Positions 1 to 64,000 of a stretch of DNA of 64,000 nucleotides are shown piece by piece. The stretch is from Prochlorococcus sp. AG-347-I21 (GTDB lineage: Bacteria > Cyanobacteriota > Cyanobacteriia > PCC-6307 > Cyanobiaceae), in the NCBI GenBank assembly GCA_003279055.1, contig QCBP01000001.1:186001-250000 (forward strand), read 5' to 3'. The notes beneath the pieces were generated by a model. It saw only the letters and a program-made list of their open reading frames with translations, ran no database searches and had not been told where the DNA came from. A program made the translations under genes and the position numbers. The stretch's first letter is position 1, and each line of letters begins with the position of its first letter.

Positions 1-1
1 T

Positions 2-1135
2 TTAATTTACTTCTTTTAAAGTATCTGAATAATAATTTTGTAGTTGTAAAGTTGCTTGATTCCAATCCCATTTTTCTGCTTCGTTTCTTGCCTCTTTCCT
101 CATAACTTCTCTTTTACCTTCATCTTCTAGAATTTTTTTTGTAGCTTTAATCAAACTTTGTTTCCCATTATCTTTTTCATCAGGATCATATAAACAACCA
201 TTAATACCATCGCTAATTATATCTGGAATTCCTCCCTTGTTTGCTCCGATAACTGGACATCCTGCAGCCATTGCTTCTAGTAAAACCAATCCAAGTGTTT
301 CTGTACTAGATGGAAATAAAAATATATCTCCTGAGGCATAGGCGCTAGCAAGTTCATCGCCAGATAGATATCCTATGAAATTAGTTTTGGTATTTTCGAA
401 GATTTTTTCAAGCTGGTTTCTATATGGTCCGTCACCTACAAGAGCTAAGCAAGCATTAGGGATACTTTCTAAGACTGGTTTAATTCTTTCAATTTGTTTT
501 TCTGCTGATAATCTTCCAACATAAATCAATAAATAATTAGCGTTTTTATATTTACCAAATAATTTTTCTCTCATTTTCTCACTTCTCAAATCTGGTCGGA
601 AACTGACAGTATCTACTCCTCTTTGCCATAGAGCAGTTCTTTGAATACCTTTATCTTTTAATTCATTGACCATAGCGGTGGAAGTACATAAATTTAATAA
701 CGCTTGATTATGAGCTGCTTTAAGTAATTCCCACAAAAGTGGCTCTAACATACCCATACCGTAATGTTCTAGATATTTTGGAAGATGAGTATGGTAGCTA
801 GCAATTAAAGGAATATTATTAGTTTTCGCCAACCATATGCCACCTAAGCCAAGTACAGCTGGATTAACAACATGTATCAAATCTGGATTAAATTTTTCTA
901 ACTTATCTGAGACTGCAGGACCTGGTAAACCAAGCTTCAATTCTGGGTATAAGGGTAATGGCATTGCAGCAACTCCAACTACAGTTGCTCCCATATATGA
1001 TTCTGGACACCCTTCTGGACAAAAAATTATAACTTCATCACCATTTTTTATTAAAAATTCAATTGTTTTAGTCAGTCTTGTGACTATGCCGTCAACTTTA
1101 GGTAAAAAAGTTTCAGTAAACAATGCAATTTTCAC
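2..1135 (-). CDS. sqdX: Sulfoquinovosyldiacylglycerol synthase (SQDG synthase)
   Basis: GT4-type glycosyltransferase of 377 aa that moves sulfoquinovose from UDP-sulfoquinovose to diacylglycerol, the last step of sulfolipid synthesis at the membrane. The N-terminal Rossmann half starts with TETFLPKVDG (res. 7-16), followed by the YVGRLSAEKQ block (205-214) and the nucleotide-sugar E-x7-E motif at E279/E287 ahead of AAGCPVIG. Length matches cyanobacterial SqdX. The ATG start lies 27 bp downstream of the sqdB stop, so the two are almost certainly co-transcribed. The stop is at the window edge (2-4) and the gene is complete. The pairing with sqdB separates it from generic GT4 mannosyltransferases. 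Confidence 0.93.
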   Translation of the reverse strand: MKIALFTETFLPKVDGIVTRLTKTIEFLIKNGDEVIIFCPEGCPESYMGATVVGVAAMPLPLYPELKLGLPGPAVSDKLEKFNPDLIHVVNPAVLGLGGIWLAKTNNIPLIASYHTHLPKYLEHYGMGMLEPLLWELLKAAHNQALLNLCTSTAMVNELKDKGIQRTALWQRGVDTVSFRPDLRSEKMREKLFGKYKNANYLLIYVGRLSAEKQIERIKPVLESIPNACLALVGDGPYRNQLEKIFENTKTNFIGYLSGDELASAYASGDIFLFPSSTETLGLVLLEAMAAGCPVIGANKGGIPDIISDGINGCLYDPDEKDNGKQSLIKATKKILEDEGKREVMRKEARNEAEKWDWNQATLQLQNYYSDTLKEVN

Positions 1136-1162
1136 TTTCTTAAGGTAATTATTTCAGGAAAT

Positions 1163-2356
1163 TTAATTAGTCTTTATAGCCTCAGCTTGTTTTTTAGTCC
1201 AGGACGAAACACAAGGTATGCGATTAAGATCACATCTATTGGAGTATTTTTTAGCAACTTCAACAACTTCTTCTAATAAGCCATTATCAAGAGTAGTTGG
1301 GTTTAAACCTAATTCTATAAAGCATTTATTATCAACAATTAGATCATTTTCTACCGCTTCATTTCTTGGATTTGGTAAATAATTGATATCAGCTCCAGTT
1401 AGAGAAGCAACTTTTTTAGCTAGTTCTCCAACTTGATGACTCTCAGTCATTTGATTAAAGATTTTGACTCTTTCTCCAGATTTTGGAGGATTTTCAAGAG
1501 CAAGTTGTACGCATTTTACAGAGTCTTTTATATGTATAAATGCTCTTGTTTGCCCTCCTGTCCCATGAACACTTAATGGATATCCAATTGCAGCTTGCAT
1601 TAGAAATCTGTTTAAAACAGTTCCATAATCTCCATCATAGTCAAATCGGTTTGTCAATCTAGGATCTTTTAAAGTTGCTTCTGTATTTGTTCCCCAAACA
1701 ATGCCTTGATGTAGATCAGTGATCCTTACAAGATCATTTTTGTTGTAGTAGAGAAATAATAATTGATCTAAAGTTTTAGTCATATGGTAAACACTACCTG
1801 GGCTTGCAGGGTGTAATATTTCTTCTTCAAAACGGCTTCCATCAGGTTGTGGAACTTCAACTTTTAGATAACCTTCTGGAATTGTTGCACCTCTATGTGA
1901 TCCATATCCGTAGACTCCCATTGTTCCTAAATGAACAACATGAATATCTAAATTACTCTCTACTATCGCAGCAAGTAGGTTGTGGGTGCCATTAACGTTA
2001 TTATCTACTGTGTATCTTTTGGTAAAACTCGATTTCATCGAGTATGGTGCTGCTCTTTGTTCTGCAAAATGGATCACCGAATCTGGTTTTTCATCAATGA
2101 GCAAATTGAGTAATTTTTGATATTGCTTAGAGATATCCATGTTAAGAAATCTCATAGGCTTGCCTCCAGTCTCTTCCCATGCAGAAAGTCTTTCTGTTAT
2201 GGAAGAAATTGGAGTTAAAGATTCTACCTCTAGATCAATATCAATTTTTCTACGACTTAAATTGTCGACAATAATTACATCATGATTTTGCTCTGCTAAA
2301 TTCACCGCACAAGGCCAACCGCAAAAACCATCTCCACCTAGAACAATAACTTTCAC
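1163..2356 (-). CDS. sqdB: UDP-sulfoquinovose synthase
   Basis: Extended short-chain dehydrogenase of 397 aa that makes UDP-sulfoquinovose from UDP-glucose and sulfite. The NAD-binding glycine motif reads GGDGFCGWP (res. 7-15), typical of SQD1/SqdB. The catalytic residues known for the plant enzyme are visible: T145 in HLGTMGVYG, and Y190-x3-K194 in VYHMTK. It is the first gene of a minus-strand pair with sqdX. In low-phosphate oceans picocyanobacteria are known to use sulfolipid in place of phospholipid. The 170 bp upstream separate it from thiG and hold nothing I recognise. Confidence 0.96.
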   Translation of the reverse strand: MKVIVLGGDGFCGWPCAVNLAEQNHDVIIVDNLSRRKIDIDLEVESLTPISSITERLSAWEETGGKPMRFLNMDISKQYQKLLNLLIDEKPDSVIHFAEQRAAPYSMKSSFTKRYTVDNNVNGTHNLLAAIVESNLDIHVVHLGTMGVYGYGSHRGATIPEGYLKVEVPQPDGSRFEEEILHPASPGSVYHMTKTLDQLLFLYYNKNDLVRITDLHQGIVWGTNTEATLKDPRLTNRFDYDGDYGTVLNRFLMQAAIGYPLSVHGTGGQTRAFIHIKDSVKCVQLALENPPKSGERVKIFNQMTESHQVGELAKKVASLTGADINYLPNPRNEAVENDLIVDNKCFIELGLNPTTLDNGLLEEVVEVAKKYSNRCDLNRIPCVSSWTKKQAEAIKTN

Positions 2357-2526
2357 TCAGAACTCCAGAATTAAAAGATTCATAATATATTTATTAAATT
2401 ACTACAGCGTGCTTCCACTTTGCGAAAAATCATTGTAAATAGTTTCAAATCTTCTTTCTTAATACGATAAATAAAAGCATATAGTAAATTTTTACTTTCT
2501 TTTTAAACTTTTCTCAATTTAGAAAA

Positions 2527-3321
2527 TTAGATAGATATATTTTTTTCCGGCGAACTTGCTACTGCAAAGTCTTGTTTTTTAATTCTTCCTGCCAGAAAAG
2601 CTTGCCTGCCAGCTTTAACACTATAATTTATCGCTTGAGCCATTAAAGGAGGATTTGCAGCTTGTGCTATTGCACTATTGATTAAGACACCATCAGCTCC
2701 AATTTCCATAGCTTGAGAAGCTTCACTAGGCACCCCAATTCCTGCGTCAATTATTACTGGCACTTTTGCATTCTCAATAATAATCCTTATATTTGATAAA
2801 TTTAACAAACCTTGCCCGGAGCCTATGGGAGATCCCAATGGCATTACAGTTGCACAACCTATTTCTTCTAGTCTTTTTGCAAGAATAGGATCTGCATTGA
2901 TATAAGGTAGTACAGCGAAACCCTTTTTTATTAAAATTTCGGCTGCTTTAAGAGTTTCTATGGGATCTGGTAGCAAATACTTTTTGTCAGGAATAACTTC
3001 TAACTTCACAAAATTATTTTCTTCTTGACCAGATAATTTTGCAAGTTCTCTACCTAAAATTGCTATTCTGACTGCCTCATCGGAATTAACACAGCCAGCT
3101 GTATTAGGAAGCATCCAGTATTTTTCCCAGTTGATCTTTTCGAGTAAATTTTCTCCGGTCTGATCATTTTTAATTCTTCTAACAGCGACGGTTATAATTT
3201 CCGTTTCAGAATTTGACAAACTTTCCACCATATCTTGAGTAGATTTGTATTTCCCAGTACCAACCATTAATCTACTGGAAAATTGTTTTCCACCAATTAG
3301 TAAAGAAGAATAATTTTCCAT
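2527..3321 (-). CDS. thiG: Thiazole synthase ThiG
   Basis: TIM-barrel enzyme (264 aa) that builds the thiazole phosphate of thiamine from deoxyxylulose 5-phosphate, dehydroglycine or iminoglycine, and the ThiS thiocarboxylate. The family N-terminal block RLMVGTGKY is at res. 17-25 and the Schiff-base lysine is probably K106 in VKLEVIPD; the phosphate-binding GIGVPSEA region is near the C-terminus. It starts 2 bp after the stop of the TPR gene, so it is translated within the rpmI-rplT-TPR unit. I see no TPP riboswitch here, unlike thiC at 55.3 kb. The product ends at about the usual length, without a fused ThiO or ThiS domain. Confidence 0.95.
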
Positions 3322-3323
3322 AT

Positions 3324-3881
3324 TTAGAATCCCTTATCTTTAATACCTTTATAAGGTTCATAATTGTTTCTTTTTTCTAACTCCTTACTTTTTTTAATTG
3401 CTGTTTTGTTTTTTGGATCTATCACCAAAACCTTTTGATAAGTTTCATATGCCAAGTCGTATTCAAGTAAACGCTGTTGTGCTGATGCGAGGTTATTTAG
3501 GGCTATAGGATATTCTGGAAGTGATTTTATTGCAGATTTATAGTGTTTAATTGCTTTCTTAAATTCATTTTGAGCAGCATAAGAAAATCCTAAAGCATTA
3601 TTTATTATCGCTTTGGCTTCATCAGGTTCATTGTCATAATTTTCAATTGCTTTTAAAAAAGTTTTAGTAGCTTCAGAATATAATCTTTTTTTTATCTGAA
3701 TAGACCCAAATTCATATAATTCTGTAGCTTGAGTGAGAGAATCTAAACCTTTCTGCTCGAATTTTACTAAATTTAATTCTTCACTTCTTGTTTTTAGAAA
3801 TTGCCTGAATACAAAAATAGAAATTATTATTAATACAACAAAAAGAATAATTAAATAAGATTGAAAGGAAGATATTTCCAT
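3324..3881 (-). CDS. Membrane-anchored TPR protein
   Basis: Protein of 185 aa with one N-terminal hydrophobic segment (about res. 8-26) followed by three to four tetratricopeptide repeats (about 50-170), recognisable by the A-x3-Y-x4-A helices and by P-x-N/P-x-Y repeat ends such as [15 protein letters not shown]. It is probably tethered to the membrane with the TPR domain as an interaction platform; no catalytic motif is seen. It lies between rplT (37 bp upstream) and thiG (2 bp downstream). Partner and function are unknown. The position is compatible with a role in membrane-associated assembly, but that is inference. Confidence 0.8.
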
Positions 3882-3918
3882 TATTTATAATTACCTTTCT
3901 AGATTATATTCTTTTTTT

Positions 3919-4266
3919 CTACTTACTAACGGAAGAAACAATTTTTTCAAAACACTTTGGATCGTTTAAGGCTAATTGAGCAAGCATTTTTCTGTTGATG
4001 ATAATTTCTGCATTTTTCATCCCATTTATTAACTTGCTATAGTTTGTTCCATTTATCCTCGCAGATGCGTTAATTCTAGAGATCCAAAGTCTTCTAAAAT
4101 CTCTTTTTCTTCTTCTTCTATCCCTATAAGCATTACAAAGAGCTTTCATCACTCTTTGGTTTGCGGTTCTGAAAAGATTTTTGTTGCCGCCTCTAAAACC
4201 TTTTGCAAGATTTAAGATTTTGTTTCTTCTTTTTCTGGCTATGTTGCCTCTTTTTACCCGTGCCAT
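3919..4266 (-). CDS. rplT: 50S ribosomal protein L20
   Basis: Basic 115-aa protein with the L20 N-terminal extension ([14 protein letters not shown]) and the conserved [16 protein letters not shown] block (res. 47-62). It binds 23S rRNA early in large-subunit assembly. Length is normal for L20. It follows rpmI by 28 bp, the usual gene order, but infC, commonly the first gene of this operon, is 30 kb away. In other bacteria L20 represses its own operon through an mRNA structure; I do not see an obvious equivalent in the short leader. Confidence 0.98.
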
Positions 4267-4294
4267 GAATATCTAATAAAAATTGGTTAAAGAT

Positions 4295-4492
4295 TTATGC
4301 GTATGGAATCATTAATTTTACATTATCAGCATCTCTTTCATCAACTACAGCTTTTGTTGATAGATGTCTTTTTAATTTTGAGCTTTTATGATCAAGTAAA
4401 TGATTATGGAAAGCTCTTCTTCTCATGAATTTACCCGTCGCAGTAGCTTTAAATCTTTTGGCAGCTGATTTACGAGTTTTTAGTTTAGACAT
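4295..4492 (-). CDS. rpmI: 50S ribosomal protein L35
   Basis: Basic 65-aa protein of the L35 family. The typical start [15 protein letters not shown], the [12 protein letters not shown] core (res. 23-34) and the C-terminal basic patch are all present. It is the first gene of the minus-strand cluster rpmI-rplT-TPR-thiG. The 91-bp gap to the divergent SpoIID-domain gene must hold both promoters. Nothing unusual in length. Confidence 0.97.
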
Positions 4493-4583
4493 TTAAGTCA
4501 AATGTGTTTAATTAGGATAATCTAAACCTTTATACGCATTGGTGCAAATTAAAGTTTTTAATTGATAAGGAAAGTTCTAATTT

Positions 4584-6137
4584 ATGAAACTTAAATTTGC
4601 CTTTTTAAACTTATTTTTAAGCTGTATTTCTCTTTTAGTAATAAACACTAAATTTATTTCAAATGCAAAAGGAGAAGAATTGCTAAAGGTTGAACTCCAT
4701 AATGAAATTAAAAAAGGAAAATTTTTAATTGGTTTAAAGCAATATTTAGGCGGGGAGAATGATAGTTTTTCGGAGAAAAAGAATATAAACTTTACAACTA
4801 ATAAAGGTTTTTTAAACTTGATATCGTCCAACGGTATTAAACATAAATCAAAACAGATAAATATTACTTGGGCGGATATTCCCGTCAAAAATCCAAAAAC
4901 AATTGAAAGAATTGTTTTTGGTCCTTTTGCTAGCTATGAATCGGCAAAAAAACAATCAGAGAAACTAAGAGATAAAGGATTTGAGACGACTGTTGCCTAC
5001 CCTAAAAATTGGGAAGTATGGATTCCATTGCAAGATGATCTGCCAGAGTTTGAATTCAAAAATAAGATTTTCAGGAAAATAAAAAATTTTCAAATTACTC
5101 CTGTTCTAAGAAATGACTCCAGTGGTATGGAACTTGAAGGTCCTATATATATTTATTCTGAAGAGAAAATAAAAATAAATGGTGTCAATTTTGGCAAATA
5201 TTTTTATTTAATAAAGGATTTATATGGAACTTGGACCTTAGTTCAAAAAATTGAATTTGATGACTATTTGGCAGGTGTTTTGCCATATGAAATTGGACCG
5301 AATTCTCCTTTAGAAGCACTCAAGGCCCAAGCAGTTATTGCAAGAACTTGGGGCATATTTAATTCTGATAGATTTAATATGGATAAATATCATTTATGTA
5401 TAAGCACACAATGCCAAGTTTATAAGCCTTCTGAAATTTCATATAAAAACGTACAAAAAGCCATAGAAGAAACTTCAAATTTAATTCTCACTCATGAAAA
5501 TCAACCAATAAATGCTTTTTACCATGGTTCTAATGGTGGAGTATCTGCTACTGCAGACGAGTCTTGGCAAATTCAAGATTATTCTTATTTCAATTCAATT
5601 ATTGATGGTTCTAAATCATTAAACAAAATTTTTAAACTTCCAATTACAAATGAATCTTATTTAAATAATTTTTTAGATTTTGATAAAGAACAGTTTTATG
5701 GGAGTAATCATTCTCTTTTTCGATGGAATAAGAAAATTTCTAATCTTGAAATTAAAGAAAAGTTAATTAAAAACAAACTTATAAATATTGATGCAGATGT
5801 TTTGGATTTAAATTCTATTGAACGTGGGTCTAGTGGCAGAGTGACAAAATTGGAAATACAAACGGACAAGGGTAATAAATCTATTGTTCTTGTTAAAGAT
5901 GATATTCGACGGGTATTAAATTTTATACCTAGTAATTTGTTTACTATTAATAAATTAAATGATGATTTATGGCTTTTGAGAGGAGGAGGCTTCGGTCATG
6001 GTGTAGGTTTATCTCAGTCAGGAGCAATTGAAATGGCTAAATTAGGATTCTCTTATGAACAAATATTGAATCATTACTATCGAAATGCAAAACTAAAAAA
6101 ATTTGAGATATTGTCTCAACGGAAGTTAAGTAATTAA
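4584..6137 (+). CDS. SpoIID/LytB-domain protein with SPOR-like segment (exported)
   Basis: Protein of 517 aa. An N-terminal hydrophobic stretch (res. 5-22) looks like a signal peptide or anchor. Residues 109-147 (FGPFASYESAKKQ...) resemble a SPOR fold, the kind that binds denuded glycan. From about res. 226 the SpoIID/LytB domain reads DYLAGVLPYEIGPNSPLEA, with the likely catalytic glutamate E236 of the lytic-transglycosylase family, and it ends with GGGFGHGVGLSQSGA. The family cleaves stem-less peptidoglycan during sporulation in Firmicutes; here it is probably an envelope remodelling enzyme. The GT2 gene starts 12 bp downstream. Domain assignment is firm for SpoIID and tentative for SPOR. 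Confidence 0.85.
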   Translation: MKLKFAFLNLFLSCISLLVINTKFISNAKGEELLKVELHNEIKKGKFLIGLKQYLGGENDSFSEKKNINFTTNKGFLNLISSNGIKHKSKQINITWADIPVKNPKTIERIVFGPFASYESAKKQSEKLRDKGFETTVAYPKNWEVWIPLQDDLPEFEFKNKIFRKIKNFQITPVLRNDSSGMELEGPIYIYSEEKIKINGVNFGKYFYLIKDLYGTWTLVQKIEFDDYLAGVLPYEIGPNSPLEALKAQAVIARTWGIFNSDRFNMDKYHLCISTQCQVYKPSEISYKNVQKAIEETSNLILTHENQPINAFYHGSNGGVSATADESWQIQDYSYFNSIIDGSKSLNKIFKLPITNESYLNNFLDFDKEQFYGSNHSLFRWNKKISNLEIKEKLIKNKLINIDADVLDLNSIERGSSGRVTKLEIQTDKGNKSIVLVKDDIRRVLNFIPSNLFTINKLNDDLWLLRGGGFGHGVGLSQSGAIEMAKLGFSYEQILNHYYRNAKLKKFEILSQRKLSN

Positions 6138-6149
6138 CAATTTACTTTT

Positions 6150-7451
6150 ATGAGTAAGGGTTTTTATAAAAATCGAAGATTGAAGTCGTTTATATTTCTT
6201 AGTGCTTGTTTTTTAGTAGCTTTTATTCCTCATGCTACCAATATCGAAAATTTCTTTTACATAATATTGACTCTTTCTTTTGTGATTGTTTTTTACGGTT
6301 TAATAGTTATTTCTAGAAATTTCAAAAGGAACAACGTTTTAAATACTGTAAGCAGAAGAATTAGCAATAAAGAGTTACCTGTGCTTGATATTTTAGTCGC
6401 AGCAAGAGATGAAGAGAATGTCATATCAAGATTAGTTGAAAGATTATTTAGTTTAGATTATCCAACAAATAAATTAAATATTTACATAATCGATGATGGT
6501 AGTTCTGATAAGACGCCTTTAATTTTAGATCGATTATCTAGACAATATGAAAAGCTAAAAGTCATAAGTCGTTCTCCAAATGCAGGAGGAGGAAAGTCAG
6601 GAGCTTTGAATTATGCCTTGAAATTTACCCATGGTGAATGGTTATTAGTTTTGGATGCTGATGCTGAATTAAAACAAGATTCTTTGATAAGGTTATTTAG
6701 TTTTGTAGAAGATGGTGATTGGTCTGCAGTTCAACTAAGAAAATCAGTAACAAATGTAAGTAAGAATTTTTTAACTTCCTGTCAGTCAATGGAGATGGCT
6801 ATGGATGCAATCTTTCAATATGGACGATTATCAGTTGCTGGAGTTTCCGAATTAAGGGGAAATGGTCAATTAATTAAGAAAGAAACATTATTAGCATGTG
6901 GTTCTTTTAATGAAGATACAGTTACAGATGATCTTGATTTGAGTTTAAGATTATTATTATCAAAATCTAGAATTGGAATCTTATGGGATCCTCCAGTCAT
7001 GGAGGAGGCAGTTGAGAATTTGAATGCTTTATTAGCGCAAAGGCAAAGATGGGCAGAGGGTGGTTTGCAAAGATTCTTCGATTATGGAGATCAATTATTT
7101 ACTAATAAAATTGATTATTTGCAGAAATTTGATTTAACTTACTTTTTCATCTTGCAATATGCATTACCAATCATTTCTATTTTTGATTTAGTTTTCAGTA
7201 TTGCTTTTTTAGGTTCACCAATTTACTGGCCTATTTCATTTACAGCTTTTATGTTATCTGGAATTGCTTTTTGGTACGGTTCTTCTTGTAAAAGTGAAGT
7301 ACCTGTATTGCAAAAAAGCAATTTTTTGATGGTATTTGTATCGGTTTTTTATTTATCACATTGGTTTTTAGTAATCCCTTGGGTAACTATAAAGATGTCT
7401 ATTTTTCCCAAAAAGATACTCTGGCGAAAGACTCTTCATACTGGAGTTTAA
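6150..7451 (+). CDS. Membrane GT2 glycosyltransferase, candidate monoglucosyldiacylglycerol synthase
   Basis: Family-2 glycosyltransferase of 433 aa. It has two N-terminal membrane segments (about res. 12-30 and 34-55), a cytoplasmic catalytic domain with IIDDGSSD (113-120), DAD (169-171), TDD (259-261) and QRQRW (297-301), then two or three C-terminal membrane segments (about 330-415). The D,D,D,QxxRW set is shared by processive synthases and by the cyanobacterial glucolipid synthase family of Synechocystis sll1377, which has a similar size and layout. I favour that glycolipid role because cyanobacteria need this enzyme for galactolipids, but sequence motifs alone do not exclude a polysaccharide synthase. 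Convergent with dnaX, 1 bp apart. Confidence 0.8.
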   Translation: MSKGFYKNRRLKSFIFLSACFLVAFIPHATNIENFFYIILTLSFVIVFYGLIVISRNFKRNNVLNTVSRRISNKELPVLDILVAARDEENVISRLVERLFSLDYPTNKLNIYIIDDGSSDKTPLILDRLSRQYEKLKVISRSPNAGGGKSGALNYALKFTHGEWLLVLDADAELKQDSLIRLFSFVEDGDWSAVQLRKSVTNVSKNFLTSCQSMEMAMDAIFQYGRLSVAGVSELRGNGQLIKKETLLACGSFNEDTVTDDLDLSLRLLLSKSRIGILWDPPVMEEAVENLNALLAQRQRWAEGGLQRFFDYGDQLFTNKIDYLQKFDLTYFFILQYALPIISIFDLVFSIAFLGSPIYWPISFTAFMLSGIAFWYGSSCKSEVPVLQKSNFLMVFVSVFYLSHWFLVIPWVTIKMSIFPKKILWRKTLHTGV

Positions 7452-7452
7452 T

Positions 7453-9210
7453 CTATTCATCAAGGTCTATAATTTCTCCATTAAAAAAATTTGCTAAGTT
7501 TTTTGAACTATCATCATAAGTTTCCTCGTTAGATATTTTTGTTGACGAATTAGTTTTTGGTTCTATTTTTTTTATTGGTTGGAAATTTTTTACTTCATTT
7601 TGGGTTATTTCTGGAGTGTTTGTTGGGTTACTTTTATTTAATTGTTTGGTTGAAAAATTAAGTATTATTCCATCTCCAAATATCTTTTTTACAGTATTTT
7701 CAATTATAACTTTTCTGCTTTTTATCATACTTTCCCAGTTTGGAGATAATGCAATTGTAATTTTCTCAGAATCAAAACTTTCAAGTTCGGCTTGTTGTGA
7801 AAGTAACATTCTTGTTGATGGTAACTCTACTTTAGAAAGAATTAATTCCCATGTATCTTTTAAATTTGATCTAGGATTATTTTGGTTACTTTCAAAAATA
7901 TTTTCAATACTTTCTTTTTCAAGAACTTCTAATTTTTCTAATTTTTCGTCTTTTTTTCCGATCAATTCCTTGTGATTTAACTCTTCTTGGATACTTGATT
8001 TTGGAAGCTCATCTGAAATATTTTCTTTATTAATTGAAATATGTTTTCTACTTTCATGCTTCTCCTCAGTCGTATTATTTTTACTTTCTTGTTTATTTTC
8101 AAAACTATTTATCTCTTGACTATCCAGAAGACCAGTTAAATGTATTTCAAACCAAAGCCTTGGATTATCACTTGTTTTGATTTGATATTCAATATTTCTC
8201 AGATTATTATGCCAATTAATTATTGTTGATTTATTTATCTTTTTGGAGATTGCATCCAATTCATCTTGAAATTCATCAGACGTATAATAAAGATCTGAAT
8301 ATTTACTATTAGCAGTGTGTAATAGTAGATCTCTTGTTATATTCAACAACCCGATAATTATTTGATGGGGTTCGTTGCCAGCATCATATAATTTGTTGCA
8401 GGTGATAATTAATGACTCAGGATTATTCTCAACCAATGATTTAATCAGAGTTGTTAATTCTATTTCTGATACTTCTCCCAGCAGGTTTTGGATATTATTA
8501 ATTGTTATACCTTCTGGTAAAAGGTGTAGTTGTTCAAGGAGACTTTGTGCATCTCTCATACCTCCATTAGATCTTTTTGCAATCATTTTTAACGCCTGAA
8601 CTTCATACTCAATGGATTCTTGTTCTGCTATTTCTGATAAATGTTGAAAAATATCAATAGGGCTTATTCTTCTAAAATCAAACTTTTGACATCTACTTTT
8701 TATTGTATTTAATACTCTCTCAGGATTTGTCGTCGCAAGGATAAATACAACTCTTGAGGGCGGTTCTTCAATAGTTTTTAGTAAAGCATTTGAAGCTGCC
8801 GTTGAAAGCATATGACATTCATCAATAACGTATACTTTCCATCTCGCTTGAGTAGGGGAAAATCTAGCTCTTTCTATAATTTCTCTTATATTGTCTACTC
8901 CTGTATTTGATGCTGCATCAATCTCGATAATATCTAGAGCATTCCCATCTGTAATTTGTCTACATAAGTCACATTTACAACAAGGATTTATCGTAGGTTG
9001 GTCAAATGCCTGACAGTTTAAAGATTTTGCAAATATTCTTGCACTTGATGTTTTTCCAGTACCTCTTGGACCATTAAAAAGATATGCAGGAGCAATTTTT
9101 TTTGTTAAAAGTGCTTGTTTGAGTGTAATAGATATAAATTTTTGCCCAATCAGTTCGTCTAGGTTGTTTGGTCTATATTTTTGATGAAAAGGCTTATGGA
9201 TATTTGGCAT
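7453..9210 (-). CDS. dnaX: DNA polymerase III gamma/tau subunit
   Basis: Clamp-loader ATPase, 585 aa. The AAA+ domain shows Walker A GPRGTGKT (res. 47-54), four zinc-ligand cysteines among C66/C77/C78/C80/C83, Walker B VIDECH (128-133) and the SRC arginine-finger motif (172-174). Domain III continues to about res. 370, followed by a charged low-complexity linker (about 370-450) and a C-terminal tau-like region. There is no intein, unlike some cyanobacterial dnaX genes. An A7 run at 7951-7957 (codons 418-420) could allow slippage to a short gamma-like form. Last gene of the tig-clpP-clpX-dnaX row, 56 bp after clpX. Confidence 0.96.
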   Translation of the reverse strand: MPNIHKPFHQKYRPNNLDELIGQKFISITLKQALLTKKIAPAYLFNGPRGTGKTSSARIFAKSLNCQAFDQPTINPCCKCDLCRQITDGNALDIIEIDAASNTGVDNIREIIERARFSPTQARWKVYVIDECHMLSTAASNALLKTIEEPPSRVVFILATTNPERVLNTIKSRCQKFDFRRISPIDIFQHLSEIAEQESIEYEVQALKMIAKRSNGGMRDAQSLLEQLHLLPEGITINNIQNLLGEVSEIELTTLIKSLVENNPESLIITCNKLYDAGNEPHQIIIGLLNITRDLLLHTANSKYSDLYYTSDEFQDELDAISKKINKSTIINWHNNLRNIEYQIKTSDNPRLWFEIHLTGLLDSQEINSFENKQESKNNTTEEKHESRKHISINKENISDELPKSSIQEELNHKELIGKKDEKLEKLEVLEKESIENIFESNQNNPRSNLKDTWELILSKVELPSTRMLLSQQAELESFDSEKITIALSPNWESMIKSRKVIIENTVKKIFGDGIILNFSTKQLNKSNPTNTPEITQNEVKNFQPIKKIEPKTNSSTKISNEETYDDSSKNLANFFNGEIIDLDE

Positions 9211-9266
9211 TTATTTTTCTTAATTAGAAAAATTTGGGATTAAAGTAAAAAATTAAACTCTAATTT

Positions 9267-10634
9267 TTACGCAGACTCTTTAATGATTCTTTTTGATCCT
9301 GAAGGTAGTTTAACAATTTTAGATGCGAATAAATTATCTACCATTATTTTTGTAATTGTGAATTCTTTTACATTTTCCTCAGAAGGCAAAGTATACATAA
9401 TGTCTAGCATTAGTTCCTCAATTATTGATCTTAATGCTCTTGCACCTGTCTTCCTTTTATATGCTTCATTTGCTATCGCTTCAACAGAATCAGGCTCAAA
9501 TGATAATTCAACATTATCCATACTTAACAAAGTTTTGAATTGCTTTACTAGTGCATCTCTTGGTTGAGTTAGGATTGATTCTAAGGTTTCTTTAGTAAGA
9601 CGATCTAATACAGCACAAACCGGAATTCTTCCAATAAATTCTGGAATTAGGCCATATTTCACTAAGTCATCTAATTCTAAATTTTTCAGGGAATCTCTTG
9701 GGTCTACTATTTGTTTTATATCAACTTTGTTTTGATCTGAGTTGGTTGTAAATCCTATGGAGTGTTTACCCATACGCTTTTGAACAATATCCTCTAAACC
9801 TATAAAAGCTCCCCCGCAAATGAATAATATTTGACTCGTATCAATTTGGATGCAGTCATGATAAGGATGTTTTCTTCCGCCTTGCGGTGGCACATTAGCA
9901 ATGGTTCCTTCAAGCATTTTTAATAATGCTTGCTGCACCCCTTCACCAGAGACATCTCTAGTAATTGAAGGATTCTCACTTTTTCTTGCAATTTTATCTA
10001 TTTCATCTATGTAAATTATTCCTTTTTGAGCTAGTTCTACATTCATTTCTGATTTCTGTAGAAGTCTTAAAAGTATGTTTTCAACATCCTCCCCAACATA
10101 TCCAGCTTCTGTCAAAGTCGTTGCATCAGCTACAGCAAAAGGAACATCTAGAAACTCTGCTAAAGTTTGCGCCAATAATGTTTTTCCACTGCCAGTAGGG
10201 CCGATGAGTAAAATGTTTGATTTCTGAAGTTTAGTTGCTTGTGAATTTGTTGAATTGCTATTTTTACTATCTTCTTTAATTTTCCAAGCTAATCGCTTGT
10301 AGTGATTATATACAGCTACTGATAATATTTTTTTTGCAGATTCTTGTCCAACAACTTGATTATCTAGAAAACTTTTTATTTCTAATGGCTTAGGAATTGA
10401 GGATAATTCCAAGGGAACATACTTTTTTGGATTATCAGTTGGTAATTTCTTTTTTACTTGCGGAGAGTTGTTTGTGTTCGCTTGATTATCAAGTAATTCT
10501 TCATCGAGAATTTCATTACAAAGATCTATGCACTCATCACAGATATAAACCCCAGGACCAGCTATAAGCTTTCTTACCTGGTCTTGTGATTTGCCGCAAA
10601 ATGAACATTTAAGATGGGCGTCGAATTTAGCCAT
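9267..10634 (-). CDS. clpX: ATP-dependent Clp protease ATPase subunit ClpX
   Basis: Hexameric AAA+ unfoldase of 455 aa that feeds substrates to ClpP. The N-terminal zinc-binding domain has C10/C13 and C32/C35; Walker A is GPTGSGKT (res. 145-152), the substrate-gripping pore loop GYVGED (178-183) and Walker B YIDEID (208-213). An IGF-type ClpP-docking loop is seen as HSIGFTTN. The linker between zinc domain and ATPase is somewhat long and Asn/Lys-rich (about 45-75). It lies 103 bp downstream of clpP on the same strand, the usual cyanobacterial arrangement behind tig. Confidence 0.98.
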
Positions 10635-10737
10635 CGATTATAAGTTGTGATGTGAAAGGTGTTAAATATTCCCTTTTACTAGGATTGCTTATAAATATGG
10701 ATTCGTCATCAAATTCTTAAAAAATTAGAATTCCTTG

Positions 10738-11382
10738 TCACTTTTTGATAACTTTATCAATTAATCCATATTCGACCGCTTCTGAGGGAGATAAAAAGTA
10801 GTCTCTTTCTGTATCTTCATTAATCTTTTCTAAAGGTTGACCGGTATGTTCTGCTAAAAGCGAATTTAATGTCTTCTTGAGAAAAAGTATTTCTTTAGCT
10901 TGAATTTCAATCTCTACTGCTTGACCTTGTGCCCCTCCAAGCGGCTGATGAATCATAATCCTAGAATTAGGTAAAGCTAATCTTTTACCCTTTGCGCCTC
11001 CAGAAAGTAGAAATGCCCCCATACTTGCAGCTACCCCAAAGCATATTGTCACTACATCAGGGGATATTTGTTGAATAGTATCGTATATGGCCATTCCTGC
11101 AGTAACTGAGCCTCCAGGAGAGTTGATATATATTTGAATATCTTTTTCGGGATCCTCAGCTTCAAGAAATAATAATTGTGCAACAAGTGAGTCAGATACT
11201 TGATCATTAATTCCAGTACCTAAAAAAATTATTCTCTCCCTCAATAGTCTTGAATAAATATCAAAAGCTCTTTCTCCTCTACCTGATTGTTCTATAACGG
11301 TAGGAACTGCGGCAATAGTTTTATTATTACTTTCGTAAGAACTTATTGAGCTTTGGATTAAATGTTTTTTTTCTGAGTTCAC
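10738..11382 (-). CDS. clpP: ATP-dependent Clp protease proteolytic subunit
   Basis: Serine protease of 214 aa forming the barrel that degrades proteins unfolded by Clp ATPases. The full catalytic triad is visible: S120 in [10 protein letters not shown]145 in RIMIHQP and D194 in TERDYF. It therefore is an active ClpP, not a ClpR-type inactive paralogue. The N-terminal 30 residues are longer than the mature enzyme and may be a processed propeptide. It lies between tig (65 bp upstream) and clpX. Cyanobacteria have several clpP genes; the position next to tig and clpX corresponds to the ClpXP partner (often called clpP2). Confidence 0.97.
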
Positions 11383-11447
11383 AAATTAGTTTTCATCTTA
11401 TAGATAATTTAAGGGTTTTTTTTTTATTTAGTAGGAAATTTCATAAA

Positions 11448-12869
11448 TTATTTTTTTTCTTTTTTATTTCCAGTTTTTGTTTTTGTAGTTTTTGTTTCAG
11501 TTTTTGTGGCTTTTGTTGTTTTGGTGGTTTTGGTGGCTTTAGAAGTTTTTGTAGTTTTTTCTTTTACTTCAGAATTTTCTTCAAGCCAAATTATTATTTT
11601 TTCTTTAAGTAAGTCGTTCCTTATTACTTCTGTTAATTTTTTAATATCTATTTGTTTTGAAGATTGAGAGATTGCATCTTCATAATCTTTCATTTTTAAA
11701 TCAATTTCATCTTTCTCAACTGTTATATTTTCTTTTTCAGCTAATGCTTTTAGAGCTAAATTTCTTTGTACATTTTTTTCAGCCTGAGGCCTTGTGGACT
11801 CTGCTAATGACTTAACTAATTCCGGAGTGAAAGTTGATTTAACATCAAGACCTTGTTGAGCAAATCTTTGAGCCGTTTGTTCAATATTATTCCTAACTTC
11901 TATATCAATCATAGATTTTGGAATTTCAGCAACCAATTCGTTTGTTAAAGCGTCTAATAAAGCTTCAATTTTGATATCTTTTTGAGTTTTTTCAAAATTT
12001 TCTTTCAGTTGCTTTTCAATATCTTTCTTTAACTCTTTTAATGATTCTTTGTTTCCAGACTGTTTTGCAAAATCGTCATTAAGTTCAGGTAATTCTTTTT
12101 CCTTAAGATCCTTAAGATTTACTTCAAAGATTGCCTCTTTGCCTCTTGAATCTTCATGAGAGTAATCTTCGGGAAATTTAAGGTTAAGTGTTTTAGTATC
12201 ACCAATTTTCATCTTCACGATTCCCTCAACGAAACCGGGAATCATTTTGTTTTTTTCTAACTCAAGATCCATTGATTCACTTGTCCCGCCATCAATCTCT
12301 TTACCAGAATCTTTATATTTTCCTTTGAAACTAACTACAGCAATATCTCCTAATTTCGCTGCTCTATTGGTTACCGGAATAATATTTGCAAACTGACTTC
12401 TAGATTTTTCTAGCGCTTCATCTACTGACTTAGGATCAAACTTTGTTTTTGATATTTCAACACTTAGTCCTTTGGATTTTTTTAGTTTTAATTCGGGGGC
12501 AACATCAGTTTGAAGGGTAACCTTTAGTGATTTGTCAGGACTAAAATTTGCAAGTAAAGATTCAAATCCATCTACCAACTCTGGCTCACTTAGTGGCTCT
12601 ATAGATTTTATTTTTAATGCTTCTTGCCATGATTTGTCAATAATTTTTTCTAGAGCAGAAGCATGTAATTGCGTAATGCCAATTCTTTGGATTAAGACTT
12701 GTTTAGGAATTTTACCAAGTCTAAACCCCGGAATTTTAGCCGAACGACTGATAGTAGTGATTGTCTCATTTACACATGTTTTGCATGTCTCAGATGGTAT
12801 TTCTAATTCAAATGAAATTCTACTTTGAGGCAGAGGAGTTGTTTTGACTATTAATGCTTCTTTAGCCAT
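11448..12869 (-). CDS. tig: Trigger factor (ribosome-associated chaperone / prolyl isomerase)
   Basis: Protein of 473 aa. The ribosome-binding N-domain includes the GFRxGKxP-type signature (PGFRLGKIPKQ, about res. 49-59), then an FKBP-type domain with VVSFKGKYKD and GIVKMKIGDT, then the helical C-domain. It binds nascent chains at the ribosome exit. Residues about 434-473 are an extreme Lys/Thr-rich tail of repeated KTTK/KATK units, which E. coli trigger factor lacks. First gene of the minus-strand row with clpP, clpX and dnaX; divergent from asd, with a 122-bp shared upstream region. Confidence 0.96.
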   Translation of the reverse strand: MAKEALIVKTTPLPQSRISFELEIPSETCKTCVNETITTISRSAKIPGFRLGKIPKQVLIQRIGITQLHASALEKIIDKSWQEALKIKSIEPLSEPELVDGFESLLANFSPDKSLKVTLQTDVAPELKLKKSKGLSVEISKTKFDPKSVDEALEKSRSQFANIIPVTNRAAKLGDIAVVSFKGKYKDSGKEIDGGTSESMDLELEKNKMIPGFVEGIVKMKIGDTKTLNLKFPEDYSHEDSRGKEAIFEVNLKDLKEKELPELNDDFAKQSGNKESLKELKKDIEKQLKENFEKTQKDIKIEALLDALTNELVAEIPKSMIDIEVRNNIEQTAQRFAQQGLDVKSTFTPELVKSLAESTRPQAEKNVQRNLALKALAEKENITVEKDEIDLKMKDYEDAISQSSKQIDIKKLTEVIRNDLLKEKIIIWLEENSEVKEKTTKTSKATKTTKTTKATKTETKTTKTKTGNKKEKK

Positions 12870-12991
12870 TTTTTTTATTTATTACTAAAAGCCGAATCTT
12901 AATTATTTCACATTACGTGATTTCCTTGAAAGTTATTTTTTTGATAAAGTAAAAAAAATAGTAAATCTATTTATAAAAATCATTTTAAAGT

Positions 12992-14023
12992 GTGAGAAAA
13001 TCTCCGTTTTTGCCTAATAGGCCATTAAAAGTTGCTGTCTTAGGATCTACAGGTGCTGTGGGATCTGAATTACTGAAAATTCTTGAACAACGTGATTTCC
13101 CAATATCAGAATTGGTATTGCTTTCATCAGAGCGTTCAGAAGGAAAAAAAGTTATTTGGAAAGGTGAAGAATTAGTTACAAAAAAAACAACTAAGGAAGA
13201 ATTTCTGAATCTTGATTTAGTTTTAGCTTCAGCTGGTGGAAGCATTTCAAAAAAATGGTTGTCTACCATTTTGGAAGAAAATGCTTTATTGATAGATAAT
13301 TCAAGTGCTTTCAGATTAGATAATAATGTACCTCTTATTGTTCCTGAAGTTAATGCTAGTGATGTACTCAATCATGATGGGGTAATAGCGAATCCAAACT
13401 GCACTACTATTTTGATGACATTAGTTTTAGCTCCGTTAAATAAACTTTCGACCATTCAAAGGGTCGTTGTCTCAACATATCAATCTGTGAGTGGTGCAGG
13501 CCAACTTGCCATGGAGGAACTAAAACTTTTAACTGAACAATATCTTCAAGGTAATCCTCAAAAAAGCGAAGTTTTGCCATACTCATTGGCTTTTAATTTG
13601 TTTTTACATAATTCACCTATGCTTGCAAATAATTATTGTGAAGAAGAAATGAAAATGGTTAATGAGACTAGAAAAATATTAAATATTTCTGATTTAAAGC
13701 TCTCTGCTACATGTGTTCGAGTCCCAGTACTAAGAGCACATTCTGAATCGATCAATATTGAATTTGCCGGTGTAGTTAATCCTAAAGATGCTCTTGAAGA
13801 ATTAAAAAAATCACCTGGAATTGAAATTATTGAGGATTATAAAAACAATAGATTTCCTATGCCAAATGACGTTATGGGAAGGGATAATGTTGCTGTTGGC
13901 AGGCTAAGAACTGATATAAGTCAGCCTAATGGATTAGAATTATGGTTATGTGGAGACCAAATAAGAAAAGGAGCAGCGCTTAATGCTGTTCAAATAGCTG
14001 AGTTATTAATTCCAAAAAAATGA
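12992..14023 (+). CDS. asd: Aspartate-semialdehyde dehydrogenase
   Basis: NADPH-dependent enzyme (343 aa) converting aspartyl phosphate to aspartate semialdehyde, the branch point to lysine, threonine and methionine. The NADP-binding GSTGAVG (res. 18-24) and the active-site cysteine C137 in NPNCTT are present; the RAHSES block near res. 245 supplies the conserved His/Arg. The start is GTG at 12992; family homologues start near the [10 protein letters not shown] core, so a few N-terminal residues are uncertain. The stop overlaps the dapA ATG (ATGA, 14020-14023), giving translational coupling. Aspartate kinase itself is at 20.9-22.7 kb. Confidence 0.97.
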
Positions 14024-14922
14024 TTACAGACAAAACTGAGTGTAATAATCCGTTATTTGGAAGAATATTGACTGCCATGGTTACTCCATTCACTAAAAAT
14101 GGAGATGTTGATTATGAACTGGCTATAAAACTCTCAAATTATCTTTTTGAGAACGGTTCTGATGGAATTGTTTTATGTGGTACTACTGGAGAATCTCCGA
14201 CTCTTTCATGGTCGGAACAGCATGATTTGTTCATTGCAGTAAAGGGATCTTTGGATTCAAGCTGTAAAGTAATAGTTGGCACTGGTAGTAATTGTACAAG
14301 CGAGGCAGTAGAAGCCACAAAAAAAGCCTACGAATCTGGTGCTGATGGTGCTTTGGTTGTTGTTCCTTATTACAATAAGCCACCTCAAGAAGGTCTTTAT
14401 AAACATTTCAGTTCTATTGCTAATTCTGCAAAGAATTTGCCTCTAATGCTCTATAACATACCTGGAAGGACAGGATGCAATTTATTACCTGATACTGTGA
14501 AGAAACTTATGGATTTCTCAAATATTCTCAGTATTAAAGCTGCAAGCGGTAGAATAGAAGAAGTAACAGAACTAAGAGCTATTTGTGGCTCTGAACTCTC
14601 TGTATATAGTGGCGACGATTCATTGTTGCTTCCAATGTTATCCGTAGGTGCTGTAGGAGTAGTAAGTGTTGCAAGTCATTTGGTTGGATTGCAATTGAAA
14701 GAGATGATTCATTCCTTTCAAAGTGGGGAGGTCTCTAAAGCCCTTGCTATTCATGAAAAACTTCAGCCTTTTTTCAAAGCACTCTTTATGACTACTAATC
14801 CAATCCCAATTAAGGCTGCTTTGGAGCTGTCGGGGTGGAATGTAGGTAATCCTAGAAGTCCTTTGTCACCATTAACCACTGACATGAAAAAGCAACTATC
14901 TTTTATCCTGAAATCCCTATAA
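14020..14922 (+). CDS. dapA: 4-Hydroxy-tetrahydrodipicolinate synthase
   Basis: TIM-barrel aldolase of 300 aa that condenses pyruvate with aspartate semialdehyde, the first step committed to lysine and diaminopimelate. The Schiff-base lysine is K173 in SIKAASG, Y145 is in LYNIPGRT and the TTGE motif is at 55-58. The start codon overlaps the asd stop. The last codons and the stop form a perfect hairpin (14911-14931), the stop codon sitting in the loop, so termination may occur right at the end of translation. Length is typical for the family. Confidence 0.97.
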
Positions 14923-14935
14923 TAGGGATTTTATT
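14911..14935 (+). terminator. Hairpin terminator at the end of dapA
   Basis: A perfect 9-bp stem, AAATCCCTA (14911-14919) with TAGGGATTT (14923-14931), closes a 3-nt loop, TAA at 14920-14922, which is the dapA stop codon. A short T-rich stretch (TTTTATTT) follows. It looks like a rho-independent terminator separating asd-dapA from the RNase J gene, though the U-tract is interrupted by one A. Confidence 0.65.
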
Positions 14936-15002
14936 TAACTTGATAATTAAATTTAAATAAACCTTATTTGATTACAAGCAGGCCTTCATAAATTTCAAAA
15001 TT

Positions 15003-16988
15003 ATGCAATCAAGTACAAATTCAACTGTAAATAGATCTACTAATGATTCATCTAGATCTAAAAGTAATACGCCAGCTCTACGAGTAATACCTCTTGGAGG
15101 ACTACATGAAATAGGAAAAAACACTTGTGTGTTTGAATATGGTGATGAATTGATGCTTGTTGATGCTGGCCTAGCTTTCCCATCTGACGGTATGCATGGC
15201 GTAAACGTTGTTATGCCAGATACAACTTTTTTAAAAGAAAATCAAAGAAGAATAAAGGGAATGATTGTCACTCACGGTCATGAAGATCATATTGGAGGTA
15301 TTTCTCATCATTTAAAGCATTTTAATATTCCGATTATTTATGGTCCAAGACTGGCGATGTCAATGCTTAGAGGAAAAATGGAGGAAGCAGGGGTATCTGA
15401 TAGAACAACCATACAGACAGTAAATCCAAGAGATGTTGTAAAAGTCGGACAACATTTCTCTGTTGAATTTATTCGAAATACTCATTCGATTTGCGATAGT
15501 TTTTCCTTAGCAGTTACAACACCTGTTGGCACAATTATTTTCACGGGAGATTTTAAGTTTGATCATATGCCAGTAGATGGAGAGCAATTTGATATTGAAA
15601 GAATGGTGCATTACGGAGAGAAGGGCGTTCTATGTATGTTTAGTGATTCTACTAATGCCGAAGTTCCAGGTTTTTGTCCTTCTGAGAAGTCTATCTTTCC
15701 CTCTTTAGAAAAACATATTGCTGAGGCAAAAGAACGAGTTATCCTTACTACTTTTGCTAGTTCGGTTCATAGAGTGACAATGATCTTAGAGTTGGCCATG
15801 AAGCATGGAAGAAAGGTCGGTTTGTTAGGTAGATCGATGATAAATGTTATTGCCAAGGCAAGAGATATTGGTTATATGAAATGCCCAGATGATTTGTTTG
15901 TTCCCATTAAGCAAATTAGAGATTTGCCAGATAGAGAGACTTTATTGTTAATGACTGGAAGTCAAGGAGAACCCTTAGCAGCTTTAAGTAGAATATCTCG
16001 TGGTGAACATCAGCATGTTCGTCTTAAGACTACTGATACTGTAATATTTTCAGCCAGCCCAATTCCTGGTAATACTATTTCTGTTGTTAATACAATAGAT
16101 AGATTAATGAAACTTGGAGCAAAGGTTGTTTATGGAAAGGGAGAGAATATTCATGTTTCTGGTCATGGTTTTCAAGAAGATCAAAAGTTAATGTTGGCAC
16201 TAGCAAAACCTAAGTTTTTTGTTCCTGTTCATGGAGAACACAGAATGCTTGTTTGTCATGGCAAGAGTGCACAAACTATGGGGGTTCCAAAGGACAATAT
16301 TTTAATTATTGAAAATGGAGATGTAGTTGAGTTGACACCTAATTCTATTCAAAAAGGAGATCCTGTAAAAGCTGGTGTTGAACTGCTTGATAACTCACGA
16401 AATGGGATAGTAGATGCTCGAGTGTTAAAGGAAAGGCAGCAATTAGCTGGGGATGGTGTAGTAACTGTGTTAGCTCCTATTAGTACAGATGGGAAGATGG
16501 TTGCCCCTCCCAGAGTTAATTTAAGAGGAGTTGTTACTACTGCAGAGCCAAGAAAAATGTCTATGTGGACAGAAAGAGAAATAAGCTGGGTCTTAGAAAA
16601 TAGATGGAAACAATTATCCAGACAAACTGGGCCAAATAATTTTGAAGTAGATTGGATTGGTGTTCAAAGAGAAGTTGAAAATGGTTTATCGAGAAGAATG
16701 AGAAGAGAATTACAAGTTGAACCACTTATTTTGTGTTTAGTTCAACCTGCTCCAAGCGGAACTCGCGCTTATATTCCAAAGATTACTGAAGAGCAAAATT
16801 TTTCCAATAGAAATAGAAATAATAATAATTTCCATAAGAAATCGAGCAATAATCAACCTAATAGTTCAAATAACCCACAAAATACCCAAAAAAGTCCAAA
16901 AGTGTCACAGAATTCATCAGCTGAGACTGCTAAAGAAGATTCATTTGAGGGTAGGACAAGAAGAAGAAGATCCGCTGTCACATCTTAA
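15003..16988 (+). CDS. rnj: Ribonuclease J
   Basis: Metallo-beta-lactamase/beta-CASP RNase of 661 aa with endo- and 5'-3' exonuclease activity on mRNA. The zinc motif HGHEDH is at res. 91-96; later blocks include FTGDFKFD, FASSVHR, TGSQGEP, SASPIPGN and the HVSGHG motif typical of RNase J. An N-terminal polar stretch of about 25 residues and a C-terminal 61-residue tail (601-661), rich in Asn/Ser and ending with TRRRR, are probably disordered. The tail end overlaps the convergent tilS gene by 11 bp. It is preceded by 80 bp after dapA, with a hairpin between. Confidence 0.95.
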   Translation: MQSSTNSTVNRSTNDSSRSKSNTPALRVIPLGGLHEIGKNTCVFEYGDELMLVDAGLAFPSDGMHGVNVVMPDTTFLKENQRRIKGMIVTHGHEDHIGGISHHLKHFNIPIIYGPRLAMSMLRGKMEEAGVSDRTTIQTVNPRDVVKVGQHFSVEFIRNTHSICDSFSLAVTTPVGTIIFTGDFKFDHMPVDGEQFDIERMVHYGEKGVLCMFSDSTNAEVPGFCPSEKSIFPSLEKHIAEAKERVILTTFASSVHRVTMILELAMKHGRKVGLLGRSMINVIAKARDIGYMKCPDDLFVPIKQIRDLPDRETLLLMTGSQGEPLAALSRISRGEHQHVRLKTTDTVIFSASPIPGNTISVVNTIDRLMKLGAKVVYGKGENIHVSGHGFQEDQKLMLALAKPKFFVPVHGEHRMLVCHGKSAQTMGVPKDNILIIENGDVVELTPNSIQKGDPVKAGVELLDNSRNGIVDARVLKERQQLAGDGVVTVLAPISTDGKMVAPPRVNLRGVVTTAEPRKMSMWTEREISWVLENRWKQLSRQTGPNNFEVDWIGVQREVENGLSRRMRRELQVEPLILCLVQPAPSGTRAYIPKITEEQNFSNRNRNNNNFHKKSSNNQPNSSNNPQNTQKSPKVSQNSSAETAKEDSFEGRTRRRRSAVTS

Positions 16989-17994
16989 CTTTTTCAAAGT
17001 TTATATAGTTTTTATTCCAAACAATTTTTAAAAATTCATGCAAGTTTATTTGACCTTTATTTTTTTCATAAATTGAAGTTGCTAATTTTGTCAGATTTTT
17101 AGAACTACATTGCTTTGTAGATATTTCTTTTAAAAATTTATTTAAGATTGTGCACCTGGCTTCAATACACATACTATTTAATAGATTCCTATTGATACCT
17201 TTTGCATCTTTACAATATAGATATGCTAGTTCACTAAGATCATTACGTTCTTTATTGTATTTGCTCATTTTTTGGGAAAAATTATTTATCCTTGCAGAAC
17301 AACCAGGATAGATAACCTCCAAGGTAGGAATAATTTTTTTTCTTACTAAATTTCTTTTTAATTTAAGATCTGAATTTGTAGGGTCTTCCCAGACTGGGAT
17401 TTTCATATCATCACAAAATTGTCTTGTATCTTCTCTACTGAAAATTAATATTGGCCTTATTAAAAAAATTTGATTTTCCAGTAATCTTTTGCCCTCAATA
17501 TTACTCAGACCGGCAAAATTGCTCCCTCTAGATAAATTGAGTATAAATGTCTCTGCGTTATCACTACTCGTGTGACCAGTTAACAAATAAACATTATCTA
17601 TTTGTTGGTTTTTATTTAATAAAGTTTTGGCTCTTTCACATAATTTTTTATATCTCCAGTCTCTTGCTTTTTCTTCTGAAGAAGTATTTTCTTTATTTGC
17701 TTGATCTAGATAGAATGAGATACTTTTATCTTCGCAATAACTTTTTAATTCAAGGGCATATAGTGACGATTTTTTGTGCCATTGATGATCACCGTGCCAA
17801 ACACTAATAGACCAATTATGTAGTTTTTTTAGGTCATTAATTAGGGTTAATAAGGCCATTGAGTCTTTCCCTCCAGAAACACTTATTAAAATATTTGATC
17901 CTTTCGGAATTAATATTTTTTTGGTAAGAATCTCCTTATGCAGTTGATGATGCCATGATGACCAATTTTTCTGAGTTAATTTTTTATCGGACAT
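16978..17994 (-). CDS. tilS: tRNA(Ile)-lysidine synthase
   Basis: N-type ATP pyrophosphatase (338 aa) that changes C34 of the CAU-anticodon isoleucine tRNA to lysidine so that AUA is read. The PP-loop reads SVSGGKDS (res. 38-45), followed by WHGDHQW and TGHTSSDNAETF. AUA codons are frequent in this AT-rich genome, so the enzyme should be essential. The C-terminal part is short and divergent. The 3' end overlaps the RNase J reading frame by 11 bp on the opposite strand. Confidence 0.93.
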   Translation of the reverse strand: MSDKKLTQKNWSSWHHQLHKEILTKKILIPKGSNILISVSGGKDSMALLTLINDLKKLHNWSISVWHGDHQWHKKSSLYALELKSYCEDKSISFYLDQANKENTSSEEKARDWRYKKLCERAKTLLNKNQQIDNVYLLTGHTSSDNAETFILNLSRGSNFAGLSNIEGKRLLENQIFLIRPILIFSREDTRQFCDDMKIPVWEDPTNSDLKLKRNLVRKKIIPTLEVIYPGCSARINNFSQKMSKYNKERNDLSELAYLYCKDAKGINRNLLNSMCIEARCTILNKFLKEISTKQCSSKNLTKLATSIYEKNKGQINLHEFLKIVWNKNYINFEKVKM

Positions 17995-18079
17995 TTTGTG
18001 TTGCTCAGATAATATTTTTTAAAAAATGCACTGTTTTACTAAAACAATGTCACAATCGGGTAATAAATTCATTAAGTAA

Positions 18080-18856
18080 ATGAGTCTGATTAATCTTTTG
18101 CCACAAAAAATTAAAGAAGAGTTAAGAAGCAAATCTTTACTCAAAGTTATTTCAGGATTGAATAATTTCGATGTTCAATCTGTCAATATAATTGTTGAGG
18201 CTGCTTCATTAGGAGGAGCAGATCTTGTCGATATTGCTTGTAAACCTGAACTCGTCGATTTAGCACTTAAGAAGTCAACACTACCCGTTTGTGTTAGTTC
18301 AGTAGTGCCTAGATCTTTTCAAGATTCCGTAAAAGCAGGAGCATCATTAATTGAGATAGGAAATTACGATACTTTTTATGAAAAAGGCATTTATTTTTCA
18401 GATAAAAGAGTTTTAAATATTACAAAAGAGACAAGGGATTTATTGCCTAATGTTCCTTTATCAGTAACTGTCCCTCATACTATGCCTATAGATAAACAAG
18501 TTGATCTTGCTGTAAAGCTTGTGGAAGAAGGTGTTGATATTATTCAAACAGAAGGTGGCACCAGTTCGACTCCTTACTCTCCAGGAATTCAAGGCTTTTT
18601 TGAAAAATCAGTACCAACTCTTGCAGCTACTTATGCTATTCATCAAGAATTTAAGAAACAATCTCTAAATATACCAATCATGAGTGCCTCTGGATTAAGC
18701 CAAGTAACTTGTCCACTAGCAATATCCTCTGGAGCCTCAGCAGTTGGTGTTGGATCTGCAGTTAATAAATTAGATGATTTAATATCAATGATTGCGGTTG
18801 TTAGGGGCTTAAAAGAATCTTTGAAAAATTCAATAATTGGAGAAAAAATTTCTTAG
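18080..18856 (+). CDS. ycf23: Ycf23 / DUF561 family protein
   Basis: Conserved 258-aa protein of cyanobacteria and red-algal plastids (Ycf23, DUF561). The sequence reads like a TIM-barrel: repeated beta-strand ends such as GGADLVDIACKP, VPLSVTVPHTMP, GVDIIQTEGG and IPIMSASGLS, and a terminal GASAVGVGSAV that resembles a phosphate-binding loop. No enzyme activity is established that I know of. It is 26 bp upstream of uvrB on the same strand, which may be only a shared transcript. The start ATG at 18080 is well placed. Confidence 0.85.
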   Translation: MSLINLLPQKIKEELRSKSLLKVISGLNNFDVQSVNIIVEAASLGGADLVDIACKPELVDLALKKSTLPVCVSSVVPRSFQDSVKAGASLIEIGNYDTFYEKGIYFSDKRVLNITKETRDLLPNVPLSVTVPHTMPIDKQVDLAVKLVEEGVDIIQTEGGTSSTPYSPGIQGFFEKSVPTLAATYAIHQEFKKQSLNIPIMSASGLSQVTCPLAISSGASAVGVGSAVNKLDDLISMIAVVRGLKESLKNSIIGEKIS

Positions 18857-18885
18857 TATAGTAATACCCTTTAGCTACTAGCTTG

Positions 18886-20925
18886 ATGAATAACTATAAG
18901 CTTCAAGCTCCTTACGAACCAAATGGAGATCAACCAGAAGCTATAAAAAAATTAGTTAAAGGCGTTAATACTGGTAAACAGTTTCAGACTCTTTTAGGAG
19001 CTACTGGAACTGGTAAAACATTTACCATTGCGAATGTAATTCAACAAACAGGAAGACCAGCACTTGTTTTAGCCCATAACAAAACGTTAGCTGCACAACT
19101 TTGTAATGAATTAAGGGAATTTTTTCCAAAAAATGCTGTTGAGTATTTCATTTCTTACTACGATTATTATCAACCTGAAGCTTATGTACCTGTAAGTGAT
19201 ACTTACATAGCCAAAACTGCTTCAATTAATGAAGAAATAGATATGCTTAGGCATTCTGCAACACGTTCATTATTTGAAAGAAAAGATGTAATTGTTGTAG
19301 CCTCAATAAGTTGTATTTATGGTCTTGGTATACCGAGTGAGTATTTAAAAGCTGCAGTTAAATTTGAAGTGGGAAAATCAATAAATCTACGTTCTTCTTT
19401 GAGATCTCTTGTTGAAAATCAATATACTAGAAATGATATTGAAATTACTAGAGGCAGATTCAGAATTAAAGGTGATGTTTTAGAAATCGGTCCAGCTTAT
19501 GAAGATAGATTAATAAGAATTGAATTATTTGGTGATGAAGTCGAGGCTATTAGATATGTTGACCCTACTACAGGAGAAATACTTGAAAGTTTGGAACAAG
19601 TTAGCGTTTACCCAGCCAAACATTTTGTGACTCCCAAAGAAAGACTTGAGAGTGCAATAAGTGCAATTAGAAGTGAATTAAAAACTCAACTTGATAAATT
19701 TACATACGAAGGAAAATTATTAGAGGCTCAACGTCTAGAACAACGCACAAAATATGATTTAGAAATGCTTAAAGAGGTTGGTTATTGTAATGGAGTTGAG
19801 AATTATGCTCGTCATTTATCAGGCAGGGAGGAAGGATCACCGCCAGAATGCTTAATAGATTACTTTCCCAAAGATTGGTTATTGGTGGTTGATGAGAGTC
19901 ACGTAACATGTCCTCAACTTCATGCGATGTACAACGGTGATCAATCTAGAAAAAAAGTTCTAATAGATCATGGTTTTAGATTGCCAAGTGCTGCAGATAA
20001 TAGACCTTTAAAATGTGAAGAGTTTTGGGAAAAATCAAAACAGACATTATTTATAAGTGCAACTCCCGGTCAATGGGAATTAGATCAATGTGATGGTAAA
20101 TTTATTGAGCAAGTTATAAGACCGACTGGGGTATTAGACCCGGTAATTGATGTAAGACCTAGTGAAGGCCAAATAGAAGATCTGTTATCTGAAATAAGAA
20201 TTCGAGCTGAAAAGAATCAAAGAGTGCTTGTGACAACTCTTACTAAGAGAATGGCTGAAGACCTAACTGATTTTTTATCTGAAAATAAAGTAAGAGTTAG
20301 ATATTTGCATTCCGAAATCCATTCAATTGAAAGAATTGAAATTATTCAAGACCTTAGAATGGGCGAATATGATGTTTTGGTAGGAGTTAATTTATTAAGA
20401 GAGGGACTAGATCTTCCTGAGGTATCCTTAGTCGCCATTTTAGATGCTGATAAAGAAGGTTTTCTGAGGGCAGAAAGATCATTGATTCAAACAATAGGAA
20501 GAGCTGCCAGACATGTTGAAGGTGTTGCATTGCTTTATGCAGATAACTTCACAGATTCAATGAAAAGAGCAATATCTGAAACTGAAAGAAGAAGAACTAT
20601 TCAAAAAAAATATAATCAAGTCAATGGTATTACTCCGAAACCTGCAGGCAAAAAAATAGAAAATTCAATATTATCTTTTCTAGAACTTTCCAGAAAACTA
20701 GATGCTGGTGGTTTATCTAAAGATTTAATAAATATAGTTAATAACAAAACTGACGCAATTCTCAGTTCCAGTGATAATCAATGCTTGCTCGAAGAATTAC
20801 CTGACTTAATAGAAAAGTTAGAAATTAAAATGAAAGATGCTGCAAAAGAGTTAAATTTTGAAGAAGCAGCAAATTTGAGGGATAGAATCAAAAAATTAAG
20901 ACAAAAGTTGGCAAGAAATAATTAA
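18886..20925 (+). CDS. uvrB: Excinuclease ABC subunit B
   Basis: Nucleotide-excision repair helicase-like protein of 679 aa that takes damaged DNA from UvrA and recruits UvrC. Counting from ATG 18886, Walker A GATGTGKT is at res. 38-45, the beta-hairpin [12 protein letters not shown] follows near 92-103, and late helicase motifs read TIGRAARH. The C-terminus carries the UVR motif ([11 protein letters not shown]) that contacts UvrC. A TTG codon directly upstream (18883) would add one residue; I choose the ATG. Length is normal. Confidence 0.98.
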
Positions 20926-20932
20926 AAAGAAC

Positions 20933-22693
20933 TTATTTTTCTAATTTGAAATGATTATGAATCGCATTAACTGCTTTGTCACAATCTTTTTCCAAGACAA
21001 TACATGAAGTCCTTATTTCGCTAGTGGCAATCATTTCAATATTGATATTTTGATCAGCCAAAGCTCTAAATATTTTTCCAGCCGTTCCAACCTTAAATGC
21101 CATTCCTGCTCCAACAGTACTTACTTTGGCTATAGCAGGCCCATCTTCAATGAATGATCCGGGTAATTTTTTTGTTAAGGCCTCAAAAACTAAGTTAGCT
21201 TTTTTTCTATCTTGTTTGTTCATTGTAAGACTAATATCCTTAGTTTTAAAAGAGGAAATTCTTTCAGACTGCACGATAGTATCGAAAAGTAAATTATTTT
21301 CAGCTAATGCTAAACATATCGATGCTGCTACACCTGGACGATCAGGCAGTTTTCGAAAACTTACTTGAACTTGGTTTTTATCTAATGCAATTCCTCTTAC
21401 TTCAGGTTGATTTCGTTTTTCGTTAATTGGATTAATAAATATTTGTGTATCGGATAACTTAAATTTTTCAGCAACAAATCTAATAGCTTTTGGAATATTA
21501 TTAATTTCAATTACGCAGCTGACTTTAATTTCACTAGTAGCTATTAACCTGACATTTATATTCGCTTGAGATAAAGTATCAAATAAATCAGCTGAAACAC
21601 TAGGTCTACCCATAATGCCCGCTCCTTGAATACTTAATTTAGTCATGTTTGTTTTTAGATTATATTCTCCTCCTAATTGACTAGTTATAAGTTCACATTG
21701 TTCTTCAGTCTTTTTGACTTCTAATTCACTAACAGTAAATGTAATATCGTTATTATTTCCATCATTTGTAGCTTGTATGATTAAATCGACATTAATACTT
21801 GCTTCTGAAAGTTTTTCAAATATTTGTGCAGCAATTCCAGGCCTATCAGGAATATTTGAGAGACTGAATACTGCTTGGTTTTCTAGTACTTCAAGACTAT
21901 TTACTGTTTTTGTTAATTCTAAGCTTCCTCTTTTTAGCGGGAGAGGTTGGATTTGACTCTCTAGTAGAGTCCCACTTGATTCACTTTGGCTTGATTTGAC
22001 ACATAATTTAATTCCATAATTGCGAGCAATTTCTACTGCTCTTGGATGCAGAACTGAAGCACCGACGCTTGCAAGTTCAAGCATTTCCTCACAGCTAATT
22101 TCATCTAAGAGTTTTGCATTAGGAACAATTCTTGGGTCAGTAGTAAGAACCCCTGGAACGTCTGTATAAATTTCGCAAGTCTCAGCTCCTAAAGCTGTTG
22201 ATAAAGCTACTGCGGAAGTATCTGAACCACCTCTACCCAAAGTTGTAATTTCCATTGAACCCGTATGGCTTAATGTTGTTCCTTGAAACCCAGCCACTAC
22301 AACTACAAAACCCTGATTTATATAATTTCGGATTCTTTTTGTTTCTATATCCAGAATTCTCGCTTTCCCATGTATTGATTCAGTGATAATTCCAACCTGG
22401 CTACCGGTCATTGAAATTGCAGGTATTCCGTATTCGTTTAATGCCATTGAGAGAAGAGCTATGGTTACTTGTTCTCCAGTTGACAGAAGCATATCCAATT
22501 CTCTTCGATTTGGATTTTTACTAATTAATTCCGCTAAACAATTTAAATCATCTGTAGTTTGCCCCATCGCAGAGACAACCACGACAACTTCATTTCCTGC
22601 TTCTTTACTTTGACAAATGCTTTTTGCAATATTTTTAATTTTTTTAATATTACCGACAGAAGTACCGCCAAATTTTTTTACTAGTAAAGCCAT
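20933..22693 (-). CDS. lysC: Aspartate kinase with four ACT domains
   Basis: Monofunctional aspartokinase (586 aa) phosphorylating aspartate for lysine/threonine/methionine synthesis. The kinase domain begins with KKFGGTSVG (res. 6-14) and runs to about 250. Two pairs of ACT regulatory domains follow; each pair has a PDRPG motif and an ATSEI motif (NIPDRPGIAA and LIATSEIKVS; KLPDRPGVAA and MIATSEIRTS). This duplicated ACT layout is characteristic of cyanobacterial LysC and gives feedback control by lysine and threonine. It is downstream of holA on the same strand (39 bp from the restored holA stop) and convergent with uvrB (7 bp apart). Confidence 0.97.
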   Translation of the reverse strand: MALLVKKFGGTSVGNIKKIKNIAKSICQSKEAGNEVVVVVSAMGQTTDDLNCLAELISKNPNRRELDMLLSTGEQVTIALLSMALNEYGIPAISMTGSQVGIITESIHGKARILDIETKRIRNYINQGFVVVVAGFQGTTLSHTGSMEITTLGRGGSDTSAVALSTALGAETCEIYTDVPGVLTTDPRIVPNAKLLDEISCEEMLELASVGASVLHPRAVEIARNYGIKLCVKSSQSESSGTLLESQIQPLPLKRGSLELTKTVNSLEVLENQAVFSLSNIPDRPGIAAQIFEKLSEASINVDLIIQATNDGNNNDITFTVSELEVKKTEEQCELITSQLGGEYNLKTNMTKLSIQGAGIMGRPSVSADLFDTLSQANINVRLIATSEIKVSCVIEINNIPKAIRFVAEKFKLSDTQIFINPINEKRNQPEVRGIALDKNQVQVSFRKLPDRPGVAASICLALAENNLLFDTIVQSERISSFKTKDISLTMNKQDRKKANLVFEALTKKLPGSFIEDGPAIAKVSTVGAGMAFKVGTAGKIFRALADQNINIEMIATSEIRTSCIVLEKDCDKAVNAIHNHFKLEK

Positions 22694-22732
22694 ATTTAAA
22701 TCATAATGTAAATTCTTAAACTTATAATTTGG

Positions 22733-23733
22733 TTAACTTAAATTAATTAAATTCTCTGTAAAAACATTTATAGGATTATTACCTTGTTTTAGTAATGATT
22801 CAATATCTAATAACTTACTCATTAAATTAACTAAATATTCTTGCGATACATTTTTCACTTTTCTTCGAATAAAAAAAATTCTTTTTGGATTAGTAATGCC
22901 TGCAAGATTACAAATCTTTTCTGAATTATCGTTTCCTGAATTAATAGCTAATTTTATAATGGTATGAATTCTTATTTGACTAATTAAACCTGCATTTAGT
23001 CTTAAAGCAGGTTCTCCTTCCTGTAAGAAATAATTTATTTCAATGAGGCTTTCATTAATATTTTTTTGTAAGAGAAGATCAATGATTTTGAAAATGTTAG
23101 ATTGATGATCATTAAATATTTTTTTACATCAATACTTTTAAGAAAAAGTTGTTCATGCGAATTATTTGATACTGCAGAAAGGTATGTTTTTGCTTTGGCT
23201 AATTCATTAATAAGTTTAAAGCTATCATTCCCAACCGAATCAATAATTAATTCAACTGCATTTTTATCAATTTTGATATTCATTTCATGTGCCGCATCTT
23301 CTAAAAATCTTTTTTGTCCCTCATAGTCCCAGACTTCTGGTAAAGAAAATGATTTTTCTTTGGCTAAATTATTTTTGATAAGTTTTTGTAAAAATTTAGT
23401 GCTCTTTAGTCTTGAGTCTGGTTTTTTTGAATTTTGTAAAATGAAATAAGTATTTTGAGGTATATTGTCATGTATTTTTTCAAATTTAGTTCTTAGATCT
23501 TCATTTTTTGAAGTAAAAATTGGATTATTTTTTAATGTAACTATTCTGTATCCATCTCCAAAAGGAGGTGTAAGAACTTCATCAAAAGCTTTATTGACTT
23601 GTTCATCATCATCTCCATTTAAATTAGTTACATTTATTTCTTTCCATTCTTTGGATACTTCCTTATCAATTAATTTTTTTATAAATCTATTTTGAGCATT
23701 TAGATCATTACCCCATAATATTTGTATTGGCAT
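22733..23733 (-). CDS. holA: DNA polymerase III delta subunit, frame break at an A7 run
   Basis: Clamp-loader subunit that opens the sliding clamp. From ATG 23733 the first frame encodes delta-like sequence (MPIQILWGNDLNAQNRF, then GDGYRIVTLKN) to codon 205, but then runs out-of-register and would stop at 232 aa. At the coding-strand run of seven A (23119-23125, read GTA AAA AAA) a -1 shift opens a second frame of 128 codons (IFNDHQSNIFKIIDLLLQKN...) ending at TAA 22733, with the helical C-terminal domain expected for delta. The restored product is 333 aa, a normal delta length. Either slippage at A AAA AAA makes full-length protein or one A is missing from the sequence. Confidence 0.85.
23119..23125 (-). 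other. A7 homopolymer at the holA frame break
   Basis: On the coding strand this is A-AAA-AAA within codons V203-K204-K205, followed by T. The heptamer A AAA AAA permits tandem -1 re-pairing of both tRNAs and is also a classical poly(A) site for RNA polymerase slippage. One extra A, or a -1 ribosomal shift, joins the two holA frames exactly. Confidence 0.8.
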
Positions 23734-23791
23734 AATCGCTCAATAAAAACCATATATTAACTATGATTACTTCTAACACAAATTAAATTTA

Positions 23792-24415
23792 ATGGTAATA
23801 GATCATCCAATTTTTTTGGAAAGCATCAGATTTATAAGATCTCATTTAGGAGCCAATGATCTAAATTATTTGGAAAAAAAAGTCTTAGAGAGATTAGTCC
23901 ATACTTCAGGAGATTTTTCAGTTCAAAATCTTGTAAATTTTAGTGAAGGTGCTTGCGAAAAGGGGCTGCAGGCACTTAAAAATGGTGCTCCGATTTTAAC
24001 TGATACCGATATGGCAGCAGCAGCTATAAAAACCATGGCAGAAAATACCACTAGGAATAAAGTATTTACGGCGAAAATGTGGTTTGGAGAAAATAAGCAC
24101 ATAGACGTAACTAAAACTGCATATGGCTTAAGTGAAGGTTGGAAAGAGTTATCTGCTATAAATTCTGGAAGCAAATCACCTATAGTAGTTATTGGCAGTT
24201 CGCCTACAGCTTTAACTTATTTAATTGATATTTTAGAGAATGCAAAAGATTTGCCTAGTTTAATTATTGGAATGCCCGTTGGATTTATTGGAGTAGAGAA
24301 AAGCAAAAACAAGCTTATTTCTACTGATCTTCCTAGAATAGTCTTGAATTCAACTAGAGGGGGTGCTGCTATGGCAGCTGCTGCAGTTAATGCATTGTTG
24401 AGGGAAACTATTTAA
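23792..24415 (+). CDS. cobH: Precorrin-8X methylmutase
   Basis: CobH/CbiC enzyme of 207 aa that migrates a methyl group to convert precorrin-8X to hydrogenobyrinic acid (or the cobalt form) in cobalamin-type corrinoid synthesis. The catalytic histidine is probably H37 in RLVHTSGDF, and the conserved blocks GAPILTDTDM, VIGSSPTAL and GMPVGFIGVEKSK are present. Length is typical. It stands alone here, divergent from holA (58-bp gap) and convergent with mutS; the rest of the corrin pathway must be elsewhere. Confidence 0.94.
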   Translation: MVIDHPIFLESIRFIRSHLGANDLNYLEKKVLERLVHTSGDFSVQNLVNFSEGACEKGLQALKNGAPILTDTDMAAAAIKTMAENTTRNKVFTAKMWFGENKHIDVTKTAYGLSEGWKELSAINSGSKSPIVVIGSSPTALTYLIDILENAKDLPSLIIGMPVGFIGVEKSKNKLISTDLPRIVLNSTRGGAAMAAAAVNALLRETI

Positions 24416-24446
24416 AAAGTATGTATCTTATAAAAATTTCAAAATT

Positions 24447-27188
24447 CTACTTAATATCATAATTTAATTTATTATTTTCTTCTAAAGAATTTAAAACTGA
24501 TTGTGCTTTTTCTATAACTTCTTTTGGAACTCCTGCTAACTTAGCTGCCTCTATACCGTAGCTTTTGTTTGAGCCCCCTTTGACAATCTTGTGACTAAAA
24601 ACTAACTGATCGTTATTTTGTTCTACTAAAACTTGAAAATTTTGTATATTCTTATTTGAATTTTTTAAATAATTTAGCTCATGATAGTGCGTAGCAAAAA
24701 TAGTATTACATTGAATTTTTTTTGCAAGATATTCACTTACTGACCAAGCTATTGAAAGTCCATCAAAAGTAGATGTCCCTCTACCTATCTCATCAAGTAA
24801 AACTAGTGAGCTAGAAGTTGCCTGATTTAGAATTGATGCGGTTTCAGACATTTCTACCATAAATGTTGATTGTCCAGATGATTGATCATCGACCGCCCCA
24901 ATTCTTGTAAAAATCCTATCTGTAATCTTGATTTCAGCATGATTAGCAGGAACAAAGCTACCAATTTGTGCGAGAATTTGTATTAAACCAAGTTGCCTTA
25001 TAAAGCAACTTTTTCCACTTGCATTGGGACCGGTTAATATAATTAATTTTTGATTATTATCAAAAGAGATATCGTTCGCTATAAACTTTTTATCATTCAA
25101 CAATTGCTCTACAATTGGGTTCCTTCCTGCGATAATTTTTGTACTATTTTTTGTTATTGAATCATTTATTGGTATTAATGAAGGTTTTATAAAATTGTTT
25201 TCTACTGTAGTAATTGATAATCCAAGCAATGCATCAAGAGATGCAATAGATTTTGCGATTGATCTTATTTGTTTTGTTTTTTCAGAAACTGTATTTCTTA
25301 ATTCGCAGAAAATTTCATATTCTCTTGATGAAGCTCTACTTTTTATTTGGAAAATCTTATTTTCTTTATTTTTAATTTCTGAAGTGATATACCTTTCTTC
25401 ATTAGTAAGTGTTTGCCTTTTGATCCAATGATGTGGAGCTAAATTAACTTTTGATTTATTTATAGAAATGTAGTAACCAAAATTCTTATGAAATTGAATT
25501 TTTAAGTTTGAAATTTTGCTGATTTTCCTTTCTTTTAATTCCTCTTTATTTAGCCACTCAGAGTAATCATCCATTAAATTACGTAAACCATCTAATATAT
25601 TGTCAACACCATCATGAATCATGCCTCCTTCACTAATATTTAGAGGAGGATTCTCTATTAGTTTAAAACTTATAGTGTCAGCTAATTCTAATAGTTCTGC
25701 ATCAATATTTTTTAATTGATCAGTCCAATCTGGGAGATCATATTTAAATAATTCAATTATAGATTTTAGTCTAGGCAATTTTTTTAAACCTTCCGCTATT
25801 GCAATTAAGTCTCTAGGACTTGCATGACCTGCACAAGCTCTACCAGCAAGTCTTTCTAAATCTCCCATTGCTCTAAGTAAATTTTGGGTATCTATACGTG
25901 ATTGTTTAGATTCAATAAAGTTTGTAATTATATTTTGTCTTTTATAAATTTCATGAACGTTTAATAGTGGTGAATCTATCCATCTTCTTAAACACCTTGC
26001 ACCCATGCAAGTATAAGTTCTATCAATACTCCATAGTAGCGAACCTACATAATTGTTTTCTCGTTGTGTATTTTTGATTTCTAAGTTTTTTTGAGTTTGA
26101 TAATCAATAATTAATTTGTTGTGACCAAATTGAATTTGTGGAAAGTCTAATGAGATTTTTACAGAAGAATCTTTATCTAAATTTGAAGGATTAATTTTTT
26201 CTAAATAATTTAATAAACCACCAAGAGATCTTGTAGCGTTGTTTAAATTTTTAAGTCCTATTCCTTCTAGGTTTGCAATTTTGAAATATTTTTTTATTAG
26301 ATAATTTGCTTCAATAATGCCAAAATTAGTCTCTAGAGAAACAGTATATGTAATTTGACTATTTTCTTTAATTAATAAATTTCTTACTTCATTGCTTCCT
26401 ACAATGATTTCTGAAGAATCTAATTTAATAATTTCATCAAATAGCTTTGAAAGAGATTGACCTTCTAAAGTTATTAATTCTCCTGTGCTTACATCAGCTT
26501 TTGATATACCCCATTCATAAGATTCATCTGAGTTTTCTTCAGATAAGTAAATAGCAGTAATCCAATTATTTTTCTTTGCTATCAACATCCCCTCTTCAAT
26601 TACAGTTCCAGGGGTAATTATTCTTGTTATTCCTCTTTTAATTGGAGTCCCATAATTTCCAGAACTTTTTTCTAATTGGTCGCATATAACCACAGAATAA
26701 TTTTTTTTAATTAAATCAGCACAGTATCTTTCCATTGCATGATGGGGAACCCCTGCCATAGGGATCTTACCAATCTCTTTGCCAGCATCTTTACTGGTAA
26801 GTGTTATTTCTAAAAGGTTAGATATTAATACAGCATCCTCAAAAAAACATTCAAAAAAATCTCCTAATCTATAAAGTAATAACCTATCTTTATTTTCCTC
26901 TTTTAGAGTTACATAATGCTTCATTACAGGAGTTAATTTCAGTTTTGAAACTGTTTTATAGCTATAAGATTCTTCATTGATGCAAACATTTTTGTTATTT
27001 GAAATTAAATCAGTCTTGAATTTATTTATTAAATTATTTGAATTTTTTCTTTGTCTAGGTCTTTTTTTCGATTCTTTTTTTAAATCTTCCCAAGAAAAAT
27101 CTTCTGGAATTTTTGTTATTTCTTCTTGCTTATTGTTTTCATTACCAATCGCAAATAAATTCTTTTGAATTATCGTATCTTCTTCCAT
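24447..27188 (-). CDS. mutS: DNA mismatch repair protein MutS
   Basis: MutS1-type mismatch-recognition ATPase, 913 aa. The mismatch-reading Phe-x-Glu motif appears as [10 protein letters not shown] near res. 108, about 85 residues later than usual because of a Lys/Asn-rich N-terminal extension. The lever/clamp region follows, then Walker [10 protein letters not shown] (about res. 717-725), [12 protein letters not shown] and ATHYHEL. It therefore has a complete DNA-binding and ATPase architecture. MutL is not in the window. The gene is divergent from psbZ and convergent with cobH (31 bp). Confidence 0.96.
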
Positions 27189-27300
27189 ACTTTTTTAATT
27201 CCTAAATAGATATTAGGTAGAAAAATTTTTTTTGCATTTAAAGTGTCTAAAGTATGTAAATTTTCTCTAAAAATTATCATTTTCATGAGAATATAGTATT

Positions 27301-27306
27301 TATAAT
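27301..27306 (+). promoter_or_regulatory. Candidate -10 element for psbZ
   Basis: A perfect TATAAT stands 24 bp before the psbZ ATG in the mutS-psbZ intergenic region. No convincing -35 box is seen at the right distance, which is common for picocyanobacterial promoters. Placement is by consensus only. Confidence 0.4.
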
Positions 27307-27330
27307 AATCTGAAATCTACGTACTGAATC

Positions 27331-27528
27331 ATGCAGGCTGTTAACTTTTTCTTTGTAAATGCTCTATTATTTGCTTCTTTAATTGCGGTAGTTGGAGTAC
27401 CCGTTTTATATGTGACCCAACCCTCTACTGAGGAAGGACAGCGAGAAAGTAGGAGAAAAATTTATTCTATTGCTGCTGTTTGGGTTGTTTTGGTTTTTGT
27501 TACGGGGATAGTTTCTTCATTAGTTTGA
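27331..27528 (+). CDS. psbZ: Photosystem II protein PsbZ (Ycf9)
   Basis: Small thylakoid protein of 65 aa with two membrane helices (about res. 5-27 and 44-63) separated by a short polar loop (PSTEEGQRESRRK). Sequence and size match PsbZ, a peripheral PSII core subunit near CP43 that stabilises the supercomplex and antenna contact. It is followed by ribH 49 bp downstream on the same strand. A TATAAT box stands upstream at 27301. The ATG start gives the expected N-terminus. Confidence 0.93.
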   Translation: MQAVNFFFVNALLFASLIAVVGVPVLYVTQPSTEEGQRESRRKIYSIAAVWVVLVFVTGIVSSLV

Positions 27529-27577
27529 ACTTAATACCTTTTCGTGAGAGTCTATTAATATATCGAAGTAAAATTTA

Positions 27578-28054
27578 ATGGCTATTTTTGAGGGATCTTT
27601 TACTAATGCATCTACTTTAAAAGTTGGGATTGTAATAGCAAGATTTAATGATCTAATTACAAATAGAATTTTAGCTGGTTGTCTTGATTGTTTGAAAAGA
27701 CATGGTTTAGATACTTCTGAGTTAAGCAATCAAGTAGATATAGTTTGGGTTCCTGGTTCATTCGAATTACCAATCGCAGCTAAAACCCTCATGAAAAAAA
27801 AGAGTTATGACGTTGTAATTGCTCTTGGGGCTGTGATCCGTGGGGAAACTTCACACTATGATGTAGTTATATCTGAGGCAAGCAAAGGTATTTCACAAGT
27901 TTCAAATGAAAATAATGTTCCAATTATTTTTGGAGTTTTGACTACTGATACTATGCAGCAGGCTCTAGAAAGAGCGGGGATTAAAAATAATCTTGGTTGG
28001 AATTATGCTTTACAAGCAATTGAGATGGGATCGTTGATTAAAAATTTAAATTAA
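27578..28054 (+). CDS. ribH: 6,7-Dimethyl-8-ribityllumazine synthase
   Basis: Riboflavin-pathway enzyme (158 aa) joining the ribitylamino-uracil with dihydroxybutanone phosphate; usually a 60-subunit or pentameric assembly. Conserved parts include ARFND (res. 21-25), the substrate loop VPGSFELP (58-65) and [14 protein letters not shown] (82-95), with the general-acid histidine H93. Length is typical. It probably shares a transcript with psbZ, although no functional link between the two is known to me; tRNA-Gly follows 61 bp downstream. Confidence 0.97.
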
Positions 28055-28115
28055 TTGAAAAAATTTAATTATTTCTATCATTGATCCCTTCTTTGAGATA
28101 AAATAAAAAAGTTAT

Positions 28116-28187
28116 GCGGATGTAGCTCAGTGGTAGAGCATCTCCTTGCCAAGGAGAATGTCGAGAGTTCGAATCTCTTCATCCGCT
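28116..28187 (+). tRNA. tRNA-Gly (anticodon GCC)
   Basis: A 72-nt cloverleaf can be folded by eye. The acceptor stem is GCGGATG (28116-28122) with CATCCGC (28180-28186) and discriminator T 28187. The D arm reads GCTCAGTGGTAGAGC, the anticodon arm TCTCC-TTGCCAA-GGAGA gives anticodon GCC, and the T arm GAGAGTTCGAATCTC is canonical. CCA is not encoded. A T6 tract (28187-28192) at the 3' end could end transcription. Confidence 0.97.
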
Positions 28188-28233
28188 TTTTTATGTTTGT
28201 ATCCCTTAAAGTATTTGTAATAATCATTTCATA

Positions 28234-28665
28234 ATGACAAGATTAATTTCTACTGAGGATTTAAGGGGATTATTTACTAAACCTTATGGTACAGATGCAC
28301 CAACAAAACAAAAATGGGCTGAATTTTATAATGAAAATGTCATTTTTGTAGACCCAACGCAGGAAACAGAGGGCTTAGATTCTTATATTAAAGCTCAAGA
28401 AAAGTTAGTTAGAAGATGTGATGATATTTTTTTAGAAACTCATGCGATTTCCATAACTGGAGATTGTGGATTTGTTGAATGGACAATGGGCTTAAAAATT
28501 ATGGGTAAAGAATTTATTTATCCTGGAACTACTCGTTTATTATTTGGCGAAAATGGATTAATAAAAGAGCATAGAGATTACTTTGATTTTTGTGGTCCAA
28601 CTTTTGGTCCTGTACCTATTTTAGGTTCTTTTATAAGATGGCTTTATAGTAAATTTGTTTCTTGA
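28234..28665 (+). CDS. NTF2-like / SnoaL-like fold protein
   Basis: Protein of 143 aa with the pattern of an NTF2-like cone fold: an N-terminal helix pair (WAEFYNENVIFVDPTQE), a strand with E-T-E-G-L-D, then WTMGLKIMGKEFIYPGTTRLLFGENGLIKEHRDYFD, which is the usual strand-turn-strand ending of SnoaL-like proteins. Members include cyclases, isomerases and non-enzymatic binding domains, so no reaction can be given. It is a single plus-strand gene after tRNA-Gly and convergent with the GNAT gene. Conserved in picocyanobacteria as far as I recognise. Confidence 0.7.
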   Translation: MTRLISTEDLRGLFTKPYGTDAPTKQKWAEFYNENVIFVDPTQETEGLDSYIKAQEKLVRRCDDIFLETHAISITGDCGFVEWTMGLKIMGKEFIYPGTTRLLFGENGLIKEHRDYFDFCGPTFGPVPILGSFIRWLYSKFVS

Positions 28666-28688
28666 TTTAACTTTTATAGAAAAGAACT

Positions 28689-29144
28689 TTATATTTCACG
28701 AATTAATAAATTTTGAGTAGTAACTTCTTTAAATTCAAATTGAGAATAGAATAATTTTTTATTTGTTGTCATTAAATATAATTTTTTTGTATTTTTAATT
28801 TTTTTAGAAGATAAAAGATTTTTTACAATTAATGTGCCAAAACCTTTGCCTTGGTGATTTTGATCTATAACAATATCCCAAAGCACTCCGCGGTAAATCC
28901 CATCGGTTAAAGCTCTACCAAAACCTACTATTTCTTTGCCAACCCAAAGACTTATTACGACATCACTATTAGCAAGACATTTTTTTAGATCATTAATTGT
29001 TCTATTTTTTGCCCAGAAAGCATTGGTATCTAGTAATTTTTGTAGCTTAATTAATCCATTTGTTGGTTTAAGATTAGGACCTAATCCAAAAATCCTTAAC
29101 CCTAAAGCTCCTTTAGCATGTTTGATTAGAGATATTTCTTTCAT
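28689..29144 (-). CDS. GNAT family N-acetyltransferase
   Basis: Acetyl-CoA-dependent acetyltransferase of 151 aa. The acetyl-CoA pyrophosphate-binding motif A reads DQNHQGKGFGTLIV, with Q98-G-K-G-F-G103, preceded by the strand VLWDIVID. The C-terminal FYSQFEFKE block is typical of GNAT motif B. The substrate cannot be inferred; relatives include protein N-terminal and small-molecule acetylases. It stands alone on the minus strand between the NTF2-like gene and secA. Confidence 0.85.
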   Translation of the reverse strand: MKEISLIKHAKGALGLRIFGLGPNLKPTNGLIKLQKLLDTNAFWAKNRTINDLKKCLANSDVVISLWVGKEIVGFGRALTDGIYRGVLWDIVIDQNHQGKGFGTLIVKNLLSSKKIKNTKKLYLMTTNKKLFYSQFEFKEVTTQNLLIREI

Positions 29145-29275
29145 TTATTAAGAAGATTTTTGAAAAGTGATGTCAGATAGGTTATTTTTGTAACTTCAAT
29201 TTAAATACCTTAATCGATCATTTCTACAAAATAAAGAGATAATGATTTTCTTCATTCTGTTGTAACGCACTAATT

Positions 29276-29281
29276 TATAAT
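29276..29281 (+). promoter_or_regulatory. Candidate -10 element for secA
   Basis: TATAAT stands 37 bp before the secA ATG, inside the 174-bp gap shared with the divergent GNAT gene. I see no good -35 hexamer at 17 bp spacing. The rest of that gap holds nothing else I can name. Confidence 0.4.
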
Positions 29282-29318
29282 GTTTGTAATAGGATTAATT
29301 TTTTAAGGACTTTGACTT

Positions 29319-32150
29319 ATGCTAAAACTTTTGTTGGGAGATCCGAATACACGAAAGTTAAAGCGCTATCAACCAATAGTTGAGGAGATAAATTTTTTAG
29401 AACAAGAAATTTCTCAATTAACTGATGATGAGCTTAGAAAAGAAACTCAAAATCTGAAATCAAAGATTTCATTAGAATTAGAATTTAAAAAACAAAAAGA
29501 ACTTCTAGAAGAATTTCTCCCTCAAGCATTTGCAATCGTAAGAGAAGCAAGTAAACGTGTCCTTGGCATGAGACATTTTGATGTTCAGTTAATAGGCGGG
29601 ATGGTTTTACATGATTGTCAAATTGCCGAGATGAAGACTGGAGAGGGAAAAACCCTTGTAGCAACATTACCTTGTTATTTAAATGCTCTTACTGGCAAAG
29701 GTGTTCATGTTGTTACTGTAAATGATTATTTAGCCAGAAGAGATGCAGAGTGGATGGGACAAGTTCATCGTTTTTTAGGTTTATCTGTCGGTTTGATTCA
29801 GCAAGATATGAATCCAGTTGAGAGAAAGAAAAATTATGATTGTGATATAACTTATGCCACAAATTCAGAATTAGGATTTGATTATTTAAGAGATAATATG
29901 GCTACCGACATAAGTGAGGTAGTTCAAAGAAAATTTAATTATTGTGTAATTGATGAGGTCGATTCAATATTAATTGATGAAGCAAGAACGCCTCTAATTA
30001 TTTCTGGTCAAGTTGAACGACCACAAGAAAAATATCAAAAAGCTGCAGAATTATCTCTGGTATTAGTCAAAGCAAAAGAATTAAGTAAAGATGGTATTGA
30101 TCCAGAAGGCGATTATGAAGTTGATGAAAAACAGAGAAGTTGCATATTAACTGATCAGGGTTTTGCAAAATGTGAAGAGTATTTGGAAGTTAATGATTTA
30201 TATAATCCTCAAGATCCTTGGGCGCATTATATAACTAACGCTCTAAAAGCCAAAGAATTATTTATTAAAGATGTGAATTATATTATTAAGAACGATGAGG
30301 CTGTCATAGTGGATGAATTTACTGGTAGGGTGATGCCAGGAAGACGTTGGAGTGATGGCCAACATCAGGCAATAGAAGCGAAAGAGAGTCTTAAAATTCA
30401 GCCTGAGACTCAAACATTAGCATCCATAACTTATCAGAATTTTTTCCTTTTATATCCTGGTTTAGCAGGAATGACGGGAACTGCAAAAACTGAGGAGGTT
30501 GAATTTGAAAAAACTTATAAATTAGAATCAACAGTTATACCGACAAATCAAATAAGAAAGAGACAAGATTGGTCTGATCAAGTATTTAAGACAGAGATGG
30601 GTAAATGGAAAGCCGTTGCTAAAGAAACTGCACAAATTCATAGAGATGGTAGACCTGTTTTAGTTGGTACAACAAGTGTTGAAAAAAGTGAATTATTAAG
30701 TTCACTTTTATCTGCCGAAGAAATCCCACATAATTTATTAAATGCTAAGCCAGAGAATGTTGAACGTGAGGCAGAAATTGTTGCTCAGGCAGGAAGAGCA
30801 GGCGCTGTTACTATTGCGACTAATATGGCTGGAAGGGGAACAGATATAATTCTTGGCGGTAATAGTGACTATATGGCAAGGCTTACATTAAAAGAAATTT
30901 TAATTCCTTTGTTAGTCAAGCCTGATAATGAGCATAAGCCACCAATACCTAAACAAAGAAATTCAAAATCTAAGGGTGGTTTTTCTAAAAAAGCTGGTTC
31001 AAATTTGAAAAAGAACATTTCAAATTCTTCAACAAGTCTTTTCCCTTGCAAACTAGATGAAGCAATTGAAAAGAAACTCTCTCTTTTATCTGATGAACTT
31101 GTTAAAAATTGGGGAGATAGACAACTTTCTGTTTTGGAGCTTGATGACAGGATAGCTACAGCTGCAGAAAAAGCGCCAACTGATGATCACTTGATAAAGC
31201 TTTTAAGAGAATCTTTGTCTGATGTGAAAAAAGAATATGAAAAAGTTTTGATTCATGAAGAAGAAAAAGTAAGAGAGGCTGGAGGTTTACATGTCATTGG
31301 TACTGAGAGACATGAATCAAGAAGAGTGGATAATCAACTTAGAGGAAGAGCAGGAAGACAAGGTGATCTTGGAAGTACAAGATTCTTTTTATCTTTAGAT
31401 GATAATTTATTAAGGATATTTGGAGGTGATAGAGTAGCAAATCTAATGAATGCTTTTAGGGTTGATGAAGATATGCCTATTGAGTCAGGAATGCTTACTA
31501 GGTCTCTAGAAAGTGCTCAAAAGAAAGTTGAAACTTACTATTACGATATTAGAAAACAAGTTTTTGAATACGACGAGGTAATGAACAATCAAAGAAAAGC
31601 AGTATATAGCGAAAGACTAAGAGTATTGAAAGGAATTGATTTAAAGAGACAAGTAATAGGTTATGGAGAAAGGACAATGATTGAAATCGTAGATGCTTAT
31701 ATTAATCCTGATCTTCCTCCTGAAGAATGGAATATTGATCAATTAATTTCTAAAGTCAAAGAATTTATATATTTACTAGATGATCTTAAATCTGATGATA
31801 TTAATTTACTGTCAATAGAAGAATTAAAAAACTATCTTCAAGAGCAGTTGCGAATAGCATATGATTTAAAGGAATCACAAATAGAAAAGATTCGTCCAGG
31901 ATTAATGAGAGAAGCTGAAAGATTTTTCATTTTGCAACAAATCGATAATTTGTGGCGAGAACATCTTCAATCCATGGATTCCTTGAGGGAATCAGTCGGA
32001 TTGAGAGGTTATGGTCAAAAAGATCCATTAATCGAATATAAAAACGAAGGATATGACATGTTTCTCGAAATGATGACTAATATGAGACGAAATGTTATTT
32101 ATTCAATGTTTATGTTTCAACCTAAAACTGATGCGGATGACAAAAATTAA
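29319..32150 (+). CDS. secA: Preprotein translocase ATPase SecA
   Basis: Motor of the SecYEG pathway, 943 aa, needed for export across plasma and thylakoid membranes. Walker A MKTGEGKT is at res. 105-112 and the DEVD box at 212-215; [12 protein letters not shown] and [10 protein letters not shown] complete the helicase motifs. Between [11 protein letters not shown] and [14 protein letters not shown] is a Lys/Ser/Asn-rich segment of over 100 residues (about 515-650), much longer than in E. coli SecA. The C-terminus ends [12 protein letters not shown] without the cysteine-rich zinc domain that binds SecB, consistent with cyanobacteria lacking SecB. Convergent with cysE, 8 bp apart. Confidence 0.97.
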
Positions 32151-32158
32151 ATCAAGAT

Positions 32159-32896
32159 CTAATCATCTCCAAGAAATTCAAAAATTTCTTTATCTTTCAG
32201 ATTTTGAGAAGCGCCGAGTTTAGAAATATCAATAGATTCTGAGTTGGTTAGACATTCTAAAGTTTTTTGTAACTTAAGAATTTCATTTTCAAGCGAGTCT
32301 ATCCTATCCATTAAATTTTTTATTACATTTGCTTCTGCATCTGGTAAGGCAGAGTGTGCCAGTGGATTAACTTTGACACCACTTTGATGAACTACTCTAC
32401 CAGGAACTCCAACCACAGTACTGTTTCCCTCTACATTACGAACAACTACTGAACCTGCACCAATGCGGGTATTAGATCCTACTGTGATTGATCCAAGAAC
32501 TTTTGCACCTGCTCCAACTACAACATTTTCCATTAAGGTTGGGTGCCTTTTCCCATGGCTTTTGCCAGTACCCCCTAATGTCACTCCTTGATAAAGCAGA
32601 CAATTGTTTCCTATCTCAGCTGTTTCACCAATTACTACTCCCATTCCATGATCTATGAAAACTCGTTTACCAATTTTTGCTCCAGGATGAATTTCGATCC
32701 CTGTTACAGTTCTGTTGAGATGACTTAACAAACGAGGAATTAAAGGAATTTTCAATGACCATAATTTATGAGTAAACCTATGAATAACTATTGCTTGAAA
32801 ACCTGGATAGCAAAGAAAAATTTCTAATATACCTCTAGCTGCAGGATCTCTCTCTTTTATAATTTCTATATCTGATTTAAAAGTTTTTAGCATCAT
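32159..32896 (-). CDS. cysE: Serine O-acetyltransferase
   Basis: Enzyme of 245 aa that acetylates serine with acetyl-CoA, the first step of cysteine synthesis. The left-handed beta-helix is built of hexapeptides (IEIHPGAKIGKRVFIDHG, VVIGETAEIGNN). The catalytic D82-H83 pair and the GTGKSHGKRHP loop (res. 109-119) are present. The C-terminal extension of about 60 residues, which in E. coli interacts with CysK and mediates cysteine inhibition, is different in sequence here. It lies 6 bp downstream of the GntR gene on the same strand. Confidence 0.96.
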   Translation of the reverse strand: MMLKTFKSDIEIIKERDPAARGILEIFLCYPGFQAIVIHRFTHKLWSLKIPLIPRLLSHLNRTVTGIEIHPGAKIGKRVFIDHGMGVVIGETAEIGNNCLLYQGVTLGGTGKSHGKRHPTLMENVVVGAGAKVLGSITVGSNTRIGAGSVVVRNVEGNSTVVGVPGRVVHQSGVKVNPLAHSALPDAEANVIKNLMDRIDSLENEILKLQKTLECLTNSESIDISKLGASQNLKDKEIFEFLGDD

Positions 32897-32902
32897 TGTG
32901 AT

Positions 32903-33889
32903 CTAGTTGATAACTCCAATTTCTTTTTTTAATTGATTTATTGTTTCGATACTCAGATAATTTTTAGCACATATTATTTGCGGTAATCTCATAAGCTGAG
33001 ATCGATTTTTTAATAATGCATTTTCTACAACTGATAAACTAGGCCCATCACAAACTATATGATTTGAAGTCTTTAAAAGGGATAGTAATCTACTATTATT
33101 GTCTGAGATTGCTGTCATAAGTAATAATTCACTACCGCGCATGCTGTGTATGATAACCTCTGCTGCCCTCAATAAACCAGGACTTATGCTTACAATACCG
33201 ACACAACTCCCAGCATTTAATTCTTTGAGAATTTTCAATTCTTTTTGAAAGTCGCTCAAGTCAACTGCAATAGCTCGAACCCCATGTTGTTTAGCCACTT
33301 TCTCTAGGGGCTGTAAAAAATATCTGCTTGTCACAATAGTACCATTACTTGAATTACTTAAAACTTTTTCTAATTCCTCCATAGGAACAACTTCAACTGG
33401 TACGTCAACTGTCGGGGATAAGTCTTCCGCAATGAGCATAGAGGCACCTATATCTTCTCTGGGAGTACTTACGATGATTTTTGCTCCGCATTTAATGCGC
33501 CAATCAATTTCATTAGTTAAAATTTCTCTTGTTTCTTGTAAGGTACAGCCAAGATTGATGAAATTATCAATTGCCTTTTTCGCTTCATGATCTGGCGGTT
33601 TACTTATTTTGTCTCTTGAGTAAACTGAATTTTTAAAGTCTTTTTTAGTAAGATTGTCTCTCACATAGATACCTGATCCAGCCATCGCTTCAACAACCCC
33701 ATCAATTTCAAGTTGTCTGTAAACTTTGCTTATAGTGTTCCGATGGAGCCCAGTTTGCATTGCAAGTTGCCTAGTACTGGGAAGTCTATGACCGGGAGGG
33801 TAATATCTTGCTGCTATTGCAAAGCAAATCTGGTTATATAATTGAGTCGATGCAGGAATATCACTTTCTTGTTGAATATGGAATCTCAC
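32903..33889 (-). CDS. GntR-family transcription regulator with unassigned C-terminal domain
   Basis: Protein of 328 aa. The N-terminal winged-helix (res. 10-78) fits the GntR family: YYPPGHRLPSTRQLA, then GLHRNTISKVYRQLEIDGVVEAMAGSGIYV. The C-terminal 230 residues are not FadR-, HutC- or aminotransferase-like by eye; they read as alternating alpha/beta (KIIVSTP, GTIVTSRYF, VRAIAVDL, CVGIVSISPG), perhaps a periplasmic-binding-protein-like fold. Synechocystis sll1961, a GntR-type protein tied to photosystem stoichiometry, may be a relative; this is a recollection, not a comparison. It lies 6 bp before cysE, so a link to cysteine synthesis is possible. Effector and targets are unknown. Confidence 0.75.
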   Translation of the reverse strand: MRFHIQQESDIPASTQLYNQICFAIAARYYPPGHRLPSTRQLAMQTGLHRNTISKVYRQLEIDGVVEAMAGSGIYVRDNLTKKDFKNSVYSRDKISKPPDHEAKKAIDNFINLGCTLQETREILTNEIDWRIKCGAKIIVSTPREDIGASMLIAEDLSPTVDVPVEVVPMEELEKVLSNSSNGTIVTSRYFLQPLEKVAKQHGVRAIAVDLSDFQKELKILKELNAGSCVGIVSISPGLLRAAEVIIHSMRGSELLLMTAISDNNSRLLSLLKTSNHIVCDGPSLSVVENALLKNRSQLMRLPQIICAKNYLSIETINQLKKEIGVIN

Positions 33890-33966
33890 TTATAAAAATC
33901 CTTATTAATTAATTTTTACTAGTAGAGGAACTTTAACATTCTTCATAGCTTTTCGATAATATTTGC

Positions 33967-34539
33967 TCATTCTGCATCTTTTTTAATTAAAGGAGTTTTT
34001 CTTGGGCTTAAAAACATAATCATGTTTCTACCTTCTCTTTTTGGCTTTTGTTGAACTTCTGATTGCTCTTCTAAATCATTAGCCATTCTTAAAAGGAGTG
34101 TTTCAGCTAAATTAGAGTGTTGAATTTCTCTCCCCCTAAAAATTACAGTGCATTTTACTTTATCTCCAGATTTTAAAAATTTTATAGCTTGACCTATTCG
34201 TACGTCATAATCATGTTTATCAATTTTGTACCTCATTTTTACTTCTTTAATTTCTGTTTGATGAGATTTTTTTCTTGCTTCTTTTGCTTTCTTTTCTTGT
34301 TCGAATTTATATTTTCCATAGTCCATGATTCTACAAACAGGAGGATTTGCTTTTTCACTTACTAAAACTAAATCAAGTTCTCTTTCAGAGGCTACTTCTA
34401 ATGCTTTCAATCTATCTATGACACCTAATTGTTTTCCATCTGAATCAACGACTCTCAATTGGGGGTATTTTATTCTTTCATTAATATTTGGGAGCTCTCT
34501 TACAGGAGCGCGACGGTCAAAGCGTGGGCGTGGTGGCAT
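33967..34539 (-). CDS. infC: Translation initiation factor IF-3
   Basis: IF-3 of 190 aa that keeps 30S subunits free and checks the initiator tRNA. The N-domain shows [22 protein letters not shown], the basic linker [16 protein letters not shown] and the C-domain [20 protein letters not shown] is the assigned start, whereas many bacteria use a rare AUU codon for autoregulation. infC is not next to rpmI-rplT, which lie near 4 kb; its neighbours are miaA upstream and the GntR gene downstream. Confidence 0.96.
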
Positions 34540-34590
34540 TCAGTTTATTGAAATTGATTGGATGATTAACAAAATCTATTACTTATAAAG

Positions 34591-35490
34591 TTAGCCTAAA
34601 AAAGACTCTATTTTAATTATTGCATCTTTTAGCAGGTTTTTGTTACTAAGCCAAATAGGATTATTTTTATTGCGGAACCATGTTCTTTGTCTTTTGGCAA
34701 ATTGAATTGTTTTTGTAGTAGTTAACTCAATTGCCCTATCAATCGTTAATTTGTTACTTAATACATCTCTAGCTTCTCGATAACCAATAGTTTCTAATAT
34801 TTGCAAATTAGATCCATATTTAGAAATAAGGTTTTTCGTCTCATCAATAATTCCATTTAAAAACATATTTTTTGTTCTCTCTAAAATCCTTTCTTTTAAA
34901 TTATCTCTATCTAATCCAAGTTCTAATATTCGCCAGTTGGGCGGCTTTTGAATTTTTTGAGTTGATAAAGGTTTACCTGTAATGTAAAAGACTTCTAAAG
35001 CTCTTATTGTTCTAATTTGATCAGCACAATTGATTTTTTTTGTTGATATTGGATCACAATTTTTTAAAAGCTCCCAACATTCTTTTTGACCAAGTTTTTC
35101 AAATTGTTTTCTTAAATTATCTTGTGGAGGGACATCCGGTACAAAAAAACCTTTTGTTATTGAGTTCATATATAAACCACTTCCTCCTACAAGAAAAGGT
35201 AATTTATTTTTTTTAAATTCTCCTTTTATTGATTTTTGCGCAATTTCTTGAAATTGTTTTACATTCATTTGATTGATAGGCTCTTCAATATCTACTAAAA
35301 AATGCTTTATTTGTTTTTGTTGATTTTTAGATGGTTTGGCTGTTCCAATATCCATAGACTTATAAATTTGCCTTGAATCAATATTATGTATACGAGTTTT
35401 AAAATATTCCGCAATATTAATAGCTAATTCTGTTTTACCACTTGCTGTGGGTCCAATTAAGACTATTACATTTGGTGGCTTGGAAGACAT
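34591..35490 (-). CDS. miaA: tRNA dimethylallyltransferase
   Basis: Enzyme of 299 aa adding a dimethylallyl group to A37 of tRNAs that read codons starting with U. Walker-A-like GPTASGKT is at res. 13-20, IDSRQIYK follows, then [11 protein letters not shown] and the RQRTWFRN block close to the C-terminus. Length is typical for cyanobacterial MiaA. It is the first gene of a minus-strand row (miaA-infC-GntR-cysE) and divergent from gyrB, with a 150-bp gap that should contain both promoters. Confidence 0.96.
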
Positions 35491-35640
35491 ATGAATTTCT
35501 GAAGAAAAATATATTAGCTATATAATTAAAGTAATTAAATTTTTCATAGACTTTGAGCCTTTCTCTTATTGCAGTGTTAAGTTTAACTAAATAACTCTTA
35601 AAAATAAATTCGAAGAGTTTAACGTTTTTTTTTATATTAA

Positions 35641-37934
<2,294 letters not shown>

Positions 37935-37937
37935 ATT

Positions 37938-38303
37938 TTGGATTTTAGTTCAATAAATATAATTTTACTCGGAAGTACTTTTGGATTAATACTCAGAATA
38001 TTCATACAAAATAATTTTAAAAAAAGTATAGGTTTTGATATTCAAAATACTTCAATAATAAATTTTTTATCATCTTTTTTATTAGGAATTTTAGTAGCTT
38101 TAAATTTTATTAATAACGAAATATTAGTATTATTTTATAGTGGTTTTTTAGGAAGTTTTAGTACATTTTCTTCCTTTATATATCAATTATTTGTATTATT
38201 TAAAAAGAGAAAATTCCTAAGATTATTTTTTCATTATATTGAAGTGATAATTTTTTCATTTCTGTTCTTTTATTTAGGTTATTTTCTTATTCAGTTTTTT
38301 TAA
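37938..38303 (+). CDS. crcB: Fluoride channel subunit CrcB/FluC, copy 1
   Basis: Small membrane protein of 121 aa with four predicted helices, belonging to the CrcB/FluC fluoride exporters. The conserved Asn (N42 in INFLSSFLLG) and the Phe box (STFSSF, res. 75-80) that line the fluoride path are present; the usual GSF is SSF here. The start is TTG at 37938, 3 bp after the upstream stop. It pairs with a second copy directly downstream, forming a probable heterodimer with inverted topologies. No fluoride riboswitch is seen. Confidence 0.85.
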   Translation: MDFSSINIILLGSTFGLILRIFIQNNFKKSIGFDIQNTSIINFLSSFLLGILVALNFINNEILVLFYSGFLGSFSTFSSFIYQLFVLFKKRKFLRLFFHYIEVIIFSFLFFYLGYFLIQFF

Positions 38304-38304
38304 A

Positions 38305-38634
38305 GTGAAAATAAATAATTTTATTTATATTCTTTTAGCTGCTTATATAGCTACTTTCTTAAGATTGACCATAAATAATAATTTTTTAATTTCAATAATT
38401 GGATCATTTTTAGTGGGTTTTTTTATTAGTAGAAGATTAAGTTATTCAACTGAAAGAATTTTATTGAGTGGTTTTTTTTCTTGCTTTACATCCTTTAGCG
38501 GATTTATATATTTTTTGTACACAATTTTAAATCAAGGGGATTGGATTAAATTTATAATTTTTTTTAATTTAATCATTATCGTAAATTTATTCACAATGCT
38601 TTTCGGGTTTTGGATCAGTAGAAAAATTACTTAG
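38305..38634 (+). CDS. crcB: Fluoride channel subunit CrcB/FluC, copy 2
   Basis: Second CrcB/FluC subunit, 109 aa, four short membrane helices. It keeps the Phe box (FTSFSGF, res. 61-67) and the GSF motif (SIIGSFLVG) but has Ser where the family has the pore Asn. The start is GTG at 38305, 1 bp after the stop of copy 1. Tandem small copies usually act together as a heterodimer, each inserted in opposite orientation. The complementary losses in the two copies suggest an asymmetric pair, perhaps with one working pore; this is inference. Confidence 0.82.
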   Translation: MKINNFIYILLAAYIATFLRLTINNNFLISIIGSFLVGFFISRRLSYSTERILLSGFFSCFTSFSGFIYFLYTILNQGDWIKFIIFFNLIIIVNLFTMLFGFWISRKIT

Positions 38635-38640
38635 ATTTCA

Positions 38641-38646
38641 TATAAT
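38641..38646 (+). promoter_or_regulatory. Candidate -10 element for mgtE
   Basis: TATAAT lies 6 bp after the crcB copy-2 stop and 31 bp before the mgtE ATG. This suggests mgtE has its own promoter and is not only read through from gyrB-crcB. No clear -35 box is seen. Confidence 0.4.
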
Positions 38647-38677
38647 AGTGTTGTTACTTTGATAAGGGATTATATTT

Positions 38678-40084
38678 ATGAATGAAAATAATCTTGAAGC
38701 AGTTACATCGTTATCCTCAGATTTAAGTACGAGCGAAAATATTACTATTCAACTTGAGCAATTGCTCATCGCAGGAAATTATGATGAGGCAAAGTTACTT
38801 TTAGAGCCTTCCCAACCTGTTGATATTGCAGATGCTATTGGAAGCCTTCCACTAATATTGCAGGCATTAGCATTTAGGTTATTAAAGAAAAATGAAGCAA
38901 TTGAGGTTTATGAATATTTAGATCCAATAGTTCAGCAAACTTTATTAGAAAGGCTGCGTTCAGGAGAAGTTTTAGAAATAGTTGAAAAAATGTCTCCTGA
39001 TGATAGGGTTCAACTCTTTGATGAATTACCTGCAAAAGTTGTACGAAAATTTTTGTCTGCTCTTAGTCCTGGAGAAAGGAAAGTAACAGCTGAATTACTT
39101 GGATATGAGCCTGAAACTGCCGGACGATTAATGACAACTGAATTTATAGATCTTAAAGAGATGCAAACGGCAGCTGATGCTCTTTCTCTAGTTAGAAAAA
39201 GAGCCCCATTTACAGAAACTATTTATAGCTTATATGTTACAGATAAAGAAAGACATTTAACTGGTATTCTATCTTTAAGAGACCTTGTAACTGCTGACCC
39301 CTCTAAGCCAATTGGTGACGTAATGACAAGAGATGTAGTTAATATCTCAACCAATACGAATCAGGAAGAGGTTGCTAGAGCAATACAAAGATATGATTTT
39401 TTAGCTCTACCAGTCGTTGATAAGGAAAACAGACTGGTTGGGATAGTAACTGTTGATGATTTAATTGATGTCATAGAACAAGAAGCCACCAGAGATATTT
39501 ACGCAGCAGGTGCAGTACAGCCTGGAGATGAAGATGACTATTTCCAAAGTAGTTTGTTTACGATTGCTCGAAGAAGAATTTTATGGTTATTAATTTTGGT
39601 TTTGGCAAATGGCTTAACGACAAAGGTTATAGCTATGAATGATCAAATATTAAAAGAAATAGTCTTATTAGCTGCATTTATTCCACTGCTTATTGGTACT
39701 GGTGGCAATGTTGGTGCTCAAAGTTCAACGGTTGTAATTAGAGGTTTAAGTACCCAAAAATTGAAGTCTCTGGGTGCTATTAAGGCAGTAGTTAAAGAGG
39801 CAATTACAGGTGCTATTTTAGGCGTTTTAATGATGCTTGTAGTATTTCCCTTTGCTTGGTGGCAAGGAGAAGGCCCTTTAATTGCGTCAGCGGTGGGAAT
39901 AAGTTTAATATCCATAACAACTTTAGCTGCTACAACAGGAGCGATCCTTCCTTTGTTGTTTGACAGAATGAAATTGGATCCAGCTTTAATGTCCTCCCCT
40001 TTCATTACAACAGTCACTGATATTGCTGGTGTATTTATTTATCTAAGTACAGCAAAATGGCTGTTAAACGCATCATTGACCTAA
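38678..40084 (+). CDS. mgtE: Magnesium transporter MgtE
   Basis: Magnesium channel of 468 aa in the MgtE/SLC41 family. The soluble N-domain (res. 20-130) contains the helical LEPSQPVDIADAIG and SPDDRVQLFDELP repeats; two CBS domains follow (about 140-265, ending DVIEQEATRDIYAAGA), then five membrane helices (about 300-465) with PLLIGTGGNVGAQSST. The cytosolic domains sense Mg and gate the pore. The gene ends at a hairpin terminator (40083-40131). Length and layout are standard. Confidence 0.96.
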   Translation: MNENNLEAVTSLSSDLSTSENITIQLEQLLIAGNYDEAKLLLEPSQPVDIADAIGSLPLILQALAFRLLKKNEAIEVYEYLDPIVQQTLLERLRSGEVLEIVEKMSPDDRVQLFDELPAKVVRKFLSALSPGERKVTAELLGYEPETAGRLMTTEFIDLKEMQTAADALSLVRKRAPFTETIYSLYVTDKERHLTGILSLRDLVTADPSKPIGDVMTRDVVNISTNTNQEEVARAIQRYDFLALPVVDKENRLVGIVTVDDLIDVIEQEATRDIYAAGAVQPGDEDDYFQSSLFTIARRRILWLLILVLANGLTTKVIAMNDQILKEIVLLAAFIPLLIGTGGNVGAQSSTVVIRGLSTQKLKSLGAIKAVVKEAITGAILGVLMMLVVFPFAWWQGEGPLIASAVGISLISITTLAATTGAILPLLFDRMKLDPALMSSPFITTVTDIAGVFIYLSTAKWLLNASLT

Positions 40085-40131
40085 ATCCACTAGGTATTTA
40101 TTCTCATTTTTGTAAATATGTGGATTTTTTT
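40083..40131 (+). terminator. Rho-independent terminator after mgtE
   Basis: AAATCCAC (40083-40090) pairs with GTGGATTT (40120-40127), and an inner TATTTA/TAAATA helix (40095-40100 with 40113-40118) extends the hairpin. A run of seven T (40125-40131) follows the stem. It starts within the mgtE stop codon and should separate mgtE from the sigma-factor gene. Confidence 0.65.
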
Positions 40132-40151
40132 GTTTAACTTTACATTTCTTA

Positions 40152-41186
40152 ATGGTATTGTTTACAAAACATCATTCAATTTTCATGTCTCCAGAAACAT
40201 TAATTGAGAATAAATTAGCGACAATATCAAGTTTAAAAGCTAGTAACGATGTCGACCTTGTTAGATCTTATTTGCGAGATATAGGTAGAGTGCCACTATT
40301 ATCTCACGAGCAAGAAATTACTCTTGGTAGGCAGGTACAAGAATATGTTCAAGTCGAAAGAGCAGAACTAGAAATTATCGAATTAACTGGAGATAAGCCA
40401 AGTATCGAGGAATTATCTAATAAATTAAATTTATCAACATCTACAGTCAAAAAAAGATTGAGAGCTGGACAGAGGGCTAAAGAAAGAATGGTTGCGGCTA
40501 ATTTAAGATTGGTAGTAAGTGTTGCAAAAAAATATACTAAAAGAAATATGGAATTATTGGATTTAATCCAAGAAGGAACAATAGGCTTAGTAAGGGGTGT
40601 TGAAAAATTTGATCCAGCAAGAGGCTATAAGTTTTCAACTTATGCGTACTGGTGGATTAGACAAGGTATTACTAGAGCAATAGCTGAGAAAAGTAGGGCA
40701 ATAAGGTTACCAATTCACATAACTGAAATGTTAAATAAGCTAAAAAAAGGTCAAAGAGAGTTGAGTCAAGAAATGTCTAGAACTCCAACCGTCAGTGAAC
40801 TTGCAAAATACGTAGAGCTTCCTGAAGATGATGTTAAAGATTTGATGTGCAAAGCTGGGCAACCAGTTAGTCTTGAAACTAAAGTTGGTGATGGTGAAGA
40901 CACTGTTCTATTAGATTTACTAGCAGGCGGTGAAGATTTACCTGATGAACAAATAGAGATGGACTGTATGAGAGGGGATCTTCATTCTCTTTTACATCAA
41001 TTGCCAGATCTACAATGTAGAGTCTTAAGAATGAGATACGGAATGGATGGTGATGAGCCAATGTCTCTTACAGGAATAGGAAGGGTATTAGGAATAAGTA
41101 GGGACAGAGTAAGGAATCTAGAAAGAGATGGATTAAGAGGATTAAGAAGGCTTAGCGATAATGTTGAAGCTTATTTTGTTTCCTGA
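40152..41186 (+). CDS. Group-2 sigma-70 factor (RpoD-like alternative sigma)
   Basis: RNA polymerase sigma factor of 344 aa (or 333 aa if the second Met, 40185, is used). It has sigma region 1.2 (DLVRSYLRDIGRVPLLSHEQE), region 2 with the -10 reading block KFSTYAYWWIRQGITRAI, region 3 and region 4 with SLTGIGRVLGISRDRVRNLER. Region 1.1 is missing, which puts it in the cyanobacterial non-essential group 2 (SigB/C/D type) rather than the primary sigma. The start at MSPETL gives an N-terminus more like homologues. The 3' end overlaps the convergent hydrolase gene by 16 bp. Confidence 0.92.
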   Translation: MVLFTKHHSIFMSPETLIENKLATISSLKASNDVDLVRSYLRDIGRVPLLSHEQEITLGRQVQEYVQVERAELEIIELTGDKPSIEELSNKLNLSTSTVKKRLRAGQRAKERMVAANLRLVVSVAKKYTKRNMELLDLIQEGTIGLVRGVEKFDPARGYKFSTYAYWWIRQGITRAIAEKSRAIRLPIHITEMLNKLKKGQRELSQEMSRTPTVSELAKYVELPEDDVKDLMCKAGQPVSLETKVGDGEDTVLLDLLAGGEDLPDEQIEMDCMRGDLHSLLHQLPDLQCRVLRMRYGMDGDEPMSLTGIGRVLGISRDRVRNLERDGLRGLRRLSDNVEAYFVS

Positions 41187-42085
41187 AGAAATTCACATAT
41201 TAATTTATTTGTTTTTTCAGGTTCTTCATCATGAGGACAATGTCCAGCACCTTTAATGATATCTAATCTTTTAATATTACTGAAATTTTCTTTCCACTCT
41301 TTAGCTTCATTTAAAGATTCCCAGGGATCTTTTTCTCCCCAAATAAGTTGGATTGGAGCATTCACCTTATCGAAAAGTTCCGGTGCAAGATAGTCGTCAA
41401 ATAAGTTAATAAACCCGCGAAATGCTTCTTTAGAATTTTTCCTTTGTGAGGGTTGATAAAGTATTTCAATTAATTCTTCATCGATGTTTTTCCCGGAAGG
41501 GTAAGCTTGTTCAAGAATTTTCTTAATAACTTTAGGATTAGCAGCCCTTGTGAATAGTGTATTACTAATTATTCTTTGCCTGACTACTGTTTTTAATAAG
41601 GGCCTGAGTAAATTCATAAAAATATCACCCTTTTTCAAGCGTTTATCATCCATTGTTCTTTGCGCACAATCAATCAAAATCACGCCTTTACAATAATTTT
41701 TGAGAATTTCAGCAGCTTTTAACGAAATAACACCTCCAATTGAGTTTCCTGCCAAGTAGACAGGAGATTTGATTATCTCTGAACAAAATGTTGCAATTTG
41801 ATTACTCCATAAGTCAAATGAATATTTTATTGAATTTTTTTTATAAGGTTCGTAATTTAATAAAGCATTAGGCTGACTGCTTTCTCCGAAGCCAATTAGG
41901 TCAATTGCATAGCAATTAAAAAATTTTCCAAGAAAATCTTGATTATGTCTCCAATGTTTTTTTGATGCTCCAAATCCATGCACTAATAAAATATTTATGT
42001 TATTTTCTCCACAAGATTTTTTTGATAAAGACCATGAAATTTCCCAATTTTTCCATTTCCAAATTTCAGATTTATTAAAGGACAC
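41171..42085 (-). CDS. Alpha/beta-hydrolase fold protein
   Basis: Hydrolase of 304 aa with a full catalytic set: oxyanion HGFGAS (res. 36-41), nucleophile S115 in AGNSIGG, the acid in IWGEKDPWE (about 250-258) and H282 in GAGHCPHDEEP. Related cyanobacterial proteins are annotated as esterases, pheophytin-dephytylase-like or lipase-like, but the substrate cannot be read from the sequence. It overlaps the sigma-factor gene at its 3' end and is divergent from the sugar kinase. Confidence 0.85.
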   Translation of the reverse strand: MSFNKSEIWKWKNWEISWSLSKKSCGENNINILLVHGFGASKKHWRHNQDFLGKFFNCYAIDLIGFGESSQPNALLNYEPYKKNSIKYSFDLWSNQIATFCSEIIKSPVYLAGNSIGGVISLKAAEILKNYCKGVILIDCAQRTMDDKRLKKGDIFMNLLRPLLKTVVRQRIISNTLFTRAANPKVIKKILEQAYPSGKNIDEELIEILYQPSQRKNSKEAFRGFINLFDDYLAPELFDKVNAPIQLIWGEKDPWESLNEAKEWKENFSNIKRLDIIKGAGHCPHDEEPEKTNKLICEFLQETK

Positions 42086-42174
42086 TACGAGTATGTTGTT
42101 AATTAAACTTTAATTCAAAAAAAAAATATTTGTTATTAATTATTTATTCTTATGGAAGAAAAAGTTTTTATCTT

Positions 42175-43173
42175 ATGAAAAAGAATAAGGTCATATGTCT
42201 TGGAGAGGCTTTAATTGACAGGATTCGGAATAAATCAAATCAAGGATTCACAGATTTTTTGGGAGGTGCTCCGGCTAATGTTGCTTGTGCATTAAGAAAA
42301 TTAAATATAGATTCAATATTTATTGGAAGTTTAGGAAGCGACGAATTTGGAAAAAAATTTATTGAAGAATTTAATAAATTGGAGGTCAACTTAGATTTCT
42401 TGCAAATATATGATGATTCCCCTACTCGGGTCGTTAATGTCGATCGAGATAAATTCGGAGATCGTTTTTTTTCAGGATTTGAGGCAAACGCTCATTTATG
42501 CTTCGCTGACGAATCTCTTTGTAAGAAATTAATTGAGAATGAACTTCCAAAGCTGGAGAAATTTTTTCTAGAAACAAAATATTTAGTCACTGGAACGATA
42601 TTACTATCATCTCCAATGGCTGCAGATACTATTTTTTTTCTTTTAGAAAAGGCTAAAAAATTTCAAGTAAAAATAATTATTGATTTAAATTGGAGAGAAG
42701 TCTTTTGGGATTATTCGAGTTTTTCATCAAAAATTAGTAAAACATCGAGAGCTAACCTAATTAAAAAATTTTTAAATCATGCTCATGTTCTAAAACTTGC
42801 AAAGGAAGAAGCTACTTTGTTTTTTGAGGACGAAAATCCATTTTGTATATCTCAACAAATGTCAGAAAGACCAGATGTGATAATAACTGATGGTGAAAAC
42901 CCTGTTAAATGGTTTATAAATGGATTCCAGGGAACTACAGAAACTCATGTTTCTCAGAAAATTGTCGATACAACTGGTGCAGGCGATGCTTTTCTGGCTG
43001 GCTTAATTTCAAAATTAATTTCTTCTGGCTATCCTTCAAACGAAATAGAAATCCAAGATTGTGTCAATTTCGCAAGTGTTTGTGGATTATTGACTTGTCT
43101 TGGTGAAGGTGCAATTGAGCAACAGCCAGATTATGAAACGGTTCATAAATTTTTAGGATCTCTTATCAAATAG
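42175..43173 (+). CDS. PfkB-family carbohydrate kinase, probable fructokinase
   Basis: Ribokinase-type sugar kinase, 332 aa from ATG 42175. A TTG start at 42130 would add 15 residues that do not match the family, so I reject it. The N-terminal signature is FLGGAPANVACALRKLN, the second signature DTTGAGDAFLAGL holds the catalytic Asp of GAGD, and ITDGENPVKWF is the ATP-side block. The closest known function by motif is fructokinase, fitting sucrose/glucosylglycerate carbon metabolism; the sugar is not proven. The last 31 bp overlap the convergent tsaE gene. Confidence 0.82.
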   Translation: MKKNKVICLGEALIDRIRNKSNQGFTDFLGGAPANVACALRKLNIDSIFIGSLGSDEFGKKFIEEFNKLEVNLDFLQIYDDSPTRVVNVDRDKFGDRFFSGFEANAHLCFADESLCKKLIENELPKLEKFFLETKYLVTGTILLSSPMAADTIFFLLEKAKKFQVKIIIDLNWREVFWDYSSFSSKISKTSRANLIKKFLNHAHVLKLAKEEATLFFEDENPFCISQQMSERPDVIITDGENPVKWFINGFQGTTETHVSQKIVDTTGAGDAFLAGLISKLISSGYPSNEIEIQDCVNFASVCGLLTCLGEGAIEQQPDYETVHKFLGSLIK

Positions 43174-43580
43174 TTTCTTCCATAATTTTTTGCGTAACTA
43201 ATTTCTATTTTCCAGTAATCTTCAACAAAAGGTTCTATTAATTCTGGCCATTCAATAATTAAAATAGCTTTGCTTTGTAATGCCTCTTCTTCTTCAGAAA
43301 AAAAAACTTCTTTTGCATAAGAAATATTTTCTAGTCTGTATAAATCAAGATGAATTAGCGGAATTTTTCCGGACTTATAATGATGTGATAAAGCAAAAGT
43401 AGGGCTCGTAATATCCTCAGAGATAGATAAACCTTTTGCAATACCTTTTACAAAAGAAGTTTTTCCTGCTCCAATGGGACCCTGTAATAAAACAATTGAG
43501 TGTGGATTCAATTTTTGTGAGAGTTTTTCCCCTAAATTTAGAGTCTCTTTTAAATTCTCAACAAACACAAATTTACACAA
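43143..43580 (-). CDS. tsaE: tRNA threonylcarbamoyladenosine biosynthesis ATPase TsaE
   Basis: Small P-loop protein of 145 aa working with TsaB and TsaD to form t6A37 in tRNAs that read ANN codons. Walker A GPIGAGKT is at res. 34-41; the conserved SPTFALSHHY and LIHLDLYRLE blocks follow, then IIEWPE near the C-terminus. Length is normal. The gene overlaps the sugar kinase by 31 bp at its 3' end and is divergent from ahcY, with only 39 bp between start codons. Confidence 0.95.
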   Translation of the reverse strand: MCKFVFVENLKETLNLGEKLSQKLNPHSIVLLQGPIGAGKTSFVKGIAKGLSISEDITSPTFALSHHYKSGKIPLIHLDLYRLENISYAKEVFFSEEEEALQSKAILIIEWPELIEPFVEDYWKIEISYAKNYGRNYLIRDPKNL

Positions 43581-43619
43581 TAATCATTTATAGTTTAATA
43601 GAAAGGTATTTATAAAGAT

Positions 43620-45038
43620 ATGGTTATCGCAACTTCAATTAAAACATCGGTTCCCAACTTCGTAATTTCTGATATTTCACTATCAGATTTTGGACGTAAA
43701 GAAATTAAAATAGCTGAAACTGAAATGCCAGGATTAATGGCACTTAGAGAAAAATATCAATCTGAAAAGCCACTCAAAGGGGCAAAAATAGCTGGAAGTC
43801 TTCATATGACAATTCAGACGGCTGTTTTAATAGAAACTCTTGTTGCTCTTGGAGCAACAGTTAAATGGGCTTCATGTAATATTTTTTCAACCCAAGATCA
43901 TGCAGCTGCAGCTATTGCTGATCAAGGAATCTCTGTATTTGCAAAAAAAGGTGAGACTCTTGATGAATATTGGGAATACACCCACTATATCCTTGATTGG
44001 GGTTCAGATTCTCCAAATATGATTCTTGATGATGGAGGGGATGCAACTGGCTTATTGATACTTGGTAGTAAAGCTGAAAAAGATTTGTCTGTTTTAGATA
44101 ATCCTACTAATGAAGAAGAAATTGCTTTATTTAATTCTATTAAGTCTAAGTTGCAAGTTGATGGTAGCTTCTATTCAAGAATTAAGAGTAATATTATTGG
44201 TGTCACTGAAGAAACTACCACTGGTGTTGCGAGACTCTATCAACTGCAAAAGGAAAATGCCTTACCTTTTCCAGCTATAAATGTTAATGATTCAGTAACT
44301 AAAAGCAAATTTGATAATTTATATGGTTGCCGAGAATCTTTAGTTGATAGTATTAAGCGCGCGACTGATGTGATGATTGCGGGAAAAGTTGCCTTAGTTA
44401 TGGGTTTTGGAGATGTAGGTAAAGGCTCAGCACAGTCATTAAGAGGACTTGGTGCGATTGTCAAAGTTGCAGAAGTTGATCCAATTTGCGCGCTTCAAGC
44501 AGCAATGGAAGGTTACAGCGTTGTTAGGTTAGAAGATGTTGTTGAAGAAATAGATATATTTGTTACGGCAACAGGTAACTATCAGGTAATAACCCATAAA
44601 AATCTCGTTAAAATGAGGAATGAGGCCATTGTTTGCAATATTGGCCATTTCGATAATGAAATTGATGTTGCCTCTTTAAAAAAATATCAATGGGAAAATA
44701 TTAAGCCGCAGGTTGATCATATAACTTTACCGAGCGGAAACAAAATTATACTCCTAGCAGAGGGTAGATTAGTTAACTTGGGCTGTGCCACTGGACATCC
44801 AAGTTTTGTTATGAGTAATTCTTTTACTAATCAAGTATTAGCTCAAATTGAACTATTCAAAAAGTCAGAGAATTATGCTAAAGAAGTTTATGTTTTACCA
44901 AAACATCTAGATGAAATGGTTGCTAGATTACATTTAGACAAAATAGGCGCAAAATTAACAAAATTAACTAAGGAACAGGCTGATTATATTAATGTTTCTG
45001 TTGAAGGACCTTATAAATCAGAACTATATAGATACTAA
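43620..45038 (+). CDS. ahcY: Adenosylhomocysteinase (S-adenosylhomocysteine hydrolase)
   Basis: NAD-dependent enzyme (472 aa) that splits S-adenosylhomocysteine into adenosine and homocysteine, closing the methyl cycle. The substrate blocks [13 protein letters not shown] and [15 protein letters not shown] are present, as is the NAD-binding [10 protein letters not shown], and the C-terminus ends [10 protein letters not shown], the canonical K-x-x-x-Y-R-Y tail. Length is that of cyanobacterial/long-type enzymes, which have an insertion in the middle (about res. 155-195). dedA begins 2 bp after its stop. Confidence 0.98.
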
Positions 45039-45040
45039 TT

Positions 45041-45700
45041 TTGAGTGTAATTTTTGTAAATTTTCTTACTTCAATTCCTGACTATATAAACTTGGCGGTG
45101 GAGAAGAATTCGACAATTGCATACCTTACTATAAGTTTGGCTATGTTTTTAGAAAATCTAATTCCACCAATCCCATCAGAAATAATAATGCCCTTGGGAG
45201 GCTTTTTCGTTTATCAACAAAAATTAAACTTCTATATTTTGGTTTTTTGGGGTTTATTTGGAACAATTCTAGGATCATTGCCTTGGTATTATTTAGGCAG
45301 ATTAGTAAATGAAAAAAGGCTTTCAAATTTTCTAGATAAAAACGGAAAATACTTAGGAGTCTCTTCTAATGATTTAATTAAAAGTAAAAGGTGGTTTGAG
45401 AAATATGGGGTTTCTTTGGTGTTCTGGGGCAGATTAGTCCCGGGTATAAGAACTTTAATTTCAGTTCCTGCTGGCATTGAACTGATGCCATTAAGAAAAT
45501 TTTTGATTTGGACTACATTAGGTAGCTTTATATGGGTAGCACTTCTCACCTATGCAGGATATCTATTCGGTGAAAATTATCCAATTATTGAAACTTATCT
45601 TGATAAAATTAAGTTTTTTTTGAAGCCAATTTTAGTTGTAATTTTCTTTTATTTTTTGATTAAACTACTTATTAGATTTATCAAAAAAATTAGAGTTTAG
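45041..45700 (+). CDS. DedA-family membrane protein
   Basis: Integral membrane protein of 219 aa with the DedA (SNARE-associated/VTT) signature: NLIPPIPSEIIMPLGGF, then GTILGSLPWYYLGR and the basic FWGRLVPGIRTLISVPAG motif. About five or six membrane or reentrant helices. DedA proteins flip or transport lipids such as undecaprenyl phosphate or phosphatidylethanolamine and support membrane potential; the substrate here is unknown. The TTG start at 45041 lies 2 bp behind ahcY, and the end overlaps ssb by 4 bp. Confidence 0.88.
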   Translation: MSVIFVNFLTSIPDYINLAVEKNSTIAYLTISLAMFLENLIPPIPSEIIMPLGGFFVYQQKLNFYILVFWGLFGTILGSLPWYYLGRLVNEKRLSNFLDKNGKYLGVSSNDLIKSKRWFEKYGVSLVFWGRLVPGIRTLISVPAGIELMPLRKFLIWTTLGSFIWVALLTYAGYLFGENYPIIETYLDKIKFFLKPILVVIFFYFLIKLLIRFIKKIRV

Positions 45701-46068
45701 AAAGGGATTTCACTTTTACCACTATTGTTAGAATATTGATTATTTTCAGACTCTTTTCGAGAGCTTAGTAGATTTAATCTATCTACTCTAATAACTGGTT
45801 TATATCTATCCTCTCCAGTATTTTTATCTTTCCAACTATCAATTTTAAAGCTTCCGGTAATACCAATTAAAGATCCTTTTTTGACGTAATCTGCTGCTAT
45901 TTGAGCTTGTTTGCCCCATATTTCTAAATTAAACCAGTCTGGCTCTTCATCTCTGCTTCTTCTGTTCACGGCAAGAGTGAAATTGGCTACGATACTACCT
46001 GATTCAAAATATCTGACATCCGGTTCTCTTCCAGCTCTGCCAACTAAGTTTACAGTGTTAATTTCCAT
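45697..46068 (-). CDS. ssb: Single-stranded DNA-binding protein
   Basis: SSB of 123 aa with one OB fold: NTVNLVGRAGREPDVRYFESG, ANFTLAVNR and FNLEIWGKQAQIAADYVKKGS. The C-terminal acidic tip is shortened to SEIPF, keeping the IPF/P-F ending that binds repair and replication partners but with fewer acidic residues than the usual DDDIPF. Binds ssDNA as a tetramer in related bacteria. Convergent with dedA (4-bp overlap) and divergent from mreB. Confidence 0.93.
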   Translation of the reverse strand: MEINTVNLVGRAGREPDVRYFESGSIVANFTLAVNRRSRDEEPDWFNLEIWGKQAQIAADYVKKGSLIGITGSFKIDSWKDKNTGEDRYKPVIRVDRLNLLSSRKESENNQYSNNSGKSEIPF

Positions 46069-46199
46069 AATTTTTTTTTCTAATACTACTCATATTTTCA
46101 AGTTCTGCTCAAAGTTTTACGTGCTATTCATAACTAAACGAGAAAATTGCGAGAGCTTAAGAAAAAATAGATATATTATTTATAAAAAGAATTCTTAAC

Positions 46200-47252
46200 G
46201 TGATTTTTAACAGATTTAAATTTTCTAGAGACATTGGCATAGATTTAGGAACGGCTAATACTCTAATACATGTATCAGGTAAGGGAGTTGTTCTACAAGA
46301 GCCTTCAGTAGTAGCAATGGATTTAGAAGAAGGCATCCCATTAGCTGTTGGTAAAGAAGCAAAGTTAATGCTTGGAAGAACACCCGGTAATATAAGGGCT
46401 GTAAGGCCATTGAGGGATGGTGTTATCGCAGATTTTGATGCGGCCGAGCAAATGATAAAAACATTTATTCAAAAATGTAACGAAGGTAAGGGTATAGTAG
46501 CCCCAAGAATAGTTATTGGTATTCCAAGTGGAGTGACCAGTGTTGAGCGACGAGCAGTAAGAGAAGCTGGATTAGCTGGAGCAAGAGAAGTACACTTAAT
46601 TGATGAACCTGTTGCAGCGGCAATAGGTGCATCGCTACCAGTAACTGATCCAATTGGAACTATGATTGTTGATATTGGTGGTGGTACAACTGAAGTTGCA
46701 GTATTAAGTTTAGGTGGAACGGTCTTAAGTGAATCTGTGCGCATAGCTGGCGATGAAATAAATGAATCAATTGCCCTTTATCTTAAAAAAGTTCATAATT
46801 TAGTTGTTGGAGAGAGAACTGCAGAAGATATTAAGATCAAAATTGGATCTGCATTTCCAGATGATGATTTTGATAAAACTACTTTAGAGGTAAGAGGTTT
46901 ACATCTTTTATCCGGTTTACCTAGATCAGTTACTTTGACTTCAGGAGAAATTAGAGAAGCGATGGCTGATACACTTAGCAAAATTGTTGAAGCGGTAAAA
47001 AGAACTTTAGAGCGAACACCTCCTGAACTTGCCGCAGATATTGTTGATAGGGGTATCATGCTTGCAGGAGGTGGAGCATTAGTAAGGGGAATTAATGATT
47101 TGTTGAGCGATGAAACGGGAATTTTTACTCACATAGCAGAGGACCCGCTGTTATGCGTAGTAAATGGATGTGGAGAAGTTTTAGATAATTTCAAAAAACT
47201 TAAAAGAGTAGTGGATACTCCTGACTTTATAAGGAATGCAATAAGAGACTAA
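46200..47252 (+). CDS. mreB: Rod-shape determining protein MreB
   Basis: Bacterial actin homologue of 350 aa that guides cell-wall synthesis. The phosphate-1 loop GIDLGTANT is at res. 13-21, and [13 protein letters not shown] and [11 protein letters not shown] are the other nucleotide-binding motifs. The start is GTG at 46200; it places the N-terminal amphipathic stretch directly in front of the actin fold. First gene of an mreB-mreC-mreD unit with 4- and 7-bp gaps, interesting for an almost spherical cell. Length is typical. Confidence 0.96.
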
Positions 47253-47256
47253 TTTT

Positions 47257-47997
47257 ATGTTAGATATCCGACGAATTTCTAATAGTCGTTGGTGGCATAA
47301 AAAGAAAAATTGGATATTGTTCGCATTTTTTTTATTTTTGGTTTTTGTAAGGATTTCAAAAGGCTCTTTTTATAAGGATTTTTATTATTTAATTTCAAAA
47401 CCTTTTTGGCCAGGTCAATTTCAAAAAGAAATTCTTCTTAAAAGTATTGACCAAGAATCTTTAATAAAATTAAATTTATTAAAAAAGGATAATATGAGAC
47501 TGAGGGAAATTTTATATCTTCAAGAATCATCTAACAATGATAAAGTTTCAGCTGCAGTTATTTCCAGAAAAACAGGTAGTTGGTGGAGACAAATAATAAT
47601 TAATAAAGGTTCAAAAGATGGCTTAGAACTTGGTAGTCCTGTTATTGGTCCCGGTGGATTATTAGGAAGAATAACTGATACTTCTTTATTTACTTCTTCT
47701 GTAACATTATTAACTTCTCCAGAAAGTAAAGTAGGGGTATGGGTGGATAGAATTCAAACTAATGGACTACTAGTTGGTACTGGGAGCAATCAACCAATTT
47801 TAATACTCTATTCAAAAACAGCTGATATAGAAGTAGGAGATTTTGTGTCATCTTCTCCTGCTAGTACTTTATTACCTCCAAATATTCCTATTGGGATTGT
47901 CCAATCTGTAGATGAGACATTTAAAACCAAAAAAACGGCAAAAATATTACTTTTGGCAAAACCACAAGTAATAGATTGGGTGCAAATTATAAATTGA
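47257..47997 (+). CDS. mreC: Rod-shape determining protein MreC
   Basis: Membrane-anchored elongasome protein, 246 aa, with one N-terminal membrane helix (about res. 20-37), a short coiled-coil (about 60-90, LLKKDNMRLREIL) and a periplasmic double beta-barrel domain containing GSWWRQIIINKGSKDGLELGSPVIGPGGLLG, the MreC signature. It links MreB to penicillin-binding proteins. It sits between mreB and mreD. A little shorter than in E. coli. Confidence 0.93.
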   Translation: MLDIRRISNSRWWHKKKNWILFAFFLFLVFVRISKGSFYKDFYYLISKPFWPGQFQKEILLKSIDQESLIKLNLLKKDNMRLREILYLQESSNNDKVSAAVISRKTGSWWRQIIINKGSKDGLELGSPVIGPGGLLGRITDTSLFTSSVTLLTSPESKVGVWVDRIQTNGLLVGTGSNQPILILYSKTADIEVGDFVSSSPASTLLPPNIPIGIVQSVDETFKTKKTAKILLLAKPQVIDWVQIIN

Positions 47998-48004
47998 AAA
48001 TTTA

Positions 48005-48544
48005 ATGAAAAAGTTTTTTATGAAAAATTTATCAATAATTGCTTTAATTTGTATCCCAATAATTTTTTTATGGCATCCGAATTGGATTGGATTTTTAGGG
48101 TTTCAACCCTATTGGCCTTTATTTTGGTTGTTGCCTTTTTCAATGATTAATGGATCAATTAATGGTCTAATATTTGGTTTTTTTTTAGGACTAATTTTAG
48201 ATTCTGTAACTCTTGATAGAAGTTTTACTCAAATACCAGGTTTAATTTTATGTGGAGCCTTGTTTGGGAAGATTAAAATAAATAATTCTATCTTGGTGGG
48301 ACATTTTAGGTATGGTTTAATTTGTTCTTTTGGCAGTTTTTTATGTGGGACTCTATATTTTCTACAGATTTTGTTTAAAAGTCTTTCAGATAATATCGTT
48401 ATGCTTTTTATTCCAAGTATTCAAAATATCTTAGCTGAAGTTTTTTTGACTGGTTTATTTGCCCCTTTAATCTGTTCCCAACTTTTAAAACTTTTTAAAT
48501 TCTCTAGGGGGAAAAGCGCAATAAAAAATTATTTAAAAAACTAA
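48005..48544 (+). CDS. mreD: Rod-shape determining protein MreD (putative)
   Basis: Hydrophobic protein of 179 aa with about five membrane helices (near res. 8-25, 32-50, 55-75, 100-120 and 135-160). Sequence identity to MreD is weak by eye; the call rests on the mreB-mreC-mreD order, the length and features such as LGLILDSVT and FGKIKINNS. MreD completes the elongasome core at the membrane. A 158-bp gap precedes rpaB on the same strand. Confidence 0.82.
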   Translation: MKKFFMKNLSIIALICIPIIFLWHPNWIGFLGFQPYWPLFWLLPFSMINGSINGLIFGFFLGLILDSVTLDRSFTQIPGLILCGALFGKIKINNSILVGHFRYGLICSFGSFLCGTLYFLQILFKSLSDNIVMLFIPSIQNILAEVFLTGLFAPLICSQLLKLFKFSRGKSAIKNYLKN

Positions 48545-48702
48545 AAATCTTTCAAAACAATTTATTACTTTAAACTCCTTAAAATTTTTTTAAATTTATG
48601 GAATACCTCTTTGAGTGTCCGTAATGTTATATTTTTAATTGTTAGAATGTAATTTCAATGCAAAAATTTTTGCTTTGAAATATTTGGAAATTTTTTTTAA
48701 CT

Positions 48703-49449
48703 ATGTCAAAAGCAAGAATTTTGGTTGTTGATGATGAACCAGCAGTATTGAAGGTATTAGTCACAAGACTGCAACTTGCAGGATATCAAGTATATTCCGC
48801 TACTAATGGAGAAGAGGCTATTGAATCTTTTCATAGGGATTCCCCAGATTTAATAGTTCTTGATGTTATGCTTCCGAAAATGGATGGATTTGCAGTTTGC
48901 AGGAGAATTAGGGCGGAATCAGTGGTACCAATAATATTTTTAACTGCACTAGAGGCGATTTCCGAAAGAGTTGCAGGTTTGGATTTAGGAGCTGATGATT
49001 ACTTATCAAAACCATTTAGTCCAAAAGAGTTAGAAGCTAGGATAGCCACTATTTTGAGAAGAATGGGTCCCTCTATATCAGTTACAGAAACCCAAGAGAC
49101 ACCTTCTGGTAAAGGAGTCATGAAGTTTGGAAGTTTAGTTGTTGATACTAATAGAAGACAAGTTTCTAGAGCAGGAGAGAGAATTAGTCTAACCTATACT
49201 GAATTTAGTCTCTTAGAATTATTATTTGACGAGCCTGGAAAAGTTGTTCCAAGAGCAGAAATTTTAGAGCAGTTATGGGGTTATCCTCCGAGAAGAGCTG
49301 CAGATCTGCGAGTTGTAGATGTATATGTAGCAAGACTTCGAGGTAAACTGGAACCAGATCCAAGAAATCCAGAATTAATATTGACCGTTAGAGGGATTGG
49401 TTATGCATCCCAGAGAGTTGGCGAAACAGCAACATCTTTGGCAAGTTGA
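48703..49449 (+). CDS. rpaB: OmpR-type response regulator RpaB
   Basis: Response regulator of 248 aa. The receiver domain has the acidic pair D10/D11, phospho-acceptor D54 in IVLDVMLPKMDG and K103 in LSKPFSP. A linker (about 122-140) leads to the winged-helix DNA-binding domain with SLTYTEFSLLELL and VDVYVARLRGKLEPD. This matches RpaB/Ycf27, the high-light and redox regulator of photosystem genes in cyanobacteria and red-algal plastids. It is typically essential and phosphorylated by Hik33/NblS. lysS starts 50 bp downstream on the same strand. Confidence 0.92.
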   Translation: MSKARILVVDDEPAVLKVLVTRLQLAGYQVYSATNGEEAIESFHRDSPDLIVLDVMLPKMDGFAVCRRIRAESVVPIIFLTALEAISERVAGLDLGADDYLSKPFSPKELEARIATILRRMGPSISVTETQETPSGKGVMKFGSLVVDTNRRQVSRAGERISLTYTEFSLLELLFDEPGKVVPRAEILEQLWGYPPRRAADLRVVDVYVARLRGKLEPDPRNPELILTVRGIGYASQRVGETATSLAS

Positions 49450-49499
49450 GCAATAGTCTGATAATTTTATTAAATAAAACAAATATATTTAAATAAATT

Positions 49500-51011
49500 T
49501 TGTCTGAAATTAAAGAAGCGCGCTTACAAAAAGCTAGTTCACTCGTGAATAAAGGATTTGCTTCTTACGCACAAAGCTTTAAGGTATCACATACTACTAG
49601 TTTTCTTATTCAAAAATTTGATCATCTAGAAAATGGTCAAGAGGAAGACTTCAGTGTTTCTATTGCTGGTAGAGTTCTGGCAAAAAGGGTAATGGGCAAA
49701 ATTGCCTTTTTCACAATAAGCGATCAAGAAGGTCAGATTCAGCTTTATCTAGATAAAAGGATTATTAATTTCAATTTAGAAAAACAAAAATTACTTTCTT
49801 TTGAAGATCTCAAGGAAATAGTAGATATTGGTGATTGGATAGGAGTCTATGGAACTATTAAAAAAACTAATAAAGGTGAACTTTCAATTAAAGTAGAAAA
49901 ATGGGAAATGTTATCCAAATCATTACAACCTCTCCCAGATAAATGGCATGGATTGACTGATATTGAAAAAAGATATAGACAACGTTATTTAGATTTAATA
50001 GTTAATCCTCACTCTAAAAATGTATTTAAAACCAGAGCGAAATGTATAAGTTTTATAAGAAAATGGCTAGATAAAAGAAATTTTTTAGAGATAGAGACTC
50101 CAATTCTGCAATCTGAAGCTGGTGGTGCTGAAGCAAGACCATTTATAACTCATCACAATACATTAGATATTCCGTTGTATTTAAGAATAGCTACAGAATT
50201 ACATTTAAAGAGAATGGTTGTTGGAGGTTTTGAGAAAGTCTATGAATTGGGAAGAATCTTCCGTAATGAGGGGATAAGTACAAGGCATAATCCAGAATTC
50301 ACCTCAGTGGAAATTTATGAAGCTTATTCTGATTATGTAGATATGATGAATTTAACTGAAGAATTGATTAAAGATATCGTAGCTGATGCATGTGGGTCCT
50401 TAATTATAAATTATCAAAATAAAGAAATTGATTTTTCTAAGCCTTGGTCAAGAATTTCCATGAAAGCTATTGTCAAAAAATATACAGGGATTGATTTTGA
50501 TTCTTTCAGTGGAGACTTTCTAGCAGCAAAAAAAGCCGTTAAAAATATCAATGTTGATTGTTCTAATAAAGTAAATACTATGGGAAGACTTTTAAATGAG
50601 GTCTTCGAGCAAAAAGTAGAATCAAAACTTATAGAACCCACTTTTGTTATTGATTATCCTGTTGAAATTTCTCCTTTAGCTAGGCCTCATCATGATAATA
50701 AAGAAATAGTTCAGAGATTTGAATTATTCATTGTTGGTCGAGAACTGGCAAATGCGTTTAGTGAGTTGATAGATCCAGTAGATCAAAGAGAAAGAATGCA
50801 ATTACAGCAATCTCTTAGAGATGAAGGAGATCTTGAGGCTCACTGTATAGATGAAGATTTTTTAAATGCTTTAGAGATTGGCATGCCGCCTACGGGAGGA
50901 TTAGGTATAGGCATTGATAGGCTAATTATGTTAATTACTAATAGCGCATCGATTAGAGACGTAATCCCTTTCCCATTGTTAAAACCAGAAATAACTTCCA
51001 AAAAAAGTTAA
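49500..51011 (+). CDS. lysS: Lysyl-tRNA synthetase (class II)
   Basis: Enzyme of 503 aa charging tRNA-Lys. An N-terminal OB-fold anticodon domain (about res. 50-150, [21 protein letters not shown]) precedes the class II catalytic domain: motif 1 near FLEIETPIL, motif 2 [21 protein letters not shown] and motif 3 [11 protein letters not shown]. The start is TTG at 49500. Length is normal for LysRS2. It probably shares a message with the small gene at 51068 (56-bp gap) and perhaps rpaB. Confidence 0.97.
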
Positions 51012-51067
51012 AAATTACCCTTGAATGAAGTAAAATAGTTAAATCTATCCAATACGAAATTTTTTAA

Positions 51068-51313
51068 ATGAGTGGTGAACGTGTTGGTTTCCGTTTCAAA
51101 CACGCGGATGCAGTAGTAAAAAGAAATCCTCAAGGCCGATCAAGAAGAGGATGGGTTATTGAACCAGTAGAGCAAACTACAAGTAGAGGTACAAAAATGC
51201 CTGCATACAAAATTCGCTGGAGAGATAGTGAGAGGCCAGAAACTGTATTGCAGCATATGCTAATTGCAGATCCAGATCCTTCCCCACCTCCAAGTTCAGT
51301 AAGTTTAGATTGA
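51068..51313 (+). CDS. Small conserved cyanobacterial protein of unknown function
   Basis: Protein of 81 aa without recognised domain. It is soluble, basic in the first half (VKRNPQGRSRRGWV) and Pro/Ser/Asp-rich at the C-terminus (PDPSPPPSSVSLD). The middle part, GWVIEPVEQTTSRGT followed by YKIRWRDSERPETVL, has a two-strand look with W and R residues, reminiscent of small SH3-like folds. ATG 51068 with nearby neighbours and codon use like them make it a real gene. Candidate role only by guilt of position after lysS. Confidence 0.7.
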   Translation: MSGERVGFRFKHADAVVKRNPQGRSRRGWVIEPVEQTTSRGTKMPAYKIRWRDSERPETVLQHMLIADPDPSPPPSSVSLD

Positions 51314-51339
51314 TACTTTCAAGAATTCTGACTAATCTT

Positions 51340-51834
51340 TTATCTTTTTAGTGCAGAGTTGATTTCTTTTTTTATGCTTTTTTGTTTTTCATCTTGTCGT
51401 TTGTCATGTAATTTTTTCCCTTTACCAACTCCAATAGTTAGTTTTATCCATGAGCCTTTTAAATAAAGAGATAATGGAACAATAGTCATTCCTTTTTTTT
51501 CAGTATTAGATTTCATTTTTATTATTTCTTTTTTATGTAGTAGCAACTTTCTATTTCTCAGTGGATCATGATTAAAGAAAGACCCCACATTTTTATGTGG
51601 TGAAATGTGAACATTTAATAATAAGATCTCACCATCTCTGAATGAACAGTATCCGTCTCTTAAATTTGCTTTTCCGTTTCTAATAGACTTTACTTCAGTC
51701 CCTAAAAGCTCAATTCCAGCTTCGATTGTTTCAGATATTGCATATTGAAATTTTGCATATCTATTATCAGCTAGAAGTTTAAAATTATTTGCTCTGTTAG
51801 TATTTTTTCTAACTTTGTTTGAATTTTTTGCCAT
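51340..51834 (-). CDS. smpB: SsrA-binding protein SmpB
   Basis: Protein of 164 aa that delivers tmRNA to stalled ribosomes. Conserved blocks are [47 protein letters not shown], and the basic C-terminal tail ([19 protein letters not shown]) that enters the mRNA channel. The N-terminus is extended with Lys/Asn. No tmRNA gene is next to it in the window. Divergent from ruvB with 52 bp between the genes, convergent with the small gene at 51068. Confidence 0.96.
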
Positions 51835-51886
51835 TTTAGTTGTAAAAAATCTTTCTACTCAGAACAATTGCAATTAACCTTTCATT

Positions 51887-52945
51887 ATGGCAATAATTTC
51901 TTCCAATATAGGCGATAATGACTTTTCTTTTCGAAAAAAAGAACTTAGGCTAGTTGATTCAAAAAACATTCCAGAAGAAAAGAGAAATAATAATGTGAAC
52001 TTAGCCCGGCCTCTGAATTTTAAAGAATTTATTGGCCAAGAACAACTTAAATCTTCTTTAAGAATAGCTATAGATGCTTCAATTATTAGAAAAGAACCTT
52101 TGGAGCATACTCTTTTATATGGACAACCTGGTCTAGGTAAGACTACTCTTGCTTTTTTGATAGCCCATGAATTGAATACAAAATGTAGGATTGCGACTGC
52201 ACCAGCCATTGAAAGACCAAGAGATATTGTAGGTTTACTTCTTGGATTAAAAGAAGGTGAAGTTTTATTTATCGATGAGATACATCGCTTAAATAGGTTA
52301 ACTGAAGAGTTGTTATATTCTGCAATGGAAGATTTTAGACTTGACTTAACTATGGGAGCTAATAGAGGAGCCCGTTGCAGAACAATTAATCTTCCTAGGT
52401 TTACTCTGATTGGCGCGACAACTAAATTAGCCTCAATAAGTGCACCTTTAAGAGACAGATTTGGGATATCTCAGAAAATTGAATTCTATACATGTGATGA
52501 ATTAAAACAAATTATTGTTAATTTCTCCCGATTAATAAACCTCAATTTAGAAGATGAAGCATCTTATGATTTGGCAAAGATATCTCGAGGGACTCCAAGA
52601 ATTGCATTAAGATTATTACGACGAGTTAGAGATTATGCTCAAGTTGTTATGAAAACTAATAATATCTCAGTGAATTTAATAAAAAAAGCTTTAAATTCTT
52701 ACCAAATAGACGAAAAAGGATTGGATTCTTTAGATAGACACTATTTATCTTTTCTTAACCAAAACAATAATATTCCAATTGGCCTTGATTCAATTGCATC
52801 TGGGTTGGGCGATGATTCTTCAATGTTAGAATTTGTTGTTGAGCCATATCTTATTAAAATTGGTTTTCTCACGAGAACTCCTCGAGGAAGATTGCTTACT
52901 GCTTTAGGAAAAAAGTACATTGATTCAAAAGATGATAACTTTTAA
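51887..52945 (+). CDS. ruvB: Holliday junction branch-migration ATPase RuvB
   Basis: AAA+ motor of 352 aa. Walker [10 protein letters not shown] is at res. 79-87 and the Walker [11 protein letters not shown] near 125-134; [18 protein letters not shown] is sensor 1 with the arginine finger region, and the C-terminal winged-helix shows [16 protein letters not shown]. The N-terminal 45 residues are longer than in E. coli RuvB, as in other cyanobacteria. The 3' end overlaps the TPR gene by 14 bp. Confidence 0.97.
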
Positions 52946-53720
52946 AAAAGTTAAGGTTTGTTTTTTATTAATTTTTATTTTTTTCAATATTTTTTATATT
53001 GCACCATGCTATTCATTATCTTCGAGAGAGGATTTGTTTAAAAATGCGTTAGTTCTTAGTTCAGGCGGAAAATTTAATCTCGCTTTACAAGAATGGAATC
53101 AATATCTCGATTCTTATCCTGATGATGCTGCAGGTTTTAGCAATAGAGGAAATGTAAGACTTGTTGTAGGAGATTTTAAGGGGTCAATAGATGACCAAAA
53201 TAAGGCAATAAGTTTGAATCCTAGTGAAATAGATCCTTACATTAACAGGGGGATTGCTGAGGAAGCATTGGGTTTATGGTCGCAAGCGAAAAAGGATTAT
53301 ATGTTCGTTATTTCCCTAGATAGTAAAAATTTCTCTGCATTATATAATTTAGCTAACGTCGAAGGATCTACATCCCATTGGGATAAAGCAAGAGATTTAT
53401 TCTCAAAAGCTGCTTTATATAATCCAGGATTTGCCATGGCTAGGTCAAGTTTGGCGTTAGCAGATTTCCAGTTGGGAAATATTGATGAAGCTGAAAAAGA
53501 ATTAATAAAGTTAATTAGACGTTATCCAACTTTTGCAGATGCTAGGGCAGCTTTAACAGCTTTGAGTTGGTCTAATGGTGAAGCTGGTAAAGCAGAGAGT
53601 AATTGGGTAGCGGTAACTGAATTAGATCCTAGATATAGTGATGAAGAATGGTTAAAAAAAATAAGAAGATGGCCTCCTCAACCAATTAAAGATTTAATGA
53701 ATTTTATCGATTTAAAATAA
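52932..53720 (+). CDS. Exported TPR protein
   Basis: Protein of 262 aa from ATG 52932 (a TTG at 52920 adds four residues). The N-terminal hydrophobic stretch (about res. 8-30) is probably a signal peptide ending near CYSLS. Five to six tetratricopeptide repeats follow: [85 protein letters not shown]. It is a likely lumenal or periplasmic scaffold, as seen for many cyanobacterial photosystem assembly factors; the partner is unknown. It is between ruvB and an M20 hydrolase (3-bp gap). Confidence 0.8.
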
Positions 53721-53723
53721 GTA

Positions 53724-54908
53724 ATGAATAGAGATCAGTTACATAAAAAAATTGATTCGTTTAATGATGAACTAATTAACTTAAGAAGACATATCCATGA
53801 ACATCCGGAATTAAGTGGACTTGAAAATCAAACAGCGATCTTGATCAGTGGTTTTTTAAAAGATATTGGTTGGAATGTTAGAGAATCTATAGGTAGGACT
53901 GGAGTTATAGCTGATTTTGGCCCTCTAGATAAAGGTATTATAGGTTTAAGAGTGGATATGGATGCTTTGCCAATATTTGAGGAAACTAAATTAAGTTTTT
54001 CTTCAAAAGTAGATGGTGTTATGCATGCTTGTGGTCACGATTTGCATATCTCGATTGGATTGGGTGTCGCAAAAATTATTAAGGATTTAAAACTAAATTT
54101 TGGGACTCGGATAATTTTTCAGCCTGCTGAAGAAATTGCGAGTGGAGCTAGATGGATGATTAAGGATGGTGCAACTAATGGTTTAACCCATATTTTTGGA
54201 GTTCATGTCTACCCCGATTTATCCGTAGGGACTATTGGCATTAAAGAGGGAAGTTTAACTGCAGCTGCTGGAGAACTTAATGTTGAGATTAAAGGAAAAT
54301 CAGGCCATGGGGCTCGACCTCATGAAGGAGTTGATGCTATTTGGGCGGCCTCAAAAGTTATCTCGGGAATTCAAGAATCAATAACACGGAAGTTAGATCC
54401 TCTAGATCCAGTAGTAATAACTTTTGGAAAAATAAATGGTGGCAATGCATTCAATGTTCTCGCAGAAAAGGTTAATTTAATTGGTACTGTTAGATGCACT
54501 AATCGTAAAGTATTTACGAATATTGGTAATTGGCTCAATGAAAATATCACTTCTTTAGCTAATAGTTGCGGAGCTGAAGCAAAAGTAATATTTAGAGAAA
54601 TCACTCCGGCAGTTAATAATAACCCTGAAATGAATAGAGTCCTCAGAGATTCGGGAATTAAGGTTTTGGGTCAAGAAAACGTAATCGAATTACAAAAACC
54701 ATCATTAGGAGCTGAGGATTTCGCTGAATTCTTAAATGAAATTCCTGGAGCTATGTTTAGGCTTGGGGTTTCTAGTTCCAATGGATGTGCTCCTCTTCAT
54801 AGTTCTAAATTTGATCCGGATGAAAGAGCTATTGCTGTTGGAATTAAAGTGATAACAGAATCCATAGTAAAATTAAATAATGAAATAATTAATACCATTG
54901 GCAAATGA
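53724..54908 (+). CDS. M20-family amidohydrolase (hippurate/IAA-amino acid hydrolase-like)
   Basis: Metallo-hydrolase of 394 aa in the M20D group. The metal site includes C103 in HACGHDLH (res. 101-108), E136/E137 in QPAEE and a late histidine in CAPLHSSKF; the RRHIHEHPELSG start and the dimerisation domain with GKSGHGARPHEG are typical of carboxypeptidase/hippurate hydrolase relatives. The substrate is an N-acyl amino acid or similar amide; it cannot be narrowed. The last codons overlap the start of the next small gene (ATGA, 54905-54908). Confidence 0.9.
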   Translation: MNRDQLHKKIDSFNDELINLRRHIHEHPELSGLENQTAILISGFLKDIGWNVRESIGRTGVIADFGPLDKGIIGLRVDMDALPIFEETKLSFSSKVDGVMHACGHDLHISIGLGVAKIIKDLKLNFGTRIIFQPAEEIASGARWMIKDGATNGLTHIFGVHVYPDLSVGTIGIKEGSLTAAAGELNVEIKGKSGHGARPHEGVDAIWAASKVISGIQESITRKLDPLDPVVITFGKINGGNAFNVLAEKVNLIGTVRCTNRKVFTNIGNWLNENITSLANSCGAEAKVIFREITPAVNNNPEMNRVLRDSGIKVLGQENVIELQKPSLGAEDFAEFLNEIPGAMFRLGVSSSNGCAPLHSSKFDPDERAIAVGIKVITESIVKLNNEIINTIGK

Positions 54909-55120
54909 AAATTAATAAAAGATTTATTTTATCTTTTGTAGCTCCTTTCATGATTTTTATATCTGCCATTGGATTAATATTTAGGGATAATTCCAAGAAG
55001 ATTTTTTATTTACCTATTGGCTTAATGGGGATTGTAATTATTTTGGAGAGGGGTATGAGCAGACAATTGGATAGAAAAAATATTTTAAAAAAGATAAAGT
55101 CTTATCAAAAAAATAAATAA
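54905..55120 (+). CDS. Small membrane protein, possibly DUF3188
   Basis: Protein of 71 aa with two membrane helices (about res. 6-25 and 33-49) and a basic cytosolic C-terminus (SRQLDRKNILKKIKSYQKNK). The start overlaps the M20 gene stop, so it is expressed with it. Size and layout recall the cyanobacterial DUF3188 family, but I cannot confirm this. No function can be assigned; it could be an assembly or regulatory microprotein. Confidence 0.65.
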   Translation: MKINKRFILSFVAPFMIFISAIGLIFRDNSKKIFYLPIGLMGIVIILERGMSRQLDRKNILKKIKSYQKNK

Positions 55121-55188
55121 AACAATTTTATTTATTTTCACGCAATATGAGATGACTTATTTTTAGAAAAGAGCTATTAATAAGATAA

Positions 55189-55270
55189 ATACTAGGGGTG
55201 CTAAGAAATTTAACTTAGCTGAGATCATACCCTTTGAACCTGAATCATTAATTTCGATGCAGGGAAGTTG
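55189..55270 (+). promoter_or_regulatory. TPP riboswitch (THI element) in front of thiC
   Basis: All main conserved parts of the thiamine-pyrophosphate aptamer are seen: ACTAGGGGTGC (55191-55201), a stem CTAAG/CTTAG (55201-55205, 55214-55218), the pyrimidine-sensor CTGAGA (55219-55224), ACCCTTTGAACCTGA (55229-55243) and the closing AGGGAAGT (55261-55268). It precedes the thiC ATG by about 47 bp, so binding of TPP should reduce thiC expression, probably at translation because no terminator is seen. A 10-bp palindrome TTTGATCAAA (55274-55283) lies between aptamer and start. Confidence 0.92.
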
Positions 55271-55317
55271 AGATTTGATCAAACTTTAGTAATAGCACTT
55301 TTAAAAATTAAGAAATT

Positions 55318-56688
55318 ATGAGAAGTTCTTGGATTAAGCCTCGCCTTGGGAAAAACAATGTAACTCAGATGAACTTTGCGAGAAATGGATATATCACTGA
55401 AGAAATGGATTTTGTTGCTAAAAAAGAGAATCTTCCTTCTTCTTTAATAATGGAAGAAGTGGCAAGAGGAAGATTAATTATTCCAGCTAATATTAATCAT
55501 TTGAATCTTGAGCCAATGTCTATAGGTATTGCTTCTAGATGCAAAGTTAATGCCAATATTGGTGCTTCCCCTAACGCAAGTGATATCAATGAAGAAGTAG
55601 AAAAGCTCAAACTTGCTGTTAAATATGGTGCTGATACGGTTATGGATCTTTCTACGGGAGGAGTAAATTTAGATGAAGTCCGAAAAGCAATTATTCAAGA
55701 ATCTCCTGTTCCCATAGGAACTGTTCCTGTTTATCAAGCTTTAGAAAGTGTTCATGGTTCAATAGATAGACTAACAGAAGACGATTTTCTTCATATTATT
55801 GAAAAACATTGTCAGCAGGGCGTAGATTATCAAACTATTCATGCTGGTCTATTAATAGAGCATTTGCCAAAAGTTAAAGGAAGAATTACTGGAATTGTCA
55901 GTAGAGGGGGAGGTATTTTAGCCCAATGGATGTTACATCATTTTAAACAAAATCCCCTCTATACGAGGTTTGATGATATCTGTGAGATTTTTAAGAAATA
56001 TGATTGTACTTTTTCTCTCGGAGATTCACTTAGGCCTGGATGTTTGCATGATGCTTCTGATGATGCTCAGCTAGCTGAATTGAAGACCTTAGGCGAGCTT
56101 ACTCGAAGAGCATGGGAACATAATGTACAAGTAATGGTTGAAGGTCCTGGTCATGTCCCTATGGATCAAATTGAGTTTAATGTGAGAAAGCAAATGGAAG
56201 AATGTTCAGAAGCCCCTTTCTATGTGCTTGGTCCATTAGTAACAGATATTTCTCCTGGTTATGACCATATATCAAGTGCTATTGGGGCGGCAATGGCGGG
56301 GTGGTATGGAACTTCGATGCTATGTTATGTAACCCCAAAAGAACATCTAGGACTTCCAAATGCAGAAGATGTACGAGAAGGATTAATTGCTTATAAAATA
56401 GCTGCTCACGCTGCTGATATAGCAAGACATAGAGCTGGAGCTCGTGATCGAGATGATGAACTTAGTCATGCAAGGTATAACTTTGATTGGAATAAACAAT
56501 TCGAACTTTCTTTAGATCCGGAAAGGGCAAAGCAGTACCATGATGAAACATTGCCTGAAGAGATCTTTAAAAAGGCTGAGTTTTGTTCAATGTGTGGCCC
56601 AAAACATTGTCCAATGAATTCAAAGATTTCAGATGAATCACTAGATCAACTAAAAGATAAACTTGAAGAATGTAATACTTCAGTCTAG
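55318..56688 (+). CDS. thiC: Phosphomethylpyrimidine synthase ThiC
   Basis: Radical-SAM enzyme of 456 aa that rearranges aminoimidazole ribotide to the hydroxymethylpyrimidine phosphate of thiamine. The C-terminal iron-sulfur motif is C423-x2-C426-x4-C431 (CSMCGPKHC); substrate blocks include [25 protein letters not shown] and [14 protein letters not shown]. The N-terminal domain is short, so it is the compact cyanobacterial form. Controlled by the TPP riboswitch just upstream. Together with thiG at 2.5 kb it accounts for both halves of thiamine. Confidence 0.98.
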
Positions 56689-56702
56689 TTATCAATTACA
56701 AG

Positions 56703-58709
56703 TTATAGAATTTCCTTCGTTTTATTAACTACGTTTTCGACTGTAAATCCAAAATTTTTCATACATTCTCCACCTGGTGCTGATGCACCAAACCTATCCA
56801 TAGTGATACAAATACCATCAAAACCTGTATATTTATGCCAACCAAATGAATGAGCGGCTTCTACTACAACTCTCTTTTTCACACTACTAGGTAAAACACT
56901 TTCTTTGTAAGATTCTTCTTGCTCTTCAAAAAGTTCTACACAAGGCATAGAAACAACCCTAATTTTTTTACCTAAGCTTGAAATTTCCTTACTTGCTTCA
57001 ATGCAAAGATTCAGTTCGCTTCCAGTACCAATAAATATTAGATCTGGTGTCCCTTCACAATCGGAAACTACATATCCTCCTAGGGCAACTTTATCGATCG
57101 AGGTATTTTCTTGATTTGGCATACCTTGTCTACTTAAACAAAGGGCAGAAGGTCTTTTTCTATTTTGAATAGCAAGTTTATAAGCTCCACTTGTTTCATT
57201 TCCATCTCCTGGTCTGAAAACTAGCATGTTAGGCATGGCACGAAGTGAAGGGATAGTTTCAATAGGTTGATGTGTTGGGCCGTCTTCTCCTACACCAATT
57301 GAATCATGAGTTAAGACGTAGATTACTCCTAATTCGCTAAGTGCTGAAAGCCTCATTGAGCCTCTCATATAATCAGCGAAGACAAGGAAGGTTCCACCAT
57401 AAGGGATAAGACCACTATTGTGATAGGCAATACCATTGAGTACAGCTGCCATTGCATGCTCTCGTACACCAAAATGTAAATATCTTTTTTCAGGACTATG
57501 TGGCTGGAATGATCCAGTTTCTCCTTTTATATCCGTGTAATTAGAGTGAGTTAAATCTGCTGATCCGCCAATTAATTCAGGTAGGTTAGGACCTAGAGCA
57601 CCTAAACATATTTGTGAATGCTTTCTGGTGGCTAAACCTTTATCATCTGGAGTATAAGAAGGGAGATCTGAGTCCCAATTCTCAGGTAATTTACCCTCTA
57701 ACATTCTTTTTAATTCAGCTCCTTCAGAGGGATATGTTTTTTTATATTCTTCAAATTTAGAATCCCATTCTTTCTCTAAATTTTCACCTTTGTTTATTGA
57801 TTTTCTAAAATGCGTATATACTTCATCGGGTATTTCAAATGGAGGATATTCCCAATTTAGAAACTCTCTAGTTAATGCAGCTTCTTCTTCTCCAACAGCT
57901 GCTCCATGAATTCCAGCAGTATCTGATTTATTTGGAGAACCGTAACCTATAGTTGTAGAAATTTTTATAATTGAAGGCTTGTCTGTAATTAATTTTGCTT
58001 TTTCGATAGCTTCAGTTATTCCTTTAACATCATGATTCCCATCTTTAACATGTTGTACATGCCATCCATAAGCTTCGTATCTTTTTAAGACATCTTCAGT
58101 GAAAGAGACATCGGTTCGTCCATCAATTGTAATTTGATTATCGTCATAAAGTGCAATTAATTTTCCAAGCTTAAGATGACCAGCTAATGAGCAAGCCTCT
58201 GATGCAATACCTTCTTGATTACAGCCATCACCCATTATTACGTAAGTATAGTGATCAACGATATTGCAATCAGGCTTATTAAATTTAGCTGCTAAGTGAG
58301 TTTCAGCTATTGCCAAACCAACTGCATTAGAAATTCCTGCTCCAAGAGGCCCAGCTGTAACTTCAACTCCTTCAGTTTCAAATGTTTCTGGATGTCCAGG
58401 AGTTTTTGATCCCCATTGTCTAAATTCTTTAATATCTTCTATTGAAACTGATTTGTATCCTGTCAAATGAAGCAGAGAATATAACAGCATACAGCCATGA
58501 CCAGCTGACAATACAAAACGGTCTCTATTGAACCATTTTGGATTATTTGGGTTGTGATTAAGTATATTTTGCCATAACGCATAACCCATAGGAGCACATC
58601 CCATTGGCAATCCAGGATGCCCACTATTAGATTTATTTACTGCATCTACAGCAAGCATTCTTATACTATTTACACAAAGTGATTCTAATGAAACAGATGC
58701 AGCGACCAT
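56703..58709 (-). CDS. tktA: Transketolase
   Basis: TPP enzyme of 668 aa of the Calvin cycle and pentose phosphate pathway. The thiamine site shows [13 protein letters not shown]...DDNQ (about res. 155-190); the pyrimidine-domain [13 protein letters not shown] and TYDSIG-like [17 protein letters not shown] blocks follow. The C-terminal domain ends with [16 protein letters not shown]. It is the last gene of a minus-strand row acpP-fabF-tktA, 43 bp after fabF; fatty-acid and carbon genes are commonly linked this way in picocyanobacteria. Convergent with thiC (14 bp). Confidence 0.97.
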
Positions 58710-58752
58710 TGTTTTAAATTAAGTTAAGTTGGAAATACAGAATTGGTTGTCT

Positions 58753-59997
58753 TCAATTCATTTTGCTAAAAGCAAGGCAAACATTGTGACCACCAAAGCC
58801 GAAAGAATTTGAAAGAGCAACTCCTAATTGAGCTTCTCTTGCATTATTTGGTACATAATCAAGATCACATTCAGGATCTGGATTGACGTAGTTAATTGTA
58901 GGAGGGATAAAATTATGTGTCAAAGAAAGTATACAAGCTACAGCTTCTATACCTCCTGAGCCTCCTAGGAGATGACCAGTCATCGACTTAGTAGAGCTTA
59001 CAGGAATGAGGTAAGATCTGTCTCTAAAAATAGATTTAATTGCAGAAGTTTCATTTTTGTCATTAGCTGATGTACTTGTTCCATGTGCATTTATGTAATC
59101 AACTTTTTCAAGGCTAAGACCAGAATCTTCAATTGCTAGTTTGATAGCTTCAGCTCCTCCAACGCCGCCTGGAGATGGAGCAGTAATGTGATGAGCATCA
59201 CATGTTGTTCCATATCCAATTATTTCTGCATAAATTCTTGCATTTCTTTTTTTTGCATTTTCTAAAGTTTCTAAAACAAGAATTCCAGATCCCTCTCCAA
59301 TAACAAATCCATCTCTTTCGGCATCAAAAGGTCTGCTAGCAGTTTGAGGACTTTCATTTCTGAAAGAAAGAGCTTTGGCACTGGCAAAACCAGCCACTCC
59401 TAGAGGTGTAATACTTGCTTCAGCTCCTCCACAAATCATTGCATCTGCCTTTCCAAGTTGAAGTATTCTAAAAGAATCACCAATTGCATTTGAACCGGCA
59501 GCGCAGGCGGTTGAAACAGAGGAACTTGGACCTTTTGCACCTAAAGCAATAGCAGCTAATCCTGTTGCCATGTTTGGAATCATCATTGGCACTGTAAATG
59601 GACTAACTCTTTTAGGTCCTTTATGACTGAGAATTTGAGCTTGACTTTCCATAGTTAGTAAGCCTCCAACACCTGAGCCAATAATTACTCCAACTCTTGA
59701 TGAATTAGATTCAGTAATTTCAAGTCCAGAATCACTAAATGCTTGCTTTGCAGCAATGACACCAAACTGGGAAAAACGATCCCATCTTTTGGATTCTTTA
59801 GCTTCGATAAAATTTTCAGATTGAAGATTTTTGACTTCTGCTGCAAATTTGCAAGGATGGTTTTCGGGATTAAAGAGAGTAATATCTGAGACCCCATTAG
59901 TACCTTTTTGAAGCCCAACTAAATATTCATCAATGTTATTACCAATAGGAGTTACTGCTCCGATACCAGTAATAACTACTCGATGGAAATTTGGCAT
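58753..59997 (-). CDS. fabF: 3-Oxoacyl-ACP synthase II (beta-ketoacyl-ACP synthase)
   Basis: Condensing enzyme of fatty-acid elongation, 414 aa, with the Cys-His-His triad: C165 in VSTACAAGSN, and the two histidines in INAHGTSTSANDKNE and SMTGHLLGGSG. The glycine-rich VITGIGAVTPIG start is standard. It follows acpP by 6 bp, so the carrier protein and the synthase are made together. KAS II elongates to C18 and may set membrane fluidity. Length is normal. Confidence 0.98.
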   Translation of the reverse strand: MPNFHRVVITGIGAVTPIGNNIDEYLVGLQKGTNGVSDITLFNPENHPCKFAAEVKNLQSENFIEAKESKRWDRFSQFGVIAAKQAFSDSGLEITESNSSRVGVIIGSGVGGLLTMESQAQILSHKGPKRVSPFTVPMMIPNMATGLAAIALGAKGPSSSVSTACAAGSNAIGDSFRILQLGKADAMICGGAEASITPLGVAGFASAKALSFRNESPQTASRPFDAERDGFVIGEGSGILVLETLENAKKRNARIYAEIIGYGTTCDAHHITAPSPGGVGGAEAIKLAIEDSGLSLEKVDYINAHGTSTSANDKNETSAIKSIFRDRSYLIPVSSTKSMTGHLLGGSGGIEAVACILSLTHNFIPPTINYVNPDPECDLDYVPNNAREAQLGVALSNSFGFGGHNVCLAFSKMN

Positions 59998-60003
59998 TCT
60001 TTA

Positions 60004-60243
60004 CTAACCTTTTTTTTCTTCGATGAATTTTACTGCATCGCCAACAGTGGCGATTCCTTCAGCTGCTTCATCAGGGATTTCAATATCAAATGCTTCTTCA
60101 AGAGCCATAACTAATTCAACAGTATCCAGAGAATCTGCGCCTAAATCATTTTGGAAATTTGAATCTGATTTGACTTCTCCTGATTCGACACTTAATTGTT
60201 CTGAAACAATAGAACAAACTTTTTCGAGGATTTCTTGTGACAT
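60004..60243 (-). CDS. acpP: Acyl carrier protein
   Basis: Acidic 79-aa carrier protein of fatty-acid synthesis. The phosphopantetheine serine is S38 in [18 protein letters not shown]. Highly acidic helices II and III follow ([12 protein letters not shown]). It is the first gene of acpP-fabF-tktA and is divergent from psaC, with a 134-bp gap between the two starts. Length and sequence are typical. Confidence 0.98.
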
Positions 60244-60335
60244 AGTTTTATGAAAATTACTAATTATCTATATGATTTTATGCCCTAGAGTTAACAAGAG
60301 TGAAGCATATCTTAATTTTTTTAATTTCTTTGTAA

Positions 60336-60623
<288 letters not shown>

Positions 60624-60704
60624 CCTATATAGTGCAGTTTTAAGAGAGTCCATGTTTTAAAAATACTTAATTTTTTTCAAATATAATTGAAAAAAAATTT
60701 TTGT

Positions 60705-62600
60705 ATGTGTGGAATAGTTGCTGTAACAGGTTATAAAAAAGCTTTACCATTATTGATTAATGGGTTAGAAAAACTTGAATATAGAGGATATGATTCCGCG
60801 GGTATTGCAATAATCAATTCTGAAACAAATTCTATTACTTGTAACAAAGCAGAGGGAAAACTCAAAAACTTAATAAATAATCTCAACGATGAGAATATTC
60901 CTGGAACTGTAGGTATAGGTCATACTAGATGGGCAACTCATGGAAAACCTGAGTTTAAAAATGCCCATCCTCATTTTGATGGCTCAGGAACAATCGCAGT
61001 TGTACAAAATGGCATTATTGAAAATTTCCAAGATTTAAAAAATAAATTGGAGAAAGAGGGTATTATTTTTAATTCTGAGACAGATACCGAGGTAATTCCT
61101 CATCTAATTAAAAGGGAATTAAATACATTAAGTAAACTTAACCTTGAGAATAATGGTTCAACATTATTGGTGGCTGTGAGAAATGTAATATCTGATCTTG
61201 AAGGATCTTATGCCTTAGCCGTTTTATGGGCTGATGCTCCAACCTCTTTGGTAGTTGCAAGAAGACAAGCACCTTTAATTATTGGTTTGGGCGAAGGAGA
61301 ATTCATTTGTGCAAGTGATACGCCAGCCATCGCAAATTTTACAAATATTATTTTGCCTATGGAGGATGAAGAAATAGCTTTATTAACTCCTCTTGGAATA
61401 GAGATATATGACACGAACAATGAGAGACAATATCGAAATCCAGTTTCTCTAAAAGTCTCAGAGCAAGTAATGGACAAAATGAATTTTAAACATTACATGT
61501 TAAAAGAGATATACGATCAGCCTCAGACTGCAAAAAACTGGTTGGAAAATTATTTAATTCAAAACTTAAAAGATGGCCAACATCATATTAACTATCCTTT
61601 TGATACAAAGTTTTTTGAATCAATTGAAAGAATTGAAATTATCGCTTGTGGTACAAGTAAACATGCTGCAATGGTTGGTAGTTTTTTATTAGAACAATTT
61701 TCAGGTATCCCCACAAATGTTTTTTACGCGAGTGAATTTCGATATTCACCACCTCCACTGCTGCCAAACACATTAACTATTGGAGTCACTCAATCTGGAG
61801 AAACTGCTGATACAATCGCAGCTATAGATATGGAAATTAAAAGACGGTCTTCGATTGAAGATAAAAATTTTAAACCTAATCTTATTGCAATTACAAATAG
61901 AAAAGAGAGCTCAATAGGAAGGCAAGTTTCAAATATAATTGATATTTGTGCAGGAATAGAAGTAGGAGTTGCAGCTACAAAAACTTTTTTTGCTCAATTA
62001 CTTTCGTTTTATGGATTAGCTATTAAATTTGCAGAAATTAGAAGGAGTCAAAGCTCAGATGAAATAAGTAAATTAATAACTGAACTTATAAAACTGCCTC
62101 CAGTAATAGAAAATCTTTTAGAGCAACATAATAAATCTTCCGAAAAGCTTGCACATGATTTTTTTAATATTAAAGATGTTATTTTTTTAGGAAGAGGTAT
62201 AAATTATCCTATTGCTCTTGAAGGAGCTTTAAAACTCAAAGAAATTAGTTATATACATGCAGCGGGATATCCAGCTGGTGAAATGAAACATGGTCCAATA
62301 GCTTTGTTAGATAAAAAAGTACCAGTAATTTCTATTGCCTCCCCTGGGGAAGTTTTCGATAAAGTTATCAGTAATGCTCAAGAAGCAAAAGCTAGAGATT
62401 CATATTTGATTGGGATTGCTCCTGAATGTAATGGAACTGAAATTTTTGATTATTTAATGAAAGTTCCTTCCTCTAATGAATGGATATCACCTTTACTGAA
62501 CATAGTTCCTTTACAATTATTGAGCTACCACATTGCGGCTCATAGAGGACTCGACGTAGATCAACCAAGAAATTTAGCTAAAAGTGTAACTGTTGAATGA
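60705..62600 (+). CDS. glmS: Glutamine-fructose-6-phosphate aminotransferase (isomerizing)
   Basis: Enzyme of 631 aa making glucosamine 6-phosphate for peptidoglycan and lipid A. The start is set at ATG 60705 because the enzyme needs an N-terminal nucleophile Cys after Met removal (MCGIVAV); an upstream Met (60687) would block it. Glutaminase blocks GHTRWATHG and QNGIIENFQ are seen, followed by two SIS domains (ACGTSKHAA, TQSGETADT, GRGINYPIALEGALKLKEISY) and the C-terminal NLAKSVTVE. No glmS ribozyme is visible upstream. Confidence 0.97.
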   Translation: MCGIVAVTGYKKALPLLINGLEKLEYRGYDSAGIAIINSETNSITCNKAEGKLKNLINNLNDENIPGTVGIGHTRWATHGKPEFKNAHPHFDGSGTIAVVQNGIIENFQDLKNKLEKEGIIFNSETDTEVIPHLIKRELNTLSKLNLENNGSTLLVAVRNVISDLEGSYALAVLWADAPTSLVVARRQAPLIIGLGEGEFICASDTPAIANFTNIILPMEDEEIALLTPLGIEIYDTNNERQYRNPVSLKVSEQVMDKMNFKHYMLKEIYDQPQTAKNWLENYLIQNLKDGQHHINYPFDTKFFESIERIEIIACGTSKHAAMVGSFLLEQFSGIPTNVFYASEFRYSPPPLLPNTLTIGVTQSGETADTIAAIDMEIKRRSSIEDKNFKPNLIAITNRKESSIGRQVSNIIDICAGIEVGVAATKTFFAQLLSFYGLAIKFAEIRRSQSSDEISKLITELIKLPPVIENLLEQHNKSSEKLAHDFFNIKDVIFLGRGINYPIALEGALKLKEISYIHAAGYPAGEMKHGPIALLDKKVPVISIASPGEVFDKVISNAQEAKARDSYLIGIAPECNGTEIFDYLMKVPSSNEWISPLLNIVPLQLLSYHIAAHRGLDVDQPRNLAKSVTVE

Positions 62601-62620
62601 TTCGTTTCTTACAAATTTTT

Positions 62621-63166
62621 TTAAAAATATAGCTCTAACAGTCCATTTGGAGGATTAATAATTAGAAACTTATTTTTTATATCTACTAATGGGACTATTT
62701 CCTTAACAAATGGAATAAGAACTTTTTTTTGATTTTTTAATAGTTCAATAACAAGTAAATTATTTTTCTCATTTTCTAGATTAATAACTTTCCCAATTAT
62801 TTTTAATTCATTATTTTCTAAAATCTTAACTTCAATATTTATGAGTTCCAACAAGTGGAATTCTTCTTTTTTCAGTTTAGGAAGTTGATCGGTTTTTACG
62901 AGAATTTTAAATTTTTTTAGTTGCTCTGCATGATTTCTTGTATTTATTCCTTGGAATTTAAGTATAAAGCTTTCTTTACCAGGCTGTTTGAAACCAGATA
63001 TCAGTTCTATTTTTGAAGGAGTTTCACTTTCTTTTTGCAACCATCTCATTCCTGGGTTCAAAAATCTTTCATCAAAATCACTTAGAGATTTGACCCTTAC
63101 CTGTCCATTAATTCCATGACATGATGTTATTAATCCAACAATTAACCATTCATTTTTATTTATCAT
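62621..63166 (-). CDS. rimM: 16S rRNA-processing protein RimM
   Basis: Ribosome assembly factor of 181 aa acting on the 30S head. The N-terminal RimM domain shows [26 protein letters not shown]; the C-terminal PRC-barrel shows [27 protein letters not shown], typical for the end of RimM. The middle part is rather divergent with many Lys/Glu. It is divergent from ndhS (24-bp gap between start codons) and convergent with glmS. Confidence 0.92.
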
Positions 63167-63190
63167 ATAGTTTATAAGAAAGAGTGTTTT

Positions 63191-63376
63191 ATGGAATTAT
63201 CTACTAAGCCAATACTCCCTGGTTCTTTTGTTGTTGTTAAAGACACTAATTCTATATATAGAGGATATAAAGGGTTTGTACAGAGAGTTACAAAAAAAAG
63301 AGCAGCTGTTCTGTTTGAAGGGGGTAATTGGGATAAACTCATAACTTTTCAGCTAACGAATTTAGAAATATTATAA
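63191..63376 (+). CDS. ndhS: NDH-1 subunit S (ferredoxin-binding SH3-like subunit)
   Basis: Protein of 61 aa of the DUF3252/NdhS family. The core reads [45 protein letters not shown]; the [11 protein letters not shown] part is the family hallmark. NdhS forms an SH3-like barrel on the peripheral arm of cyanobacterial NDH-1 and takes part in docking ferredoxin for cyclic electron flow. Its gene is alone between rimM and rnc, as in related genomes. The short size is normal. Confidence 0.88.
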
Positions 63377-63379
63377 AAA

Positions 63380-64000
63380 TTAGATTTTACCTATAGTTAT
63401 AAATTTTTCTATCAAAACTCTAGCTGCATTTATTTCTGCTTGTTTATGAGACTTGCCATATGCAGATGATTCTTTTAATCCTTTGATAAATATATCGCAT
63501 GAAAATCTTTTCGGGTCTCCATTTTTCTTTGAGACTTCAATTATTTTATAGACTGGCAAATCAAATCCTTTACTTTGACACCACTCTTGCAATACTGTCT
63601 TAGAGTTAAATTTATATGGAGCTTTTAAAAAGATTTCTGAATCTTCCTCCCAAATATCATCTAACCAGAGATTTACTTCCTGAATTGAATTAAAGCAATT
63701 ATATATGGCACCGATTAAAGCTTCTGTACATTCACCAATAATAGTATCCTTTGAATTTTTATCACCAAGAGCTTTAGGACCTTTAATTATTAATTTCTCT
63801 ATATCAATTTTTTTTCCTAATTTTGTTAACCATTCATCACTTACAATGTGTGCTCTTAGTTCTGATCTTTCTCCTACACTCATTTGAGGATATTTTTTTT
63901 CAATAAAATAAGAAGCAGCTAATCTGAGTACTGCATCTCCGAAAAATTCTAGTTTTTCGTAATTTATTATTTTGTCTTCTGAGGAATGGATAAATGCTTG
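63380..64000 (-). CDS. rnc: Ribonuclease III (5' part beyond the window)
   Basis: C-terminal 206 codons of RNase III, which cuts double-stranded RNA in rRNA maturation. The frame is open to the window edge. The signature NYEKLEFFGDAVLRL is in the first 30 visible residues (Phe replaces the usual Leu in EFLGDAV), followed by GECTEALIGAIY with the second metal ligand, and a double-stranded RNA-binding domain (KTVLQEWCQSKGFDLPVY ... YGKSHKQAEINAARVLI). An internal Met at 63883 is not the true start, since the catalytic signature lies upstream of it. Convergent with ndhS, 3 bp apart. Confidence 0.95.
   Translation of the reverse strand, partial: QAFIHSSEDKIINYEKLEFFGDAVLRLAASYFIEKKYPQMSVGERSELRAHIVSDEWLTKLGKKIDIEKLIIKGPKALGDKNSKDTIIGECTEALIGAIYNCFNSIQEVNLWLDDIWEEDSEIFLKAPYKFNSKTVLQEWCQSKGFDLPVYKIIEVSKKNGDPKRFSCDIFIKGLKESSAYGKSHKQAEINAARVLIEKFITIGKI

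Follow-up and report, generated by a model that had tools for sequence, protein, structure and literature searches.

In one draft genome of Prochlorococcus, the gene holA, which encodes the delta subunit of DNA polymerase III, is laid out in two reading frames that part at a run of seven A, and the locus raises the question of whether the cell itself carries and reads across this break or whether the break belongs to the genome record. The gene lies in a stretch of 64,000 nucleotides, referred to here as the window, for which the original prediction had offered three readings: programmed production of two delta forms, slippage that rescues a broken gene, and an error of one base. Both holA and rpoB, with which it is compared below, are essential genes.

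Layout and domain content

The gene starts at ATG 23733 on the minus strand, and its zero frame reaches a stop at 23035 after 232 codons (Table 1). Codons 1-205 of this ORF read as delta, while the last 27 are an out-of-frame reading, in agreement with the earlier claim that the tail of the 232-codon frame does not resemble delta. The coding strand across the run at 23119-23125 is GAT GTA AAA AAA TAT, and the -1 frame entered there is free of stops through 128 codons and ends at TAA 22733, leaving a gap of 39 bp to the ATG (22693) of the next ORF. The original prediction was correct in all of these coordinates and lengths, in the openness of the second frame, and in its description of A AAA AAA as a slippery heptamer, the phase GTA AAA AAA being right in the zero frame. 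Aligned with the delta of a closed relative (G031), the 5' frame shows 93.7% identity to residues 1-205 and the 3' frame 88.5% identity to residues 204-333, a match in two frames that exceeds chance.

Profile searches assign the two frames to different parts of delta. PF06144 (delta) hits residues 5-117 of the 232-aa frame at E 1.5e-17, and PF21694, the delta C-terminal domain, hits the 128-codon frame at E 1.3e-13. With the holA profile TIGR01128 the 5' piece scores 77.8 bits and the 3' piece 67.5 bits, each below the cut-off of 80, and their coverage is complementary, spanning profile positions 3-195 and 195-313 of 316; the intact holA of MIT 9314 (L053) scores 132.3 bits. The C-terminal domain, which forms the collar of the clamp loader, begins at residue 211 in the delta of an intact relative, and the short zero-frame product would be made without it. 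The genome (40 contigs, 1,557,900 bases, 96.84% complete) gave a single PF06144 match at E <= 0.001, so the intact second holA for which a check had been proposed was not found in it by this profile search.

Table 1. Features of the holA locus (window coordinates) and frame breaks or length differences elsewhere (genome and contig coordinates; entries beginning with a contig number belong to the genome that carries the split holA)
Feature	Position	Strand	Basis or remark
holA 5' part, zero frame, 232-aa ORF	23035..23733	minus	ORF list, PF06144, TIGR01128
A7 run (T7 on the plus strand), site of the frame break	23119..23125	minus	
holA 3' part, -1 frame, 128 codons and TAA, delta C-terminal domain	22733..23119	minus	
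Downstream neighbour, 586-aa ORF, putative lysC (name from the original prediction)	20933..22693	minus	ORF list
Broken holA, G101 (draft, 66% complete)	G101:C20:11386-12083 (L307)		extra base in A run
Broken holA, G212 (draft, 53% complete)	G212:C7:2554-3251 (L308)		extra base in A run
rpoB, split into two frames near codon 175, single contig	G136:C1:22368-25659		
rpoB, apparent break with internal stops	G226:C54:4349-5672		
A8 vs A7, ahead of presumed start	C1:260392		31 of 48 other matching genomes also with a separate N-terminal piece (manual count)
Two-frame candidate	C5:15.5k		split common to 19 of 32 other matching genomes (manual count)
Two-frame candidate	C4:22.2k		split common to at least 23 of 31 other matching genomes (manual count)
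Two-frame candidate, 90-aa ORF	C1:11.5k		of 36 other matching genomes, one (G205) has it split as well
Gaps near or ahead of likely start	C4:9.6k, C1:288.6k, C6:78.1k, C2:53.5k, C3:87.2k		judged by pairwise alignment alone
Gap near or ahead of likely start, least certain of the six	C3:112.5k		pairwise alignment alone

The A run in relatives

Matches to the 232-aa product were obtained in 205 of 266 genomes of the genus, the present one included, the 55 weakest of the 205 being listed separately. Among the matches listed, the holA frames of other genomes are open at 335 or 339 codons, and in a manual count that took in the 55 weakest as well, all 28 matching genomes of ten contigs or fewer have holA as an open frame, 311-359 codons in length. 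Under a strict start filter, 137 of 139 loci hold a 333-aa single-frame gene; in one of the remaining two (L290) the contig begins inside the gene and the other (L297) is a more distant gene; in each, one frame aligns with the reference delta. The locus nearest to the split gene reaches up to 95.4% nucleotide identity.

Over the whole gene, alignment gave a net surplus of one base relative to the window in 109 of 109 loci from other genomes, a set drawn from two overlapping sources in which some genomes are counted twice. At the site itself, 103 of the 109 distinct intact sequences drawn from the 137 single-frame loci have A8, and the other six have an interrupted or shorter run that stays in frame. 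An exact-pattern search for A7 and its flanks, which divergent flanks would escape, hit one of the 266 genomes, the present one. The comparison of run lengths that had been suggested as a check therefore sets A7 in this genome apart from the A8 of most relatives, and the distribution of intact runs argues that the run is kept by base composition and by its Lys-Lys codons rather than as a signal. Where the relatives read GTA AAA AAA ATA, losing a single A gives the phasing GTA AAA AAA automatically. A pseudogene was also considered and was rejected, as both frames are open, no second copy was found in the 96.84% complete genome, and holA holds no further lesion, its net length gap to the aligned loci being exactly that one base.

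Signals for programmed frameshifting

Slippery heptamers follow the motif X XXY YYZ in the zero frame, and the clamp-loader gene dnaX of E. coli undergoes a programmed -1 frameshift. The split holA is like dnaX in its A-rich heptamer, in the -1 phase and in being a clamp-loader gene, and the occurrence of A AAA AAA in the right phase is what speaks for a programmed shift that would yield a short and a long delta as in E. coli. It is unlike dnaX in that it has no conserved split, no upstream Shine-Dalgarno-like element and no notable downstream structure, and in that its short form would have no C-terminal domain, which is itself an argument against a programmed short product. In pseudoknot-free folding, the 81 nt downstream of the run gave a z of -0.69, with 46 of 200 shuffles folding as well or better, and the 93 nt around the site gave a z of -0.89 (35 of 200 shuffles), so that no stimulatory fold stands out in either segment; inspection by eye found no AGGA or GGAG just upstream of the run. 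None of the relatives' loci read here keeps the split: every aligned locus is one base longer, the A7 string is private, the gene is a single frame in nearly all loci and in one frame over the aligned part of the other two, and the run is interrupted or shorter in several distinct sequences. With conservation and stimulators both missing, programmed production of two delta forms was rejected, and its probability is put at next to nothing.

Quality of the assembly and frame breaks in other drafts

The assembly was compared with that of the closed G031 (1,704,447 bases) over 914,974 bases, comprising contigs C1-C6 of the 40. Good matches in these six contigs were found for 991 of the 1,962 G031 ORFs that are 80 aa or longer, and 11 of them matched in two frames, holA included; by this comparison, no core gene among the 991 other than holA has a clear mid-gene break. 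The other candidates are given in Table 1. Within the coding mask and with matching flanks, 107 of 109 eight-base A/T runs are equal in length in the two genomes, the two that are shorter here being that of holA and that at C1:260392. Run-length differences not divisible by three number nine in the coding mask, namely these two and seven more; in G031, each of the seven is at most 34 codons from the start of an ORF or at most 2 from the end of one. The near-uniform agreement of the runs shows that the assembly is not a noisy homopolymer caller, and a generally noisy assembly was ruled out for the six contigs compared. A separate observation concerns C1:260317-260837 (L125:317-837), outside the window, where the length of an A run sets a conserved leader in or out of frame with the next ORF; each of the two layouts is widespread in the genus, and the leader may represent either an alternative N-terminus or a small frame upstream.

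Frame breaks of a similar kind are scattered through other genomes. Among the matches listed for the 205 genomes, G101 and G212 have one-base insertions in A runs of holA, elsewhere in the gene. The holA of G257 is truncated by a contig end, that of G049 is on a contig that begins inside the gene, and the only match in G250, a weak one, is to a frame of 197 codons, which is unlikely to be holA. An RpoB match was obtained in 224 of the 266 genomes, and among the matches listed the rows are full length and without stops; ten genomes with two RpoB matches or weak scores were looked at separately. In these ten, the match is divided between two contigs in five genomes and is single and partial in G116 and in G219, the two pieces of G158 form one open frame, and G136 and G226 show the breaks entered in Table 1. 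The apparent rate of frame breaks is thus about 1% of genomes per gene, with three of 205 for holA (the present genome included) and at least one or two of 224 for rpoB, and the drafts concerned all have some 40 contigs or more (rounded figures). One-base breaks elsewhere in holA, together with the apparent breaks in rpoB, look like draft-genome noise. Frame breaks occur in closed genomes too, as seen in G031, which at C1:146172-146766 has a two-base gap relative to a 327-aa ORF of the present genome (C3:57258-58241).

Selection beyond the run

Comparison of the split holA with its ten closest loci gave omega values of 0.15-0.32 for the part ahead of the run and 0.21-0.59, likewise below 1, for the part beyond it, each value resting on 5-11 synonymous and 8-12 nonsynonymous differences and the ten comparisons being non-independent. 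Among 242 pairs of relatives with 80 differences or fewer, the medians were 0.115 before the run and 0.140 after it, and the 90th percentile for the latter part was 0.35. Four of the ten post-run values exceed this percentile, and the pre-run part, too, is higher than the relatives' median. These values give no clear sign of decay beyond the run, and omega would fit a recent deletion and an error alike.

Origin of the missing base

The explanation that best fits these results is that amplification, sequencing or assembly counted one A too few, which is considered probable. The cell's genome would then hold an ordinary 333-aa holA with A8, as most relatives do, one A would have been dropped from the 40-contig draft record at one of these stages, and delta would be produced normally from one frame, the base being absent from the record and, presumably, present in the cell. 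The gap is seen in no compared relative, which makes a sequencing or assembly slip the most likely source. Published indel rates of single-cell assemblies are a yardstick rather than proof, and one that may not apply to the method behind this assembly. A passage of PMC4577099 reports 2.3 indels per 100 kb for single E. coli cells in the tube, 1.1 in droplets and 0.2 for ten pooled cells; a table passage of PMC3549815 gives 2.17 indels per 100 kb for the first-column pipeline with single-cell S. aureus, 1.07 in the block above, and from 0.52 to 47.8 for other pipelines, the table heads lying outside that passage. At the roughly 1-2 indels per 100 kb that these passages suggest for single-cell assemblies (PMC4577099, PMC3549815), one event needs no special cause, although the present scan counts frame breaks in matched ORFs only and is a smaller measure than all indels. 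Two observations stand against an error: the assembly is otherwise clean, and omega values after the run that exceed the relatives' 90th percentile would be expected of real relaxation, few as the changes are.

The same cleanness of the remaining assembly speaks for a real, recent and private deletion from A8 to A7, with slippage of RNA polymerase or of the ribosome on A7 supplying enough full-length delta, an explanation considered unlikely. A -1 re-read at GTA AAA AAA would give back the relatives' residues V-K-K-I-F, and such bypass is on record: according to a passage of PMC3812077, indels in homonucleotide repeats of 3-8 bases, A8 included, recurred in a laboratory gene and were bypassed to functional protein, and a passage of PMC5009743 describes poly(A) runs of insect endosymbionts that lead to 12-50% corrected transcripts. 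An A7 run is short by comparison, as most recorded bypass cases have 10 or more A according to a passage of PMC3812077; the run is also private to this genome, and the scattered holA and rpoB breaks in other drafts suggest a technical cause. The mutation rate of Prochlorococcus HLII, given as 3.5e-10 per site per generation in a passage of PMC10837832, is low and likewise counts against a real deletion. A 913-aa ORF that looks mutS-like by eye lies near holA in the window (24447-27188) and is uninterrupted, with no two-frame match against G031, so a mismatch-repair defect through that gene is not indicated. The low mutation rate, the uninterrupted mutS-like ORF and the private gap together favour the error. 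That A7 is real, the cell alive and holA sustained by unprogrammed slippage on so short a run in a free-living bacterium is accordingly rated as quite improbable.

A real deletion might also have been a null one, caught by chance in a cell or minority lineage without a future. Homopolymer slippage is the main source of indels in the account of PMC3812077, and a genome derived from one cell could carry a lethal mutation of recent origin; with so low a mutation rate (PMC10837832, in the passage cited), such mutations should be much less frequent than technical errors, and nothing observed points to a single-cell origin, so that this explanation is regarded as very unlikely. Among the readings first proposed, the one-base error thus fits best, slippage rescue of a recent deletion retains a small share of the probability, and programmed production of two forms found no support. 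If the error is the right explanation, the locus cautions that one-base homopolymer gaps in drafts mimic split essential genes. If A7 is true, slippage would keep an essential gene of replication working in a lineage abundant in the ocean, and the locus would capture homopolymer breakage being tolerated outside endosymbionts.

Comparison with known systems

The closest comparison is the intact Prochlorococcus holA (TIGR01128; PF06144 and PF21694), which is the same gene with both domains and differs in being read in one frame, the split gene having two frames and one A fewer at one run. The poly(A)-broken genes of Buchnera and Blochmannia, as described in a passage of PMC5009743, are alike in the one-base break at an A run, the open remaining frame and the AT-rich genome; their runs are described as long and their transcripts were measured, whereas the split holA has A7 and was seen in one draft. 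For Prochlorococcus itself, a passage of PMC10837832 hypothesises indels in A/T homopolymers as a route to gene loss. Searches of the literature on slippage or frameshifting in Prochlorococcus and on holA frameshifts, which mostly covered titles and the openings of abstracts, returned nothing pointing to a holA split, and unpublished status is not claimed for it. The split photolyase genes phr4 and phr5 of marine Synechococcus also consist of adjoining frames parted at a homopolymer in a picocyanobacterium (PMC9426592, in a passage that suggests frameshifting without demonstrating it). Their split, at a tract of seven G-C, is described there for all marine Synechococcus and with precise spacing (PMC9426592), whereas that of holA was found in one genome only. 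On the strength of that passage, phr4/phr5 is a better candidate than holA for programmed recoding in marine picocyanobacteria.
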